Shown here piece by piece: positions 1 to 21,319 of a stretch of 21,319 nucleotides of DNA. The translations under genes were made by a program, and so were the position numbers. A model generated the notes under the pieces. The model did no database searches, was not told the origin of the DNA, and saw only the letters and a program-made list of their open reading frames with translations. Each line of letters opens with the position of its first letter. Position 1 is the stretch's first letter. This DNA is from a virus. Location: positions 1 through 21,319 of IMG/VR virus record IMGVR_UViG_3300045538_000133, one strand, 5' to 3'.

Positions 1-885
1 CATCGGGATAAGGGTGTTGAAGCCGAGGTATTTCGGGTTGATGACATAGCCAAGGCCGTTCGAAGCGGTCATGCAGCTTGGGTTGCCGTTGACGATCTTA
101 ACGATACCGAAGTCCGAATCGTAGAGGTTAACAGCGAAGGTGATAGCCTTGCTGGTAGCATCTTGATTAACATGGTAGGTTTGGCTGCTAGCCGCAGTGG
201 TAGCACGGGTAAAGCCCGAAACAACCTTGCGGAGGGCAACGTTAGCAACGAGCGTGAGGCTGTTCATCTCGCCATTGCGGGAGAAGATTGAACCAACGAC
301 ATCGTTGAAGGTGGTTTCCGTAGGAGCAGCACTGAGGATCGAGCCAGAAGGCGTACGATAGTCAGCAGGAACTGGGTTAGTGGCTTGAGCGGTGGATTGA
401 ATCCACTTGCCAAGGCCGCGCATGCCGTAAGGCGTACCAGCACCGTTCTCGACGGTCATTTCCTTATCGGAAGCGATAGTAGCTTCGATATCACGCTTGA
501 GTTCGCGCATCGACTTAGCTTCAGCCTGGGCAATGTTGGCTGGGCCAACGCTAGTAACGGCTTGTTGCAAGTTCGACACGAGGTAGTCGCGGCGCATGAG
601 TTGGATGTAGTTACCAAGGCGAGCGCGATCAGCAAACTTGTCGCTGAACGAAGTCACATCGGAACCTTCCGAAACACCAGTCGTCACAGGAGCGGAAAGG
701 CTGTCAACAGTCCACTCAGTGTACGTGCTGGAAGCCTTGCCCTTCGACGCGAGCGAAAGGAGCGGGGTTTCTTCTGGAGCAAGGATGGCCAGCTCGTTGC
801 TGAGATCCTCGCGGTTCGATACAGCGGAACCTTGGCCGATTTTGGCGGCTGGTGCGCTGGGTTGATAGGTATTACTAATAGGCAT
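1..885 (-). CDS. Major capsid protein, SU10/DUF5309-like, C-terminus cut by window edge
   Basis: This is the main shell protein of the phage head. An open frame runs 295 codons from ATG at 885 to the left edge with no stop, so the C-terminus is missing. The translation begins MPISNTYQPSAPAAK. The segment NREDLSNELAILAPEETPLL, followed by a TEW..DSL motif, matches from memory the N-terminal signature of the SU10-type major capsid family (DUF5309). Further on are GTPYGMRGLGKWI and a long mixed alpha/beta region typical of HK97-fold subunits. It lies directly downstream of the acidic scaffold gene, the usual scaffold-capsid order. There is no clear Shine-Dalgarno; the leader is A-rich (AATCTAAAACT). 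Codon choice is more biased toward C/G-ending codons than in neighbouring genes, as expected for a very highly expressed protein. The product call is strong; the exact family name rests on motif memory. Confidence 0.9.
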   Translation of the reverse strand, partial: MPISNTYQPSAPAAKIGQGSAVSNREDLSNELAILAPEETPLLSLASKGKASSTYTEWTVDSLSAPVTTGVSEGSDVTSFSDKFADRARLGNYIQLMRRDYLVSNLQQAVTSVGPANIAQAEAKSMRELKRDIEATIASDKEMTVENGAGTPYGMRGLGKWIQSTAQATNPVPADYRTPSGSILSAAPTETTFNDVVGSIFSRNGEMNSLTLVANVALRKVVSGFTRATTAASSQTYHVNQDATSKAITFAVNLYDSDFGIVKIVNGNPSCMTASNGLGYVINPKYLGFNTLIPM

Positions 886-904
886 AGTTTTAGATTTCTA
901 AGAG

Positions 905-1948
905 TTATTTGAATTTAGCGATTCTGGCAGCAATCCATTCATCTGCGCTTCCGCTCTTTTCAAAGCGGCTGTATGCGTCTACGACCTTTGCATTCTTGGG
1001 GGATGAAGACTTAGCTGCTCCAGCACCAAATGGGGTTGAGGATGGACTCACCTTCAACTTATTTCCCACCGCTGGTTGGGCTTTAATCTTCTTTCCTCCG
1101 TAAATAGACCGAGCCGCATGAGCTAGGATGTATTCAATTTGGAAACCAATCTCTGGGACTTGTGACTTTAATTTGTCAACGAGTGGGTCAGACACCAATG
1201 CTTTGTAGCTTTTCCCGATCTCGGACTCTTCGTCCTGGATCTCTGGTACTTCGCTCTTAGCCGCTTCGGAGTACTGCTTGGCCATCTGGTCATACTGGGC
1301 GATCTGAATCAGATGCTGTTGTTGAGCTGGGATGTACTTGGTCAGTGCCTCACGGGCATTGCGGTTGGCTTTCCGAATCTGTTTTTTGGTAAACTCCTTG
1401 TCTCCAACCAGGATGATATCCTCGGGACCGTAGTCCTCATGTTCTTCTAGGATTTCGTCGGTGGATTCAAGCGTTGCCTCAAGTTCGTCGTACTTTCCTT
1501 TGAGGTCCTCAAATGAGGCGACATCGCGGAATGGGTTCTCGTCTTGAGGGATTACCTTCGCTGGCGTTTGCGGCTGGGATTGAATCTTCTCTTCAAGGGC
1601 TTTCTTTTGCGCTGTCAGCTCTCCAATGCGCTGTAGGAGGCGTGACTTGCCCTTCTTGGCGAGAGATTGAATCTGCTCTGGTGTCAGCGATAGCAGGTCA
1701 ATTTCGGACTGTTCCTCAGATTCAGCATCGGACTCTTCCTCGTCGGCTTCCTCTTCAACCTCTGAAGTCTCCTCGTCTTCTTGACTGGCAGGATCTTCGT
1801 CTTCGGTATCGGAGGGTTCCTCGGGCTGTTCCTCTGGTTCCTCTTCTGGTGCAGTATGTCTGGATACTCGTTGAGCTAAAAGCTCCTCGAATGATAGGTT
1901 ATTGGACACCGATTCGTTAGCTTCGGCGGTAGCTTCTGGATTACTCAT
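905..1948 (-). CDS. Head scaffolding protein
   Basis: This is the likely scaffold that guides procapsid assembly and then leaves the head. From the ATG at 1948 it is 347 residues. The N-terminal third is extremely acidic, with runs of Glu/Asp/Ser. A predicted coiled-coil/helical centre follows (SRLLQRIGELTAQKKALEEK) and a basic C-terminal end (EWIAARIAKFK), which in scaffolds often contacts the shell protein. It stops 19 bases before the capsid gene. An in-frame ATG at 2005 would add 19 Arg-rich residues (MLDLPRTRTAERKWRLTNI) unlike the rest, so 1948 is preferred. That start has no Shine-Dalgarno but a TAACCAACATT leader. Low sequence conservation is normal for scaffolds; the call rests on composition and position next to the capsid gene. 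Confidence 0.8.
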   Translation of the reverse strand: MSNPEATAEANESVSNNLSFEELLAQRVSRHTAPEEEPEEQPEEPSDTEDEDPASQEDEETSEVEEEADEEESDAESEEQSEIDLLSLTPEQIQSLAKKGKSRLLQRIGELTAQKKALEEKIQSQPQTPAKVIPQDENPFRDVASFEDLKGKYDELEATLESTDEILEEHEDYGPEDIILVGDKEFTKKQIRKANRNAREALTKYIPAQQQHLIQIAQYDQMAKQYSEAAKSEVPEIQDEESEIGKSYKALVSDPLVDKLKSQVPEIGFQIEYILAHAARSIYGGKKIKAQPAVGNKLKVSPSSTPFGAGAAKSSSPKNAKVVDAYSRFEKSGSADEWIAARIAKFK

Positions 1949-1993
1949 AATGTTGGTTAGACGCCATTTACGCTCGGCGGTGCGTGTTCTCGG

Positions 1994-2024
1994 TAAGTCA
2001 AGCATAAATCATTATTAAGTCAAG
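1994..2024 (-). repeat. Direct repeat TAAGTCAAG upstream of scaffold
   Basis: The 9-mer TAAGTCAAG (CTTGACTTA on the minus strand) occurs at 1994-2002 and 2016-2024, 22 bp apart or about two helical turns. The related 8-mer TAAGTCAA recurs at 2126-2133. The pair sits just upstream of the preferred scaffold start and could bind a late regulator. Its minus-strand form contains TTGACT, but I see no good -10 at the right spacing, so I do not call a promoter. Confidence 0.4.
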
Positions 2025-2074
2025 TACTTTAGTAAGGTATTAGGCTTGTCAGAAAACTCGCACATTCTTTGCTC

Positions 2075-2102
2075 TTGACGGGACGCAAATTTAGTGCATT
2101 AT
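2075..2102 (+). promoter_or_regulatory. Candidate sigma-70-type promoter, reading rightward
   Basis: TTGACG (2075-2080) is followed after 16 bp by CATTAT (2097-2102); these match the -35 and -10 consensus at 5/6 and 4/6. Transcription would start near 2109, at the edge of the structured segment and opposite to the flanking late genes. No plus-strand protein gene follows, which points to an RNA product. Strength and use are inferred. Confidence 0.4.
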
Positions 2103-2108
2103 TTGCGT
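2083..2108. promoter_or_regulatory. Perfect 8+8 palindrome overlapping the promoter
   Basis: ACGCAAAT (2083-2090) and ATTTGCGT (2101-2108) are perfect inverted repeats separated by 10 bases. The arms flank and cover the -10 of the rightward promoter candidate, the classic placement for a dimeric repressor operator. It has no T-tract on either strand, so it is not a terminator. Confidence 0.45.
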
Positions 2109-2565
2109 TGACGACGACGGGGGTCTAAGTCAAAGTTTACCCCGCTAGGCCGTAAAGGTTCTAGCTGCAAGGCCAACACGAGATGCCCCCGTCTTTCGTG
2201 CTTGGCCTTTGCCTTTTACCGCAATAGCCATGATATATTGAAGAAACCGAGGAACGCTCAAACGACCGCACGGAATCTAGGTAAAAGTCTCACAGGGTAC
2301 TACGCTTGAAGCCAGTCGCGGCGTAGCTAAATAGAGTGTGACGACCAATGAGCTTGATGCAGACCTACAGCCTCAACCCTCTGCTATCATTGGTTCCAGC
2401 CCAGCTGGTGTGTAAAAGTCTTATCCGAAGAATATACGGGAGTTCTTTCATAGTTTAGCCGCTTAAGGCGAACTATGCTTAGAACTTTCCTCGAATGCCG
2501 GGAGTTCCTTCGATGTGCTAACGTACGATAATCCACCCATAAAGTGTCCATAATGGATTATTTAA
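2109..2565 (+). ncRNA. Candidate large structured phage RNA
   Basis: About 450 bases without a plausible protein frame hold a dense series of complementary arms. (a) 2169-2181 pairs with 2196-2209, 13 bp with one bulge, enclosed by GTAAAGG 2152-2158 with CCTTTTAC 2212-2219. (b) The loop of (a) carries CCCCCGTC (2186-2193), complementary to GACGGGGG (2116-2123), a possible pseudoknot. (c) 2287-2294 with 2337-2345, and inside it CTACGC/GCGTAG (2300-2305/2321-2326). (d) 2344-2351 with 2387-2394, inner GCAGA/TCTGC. (e) 2438-2446 with 2481-2490, then CATAGTT/AACTATG (2449-2455/2471-2477). (f) TCGAA/TTCGA 2491-2495/2509-2513. (g) ATAATCCA/TGGATTAT 2528-2535/2554-2561. In stem (e) G2440 pairs with U2488 as a wobble on the plus strand but would be a C-A mismatch on the minus strand, which weakly favours plus. 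The 5' end is set by the promoter candidate; the 3' end is a guess. It could instead be a minus-strand leader for the scaffold gene. Large ornate phage RNAs such as GOLLD and ROOL are the natural comparison, but I cannot assign it to either. Confidence 0.45.
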
Positions 2566-2577
2566 GCGTAATTATCT

Positions 2578-2640
2578 CGCCAGTTGAGTCGAATCACGCC
2601 AGTATTACGCCAGTTATTCGCCACATTTGGCGCACGCCAA
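2578..2640. repeat. Helically phased CGCCA repeats with palindrome
   Basis: CGCCAGT occurs at 2578, 2597 and 2608; CGCCACA is at 2619 and CGCCAA at 2635. The steps from 2597 to 2608 and 2608 to 2619 are exactly 11 bp, one helical turn. The last copy is the right arm of TTGGCG-CA-CGCCAA (2627-2640). Regular phasing suggests a protein-binding array, for example a regulator of late or rightward transcription. The function is inferred. Confidence 0.45.
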
Positions 2641-2659
2641 TTATAAAGAGTTTACTTAA

Positions 2660-2681
2660 TTATACTTGGATTTGAGTATAA
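2660..2681. repeat. Inverted repeat TTATACT / AGTATAA
   Basis: Seven-base perfect arms (2660-2666 and 2675-2681) are separated by 8 bases in an AT-rich stretch between the phased repeats and the terminator. It could be an operator; there is no further evidence. Confidence 0.3.
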
Positions 2682-2687
2682 ATGGCT

Positions 2688-2733
2688 ATAAAGGAAAGGG
2701 GCCGTCGGGAAAAACGAAAAACCCAACGACCCC
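2688..2733 (-). terminator. Strong intrinsic terminator ending the small-gene operon
   Basis: On the minus strand 2733-2722 and 2709-2698 form a continuous 12-bp stem, GGGGTCGTTGGG with CCCGACGGCCCC, with two U-G wobbles and a 12-base T-rich loop. It is followed by TTTCCTTTAT (2697-2688). On the plus strand the two wobble positions become C-A mismatches, so the stem is built for leftward RNA. It lies 74 bases past the stop of the proline-rich gene and separates that operon from the gap. Confidence 0.7.
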
Positions 2734-2744
2734 AAACCAAACCA

Positions 2745-2771
2745 ATGAAACAAAGCCCTTTCGGGCGTTGA
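2745..2771 (+). other. AAACC leader with 8-codon frame (MKQSPFGR)
   Basis: On the plus strand two AAACC units (2734-2743) and AA lead straight into ATG at 2745, then an 8-codon frame ending TGA at 2771. The AAACC motif is the one that precedes the right-end gene at 20889. The frame overlaps the short hairpin at 2755-2766. This may be a leader peptide or simply coincidence. Confidence 0.2.
2747..2769 (-). terminator. Short hairpin, possible first of two tandem terminators
   Basis: On the minus strand GCCC-GAAA-GGGC (2766-2755) forms a short GNRA-loop hairpin followed by TTTGTTTC. It lies between the stop of the proline-rich gene and the stronger terminator at 2688-2733. The stem is only 4-5 bp, so it is weak alone. 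Confidence 0.4.
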
Positions 2772-2807
2772 GACTAAGGCATAAAACTAAAGCTCTGTCA
2801 AGCTTGC

Positions 2808-2981
2808 TTATTTAAAACCAGCACGCACAGTAGTGTGAGATGGTCCAGTACCACGTGCTTTGTTTGCCATCATAGGTGGGCGCATTGGCATTCCTTGTGG
2901 TGGACGTGGTGTACCGCCTTGTGGAGGGCGTGGGGGTGGTGGCATCATGCCTCCCTTGGGAGGGCGAGGTGGTGGCATCAT
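2808..2981 (-). CDS. Small proline/methionine-rich phage protein
   Basis: This 57-residue frame starts at ATG 2981 and ends TAA 2808. It begins MMPPPRPPKGGMMPPPPRPP and continues with GGTPRPPQG and MPMRPPMM repeats, then a non-repetitive tail MANKARGTGPSHTTVRAGFK. The composition (about one third Pro, many Met, Gly and Arg, almost no acidic residues) suggests an extended, disordered virion or assembly protein. Only 27 bases separate it from the upstream gene and the strand is shared, so it is probably the last gene of the small-protein run before the terminator. I do not recognise a named family. The repetitive sequence alone could arise by chance, but length, strand, spacing and an abrupt sensible stop support a gene. 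Confidence 0.6.
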   Translation of the reverse strand: MMPPPRPPKGGMMPPPPRPPQGGTPRPPQGMPMRPPMMANKARGTGPSHTTVRAGFK

Positions 2982-3008
2982 ATATTTATATTAGATATGG
3001 GTTTGTGT

Positions 3009-3227
3009 TTATTGTGTAACATTATTAGACAAAAGTGTCAATAGCTCGTCTAGCGTAGAGATACTACCAGCGACTTTCATCACCTCGTTAGTTTCTACGC
3101 ACTGGCGCAAGTCTCCAAAGAAACGCTCACGCTCTTCACGGATGAACTGGACGATGGACTTGAACTCATCGCGGTCAGAGAGTGCTTCGATTGCTTGTTG
3201 GACTGTTGGTTTTGGTAGTGGTGTCAT
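3009..3227 (-). CDS. Conserved small phage protein, helical
   Basis: This is a 72-residue protein from ATG 3227. It begins MTPLPKPTVQQAIEALSDRD, and its core FIREERERFFGDLRQCVETN followed by VMKVAGSISTLDELLTLLS is predicted to be two or three amphipathic helices. I recall similar short proteins near portal genes of uncultured marine and freshwater podoviruses, where the function is unknown. No catalytic motif, membrane segment or signal peptide is visible. The leader CATAACCAGCCA lacks a Shine-Dalgarno. It lies 16 bases after the upstream gene on the same strand. A structural or packaging accessory role is inferred only from context. Confidence 0.75.
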   Translation of the reverse strand: MTPLPKPTVQQAIEALSDRDEFKSIVQFIREERERFFGDLRQCVETNEVMKVAGSISTLDELLTLLSNNVTQ

Positions 3228-3243
3228 TGGCTGGTTATGTTAA

Positions 3244-3429
3244 TTATTTGCGTTTGGACATTCCAGCCGAGGAAAGTGCGATTGCAATTGCTTGCTTACG
3301 ACTCTTCACAACTGGAGCTTTCTTTGGGCCTTTTGGATTAACGCCAGAATGCAGAGTGCCTTCCTTGTATTCCCGCATGACCTTCCCAACTTTAGCCTGT
3401 TTGGCTGCTTTTGTTTTAGGCTTTTTCAT
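3244..3429 (-). CDS. DUF6496-like basic phage protein
   Basis: This 61-residue protein is rich in lysine. The sequence KVMREYKEGTLHSG followed by VVKSRKQAIAIALSSAG matches the pattern I know for the DUF6496 family (core RKQAIAIALSEA), common in phages and some bacterial genomes and of unknown function. The high positive charge fits nucleic-acid or capsid-interior binding, which is inferred. It starts 3 bases after the stop of the previous gene, so translation is probably coupled. There is no signal peptide or membrane segment. Confidence 0.8.
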   Translation of the reverse strand: MKKPKTKAAKQAKVGKVMREYKEGTLHSGVNPKGPKKAPVVKSRKQAIAIALSSAGMSKRK

Positions 3430-3432
3430 AAG

Positions 3433-3573
3433 TTACTTGCGTTTAGCTTTATTCTTAGGCGCACGGCTCATCTTGATCTCAATCTCGACATAGCCTTTCT
3501 TGCCATTCTTGCCGTTCTTGCCTTTTCCGTATTCTTTCCCTTCGTGGCCGCAGCCGCATGATTTACTTTTCAT
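3433..3573 (-). CDS. 46-residue Lys/Gly-rich protein with CGCGH motif
   Basis: The frame runs from ATG 3573 to TAA 3433. It begins MKSKSCGCGHEGKEYGKGKN and continues with GKNGKKG repeats, a short strand YVEIEIKM and a basic tail SRAPKNKAKRK. The Cys-Gly-Cys-Gly-His cluster near the N-terminus could bind a metal, but there are only two cysteines. It is packed between two better-supported genes, 4 bases from each. Family unknown. The tight packing and same strand are the main support; the simple composition keeps confidence moderate. Confidence 0.65.
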   Translation of the reverse strand: MKSKSCGCGHEGKEYGKGKNGKNGKKGYVEIEIKMSRAPKNKAKRK

Positions 3574-3577
3574 AATA

Positions 3578-4003
3578 TTATTTCTTCTTCATGCCCATAG
3601 CGGACATGATGGATTGGGTGATTGGATTTTTCCTATCTTGAATTAACACACCTTTTTCATTTATAGACCCATGATACTTTTCTGCCCAAGCATTCATTTC
3701 TTGTGGGCTGGAAAATTTTGGGTACTTGTCAATTCCTTGTTGTTGAGCAACTTTAAATGCATCTTCCTTAGAAAGCTGCTTTCCACCAACCATTGTTGGG
3801 AATGCTATTGTGTATAGGTATTTGCCTTTATCGTCAAGAATGTCTTCTCCGCTTAGAACAACATTGCTAACAGACCCATTTTTGTTTTCAACAAACGGGT
3901 GTTTGGTTGGAAATAACTTTGTGCCTACCGTATTGTAGGATGATGGTTTCCCAGCAAATCCCACATTTCCATACGCTCGACTCAATAATGGTAGGTTGGG
4001 CAT
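3578..4003 (-). CDS. Phage protein, possible virion accessory
   Basis: This 141-residue protein starts at ATG 4003, 4 bases after the previous stop. The middle and C-terminal part, with SNVVLSG, then YTIAFPTMVGGKQLSKEDAF, then KFSSPQEMNAWAEKYH, resembles a module I know from larger podoviral internal proteins: a strand-rich 'fix/publish value' segment, PT.V.G..L...EA, followed by F.SP..A..WAE. Here it stands alone as a short protein. It ends in MGMKKK. No enzyme motif or membrane segment is seen. Its place in the run between portal and scaffold suggests a head or tail-assembly role, but that is inference. Confidence 0.7.
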   Translation of the reverse strand: MPNLPLLSRAYGNVGFAGKPSSYNTVGTKLFPTKHPFVENKNGSVSNVVLSGEDILDDKGKYLYTIAFPTMVGGKQLSKEDAFKVAQQQGIDKYPKFSSPQEMNAWAEKYHGSINEKGVLIQDRKNPITQSIMSAMGMKKK

Positions 4004-4007
4004 AGCT

Positions 4008-4250
4008 TTATTTCATCGACTTGCTGCCCTTGCACTTCCATTTGCGGCGTGAAAGGTTGTTTGGTGAGTTAGGGTCGGACTTCCAATCACCTTTGATTTT
4101 GGCAGAACGAGCGCAGTAGGCATCACCTTTGGAAGTGCCTGGACGAATTCGATCACCTCCGTCTTTAGCTGGTCCTGCTTGCCCAAACTTGATTGTACGA
4201 GTACGACCAGTCTTGGGGTTCTTGACGACCTTGGTGAAACGCTTCTCCAT
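4008..4250 (-). CDS. Conserved basic phage protein (NPKTGRTRTIKFG family)
   Basis: This is an 80-residue, strongly basic protein. It carries KNPKTGRTRTIKFGQAG, then DRIRPGTSKGDAYCARSAKI, then DPNSPNNLSRRKWKCKG. I recognise this string as a short conserved protein widespread in uncultured phages and sometimes placed in a DUF family; I am not sure of the number. The two cysteines and dense Lys/Arg may indicate nucleic-acid binding. The ATG at 4250 overlaps the upstream TGA (TGATG), so translation is coupled and this start is preferred over the in-frame GTG at 4253. Function unknown. Confidence 0.85.
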   Translation of the reverse strand: MEKRFTKVVKNPKTGRTRTIKFGQAGPAKDGGDRIRPGTSKGDAYCARSAKIKGDWKSDPNSPNNLSRRKWKCKGSKSMK

Positions 4251-4396
4251 CACTTTGCCTTCCGCTTGATCTTGCGCTCCTGCTTGAGCATCTCCTTAGT
4301 AGGCTTCTTGCCAGAGCCTTTAGCGGCACGGATGTTGTCCCACATCCCACGCTGGGACATGGAACCATCTTCGCGTTTGATCATTTGCTTCTTCAT
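4250..4396 (-). CDS. 48-residue basic protein directly after portal
   Basis: The frame runs from ATG 4396 to TGA 4250. The protein starts MKKQMIKREDGSMSQRGMWD, then NIRAAKGSGKKPTKEM and LKQERKIKRKAK. It is lysine-rich and mostly helical by composition. The start forms an ATGA overlap with the portal stop and the end forms a TGATG overlap with the next gene, so it is coupled on both sides. The RGMWDNIRAAKGSGKKPT segment resembles short proteins I have seen in other phage genomes, for which no function is known. A 67-residue frame overlaps it in another phase but lacks such couplings. Confidence 0.75.
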   Translation of the reverse strand: MKKQMIKREDGSMSQRGMWDNIRAAKGSGKKPTKEMLKQERKIKRKAK

Positions 4397-6459
4397 TGCT
4401 GCATACCTTGGGTTTGCACTCCACCCATTTCAGCTGGAGCTGTGCCTATGCGGCCAATCTCTGCGTTCTGGGCTTGCTGAAGCATAAATTCATATTGTGA
4501 GGCGTACTTGGAAAGCCTCTCCGCAAATGCCTCGTCCTGTTGTGCGCGTTGTGCAACATCTGGTTGCTGGACATACGCTTGAACCATCTGCATTGCGATC
4601 TGTGCGCCATTCGGTTGAGCAGGAACCTCGATACCAGCGAAAATCTTGGCAAGGTCATCGGTGACATTCTTAGCAACCTTCTGTTGAGCTTCCTCCATCG
4701 GCTGGAGAACATAGTCAGCAAAGATCGGGTTGATGCTGGATGCCGTAAACTCAAGCAACTTATTCACATCGAGGATGCCGTTGCGGTCAAGTTGCACCAA
4801 GGACACCATGTTCTTAAGCTGAGTCTCAGCGGTATCTGGGTCAGTCGCCAACGAGTCGAAGTTAACCGTGATGCTGAAGTTCTCATCGGGATTGCCCTTG
4901 GTCATAACCTGTGGGTTAGGATTGCCAGTTACTTGAAAGAAGATCTCGTCTGGTCCCATGCGTTGGTACAGCTTCCACGCCAAGGTGAGGACATCACGAA
5001 CGTGATCGAGAAACTTGCCCACGTAGAACTGCTGTCTTGCTACCGTAAGCGGGTTTGTAAGGTCTAGTCCCACAGCGCGGTCTGCTTGCGCCCTCATGGA
5101 CATCTCTGCTTCCATAGATCCTTGGTCCATCGGAGGGACAGGACCCCACGCAATTTCACCGAGGCGACGATAAGGAACACGACGACCTGGCCCCCAATCA
5201 GAGGGAGGCCGTCCAGCAGGGTGCATAAGCGGTGGCAAAGTAGCGAGAGAGGCACGATCAATCCGTGAGTCTTTCTCCGTCTTGATTTGCATCTGTGCGC
5301 CTCGGAGTATGTCGCTAAAGGTTTGCACTTCATACATTCGTTTCTGGTCATTTGAAAGGCGTGTAACGATGAACGGGTAGTCATCGTATCCATTAAGAAG
5401 TTCGTGTTTGGCGTAGCCTTCAGCTTGAGGATGAAATACGGTACAATAGATGCCCTCGCTTCCATCCTCCTCGTCAATTAGACGTTGATAGCCATAGACC
5501 ACCATAACAAGGTCATTGTCGTCCGTGATTGGCAGGCGGGTCACAGTCTTGACCTTCTCGCCATCGAGATACATGGAATCCTTGCCACGGAGGTTGCTGA
5601 TAGCAAAGTCAACCCACTTGCGGTCCCAGCCCTCATTAGCTACCTTTTTCTCAAGCTCTTGAGATGTTAGGAAAGTCCTCCAGAAGATATACGGAGAGCG
5701 TTGAGGATCAGAGACATACGGAGGGAATAGAACTTCACCGTCTGGCGAGCATGAGTGAACCAATGGGCAGTCAACAGTCTGACGCGCCAGTGGAATCTCA
5801 GCCATTCCAGTCTTGCGCATGTCCTTGATAGCCTTCTTAGCCCGTTTAACGGACAGGTCTGGGAATGCTTGCTGGATCAACGTCAACAACATCTCGTCAT
5901 CGGCTCCAGTAACAATAAGGTCTGCTAGATCAGGGGATGCTTGAGCGACTTGCTCGACGGATACTTGTTGCAAATATGTCCTTTTTTCTCGCTTCCAGCC
6001 GACATAGGAGATCATAATCCCCTTCTCTAGCAAATAGTTTGCACCCAACTCCATCTGGTTTTTGAAGTCTGGGATGTAAGTAGAACGCATCCACTTAAGG
6101 AATGCTGACACCACAGCTGCCCGTGGCATCGAGGCCATCGAAGTTGGAAATGCTTTAATATGGCTGCGTTGAAGAGCTTGGTCAAACAAAGACACGTACA
6201 TGTCAATCCGCTCACCTACGACATTCACCTCTTGATCGGATGCGCCCTGCCATGGAAAGGCGTTTGCACCGTTCTTACGAAGGTCATCGCTCTTCCCATC
6301 CCAGATATTACGCCGATCATTGTACGAACGAAGGCAGGACTCAAAGTAGTAGTCCAAGTCGATCAAGCAAGTATCATACGCATCGGTCAATGCACCAATG
6401 TCTGGTTCCTTATCCGCATAGATAAGCGACTCATCTTCAAGCTCTTGTTCTGGACTCAT
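4393..6459 (-). CDS. Portal (head-to-tail connector) protein
   Basis: This 688-residue protein has the usual length of podoviral portals, the dodecameric ring at one head vertex through which DNA enters and leaves. The N-terminal region has RNIWDGKSDD and then FPWQGASD (about residues 68-75), a motif I associate with portals of marine and freshwater podoviruses. Next come a long alpha/beta wing region, a central part with DILRGAQMQIKTEKDSRID (clip/stem region), and a glutamine-rich helical C-terminus (QYEFMLQQAQNAE) typical of the crown or barrel. It lies downstream of the terminase large subunit, separated by two small genes. ATG 6459 overlaps the upstream stop (ATGA), and its own stop overlaps the next start. 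No frameshift is seen. Confidence 0.9.
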   Translation of the reverse strand: MSPEQELEDESLIYADKEPDIGALTDAYDTCLIDLDYYFESCLRSYNDRRNIWDGKSDDLRKNGANAFPWQGASDQEVNVVGERIDMYVSLFDQALQRSHIKAFPTSMASMPRAAVVSAFLKWMRSTYIPDFKNQMELGANYLLEKGIMISYVGWKREKRTYLQQVSVEQVAQASPDLADLIVTGADDEMLLTLIQQAFPDLSVKRAKKAIKDMRKTGMAEIPLARQTVDCPLVHSCSPDGEVLFPPYVSDPQRSPYIFWRTFLTSQELEKKVANEGWDRKWVDFAISNLRGKDSMYLDGEKVKTVTRLPITDDNDLVMVVYGYQRLIDEEDGSEGIYCTVFHPQAEGYAKHELLNGYDDYPFIVTRLSNDQKRMYEVQTFSDILRGAQMQIKTEKDSRIDRASLATLPPLMHPAGRPPSDWGPGRRVPYRRLGEIAWGPVPPMDQGSMEAEMSMRAQADRAVGLDLTNPLTVARQQFYVGKFLDHVRDVLTLAWKLYQRMGPDEIFFQVTGNPNPQVMTKGNPDENFSITVNFDSLATDPDTAETQLKNMVSLVQLDRNGILDVNKLLEFTASSINPIFADYVLQPMEEAQQKVAKNVTDDLAKIFAGIEVPAQPNGAQIAMQMVQAYVQQPDVAQRAQQDEAFAERLSKYASQYEFMLQQAQNAEIGRIGTAPAEMGGVQTQGMQQ

Positions 6460-6752
6460 GATACGTATTCGTAATAATCTTCGGGGTCAGCTGATACTAG
6501 GCACAATTTAATGCGCTTGCCAACAAGTTTATTTGATAGCTTAGATGGGCATTTTACTGGAACCGCCACCCCGTCCATGCGGACAATCACCCAAGTAGGG
6601 TTATTGCATACCCGCATTACTAGGTAATCATCGCTCAATTCCTCCTGCTGGTCAATTAGACTAGCTAGGCTACATGGGGCTTCATCCACGATAATCTTGG
6701 ATTTTGGCGGACGGCCTCGTTTTGCTGTTTTCTTATTTGGTGCTTGTTTCAT
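6456..6752 (-). CDS. Small AT-hook protein
   Basis: This is a 98-residue protein. Residues about 8-19 (KTAKRGRPPKSK) contain a textbook AT-hook core, RGRP flanked by lysines, which binds the minor groove of AT-rich DNA. The rest is a small mixed domain with WVIVRMDGVAVPVKCPSK and a C-terminal acidic/aromatic tail, DPEDYYEYVS. Its ATG at 6752 overlaps the end of the upstream gene by 20 bases and its stop overlaps the portal ATG. The position between terminase and portal suggests a DNA-packaging accessory or a transcription factor; this is inferred. No family name is assigned. Confidence 0.8.
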   Translation of the reverse strand: MKQAPNKKTAKRGRPPKSKIIVDEAPCSLASLIDQQEELSDDYLVMRVCNNPTWVIVRMDGVAVPVKCPSKLSNKLVGKRIKLCLVSADPEDYYEYVS

Positions 6753-6921
6753 TAGGGATCTTTGATTTCATGTATCTGATTGCGTGTTCAAGAGTGTCTA
6801 TCTCCTCCGTAAGTTGCTTGGTTTTGCCTAGCTTTTCTGCCTTAACCCTGCGGAAATAGGCTTCTTTTAGGCAGTCTAGAACGAGTTGTTCAGCCCCGAT
6901 TGGTTTGGTATTCGTTTTCAT
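6733..6921 (-). CDS. Small helical protein after terminase
   Basis: The chosen start is ATG 6921, giving 62 residues (MKTNTKPIGAEQLVLDCLKE...). It is preceded by a perfect GGAGG 9 bases upstream, the clearest Shine-Dalgarno in the window, and begins one base after the terminase stop. An in-frame ATG at 6975 would overlap terminase by 53 bases and is not preferred. The protein is predicted as two helices (AYFRRVKAEKLGKTKQLTEE, then IDTLEHAIRYMKSK), possibly a coiled coil. There are no motifs that reveal a function. Confidence 0.75.
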   Translation of the reverse strand: MKTNTKPIGAEQLVLDCLKEAYFRRVKAEKLGKTKQLTEEIDTLEHAIRYMKSKIPNETSTK

Positions 6922-6922
6922 G

Positions 6923-8521
6923 TCAATATCCTCCAGACCCGTGAGTTGTAACAAATGATTGGCTGCTGTCAACATGATCTAAATTGGCAATCGAGGCGTA
7001 CCTCAAAACGTCCACGGGGTCTTTCCAAGCCTCCTTTAGACCTTGTTCGCCCGTGTACTCGGACAAAGCATTGATGATATTCTCGCATTCGCTGCTGACA
7101 TAAAAATGGGGTCGGTTGACCGAATCAAGCGGCTTAGTTGTATCAAATGCCATTTTCCCGATCAAAGCCTGCAACCCATCGTCAATGTCAAGACCCGGCG
7201 CAGGAATGCAAACCATACCAGCCTCGTTCAAATCCTCGATGATTGACGACGAACCGTCCTGCACTTGGTACTTTGCCGCTCCAAGACGAGGGTCGATTAA
7301 ACGCTCAAAGATCTCTTCGTCGCCCTCCATCTGCTGAATAAGGTCAATGTAGTCCCTAATGCCGTATCCTTGGCCTTTCGCCCCCTCACCTGGACACCAC
7401 TTGCCACTACGCCATTCAGCCCAGTCACCGACATCTACGCCTGGCCATTCACGGTATACCCAGAAGGTTCCGCTCTCATCCACCGCGATCCAGCACATGA
7501 ACCAGTTTTTCGCACCAGCTGGGTCGATTACATGATAACGGGTGACATTGTTGGTCGGAATCTTATCTGGCTCGACGACATTGACCACCTTATTGAATTT
7601 GGGGAACTTGGTCGTATGAGACTTCATTGGAACCCCGTAGGCGCGGATTAAAATCTCTTCGCGGGGCTTCCCTAGTAGCGTGTCCTTGATGCGCTCATAG
7701 CCACCAAATGGGTTGTCTTGGCTGTGGAAGTAGTGGACTGAAGCGTTGTGCTTCTTGGATCTCTGGACATAGGGGACAACCTCACCCTTGAGAAGGTCCG
7801 CCTCCCTAGACTCAACGGTCTTGGCCCCATCCAGATACTCTTTAATTACTTCGGTCCAGCCATCAATAGGGGTGAACGTCACCAGCATCTTAGAGTTGCG
7901 AGTAGCAAGACGAAAACGCAGAGTATTAATGAGGTCTGGACCAAGAAGATATTCGTCCAGCCACACGCCGATATTGTGCCACTGCGGGTTCCTAGAACCA
8001 AGCTCTGCACCCTCTAAGATCGTTGGGTTATTCTGATACTGCGAGTAGGTCTTAAAGATGATCTGTGAGCCATTAGGAAGGATTAGCGAGTTATCCGTGA
8101 ATCCGTTCTTCTTGGTGTACGAGATGTACGCATTCTCCGATGTCTGCTTGGAACGCAACTCAGCTGGAAGCCACCCCCATACGGCACTTTGTTGCTGGCG
8201 GATTGACACCTCGGATGTCTGGGCAAAGCAGAATATCTCAGACTTGGGATTCTCTACGGCAGCCTTGACCACGCAGTACGATCCCCATGAAGTTTTCCCG
8301 CTGCGATTGCCGCCTAATGCCAGGATCTCGTTAACCTCTTGAAGCTGTTCTTCAGCCTTCTCCCAGTGAGGAAGCCTAAACCCATAGCGGAATGGATCTT
8401 TGTCAGCATTCTCGATAGCCTCATGGTATATCCGATGTATATCCATCAACTCAGATGGGTCCATCAATGCCACCTCGTCATCGTCTGGAGGCGTTAGGAT
8501 CTGGTGTTTTCTCCAGTTCAT
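6923..8521 (-). CDS. Terminase large subunit (packaging ATPase/nuclease)
   Basis: This is the motor that cuts concatemeric DNA and pumps it into the head through the portal. At 532 residues it has normal length. The ATPase domain has Walker A GGNRSGKT (residues 70-77), Walker B IGVWLDE (184-190, catalytic Glu190) and a coupling motif TFTP (215-218). The C-terminal RNase H-like nuclease has VIDP (Asp333), LIDPRLG (Asp410) and a late acidic pair in DPVDVLRY (Asp501/Asp504). All key residues seem present, so it should be active. The ATG overlaps the upstream zinc-protein stop (ATGA). It sits in the TerS - zinc protein - TerL - portal order. Confidence 0.95.
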   Translation of the reverse strand: MNWRKHQILTPPDDDEVALMDPSELMDIHRIYHEAIENADKDPFRYGFRLPHWEKAEEQLQEVNEILALGGNRSGKTSWGSYCVVKAAVENPKSEIFCFAQTSEVSIRQQQSAVWGWLPAELRSKQTSENAYISYTKKNGFTDNSLILPNGSQIIFKTYSQYQNNPTILEGAELGSRNPQWHNIGVWLDEYLLGPDLINTLRFRLATRNSKMLVTFTPIDGWTEVIKEYLDGAKTVESREADLLKGEVVPYVQRSKKHNASVHYFHSQDNPFGGYERIKDTLLGKPREEILIRAYGVPMKSHTTKFPKFNKVVNVVEPDKIPTNNVTRYHVIDPAGAKNWFMCWIAVDESGTFWVYREWPGVDVGDWAEWRSGKWCPGEGAKGQGYGIRDYIDLIQQMEGDEEIFERLIDPRLGAAKYQVQDGSSSIIEDLNEAGMVCIPAPGLDIDDGLQALIGKMAFDTTKPLDSVNRPHFYVSSECENIINALSEYTGEQGLKEAWKDPVDVLRYASIANLDHVDSSQSFVTTHGSGGY

Positions 8522-8868
8522 TGCTTGTATGCTCCTGTTTCCATTAGGATGTCAATTATCCGATACACGCTACCGCATTCGTCACATCCAAATGTATCAT
8601 CCTCTGGGGGGAGCGACCCACGGTTACCATCCACAAAATAGAGTTTACTGTATTTCTCGCAGTGTCCACAAAGCCCGATGTGAGGTTCAATGTGTTTATT
8701 CAGTACCACATTCCACACCTTGGTGTCGAACTTCTCAGCCAGATACGACGCGTAAGTAAGGGTATTGCAAGCGTACTGGCGACCATCATGATCGACTGCG
8801 TAACGGTACAAGATTGGACCAACGTCCGAAAGGTAATCGACAAACCTTGATTCTGGCTCCTTGATCAT
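8518..8868 (-). CDS. Zinc-ribbon-like protein between terminase genes
   Basis: This is a 116-residue protein. The C-terminal half has two CxxC pairs, CGHC (about residues 67-70) and CDEC (about 94-97), with 23 residues between them, the layout of a zinc ribbon. The N-terminal half (YLSDVGPILYRYAVDHDGRQ and following) is a small alpha/beta region that I cannot place. Both ends are ATGA overlaps, with the small terminase subunit upstream and the large one downstream. This strict coupling suggests a packaging or DNA-binding role, for example a partner of the small subunit. That is inference. It may instead be an unrelated phage gene inserted at this spot. Confidence 0.75.
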   Translation of the reverse strand: MIKEPESRFVDYLSDVGPILYRYAVDHDGRQYACNTLTYASYLAEKFDTKVWNVVLNKHIEPHIGLCGHCEKYSKLYFVDGNRGSLPPEDDTFGCDECGSVYRIIDILMETGAYKQ

Positions 8869-9446
8869 GCGACTATCTCAGCTTCAACTGCGCTTTCCTT
8901 GACCTTGTTTGCGATGCGAGCTTTAGCGTCAGCAATCATCTTGGCCGCGTCATCAAGGCTTGGACCTTTTCGATGCTCGACGACCGTGGTAGCCATGCCC
9001 GTAAGCTGTGCTGCCTTATCCGTAAGAATACCCACCGTTACGGCCAGCTTATCTGGGCTAATCTTCGCTAGCTCATCGGGGTTGTCAAACAGTTGTTGGG
9101 AACGCTCAAACAGCAAGTCGGTGTACTCCTGCGCAGCAATAGCATACCGCATCGAGAACTCTTTGCGCTTCGTCTCTAGGGTATCGCTATGCCTCCATTC
9201 AAGCCCACGGATGATCTCACGCGAGAGTCCAGTCTTGTTTTTTATGTCCGATAGCCTAGCCCCCTGCGCAGACAGCCACAACGCCAAAGCCGCCTTGTTC
9301 GGGGCGTAATGCTCTACTGTATTGCCATGCTGGTGCTTGGCCCGTTCCTTTACTTCAAGGAACCAAGCTGCCTTGTCAGCTCGCTCGTCAACATAGTCAC
9401 GCTTTAGCTTTTCGTTTGGATCGTCGCTCATTGGTTCAGAGGTCAC
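8865..9446 (-). CDS. Probable terminase small subunit
   Basis: This is the likely DNA-recognition subunit of the packaging motor. The protein is 193 residues from the GTG at 9446; an ATG at 9431 (MSDDPNEKLK) gives 188 and is a reasonable alternative. Residues about 47-80 (NKAALALWLSAQGARLSDI, then KTGLSREIIRGLEWRHSD) read as a helix-turn-helix, expected for binding the packaging site. The centre is helical (AQEYTDLLFERSQQLFDNPD), as in oligomerising domains, and the C-terminal tail is a long charged helix. The call rests on size, helix-turn-helix and the position upstream of the large subunit; sequence similarity is weak, as is common. The leader has an AAGAAG weak Shine-Dalgarno before the GTG. 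Confidence 0.75.
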   Translation of the reverse strand: MTSEPMSDDPNEKLKRDYVDERADKAAWFLEVKERAKHQHGNTVEHYAPNKAALALWLSAQGARLSDIKNKTGLSREIIRGLEWRHSDTLETKRKEFSMRYAIAAQEYTDLLFERSQQLFDNPDELAKISPDKLAVTVGILTDKAAQLTGMATTVVEHRKGPSLDDAAKMIADAKARIANKVKESAVEAEIVA

Positions 9447-9493
9447 TAGGACTTCTTAACCTTTAATAAGGAGTCGCGCAAGGCTTTTTTAGA

Positions 9494-12454
9494 TCACTTC
9501 TGAATCATCCCGCTCTTAATGGCTTCATCAATAATATTCTGACTCTCTGCGGCGAACTCTGGATCATTCCTACCTTGGTTGGCGAGTGATTCCAATCCGC
9601 GCCTAGTTCCAACAAGGCCAACGATAGCCTTTTTCATATTTGAGTTCAATTGTTCAGGAGTAACGTTTTTCTGATACAACCTAAGCAATGGAAGAAGCGA
9701 GTCGCTATCATGCATTGATGCAAATATCCTGCTTGAAACCCAGCCTGGCCTAGACACCACCCATGGAGTAATCCCAGACCTACTTGCTAATATTTTGGCA
9801 TTAACCTCGCTGACTTCTTTTTCAGTAACTTTATTAGCAGCAATATGATTTGCCGCAGCCTTAAACCGTCCAAGGAACTCTTCTCCCATTACATTCCTAA
9901 TGCGAGTGCCAAGTGTGCGATCTTTAGAAAAATCACGCAAAAACTTAGATCCGTCAAAAAGCTCAATCCCATTTGATGTAAAATCACCACTTGAGCTGTA
10001 TCTCGATAACAGTTCAGCAACAAAATCAGACTGAAGGGCTTTCCTTTCAGACTTTGGCATTCTTGTTAGGAATGAGTTAATGTCAGAAAGCGGTGCTCTA
10101 AACATTGTCTTGGAGAACTCTGATACATCCAGTTTTCCCCAATCTCCTTTTTTTGCAGCCGAAATGAGCGTATTATCAAGCATTTTATCGGCATCAGACT
10201 TATACTGCGCCTTCTCTACTATCTTTTTAATTACTGACCTTCTTGAGTCCTCACTGAGTGCGGAGTACAGTTCAGAAATGTCTCTTGAATCAACGTTTGA
10301 TACATTTATCTTTTTATCTGCTAATGCCGAGTTAAGTGCATTTAGCTTATCAACCATCAATCTTCCATAGTTCTCGTTAACTCTCCCAGCAGGGCTAATT
10401 CCAAAAAGCTCAGTGACAATTTCTGGATCAAAATCAATCGTTGTGGATGGTGCTCCGCGATCAGCCGTCAATCCAATCTTGTTTAAATAGGCTTTCTGTA
10501 GCTGACCCCTCATATACGGGGAGCGTTCTGGAGCACCAAGTTCGACGGCACGAATAACATCACGGATGTTTTTAGGATCTTGGATTGCTCTGTTTACAGC
10601 TCCAGTAGGAGTCATCGCTTGATCCCCAAGAACCTCCTTTAAAATAGAACCTGGAGCATTACGCTCAAACAAAAGCACATCATTAACGTACTGTGAGTTG
10701 ATTGCTTCAAATTTATCTTTTAGCCCAGCCGAGTCAAGAAGGCCATTTCTAAATCTTCTTAAACTGTCTGATGCTACAGATGCAACCTGTTGCTGAGTCT
10801 TTCCACCTATCGCTCCAGCATCTGGCACAGCATCTTGGATCACTTGGACATATTCATTTATTTCTTTGATTCCAAGTGGAGCCGAGTTCAACTCCATTTT
10901 TTTAATCTGCTCTAACAATTCCGGTGTTGATTCGATCTTGCCCGATGCAATACCAGCTTTAAGTCGAGATGCAGCGACACCATCTTCCGTTCTTTTATTG
11001 AGATCAGAAATAATAGAGTTTACAGCAGGATTTTTTTTAACCTTAAATGTTGATATTGCGCCAGTAAGAACATCAGCTATTTCCTCTGGTGCTGATTGTA
11101 TTCCAGAGGAATCAGCTTCATCCCAAAATTCGTTAAACGCCTTATTTTTTATGTCGTTTACCGTTTGTTTGCCTTGCTCCAAATACCCAAGTAACTCTTC
11201 ACCAATAGGTTCAGATTTAAATGTTGGATTTTGCAGCTCATCAAGTTTTCTGTTGATGTTTGAGTCAATAACTTGGCGAACCTTCTTGTCTTTAATGTCC
11301 GCGCTTGAAATAAGATTGTCGTATTGACTCCTTAATCTACCAAGCGTTTGAGTGAATGCTTTCTCTGATGTCGGTTTCCCACTTATCAGCGTTTCTTGAA
11401 AGTTTTGAAGCTGTTCTATATTTTTGAACCTCTTTGTTTGAGTCGTAGGGAAACGAGCGGCGAGTTCTTTTTGCCTCTCAAGCCCAAGAACTCCACCACC
11501 GGCTCCAGCTGGAGTTTCGACTGAGAAACCAGCTCTAGCAAGAATAGCAGCATCTTCTTCAAGTGATTTGGCTATTTCATTCGTAACGCCTTTGCCAATG
11601 CGTCTTGCCGCGATTTTGCCGAGTCCCATGGTTGCTACATCCATCCCCATCCCAAGTGCTGTTTCAACACCACGGCGACGAAGGATTTCACCAGGCTTCA
11701 CCTTAACTCCAAGCATCTCTCTAGCAAGAGCATCCTGCAATGATGACACACCAAGATATGCTCCGCCACTTGCTCCTACTGCTCCTACAGTTGACGGGGA
11801 GGCAACTATTGCAGCTCCTGCAGCGGCCATGGTTGGGGCAACTTCACCACTAAGGTCAAGAATATCTTTCATCCCAACTCCGACTTCGTCAGCTAAAACA
11901 ACGCTCCCGTCCTTGCGCTTTACAACATTGGCTTGATTCCCAGCGATATTAACACTAAAAACGCTATTATCTCCATATTTCTGCTTGAGATATGTCAGTT
12001 TATCTTCTGGCGTTGGCAAAAAACCCATCTCCACGCGATCCCTTGCTGGGAGGCCGGACTGAATATCCACTTTGTCTGGAGACGTTTGGAACAAGTTCCC
12101 AATAAGATTCGGTAATTGTCCTTCAAATTGGGCTACTTCTTTAGTTGCCGACTCCATAGTCGGAACATTTGGGAAAGCCGACTTAAACTCTCCACCAAGC
12201 TCGGTTGTTGGTGCGCCAATCGGAGTTCCAGTTGCGAGTGCCTCTTGAGCTTGTCTTTGCTCAAGTTGCATTTTAGCTCGTTTTTCTGGATCAGCCATTT
12301 TTAACTCGCCACCAAGAACTTTGATCTGACGTGTATACTCATCAGCAAGTTGCTCGTCACCAGATGACATCGCATTAAGCCTCATGTCGTTTAGTTTCAC
12401 GATTCCCCTTTCAATTCTAGATGGGGTCATAGTTGATGTGATTGCGTCAGCCAT
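9494..12454 (-). CDS. Large internal virion / DNA-ejection protein
   Basis: This 986-residue protein is the largest in the window. The N-terminus is charged and helical. Residues about 205-237 form an Ala/Gly/Val hydrophobic stretch (PTMAAAGAAIVASPSTVGAV and onward) followed by an amphipathic Gly-rich part (GVETALGMGMDVATMGLGKI), the sort of segment ejection proteins use to cross membranes. The rest is long helices rich in Lys, Glu, Asn and Ser. No lysozyme or peptidase motif is visible. It follows the peptidase-bearing protein by 5 bases and has GGAGAG 8 bases before ATG. By analogy with T7 gp15/gp16-type proteins it is probably packed inside the head and injected with the DNA; the assignment is by size, composition and order, not by detected homology. 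Confidence 0.7.
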   Translation of the reverse strand: MADAITSTMTPSRIERGIVKLNDMRLNAMSSGDEQLADEYTRQIKVLGGELKMADPEKRAKMQLEQRQAQEALATGTPIGAPTTELGGEFKSAFPNVPTMESATKEVAQFEGQLPNLIGNLFQTSPDKVDIQSGLPARDRVEMGFLPTPEDKLTYLKQKYGDNSVFSVNIAGNQANVVKRKDGSVVLADEVGVGMKDILDLSGEVAPTMAAAGAAIVASPSTVGAVGASGGAYLGVSSLQDALAREMLGVKVKPGEILRRRGVETALGMGMDVATMGLGKIAARRIGKGVTNEIAKSLEEDAAILARAGFSVETPAGAGGGVLGLERQKELAARFPTTQTKRFKNIEQLQNFQETLISGKPTSEKAFTQTLGRLRSQYDNLISSADIKDKKVRQVIDSNINRKLDELQNPTFKSEPIGEELLGYLEQGKQTVNDIKNKAFNEFWDEADSSGIQSAPEEIADVLTGAISTFKVKKNPAVNSIISDLNKRTEDGVAASRLKAGIASGKIESTPELLEQIKKMELNSAPLGIKEINEYVQVIQDAVPDAGAIGGKTQQQVASVASDSLRRFRNGLLDSAGLKDKFEAINSQYVNDVLLFERNAPGSILKEVLGDQAMTPTGAVNRAIQDPKNIRDVIRAVELGAPERSPYMRGQLQKAYLNKIGLTADRGAPSTTIDFDPEIVTELFGISPAGRVNENYGRLMVDKLNALNSALADKKINVSNVDSRDISELYSALSEDSRRSVIKKIVEKAQYKSDADKMLDNTLISAAKKGDWGKLDVSEFSKTMFRAPLSDINSFLTRMPKSERKALQSDFVAELLSRYSSSGDFTSNGIELFDGSKFLRDFSKDRTLGTRIRNVMGEEFLGRFKAAANHIAANKVTEKEVSEVNAKILASRSGITPWVVSRPGWVSSRIFASMHDSDSLLPLLRLYQKNVTPEQLNSNMKKAIVGLVGTRRGLESLANQGRNDPEFAAESQNIIDEAIKSGMIQK

Positions 12455-12459
12455 TTAAT

Positions 12460-14598
12460 TTACTCTCCAAGTTCTCTAAGGATTCGATCTGCTTCTGATT
12501 CTTGAGTTTGAGGCGCAACACCTTCCATTTGGCGTGGAACTGTTTCGCCAGTAGCACTCATTGTAAATGCTGGATATGAAGATTCAATATCAAAGTATTG
12601 TTCTTTTGTTATTTTACCTTCTTGAAGGAGATTTCTGCGTTGCTCTGAAGTACCATGAATAACATCAAGATATTTTCCTTGAAGTCGCATTAAGTTCTCT
12701 CTAAGGGTCTGTGGATCAGTCTTGTCAATATCAAGTTGGCCCGCGCTTTGCTGAAGCATATCTGTTTCAAACTTTGCAACGTTACCCAATGCCCCACCAG
12801 TTGGTGAGGCCATCCTCATTTTGTTGAGTTCATTGAAAGCAAGCATTGACTTAATTGGTGCAATGAAATTATTTGCAAGTTGGTATTCTGGAGTTCCTTT
12901 TGCAAACTTTGCTGCACCAGCTCTATAAAATGAAGCAAGTGGGCCAGATCCCTGCATAACACCAGAATCTAAGACTTTTAGGGCGCGTCCAATTTCTTGG
13001 GTTCCCATTGTAGCCCTCTCTACACCTTGTTCTTTTGCGGCTTGAGCTGCTTGTTCTTGACGGCCTCCAACACCAGATCCTTGAACAACTCTAAAACCAC
13101 CTCCGGGAATTTGCTCAATCACCATTCCAGATGGGGGTCTAATTGGGCGCACCTCTCCAGTTTCAACGTTAACCTGACCTTGCGACCCATATTGAGTCAC
13201 CTCTTCCGGCGTAAACTGCCTAAATTTCGTCCCTCCACCAGCAGGAATGCCCCTAACCATCCTTCTTTGGGGCTGTGGCAATTGTGGTTGTTGCGCGGCC
13301 ATAGATGGCTCGGTAGGCATCGCACCTTGAGGGATATTTTGAGCTGTAGCCATACCAGCACCTTGTTCGATTTGCTGAGACAACATCGTTTGTTGCTCTG
13401 GCGTACCCATTGCTTGCTGTGACATATCACCACCCATTGCTAGCGCATTGTCGATTCCTTGGGCTTTAACGTAACGATAGGCGGCTGTTTCGCTTGGGTT
13501 TCTTGGCGCGACACTTTTTCTCCATGAGTCAATTGTGTAATTCTGAACAAATGTTCCAGGAGCCTTCCCAGCAAATCCCTTGCTGCTATTAGAGGCAATG
13601 GCCCCACCATCAAGTACGATGCCAGTATGACCAGCCTTGCTCCCTTTTCTTGGAGTTAAAACAATATCTCCTTTTTGCGCTTCTGTTAGCGGGACCTTAA
13701 CAAATCTTGGGTCATTTTCTAAAGTCGTTGCCATTTCTCTGGTTGAAAGAGTCCCACCTGGAACCAGTTCTTCTCCAGTTGCCATTTCAAATGTTCTGCA
13801 AATTGCATCGGCGCAACCAACATTGCCGCCCTGTGTTCCAGGTGTTTTTGCCGTGCTAAGTTTGCCAATGTTCATTTTTGCAGCATTAGCAATTAAATTA
13901 GAAGCGTCGCCACTAACTTGAGATGTAGCAGGCAACTCTCCAAGCCCGCCCTCTTCTCCATAAAAGAATTTCTCTGTATTGAGAATTGGCCTCTTGGTAT
14001 CACGTTCATAATACTGACCTTGCTTATCAAGCAGCACTTTTTCTTTCCGTTCTTTTCCAATTTCTGGGTCAAAAATTGATATTTCGGTTTCTTTTAATTC
14101 ACTAGCACCTTGCATTGCGCCATATTCAGCAGCTGCAACTTGCCTTTCTCGGAGTCCAAGACCAGCCATTTTATATTGCTGTTCAATCATTGCGCGTTGC
14201 TGCGCTGATTGACGTTCTTGTGCGCTAATTCCAAGAGTAAGAGCATTAGATATTGCTTGAGATGCCGACCGACCAAGCTCTAATGACTGTATTGGTGTGG
14301 TGTTTGGATCATTACGAACATCTTGAATTGGTTGCAAAATAGATCTAATATCAATGCCAAGACTATCACCAAGTTTACTTGCGGTCTCAATACTTGCTGA
14401 ATCCGCTTTAACTTGTGCATCAATCTTTTTGCGTTGCTCCTTGGCTTCTCCATATCCCTCTATGCCCTTAGCAATAGACTGACCAAGGTTAGAAATACCT
14501 TGAGCATAGTTCTCGCCAATCTTGTAAGCTCCAGAAAAGTCGTAGCTAAACAACCTAGGATCAACGCCAGCACCCAACATATTTCGTCCGCCAATCAT
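12460..14598 (-). CDS. Internal virion protein with NlpC/P60- or CHAP-like peptidase domain
   Basis: This is a 712-residue virion protein. Residues 1-190 are helical. Residues about 245-377 look like a papain-fold cell-wall peptidase: GCADAICRTF has the candidate nucleophile Cys262, QKGDIVLTPRKG the usual GD strand (310-311), and AGHTGIV the candidate His324, with a polar Asn337 nearby. Residues 385-450 are low-complexity Gln/Met/Pro, a likely flexible linker. The C-terminal third is helical. It would open peptidoglycan during DNA entry, like the transglycosylase domains of other internal proteins. The start at 14598 follows the upstream stop by one base; a Met at residue 7 is also possible. 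The exact peptidase family and activity are inferred from motif spacing. Confidence 0.75.
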   Translation of the reverse strand: MIGGRNMLGAGVDPRLFSYDFSGAYKIGENYAQGISNLGQSIAKGIEGYGEAKEQRKKIDAQVKADSASIETASKLGDSLGIDIRSILQPIQDVRNDPNTTPIQSLELGRSASQAISNALTLGISAQERQSAQQRAMIEQQYKMAGLGLRERQVAAAEYGAMQGASELKETEISIFDPEIGKERKEKVLLDKQGQYYERDTKRPILNTEKFFYGEEGGLGELPATSQVSGDASNLIANAAKMNIGKLSTAKTPGTQGGNVGCADAICRTFEMATGEELVPGGTLSTREMATTLENDPRFVKVPLTEAQKGDIVLTPRKGSKAGHTGIVLDGGAIASNSSKGFAGKAPGTFVQNYTIDSWRKSVAPRNPSETAAYRYVKAQGIDNALAMGGDMSQQAMGTPEQQTMLSQQIEQGAGMATAQNIPQGAMPTEPSMAAQQPQLPQPQRRMVRGIPAGGGTKFRQFTPEEVTQYGSQGQVNVETGEVRPIRPPSGMVIEQIPGGGFRVVQGSGVGGRQEQAAQAAKEQGVERATMGTQEIGRALKVLDSGVMQGSGPLASFYRAGAAKFAKGTPEYQLANNFIAPIKSMLAFNELNKMRMASPTGGALGNVAKFETDMLQQSAGQLDIDKTDPQTLRENLMRLQGKYLDVIHGTSEQRRNLLQEGKITKEQYFDIESSYPAFTMSATGETVPRQMEGVAPQTQESEADRILRELGE

Positions 14599-14599
14599 A

Positions 14600-15649
14600 T
14601 TATTTAATTTTTGAGTAGTCTACTCCCTTAATGCCGTTAATAAGTCCAACAGCTTTTGGGTTTTTCTTTTCAACATCTTGAGCCATAACGCCCATTTGAG
14701 TCTTGTTATCCCCCTTGTACTTGAAGGTGTAAATTGGAAGTCCAGAATTTGTCTTACCAACTTTTTTAATGTCGGTTTTGGCGTTTTTATCTGAAATGTT
14801 AATATCTGGTGCTTTCATTGCAGAAGCAGCTATATTGGAAAGACCACTAATTGTAGCCCCAGTAATAGCCGCCTTGTTAGCAGCAGTAGCAGTAGATGCT
14901 GACAGTACGTTCCCACGTTCTGCCGCTCCAATGTTAAGCGCAGTATCGGAACTGAAGAGTTGAGGCGTTGATGCGCCAAGTGATTGCTGACCAGATGTTA
15001 GGTAACTGCTTCCAAGCTGGAGTCCGTATGGAGTCTGGCTGATAAGCGACATGCCCGGAGTCTGATAGAAACCTTGGGCTAGGTTGTAGGCATTTGCCCT
15101 AGCTTGGTCTGCTTCTGCTCGTTTGGATTGTTTGTAAGACTCGCGGCTAAGTATCTCAGAAGCAATCGACCCTTGGCTTCCAAGCATTCCACGCGCACTA
15201 GAAGCCTCCCTTGCGGCTTGCTGGGCTTGGCGAGTCTCTTCTGGAGTTAGGTACTGCGATCCAGCATATGCGCTTTCAGCACGCCGTGTTCCCTGCTCAA
15301 CCAGTGCGGCTTGTTCTGGGGACAGTGTTTGCATGATGCCCCTAGCACCAGATGCAAGTTGACCCTGCCCGTACAGCTCTCCCATTCTTGCCTGTTGAAC
15401 TTGACTTACACCTTGTAATCCAAGTTGCCCACCAAGTTGGGCATATCCAGTAGCATATTGGCCAATGTCTTGCAGGTTAAGCGCGGCGTACTTGGGCCTA
15501 TATTTCCTTTCAAAACTTAAAACTCCAGGCTGGGTTTTTTGATAAGCCTGTAGTAAATTGCCAACATCAGATGATAAATCTTGTGCCGAGGCCTTAGTGT
15601 AATTGACTTCCCCAGTGCTTCCAGAAAACATGTCGCCTATGCTACTCAT
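14600..15649 (-). CDS. Virion protein with C-terminal S74-like self-processing domain
   Basis: This is a 349-residue protein. Residues 1-275 are Gln/Ala/Gly/Ser-rich helical sequence of the type seen in internal virion proteins (GQLGLQGVSQVQQARMGELY). From residue 286 the sequence SDKNAKTDIKKVGK, followed by YTFKYKG and MGVMAQDVEKKNPKAV, matches the intramolecular chaperone / peptidase S74 pattern, with Ser286 and Lys291 as the expected catalytic pair. The domain is short (about 64 residues), ending soon after the MAQDV motif, so it may be a minimal version. S74 domains usually cap tail spikes; here the rest is not fibre-like. ATG 15649 overlaps the upstream stop (ATGA). Confidence 0.8.
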   Translation of the reverse strand: MSSIGDMFSGSTGEVNYTKASAQDLSSDVGNLLQAYQKTQPGVLSFERKYRPKYAALNLQDIGQYATGYAQLGGQLGLQGVSQVQQARMGELYGQGQLASGARGIMQTLSPEQAALVEQGTRRAESAYAGSQYLTPEETRQAQQAAREASSARGMLGSQGSIASEILSRESYKQSKRAEADQARANAYNLAQGFYQTPGMSLISQTPYGLQLGSSYLTSGQQSLGASTPQLFSSDTALNIGAAERGNVLSASTATAANKAAITGATISGLSNIAASAMKAPDINISDKNAKTDIKKVGKTNSGLPIYTFKYKGDNKTQMGVMAQDVEKKNPKAVGLINGIKGVDYSKIK

Positions 15650-15987
15650 AACTTTTGTATTTTAGAATTTAATTTATTGATTTTGACTAGGCGAATTTTG
15701 CGTGATTTTTTAATGTGTCTATGAAATGAGATGTACTTACATCTTCCGAGAAAGTTGAGAATGATTGACTGCATGTTTCCACCTGCCCACGTGACGTGTA
15801 TTGTGTCTGCCTCTGATTGGCTCTGGACAGCAACTGCTGGTCTGTCGGATCTGCAGAAGTATGCGAGTGCAAAGCAATCTGGAGCGCAAATGACAATGCC
15901 ATAGTGCATGTGCCATTCAAACAAACCCCAGAAATCAACTTTAGCATCTTCATATATTTTTCTTGCAGTCTCAATATGATGGTTCAT
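15646..15987 (-). CDS. Small cysteine/histidine-containing phage protein
   Basis: The protein is 113 residues from ATG 15987, which overlaps the TGA of the C1q-like gene (ATGA); a GTG at 16005 would add six residues but is less likely. The sequence has IYEDAKVDFWGLFEWHMHYG, then CAPDCFALAYFC, then IHVTWAGGNMQSI, and ends in a very basic tail rich in Lys. The pattern strand - strand - 'HV.W..G' - helix - 'ISFHR' recalls small conserved proteins next to internal virion genes in marine podoviruses, whose role is unknown. I cannot assign a family with confidence. No signal peptide or membrane segment is visible. Confidence 0.65.
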   Translation of the reverse strand: MNHHIETARKIYEDAKVDFWGLFEWHMHYGIVICAPDCFALAYFCRSDRPAVAVQSQSEADTIHVTWAGGNMQSIILNFLGRCKYISFHRHIKKSRKIRLVKINKLNSKIQKL

Positions 15988-16643
15988 GCGGAACGAACTA
16001 AACACCCAGAAAAATGTCCCTGTCCAGAAGCTAATGTCTTTTGAGTACCAGATGTTTGGAGTGCATATAAATTAACATAGTCACCTGTGCCATTTAAGTA
16101 AACAACATCAGAAACGGTTGACCTAACTCCATTAGAAACAGCTGGAGATCCATAGGAATATAATACGCCATTTTTATAAATAGCAACCAATGCTCCATCT
16201 GAAACAGCGGTAAATGAAATTCCTCCATTAACTTGGTAATATCCAGCTACCGTAGGCGTAAATGTGTTGCTTGCAAAGTTTGAGTTTGTATCAAAGGTAT
16301 TGGATGCAGTGTCAGACAGCGTGACCAGTGTAAATGCGTTATTTGGTACATTGTTTCCTGTGGTTGTAGCTCTAAATGCTGGGCCATTCCCAACCACACC
16401 TGCCGCTAGTTTTGCTTGAGTCACATCACCGTCTGCAATGTTAATCGTTTTTACCTCACCAGATCCAATTTTGCCACTTGTAATCGTAGCAAGCGTCATT
16501 TGACCACCAGCAGTAACCAGTAGTCCATCTCCATTGACAATAGCACCCGGAACAAATATGGACTGGTCCATAATGTTGTTTAAGGAGGTGCTTGTTACGG
16601 TGTCTCCTGTGCTAAATGATTGATTTGTATCTACGACTGCCAT
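15984..16643 (-). CDS. C1q-like virion appendage / tail fibre protein
   Basis: This 219-residue protein is probably exposed on the virion. The N-terminal 85 residues (MAVVDTNQSFSTGDTVTSTS, then GKIGSGEVKTINIADGDVTQ) are a Gly/Thr-rich extended part typical of trimeric phage fibres. From about residue 88 to the end the sequence resembles the C1q/TNF jelly-roll: GPAFRATTTG, then FTPTVAGYYQVNGGISF, ALVAIYKNG and VVYLNGTGDYVNLYA. C1q-type tips in phage fibres often bind host surface molecules, so this is a receptor-binding candidate. The start has AAAGGT about 10 bases upstream. It lies 6 bases after the tail protein. Confidence 0.8.
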   Translation of the reverse strand: MAVVDTNQSFSTGDTVTSTSLNNIMDQSIFVPGAIVNGDGLLVTAGGQMTLATITSGKIGSGEVKTINIADGDVTQAKLAAGVVGNGPAFRATTTGNNVPNNAFTLVTLSDTASNTFDTNSNFASNTFTPTVAGYYQVNGGISFTAVSDGALVAIYKNGVLYSYGSPAVSNGVRSTVSDVVYLNGTGDYVNLYALQTSGTQKTLASGQGHFSGCLVRSA

Positions 16644-16649
16644 AATATA

Positions 16650-19343
16650 TTACCTTTGTGAGATGATTTGTCGGTTCGTTACTGATCCCGCTACTTTTAG
16701 TGAGTGTACCTTAGGGGAACCAGTTAGTCTTGTCAACTTTATAGATCCAACTATGCCCCTAGAACCACCAACTCGCGCTCTAATGGTTGCTGTTTCTTCT
16801 TCATTGGGGTCGGATGGGATAAGTGGGCCACCTAAAAGACCACCAAATGTTCCAATTGACTGGGAATTGTCTGGATCTTCTGCCGCAAACGAAATATCCA
16901 TGTCAGTTTCTTGATTTGGAAGCGTTTGAATTTGAATTTGAGCATCAGTAAACCTTTTTCTTTCAAGTGTTCCAAGGTCATACCCTCTAGACGACACATA
17001 AGAATTGATTGAAAAGTATTTTGTTGAGTCGTTAATGGAAATACTATCCGTAGACCCCTCAACTGCGTCGATCTGGTTGACACCACCATTCTGAGACACG
17101 GCATAAAGTGCCGATCTTTCACCAGCAGACCCCACAATAAGGTTTTGAATAAGGAATCCACTATTCCCGTAGGTATCCACGGATTCCCACGCACCATTAA
17201 GGAAGTTAAACACCAGCAAGGCGTTGTTTCCAAGAGTAGCATCATTTGTGTTGGTGCTGCTATTTAGTGGAACTGCAAGGTAATATCGGTTGTCAAAGTA
17301 TGCTGCAACTGCTCCAGACGCTTTTTCCTTGTTGATGCGGTCAATGTACGGCTGGATTTTTTTAGACATTGGCTCACGTGTACCACGTAGGTTGTAATCG
17401 TTCATGAACTCAAGCCCATAAACGCCATTGTCGGATAGGAAGATTAAAGTATTTCCTTGGATAACCACAGACTTGCGAGCTAGGCAGCCAACCTCGTTGG
17501 TAAGTTCCTTAACCACTGTATCCTCCAAAGAACCCTGCGTCCCTTTTACCAAGTGGATGCTATTGCGGTTGAACACCACCAAAGAATCGTCGTAGAACCC
17601 GTGCATTGCCACCGTGTAATCGGCGGTACCACCACTAATACGAAATTGGTTTAGAATCTGATCGTAGGTGTTGCTGTCGAGAATATCAGAAGCAAGGATT
17701 TCGTCCCTAATCCCACGGTCTGGGTAGGACGGGGTAAGCAATGTACCCTTAGACTCGTACCAGAACGGAACCCAAAGCCTACGCTGGAAATAAGTTCCCC
17801 AAGGTGGGGCTGGCATGTGGGAGAATCCAAGTCCAATAGATGCAACTATGGAATAATGCACAGTATGACCACCTCCAGAGGTGTTTGGCTCGGCAACAAA
17901 GTAATTGAAAGTATTGTATGTTGGAAGACCAGTAATATTTACTATATCTCCTATTTGAATTACATTAAATGTAGACCCAGAATCTGTAATTTTAAGCGGT
18001 GTACCAATGCTGAATGGATTGTCCTGCAATTCCGAAAACGTATAATCAACGTTTGCCAAAAATGATCCAGTAGCCAACGTGAGCATTTTTAACTTACCAT
18101 CATAATCGCTGATGGTTCTAGTGGCAGCGTCAATTACCAGTGTTGCCCCATTGTAAAAGTTATCCAACGATGATGGAGTAAACCCATCATCAAAGAATGC
18201 AGGAAGAATTATCTTAGAGGTTGGCTTGGCTAGGATTCCATCTACCACCGTATATGTTCCAGTTGCTCCAGTAAGCGGAATAGTAAAAGCAGTTGAGCTA
18301 GTAACTGTGACAACCCTAACCCCATTTGGGTCTGGTCCAGCAGACTGAATCACTCCAGAAATCGTTACCGAATTACCAGTGGTTAAGCCATGTGCCAAAC
18401 TTGTAACTATTGTTACAATATTGCTACCAGCAGTAGCACTAGCTATTTTAAACACCTTTGTGGAAGATGCTTCTGTAACATCGTAAATTCCAACCGCCCC
18501 CGTAAGTGGAACCGTAAAAGTTGTTGAGTTGGATACCGTTACTACCCTAATGCCATCTGGGTCTGGACCAGAAGATTCTTTTATATTGGAAAGAAGAACT
18601 GAGTCACCACTTGTCAAGCCATGAGCTTCAGTGGTAACAATTGTAACAATGTTAGAACCAGCAGATGCGCTAGCAACGCTTACCGTTTCTCCCGCTCCGT
18701 AAGCTGCTCCAGATGATTGTTGAAGGTCTCCTGTTATAAGAGTTACCGTAGCAACACCATTAGTAAATGTCGTATTAGAGTTTCCATTGTAATCCCTGTT
18801 TGCTTGATAAGGACCACCAGGAACACGATAGAAAGCATTAGCGGAGTTCTGGTCCCACTGCAACGCATTGTCACCCTCGCGGAACACGATCACCTTATCG
18901 AAGGCTTGGATCATGTCCGTATCCTCATCCACAGACTCGCCAGCAGGGTACAGCACACTCTCCACGTTGCTTGGTGTGTCTAGGTCGATCTTCTTGATCT
19001 GACTATTAAGAGCAACCAAGATGTACTCCTTATTGTTGCTATTAGGGTCGCTGTACAGACATGACGCTCGGACATTAGTGACAGCGTTATCGTTGATTGG
19101 AATTGGTGACGGCAATACAAACGGCAAAGTCAAAGCAGCCCCACCACCAGTAAGCTGACCAGAAACAACATTAACCGCCTTACGGGGCTTCCAGTAACCC
19201 TCCATGCGCCCATTTACGGACTCACGAACCTCCCCCGGCTGTAGCTGGTTTAACGGATTCCTCTGGTTAATGCCAATAAACCCACGATCACCATCTTCGG
19301 CAATCGCGTCATCCATCCCACCAGTGGACCGATACTGCGACAT
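16650..19343 (-). CDS. Large nozzle-like tail protein with tandem FCCH-like repeats
   Basis: This is an 897-residue virion protein. The N-terminus (GFIGINQRNPLNQLQPGEVR) and the long region 500-790 (FYDDSLVVFNRNSIHLVKGT, GNTLIFLSDNGVYGLEF, YFDNRYYLAVPL) have the repeated strand pattern of the beta-propeller tail proteins that form the lower tube (T7 gp12 / P22 gp10-type), which is my best guess for its role. Inserted at residues 224-377 are two 77-residue repeats each containing HGL.(S/T)G(D/N)SV, a motif reported as E1 FCCH-like in many phage tail proteins. The C-terminus is beta-rich and ends in NRQIISQR. The start overlaps the upstream stop by one base (TAATG). Confidence 0.75.
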   Translation of the reverse strand: MSQYRSTGGMDDAIAEDGDRGFIGINQRNPLNQLQPGEVRESVNGRMEGYWKPRKAVNVVSGQLTGGGAALTLPFVLPSPIPINDNAVTNVRASCLYSDPNSNNKEYILVALNSQIKKIDLDTPSNVESVLYPAGESVDEDTDMIQAFDKVIVFREGDNALQWDQNSANAFYRVPGGPYQANRDYNGNSNTTFTNGVATVTLITGDLQQSSGAAYGAGETVSVASASAGSNIVTIVTTEAHGLTSGDSVLLSNIKESSGPDPDGIRVVTVSNSTTFTVPLTGAVGIYDVTEASSTKVFKIASATAGSNIVTIVTSLAHGLTTGNSVTISGVIQSAGPDPNGVRVVTVTSSTAFTIPLTGATGTYTVVDGILAKPTSKIILPAFFDDGFTPSSLDNFYNGATLVIDAATRTISDYDGKLKMLTLATGSFLANVDYTFSELQDNPFSIGTPLKITDSGSTFNVIQIGDIVNITGLPTYNTFNYFVAEPNTSGGGHTVHYSIVASIGLGFSHMPAPPWGTYFQRRLWVPFWYESKGTLLTPSYPDRGIRDEILASDILDSNTYDQILNQFRISGGTADYTVAMHGFYDDSLVVFNRNSIHLVKGTQGSLEDTVVKELTNEVGCLARKSVVIQGNTLIFLSDNGVYGLEFMNDYNLRGTREPMSKKIQPYIDRINKEKASGAVAAYFDNRYYLAVPLNSSTNTNDATLGNNALLVFNFLNGAWESVDTYGNSGFLIQNLIVGSAGERSALYAVSQNGGVNQIDAVEGSTDSISINDSTKYFSINSYVSSRGYDLGTLERKRFTDAQIQIQTLPNQETDMDISFAAEDPDNSQSIGTFGGLLGGPLIPSDPNEEETATIRARVGGSRGIVGSIKLTRLTGSPKVHSLKVAGSVTNRQIISQR
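18213..18674 (-). repeat. Intragenic tandem 231-bp repeat in the tail protein
   Basis: Two copies, 18444-18674 and 18213-18443, encode residues 224-300 and 301-377 of the tail protein. Shared strings include AS(A)(S/T)AGSNIVTIVT, HGLT(S/T)G and GPDP(D/N)G(I/V)RVVTV. The DNA copies have clearly drifted at third positions, so the duplication is old and retained. Confidence 0.75.
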
Positions 19344-19603
19344 TACGCAAAGTAAACGATCACAACGCCAGAGGTAACGACAACCTGCGAGAAGTTGCCA
19401 CCGATACCAAGACCAGCAGGAAGCGTAATCGACTGCAACCTAGACGAACCAGAGACGTTGCCAGAGGCACTCGTCACGGTCGCTAGCACAGCGTCATTCA
19501 CTACCTGAATCCAACGGATGTTGCCAGTGTAGGTATTGACCGAGGCGTTAAGCACAATGCTTCCACCTTGGCCTTGTAAGTCATACGAAACAGGAGATGC
19601 CAT
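19343..19603 (-). CDS. Small beta-rich virion protein
   Basis: The protein is 86 residues from ATG 19603 (MASPVSYDLQGQGGSIVLNA). It is almost entirely short strands with Gly/Ser/Val/Thr: YTGNIRWIQVVND, then ATVTSASGNVSGSSRL, LPAGLGIGGNFSQVVV and TSGVVIVYFA. This is the look of a small jelly-roll or capsid-decoration protein, or a tail-tip adaptor, and I cannot choose between them. It is the first gene of the leftward block after the control region. A TTG at 19630 would add nine residues. No Shine-Dalgarno is obvious; the leader is AACCTTAATTATTTT. Its stop overlaps the start of the tail protein (TAATG). Confidence 0.7.
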   Translation of the reverse strand: MASPVSYDLQGQGGSIVLNASVNTYTGNIRWIQVVNDAVLATVTSASGNVSGSSRLQSITLPAGLGIGGNFSQVVVTSGVVIVYFA

Positions 19604-19672
19604 AAAATAATTAAGGTTCGGCCAAACCAATATAGCCCAGCCACAAAAAAGACTAAACCAAAACTACACATT

Positions 19673-19762
19673 ATGTCAACAACAGCGTTAAGCATCATCT
19701 CAACCGTCATATCAACCCTCATAGCCACCATCAAGCTCATAACGCTGATACCCGCCCTTTAG
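19673..19762 (+). CDS. Candidate 29-residue membrane peptide
   Basis: On the plus strand ATG 19673 opens a 29-codon frame ending TAG 19762, with Ile, Thr and Leu making up most of the peptide: MSTTALSIISTVISTLIATI then KLITLIPAL. It would span a membrane once. Its leader (GACTAAACCAAAACTACACATT) has the AAACC/CA-rich style of the right-end genes. It is divergent from the late block, 69 bases from the 86-residue gene. There is no homology evidence and a frame this short can arise by chance. Confidence 0.3.
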   Translation: MSTTALSIISTVISTLIATIKLITLIPAL

Positions 19763-19811
19763 ACATTTTTTGTGGGGCTGGTTTATGGATGGCAGTGTTA
19801 CGATCACCGCC

Positions 19812-19821
19812 GGTCGCGACC
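19812..19821. promoter_or_regulatory. GGTCGCGACC palindrome beside a C-tract
   Basis: A perfect 10-bp palindrome is followed within a few bases by CCCTCCCCCCC. It lies just before the iteron-like array. Together they look like part of an origin or regulator-binding region; the function is inferred. Confidence 0.35.
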
Positions 19822-19847
19822 CCCTCCCCCCCGTGCCGTCCTCGTGC

Positions 19848-19885
19848 TGTTCATGTGAACATGTTCATCTGTGCGTGTTCATGTG
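19848..19885 (+). repeat. Iteron-like array, 14-bp period
   Basis: TGTTCATGTG (19848), TGTTCATCTG (19862) and TGTTCATGTG (19876) are spaced exactly 14 bp apart. A degenerate fourth, TGTGTTCC, begins at 19890, again 14 bp on. The first copy with the next two bases also makes GTTCA..TGAAC arms. Such arrays bind replication initiators or regulators. Confidence 0.55.
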
Positions 19886-19949
19886 GCCATGTGTTCCTTA
19901 CATGACCAGGTTACTAATGATTAGCCAGGCGCTAATGTATTGCCGGCTC

Positions 19950-20030
19950 GTGGAACATTCCCGTGGAACATTCACAGCTGTGCCATGGTGCGTCGACTTG
20001 TGTTCCACGCTATGTCTGTGGAACATTCCC
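19950..20030. repeat. GTGGAACATTCCC repeats, direct and inverted
   Basis: GTGGAACATTCCC is at 19950-19962, followed immediately by GTGGAACATTCAC (19963-19975), and again exactly at 20018-20030. An inverted half, TGTTCCAC, lies at 20001-20008, giving TGTTCCAC-9 bp-GTGGAACA. Each unit contains the dyad GGAA-CA-TTCC. This looks like a set of protein-binding sites, possibly part of the replication origin or a genetic switch. Confidence 0.55.
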
Positions 20031-20201
20031 GCGATACATACAACATGTGGATTCGATGCCTTGTTTTGCCATGTTCGCGCTATATCTAGTAGCATTGCCT
20101 AGTGCTGGGATTTTATTGGCAAATACGAAAAGCTTGACACTTTTTGATCCTTCTTTAGAATACGCTCTAGCGTAATCCCCCTCAGTAAGCCAGTCGACCA
20201 T
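20010..20201 (-). CDS. Uncertain small frame in the control region
   Basis: This is a 63-residue frame from ATG 20201 with ordinary composition: MVDWLTEGDYARAYSKEGSK, then KLFVFANKIPALGNATRYSA. It would be read toward the late genes. It overlaps the rightward promoter candidate, its palindrome and part of the GTGGAACATTCCC repeats, and another frame (20095-19898) overlaps it, so the DNA-level signals argue against it. No family is recognised and no Shine-Dalgarno is present. Confidence 0.2.
   Translation of the reverse strand: MVDWLTEGDYARAYSKEGSKSVKLFVFANKIPALGNATRYSANMAKQGIESTCCMYRGNVPQT
20134..20161 (+). promoter_or_regulatory. Candidate sigma-70-type promoter for rightward genes
   Basis: TTGACA (perfect -35, 20134-20139), 16-bp spacer, TAGAAT (20156-20161, 5/6 of the -10). 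It reads toward the gene at 20648, which leaves a leader of nearly 480 bases unless another promoter lies nearer. It is the best sigma-70 match I find in the window. Confidence 0.5.
20161..20174. promoter_or_regulatory. Palindrome TACGCT-CT-AGCGTA at the start site
   Basis: Six-base perfect arms around CT begin on the last base of the -10 and cover the expected transcription start. This is a typical repressor-operator position. Confidence 0.4.
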
Positions 20202-20219
20202 AGGAGACTGTGCGCGCTG

Positions 20220-20246
20220 GCATGATTAAAGTGATGAACATCATGC
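20220..20246 (+). other. Hairpin in the rightward leader
   Basis: GCATGAT (20220-20226) and ATCATGC (20240-20246) are perfect 7-bp arms with a 13-base loop. A 10-codon frame (MIKVMNIMQCD) starts at the ATG inside the left arm (20222). No T-run follows, so a terminator is unlikely. Confidence 0.3.
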
Positions 20247-20274
20247 AATGTGATTGACTCGCGCGTTAGGTTTT

Positions 20275-20556
20275 TCATTTGTGAAGGTGAATGGATTCTG
20301 TAGCTATTCGATTTGATTCCCTAGGCCTTTCAATCCTTGCTTGCCTTGCTTCTTCTCCCTCTCGTTTTTGCTTCATTCGATCATAAGGGCGTGATCTTGG
20401 ACGCTCCAAAGTCTGGCTTGCATTGCTTTCCCTTTCCGCCTGGTCATTAAATTCTCGCGTCGATTGCAATTTCTCTTGTGGCTTGTGATTGCGTGAAGTG
20501 CCTTGAAACAAAGGGTTTCGCGTGTTGGCAAGCACAAAAGAAGAAAAAAGTTTCAT
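20275..20556 (-). CDS. Uncertain charged small protein
   Basis: The frame ends at 20275; ATG 20556 gives 93 residues (MKLFSSFVLANTRNPLFQGT...), and in-frame starts at 20589 and 20673 are possible. The C-terminal half is very charged: FNDQAERESNASQTLERPRS, then YDRMKQKREGEEARQARIER. It is read against the rightward genes and would be antisense to their presumed leader. No family or Shine-Dalgarno is recognised. The composition is protein-like enough to mention, but it may be a chance frame. Confidence 0.25.
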   Translation of the reverse strand: MKLFSSFVLANTRNPLFQGTSRNHKPQEKLQSTREFNDQAERESNASQTLERPRSRPYDRMKQKREGEEARQARIERPRESNRIATESIHLHK

Positions 20557-20609
20557 TTGTTGAATGTTTTTTATTGGCAAATGCTTCATGCTGTGCGATC
20601 TTCTTTTCA

Positions 20610-20624
20610 GTTGCAGGACGCAAC
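20610..20624 (+). other. Small hairpin before a CA-rich leader
   Basis: GTTGC-AGGAC-GCAAC forms a 5-bp stem 23 bases before the ATG at 20648. The following leader, GCCAACAATAACAACGATAC, is unstructured, CA-rich and has no Shine-Dalgarno. It may mark the 5' end of a stable transcript. Confidence 0.3.
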
Positions 20625-20647
20625 GCCAACAATAACAACGATACAAA

Positions 20648-20863
20648 ATGAAAACGAAACTTATTGAAACCACGCTTGAGCATAAAAACTGGACTGGTCT
20701 TACTCTCCGCGAGCTGATTGACCTTGGCCGCGTCTATGCTGGTGATCGCGGAACGATAATGGCATTCGTAAAGGCCGCCAATGGTGAGCCAGAAACGATC
20801 AACGCGCTCACACAATATCGTGCCGCAGTCGCTGGCATTCAGTCCATGCATGGCATCGCTTAA
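20648..20863 (+). CDS. Hypothetical small rightward protein
   Basis: The protein is 71 residues (MKTKLIETTLEHKNWTGLTL...). It has a helical look, with LRELIDLGRVYAGDRGTIMA then FVKAANGEPETINALTQYRA, and no recognised motif. It is the first well-supported gene of the rightward set, after the control region, so an early, host-takeover type role is possible, but nothing in the sequence shows one. The CA-rich leader lacks a Shine-Dalgarno. The next gene starts 25 bases on, after the AAACC repeat, so the two are likely co-transcribed. Confidence 0.7.
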   Translation: MKTKLIETTLEHKNWTGLTLRELIDLGRVYAGDRGTIMAFVKAANGEPETINALTQYRAAVAGIQSMHGIA

Positions 20864-20881
20864 ACCAAACCAAACCAAACC
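20862..20881 (+). repeat. Fourfold AAACC pentamer repeat as a gene leader
   Basis: Four perfect AAACC units start within the stop codon of the upstream gene and end 7 bases before the ATG at 20889. They replace a Shine-Dalgarno. The same pentamer occurs twice before an ATG at 2734-2743. Confidence 0.7.
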
Positions 20882-20888
20882 AACGATC

Positions 20889-21101
20889 ATGACAACGCAA
20901 AACTACATCAAAAAACTCCGAGCCTATCGCAACACGCACCGTCTCGAATTGATGCAACTCAAAACAATGCGTGATCTCCGAGACATTGACGGAAATTCGG
21001 AAGAGGTTGCTTTATTAGACAGCCTAATTGCCGAGCGCGCCGAATACATCGGAAAGATTCAATCGGACATTGACCTTGCAAGTGGAAAGGTGGGGGCATG
21101 A
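20889..21101 (+). CDS. Hypothetical coiled-coil protein
   Basis: The protein is 70 residues from ATG 20889 (MTTQNYIKKLRAYRNTHRLE). The frame extends further upstream but would overlap the previous gene, so this ATG is chosen. The protein is a helical hairpin by composition: LMQLKTMRDLRDIDGNSEEV, then LIAERAEYIGKIQSDIDLAS. No family is recognised. It is preceded by the AAACC repeat and coupled to the next gene by ATGA. Confidence 0.7.
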   Translation: MTTQNYIKKLRAYRNTHRLELMQLKTMRDLRDIDGNSEEVALLDSLIAERAEYIGKIQSDIDLASGKVGA

Positions 21102-21244
21102 AAGAAGAAATCACTTGGAAAACCTACGCGCTTGCTATCTTCGCGCTGGCCTTGCTAGTCCTTGCCCTTGCCATCCAAGGCGGGGCATGGGGGCCGTCTG
21201 ACTTGGAGCTATTCCAACGCGCCGCCGAGCCCTTCAACCTATAA
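21098..21244 (+). CDS. Small single-pass membrane protein
   Basis: The protein is 48 residues from ATG 21098, overlapping the upstream TGA (ATGA), with a GGTGGGGG purine-rich segment before it. Residues about 9-27 (TYALAIFALALLVLALAIQG) form one clear membrane helix. The short charged N-terminus (MKEEITWK) and the 20-residue C-terminus (WGPSDLELFQRAAEPFNL) flank it. It could be a small inner-membrane early protein or a holin/spanin-type component; a single helix of this size cannot decide. No lysozyme gene lies beside it in the window. Confidence 0.65.
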   Translation: MKEEITWKTYALAIFALALLVLALAIQGGAWGPSDLELFQRAAEPFNL

Positions 21245-21265
21245 CCGAACCGAGCCGAAAAATAA

Positions 21266-21319
21266 ATGAAAATAATACCGACGACACCCGAAGAAGACTT
21301 TGCCGAAATGCGCCGCTTG
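21266..21319 (+). CDS. Gene start, cut by window edge
   Basis: ATG 21266 opens an 18-codon frame (MKIIPTTPEEDFAEMRRL) that runs off the right edge. It is preceded by a CA-rich leader, ACCGAACCGAGCCGAAAAAT, like its neighbours and without a Shine-Dalgarno. There is too little sequence to name a product. Confidence 0.5.
   Translation, partial: MKIIPTTPEEDFAEMRRL

Follow-up and report, generated by a model that had tools for sequence, protein, structure and literature searches.

What occupies a long gene-free stretch inside an otherwise tightly packed viral late operon is the question raised by this locus. The window analysed here, the whole 21,319 bases of the uncultured virus record IMGVR_UViG_3300045538_000133, carries late genes that are all read on the minus strand (Table 1). 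An initial annotation, made from the letters alone, had proposed that a gap beside the scaffold gene holds at least six hairpins and a rightward promoter at its left edge, and that it might encode a large structured RNA, either a relative of GOLLD and ROOL or a new class. Examination of the locus shows that the gap is real, spanning 1949-2807 (859 bp) when the conserved scaffold start at 1948 is used, and that the hairpins listed in that annotation are present. No plus-strand ORF longer than 50 aa was found within the slot, and no tRNA genes were found in the window. The label of portal for the gene at 4393-6459 rests on size and position only, as PHROGs yielded no match. The 57-aa late-strand protein at the slot edge is rich in proline and glycine, with MMPPPRPPKGG repeats.

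Table 1. Coordinates of the features of the locus, given in window positions unless a locus is named.
Feature	Position	Strand	Basis or remark
Terminase large subunit	8521-6923	-	late operon
Portal-size protein	6459-4393	-	late operon
Small ORFs between portal-size protein and scaffold-like gene			late operon
Small proline-rich ORF, 57 aa	2808-2981	-	other slot border
Sigma-70-type promoter, TTGACG-16-CATTAT	2075-2102	+	consensus scan
Type A structured RNA	2108 to at least 2500	+	about 35 homologues, covariation, G-U strand asymmetry
Hairpin H1, stem TTGAC/GTCAA (2108-2112/2129-2133)	2108-2133	+	alignments, kissing test
Putative kissing strand GACGGGGG in H1 loop	2116-2123	+	
Small hairpin H3, GCTAG/CTAGC	2144-2165	+	compensatory changes, columns 48-55/62-69
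Hairpin H2, AAGGCCAA/TTGGCCTT and CACG/CGTG, long and G+C-rich	2169-2217	+	compensatory stem changes
H2 loop CCCCCGTC	2186-2193	+	complementary to H1 loop
Helix P4, CTTTTACC (2213-2220) with GGTAAAAG (2280-2287)	2213-2287	+	links 5' module to body
Slowly evolving 3' body	2232-2500	+	identity to L003, L090, L005 and L085
Inner stem 2242-2249/2271-2278 closing core loop AGGAACGCTCAAACGACCGCA (2250-2270)	2242-2278	+	covariation counts, helix 1
Helix P5, CTACGC/GCGTAG	2300-2326	+	75% of cells paired; one subgroup shifts register
Helix P6, ACCAATGA/TCATTGGT (2344-2351/2387-2394), inner stem 2359-2363/2380-2384	2344-2394	+	covariation counts, helices 3-4
Hairpin P7, CCAGC/GCTGG	2396-2408	+	covariation counts, helix 5
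Hairpin P9, CATAGTT/AACTATG	2449-2477	+	full-length consensus alignment, columns 363-369/388-394
Scaffold-like gene, 347 aa	905-1948	-	start and length conserved in relatives; divergent neighbour of the RNA
Major head protein	from 885 leftward	-	
Type B RNA	L007:11998-12282	-	about 14 more contigs: L004, L064, L067, L073, L076, L079, L092-L105

An IMG/VR search with the portal protein recovered 80 related loci, in most of which the slot, lying between a 72-aa ORF and the scaffold gene, is empty and measures 190-300 nt; about 25 related loci have an enlarged slot of 0.6-2.2 kb. Many of the inserts contain a protein gene antisense to the late operon, encoding HNH-like, sigma-70 region 4-like, thymidylate synthase X or other proteins. 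The slot is thus a cargo site. Between slot and scaffold start, CGCCATTTACGCTCGGCGGTGCG (1962-1984) is identical in 51 retrieved loci, whether or not the slot contains an RNA, and is likely a late-gene control element of the minus strand. Just 3' of the RNA, several ACGCCAGT-like repeats of 10-11 nt occur at 2574-2644 and are partly absent in L003.

Homologues of the element in the window, termed type A, number about 35 and come from IMG/VR phages and two Akkermansiaceae genomes. A 25-nt conserved stretch used as IMG/VR query returned 10 stretches and a looser 18-base pattern returned 30, with the full body of ~270 nt present in all 30 pattern matches except copies cut by a contig end. Most copies occupy the same slot in the same phage group as the window; five (L109, L116, L117, L123 and L124) come from another phage group, in which they are flanked by Erf-like and metallophosphoesterase genes and run antisense to these neighbours, and the copy in L125 lies near a DnaB-like helicase. 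One of three matches to genome contigs is real, namely L128 from an Akkermansiaceae MAG, an integrated element that encodes an integrase and has two small-terminase genes; a second genome of the Akkermansiaceae family has a diverged type A copy beside a phage integrase. Matches in L126 (Methylosinus) and L127 (a Planctomycetia MAG) covered only the 20-nt bait and were dismissed as chance. No further type A copies were found among the 388 Verrucomicrobiota genomes sampled, and a BLAST search with the gap gave no match among annotated phages and plasmids. Portal relatives were absent from 260 Akkermansiaceae-family genomes, and the host of the window phage is therefore not shown.

Several of these loci have features of their own. 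L132 (contig 234 of G001, 6749-12689), also from an Akkermansiaceae MAG, is an integrated element in which a type A RNA accompanies an integrase gene and two small-terminase genes; it may be a phage satellite instead of a prophage. A diverged member with a replaced core motif scores 52 bits at L131:9423-9591 and adjoins a phage integrase and a transposase. In L128 a sub-threshold tmRNA-like fragment (5804-5947; 17.1 bits), possibly an attachment-site remnant, lies beside a near-threshold Acido-Lenti-1 RNA (36.4 vs 37); neither match was accepted as the identity of the type A RNA, as both lie elsewhere in the locus and fall below the gathering score.

Type A is present or absent among near-identical phages, with at most one match per record, and contigs of ~40 kb with an empty or a type B slot (see below) lack it altogether. 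The RNA is thus accessory, with close relatives that do without it; having its own promoter and being variably present at a single site among close relatives, it satisfies the criteria for a moron-type element.

Folding energy, which the initial annotation had offered as a possible refutation, is mildly better than in dinucleotide shuffles, yet weakly so and not in a strand-specific manner (z of -2.35 on the plus and -2.10 on the minus strand, 2 of 100 shuffles being equally good on each); alone it would leave the case for a structured RNA weak, and it is the comparative evidence that settles the matter. A covariation test was made on 23 aligned sequences across 2235-2411, using a hand-drawn structure of 31 pairs. 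Standard pairs amount to 87.6%, as against 70.3% in shuffled alignments, double-change cells to 115 vs 31 and the covariation score to 0.48 vs 0.15, and sliding the partners by 1-3 columns reduces pairing to 29-40%; the counts are inflated by the relatedness of the sequences. P6 is paired in 100% of cells, with double changes at six of its eight pairs. P4 has an own complementarity of 16 vs 10-11 across groups, and in diverged members both of its sides change in step, to TTTTTAAC/GTTAAAAA and TTTCCAGC/GTTGGAAA. The invariance of the core motif is partly by construction, as it served as search bait; L063 and L130 are without it. Furthermore, a covariance model built from the body alignment recovers sequences outside its training set (L128 with 86.9 bits, L125 with 66.4 and L002 with 137.5), including L063 despite its lack of the bait motif (41.5 bits). 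Hence the alignment of homologous gaps that had been proposed as a check bore out the structure, with compensatory changes far above both shuffled and slid controls and with held-out members recovered. No reverse-complement target of the core loop was detected elsewhere in the window.

In the well-aligned helices 17 cells are G-U and none is A-C, from which it follows that the RNA strand is the plus strand. Consistent with the proposed rightward promoter, which is conserved in relatives, TTGAC and TANNNT elements spaced 15-18 nt apart precede H1 in 37 type A and type B loci, the diverged lineage 2 included, and their matches average 8.7 of 12 as against 7.4 in shuffles. The 5' end at ~2108 is inferred from this promoter and the 3' end remains undetermined. 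Of the span 2109-2565 originally suggested for the RNA, the beginning stands; its right-hand part does not, since the conserved body stops at about 2500 and 2510-2565 is conserved in the nearest relatives only. Together these comparisons show, on the strength of alignment, that the gap holds a structured non-coding RNA gene of ~400 nt on the plus strand, with its own sigma-70-type promoter, in an accessory slot that separates scaffold and portal-side genes and antisense to the late operon. A late element of the minus strand, such as a structured leader or antisense region of the scaffold and capsid transcript, might be considered in its place, given that the late genes are on that strand, that it folds nearly as well (z of -2.10) and that a promoter-like minus-strand match at 2688-2659 would read through the region. 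We find this scarcely credible in view of the G-U asymmetry, the conservation of a promoter only on the plus-strand side, the plus-strand position of the accessory ORFs behind the RNA, the expression of the scaffold without the RNA in most relatives and the location of diverged copies away from scaffold genes.

Comparison of the plus-strand RNA across relatives further reveals two parts that evolve at different rates. The body is 96% identical to that of the window in L003 and L090, 86% in L005 and 91% in L085, whereas the 5' module of the same four is only about 46-56% identical; in L085 even the flanking genes, at merely 53-62%, fall below the body. L114 departs from this pattern, with 75% for the module and 79% for the body. 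In 15 other contigs the slot holds type B, in which a 5' module of the same kind precedes a different and unrelated conserved body of ~290 nt. The consensus structure of this body shows compensatory changes at 22 pairs; the type A covariance model does not recover it, and it has no Rfam match. The type A locus L003 and the type B locus L004 have nearly the same 5' module before unrelated bodies; given this sharing and the difference in rates, module and body appear to recombine as units.

The 5' module contains H1, H3 and H2. In 40 of 41 RNAs the loops of H1 and H2 are complementary along 7-12 bp, by means of 27 different sequences. The complementarity score averages 23.2 for loops of the same RNA, 13.2 when H1 of one RNA is combined with H2 of another and 12.8 when the loops are shuffled. 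A simple hairpin finder misplaced H2 in L091, L094 and some type B rows, whose actual loops are complementary by eye. A kissing contact between H1 and H2 within one molecule may be predicted from this covariation. Because the loop pair changes fast and nevertheless always remains self-complementary, it suggests that the 5' module confers specificity or identity and is swapped independently of an effector body. The same complementary, hypervariable loop pairs, found in all types, would also be expected of a homo-oligomeric scaffold akin to GOLLD, ROOL or the phi29 pRNA, in which H1 and H2 pair between molecules and diversify against mixing with RNAs of co-infecting phages; indeed, cryo-EM has shown GOLLD and ROOL to be multimers held by kissing loops (PMC12286853). 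However, an intramolecular contact fits the complementarity just as well and there are no assembly data, and we consider the oligomer improbable, noting that it is a sub-case of the trans-acting RNA favoured below and is not excluded by it. More speculative in scope, and in our estimate also improbable, is an RNA identity system in which the hypervariable loop pair reassorts between bodies A and B such that the RNA of each phage recognizes only itself; if true, it could exclude or ignore co-infecting relatives.

Of the 41 RNAs, 40 have a T-rich tail after H2 (6 or more T within 10 bases), resembling an intrinsic terminator, and the 3' strand of H2 may pair alternatively with a downstream strand, with a score (12.5 vs 11.6 for cross-pairings and 10.3 for shuffles) that is weakly above the controls; in type B compensatory pairs support this alternative pairing. 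These properties, along with the ORF that always follows type B within 20-60 nt, fit a cis-acting leader, where H2 would be a terminator and H1 or the body would decide on read-through into an accessory gene by attenuation or antitermination. This is the main rival to a trans-acting RNA, although we regard it as unlikely. The genes that follow on the plus strand are unrelated among type A members: four have a sigma-like helix-turn-helix protein, L086 a PAPS reductase, L109 a DNA methylase and further members other proteins. In L063 the slot holds, besides a diverged type A RNA, a thymidylate synthase X gene (4355-5044, minus strand) as cargo. The ORF behind type B likewise varies in family, and in L004 and L007 an HNH-like protein follows the RNA. 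The window and about half of the type A copies have no gene to control, yet the body is still 96% conserved, and its position is 3' to the terminator, where a switch acting during transcription has no need of it. Since the downstream genes differ or are missing, it is the RNA that constitutes the conserved unit. For the same reason of an inconstant protein partner, absent in the window, we find it very improbable that the RNA is one half of a two-component system, such as a retron, an OMEGA/HEARO RNA, a type III toxin-antitoxin system or an abortive-infection RNA, even though a structured RNA sits in a moron slot and an HNH-like protein follows it in two loci; there is also no Rfam match to HEARO, and PADLOC matches are marginal. 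Nor was a role in defence upheld for the cargo proteins, as PADLOC gave only a few marginal coiled-coil or HTH matches.

In light of the above, we propose that the locus encodes probably a new class of phage structured RNA that is carried in the manner of a moron and is probably trans-acting, its function being unproven. In architecture it consists of the 5' module (H1, H3 and the terminator-like H2, with complementary H1 and H2 loops), the P4 junction and the 3' body (P5-P9). In the absence of transcript evidence, we infer that host RNA polymerase would transcribe it from the time of infection and without dependence on the late genes. H2 might act as a partial intrinsic terminator, giving a short form of ~110 nt besides the full-length form, and the latter may be stable and act in trans by itself, as an oligomer or in complex with a host component; both inferences are drawn from sequence only, and the U-rich tail could be retained for helix P4 and not for termination. 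The RNA would thereby confer a conditional advantage on the phage, as morons do. Taken as a whole, the reading of a modular plus-strand RNA, transcribed by the host polymerase, partially terminated at H2 and acting in trans, seems to us somewhat better placed to be right than wrong.

Few large structured RNAs are known from phages, and what they do is unknown. The present RNA adds a class absent from Rfam 15, in which bodies A and B stand behind one common 5' module in uncultured bacterial viruses. A near-frozen body beside a fast-changing front module with complementary loops has not been noted for other such RNAs in the open-licence papers searched, and an earlier description elsewhere is possible. 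With loop variants and body swaps occurring in nature, it can be tested directly whether the loops pair within or between molecules, and also whether RNA morons target the host or rival phages.

As to known families, a scan with the Rfam 15 models, GOLLD and ROOL included, gave no match at the gathering score in the window and 12 related loci, and nothing relevant in the gap at E-values up to 10. The original proposal is thus upheld as regards a structured RNA and a new class, and not as regards membership in GOLLD or ROOL. Its nearest kind is that of the large ornate phage RNAs such as GOLLD and ROOL, with which it shares extensive covarying structure, predicted loop-loop contacts, the lack of a protein partner and carriage by phages. 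Like GOLLD, it is a large structured RNA of unknown function with predicted kissing-loop contacts, and in GOLLD too the 3' region is conserved and the 5' region variable (PMC12286853). In contrast, GOLLD exceeds 800 nt as against about 400 here, and it has a tRNA nearby; by this GOLLD criterion none was found in the window or in eight of nine related loci. The antisense orientation to the late operon is a further difference. With ROOL it shares occurrence in phages and prophages, loop-loop contacts and the lack of a protein partner, but it is shorter, has different helices and lacks a tRNA island and an Rfam match. The phi29-type pRNA is also a phage RNA with complementary loops, though of only about 120-174 nt; Rfam gives no pRNA match, and the new RNA (2108-2500) lies away from the packaging gene, the terminase at 6923-8521. 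Its absence from most close relatives indicates that it is not needed for packaging. HEARO and OMEGA RNAs have neither an Rfam match nor an IscB/IsrB-type ORF in the slot, and for a retron the slot lacks an adjacent reverse transcriptase and the homologues share no constant neighbour. Leaders of type III toxin-antitoxin systems (ToxIN) and attenuators resemble it in combining a promoter, a structured RNA, a terminator-like hairpin and an optional gene, but the new RNA has no toxin gene or repeat array and has a large conserved body 3' of the terminator-like hairpin. Finally, phage morons share with it an own promoter, the opposite orientation, variable presence and variable cargo in one slot, differing in that the conserved cargo here is an RNA and not a protein.
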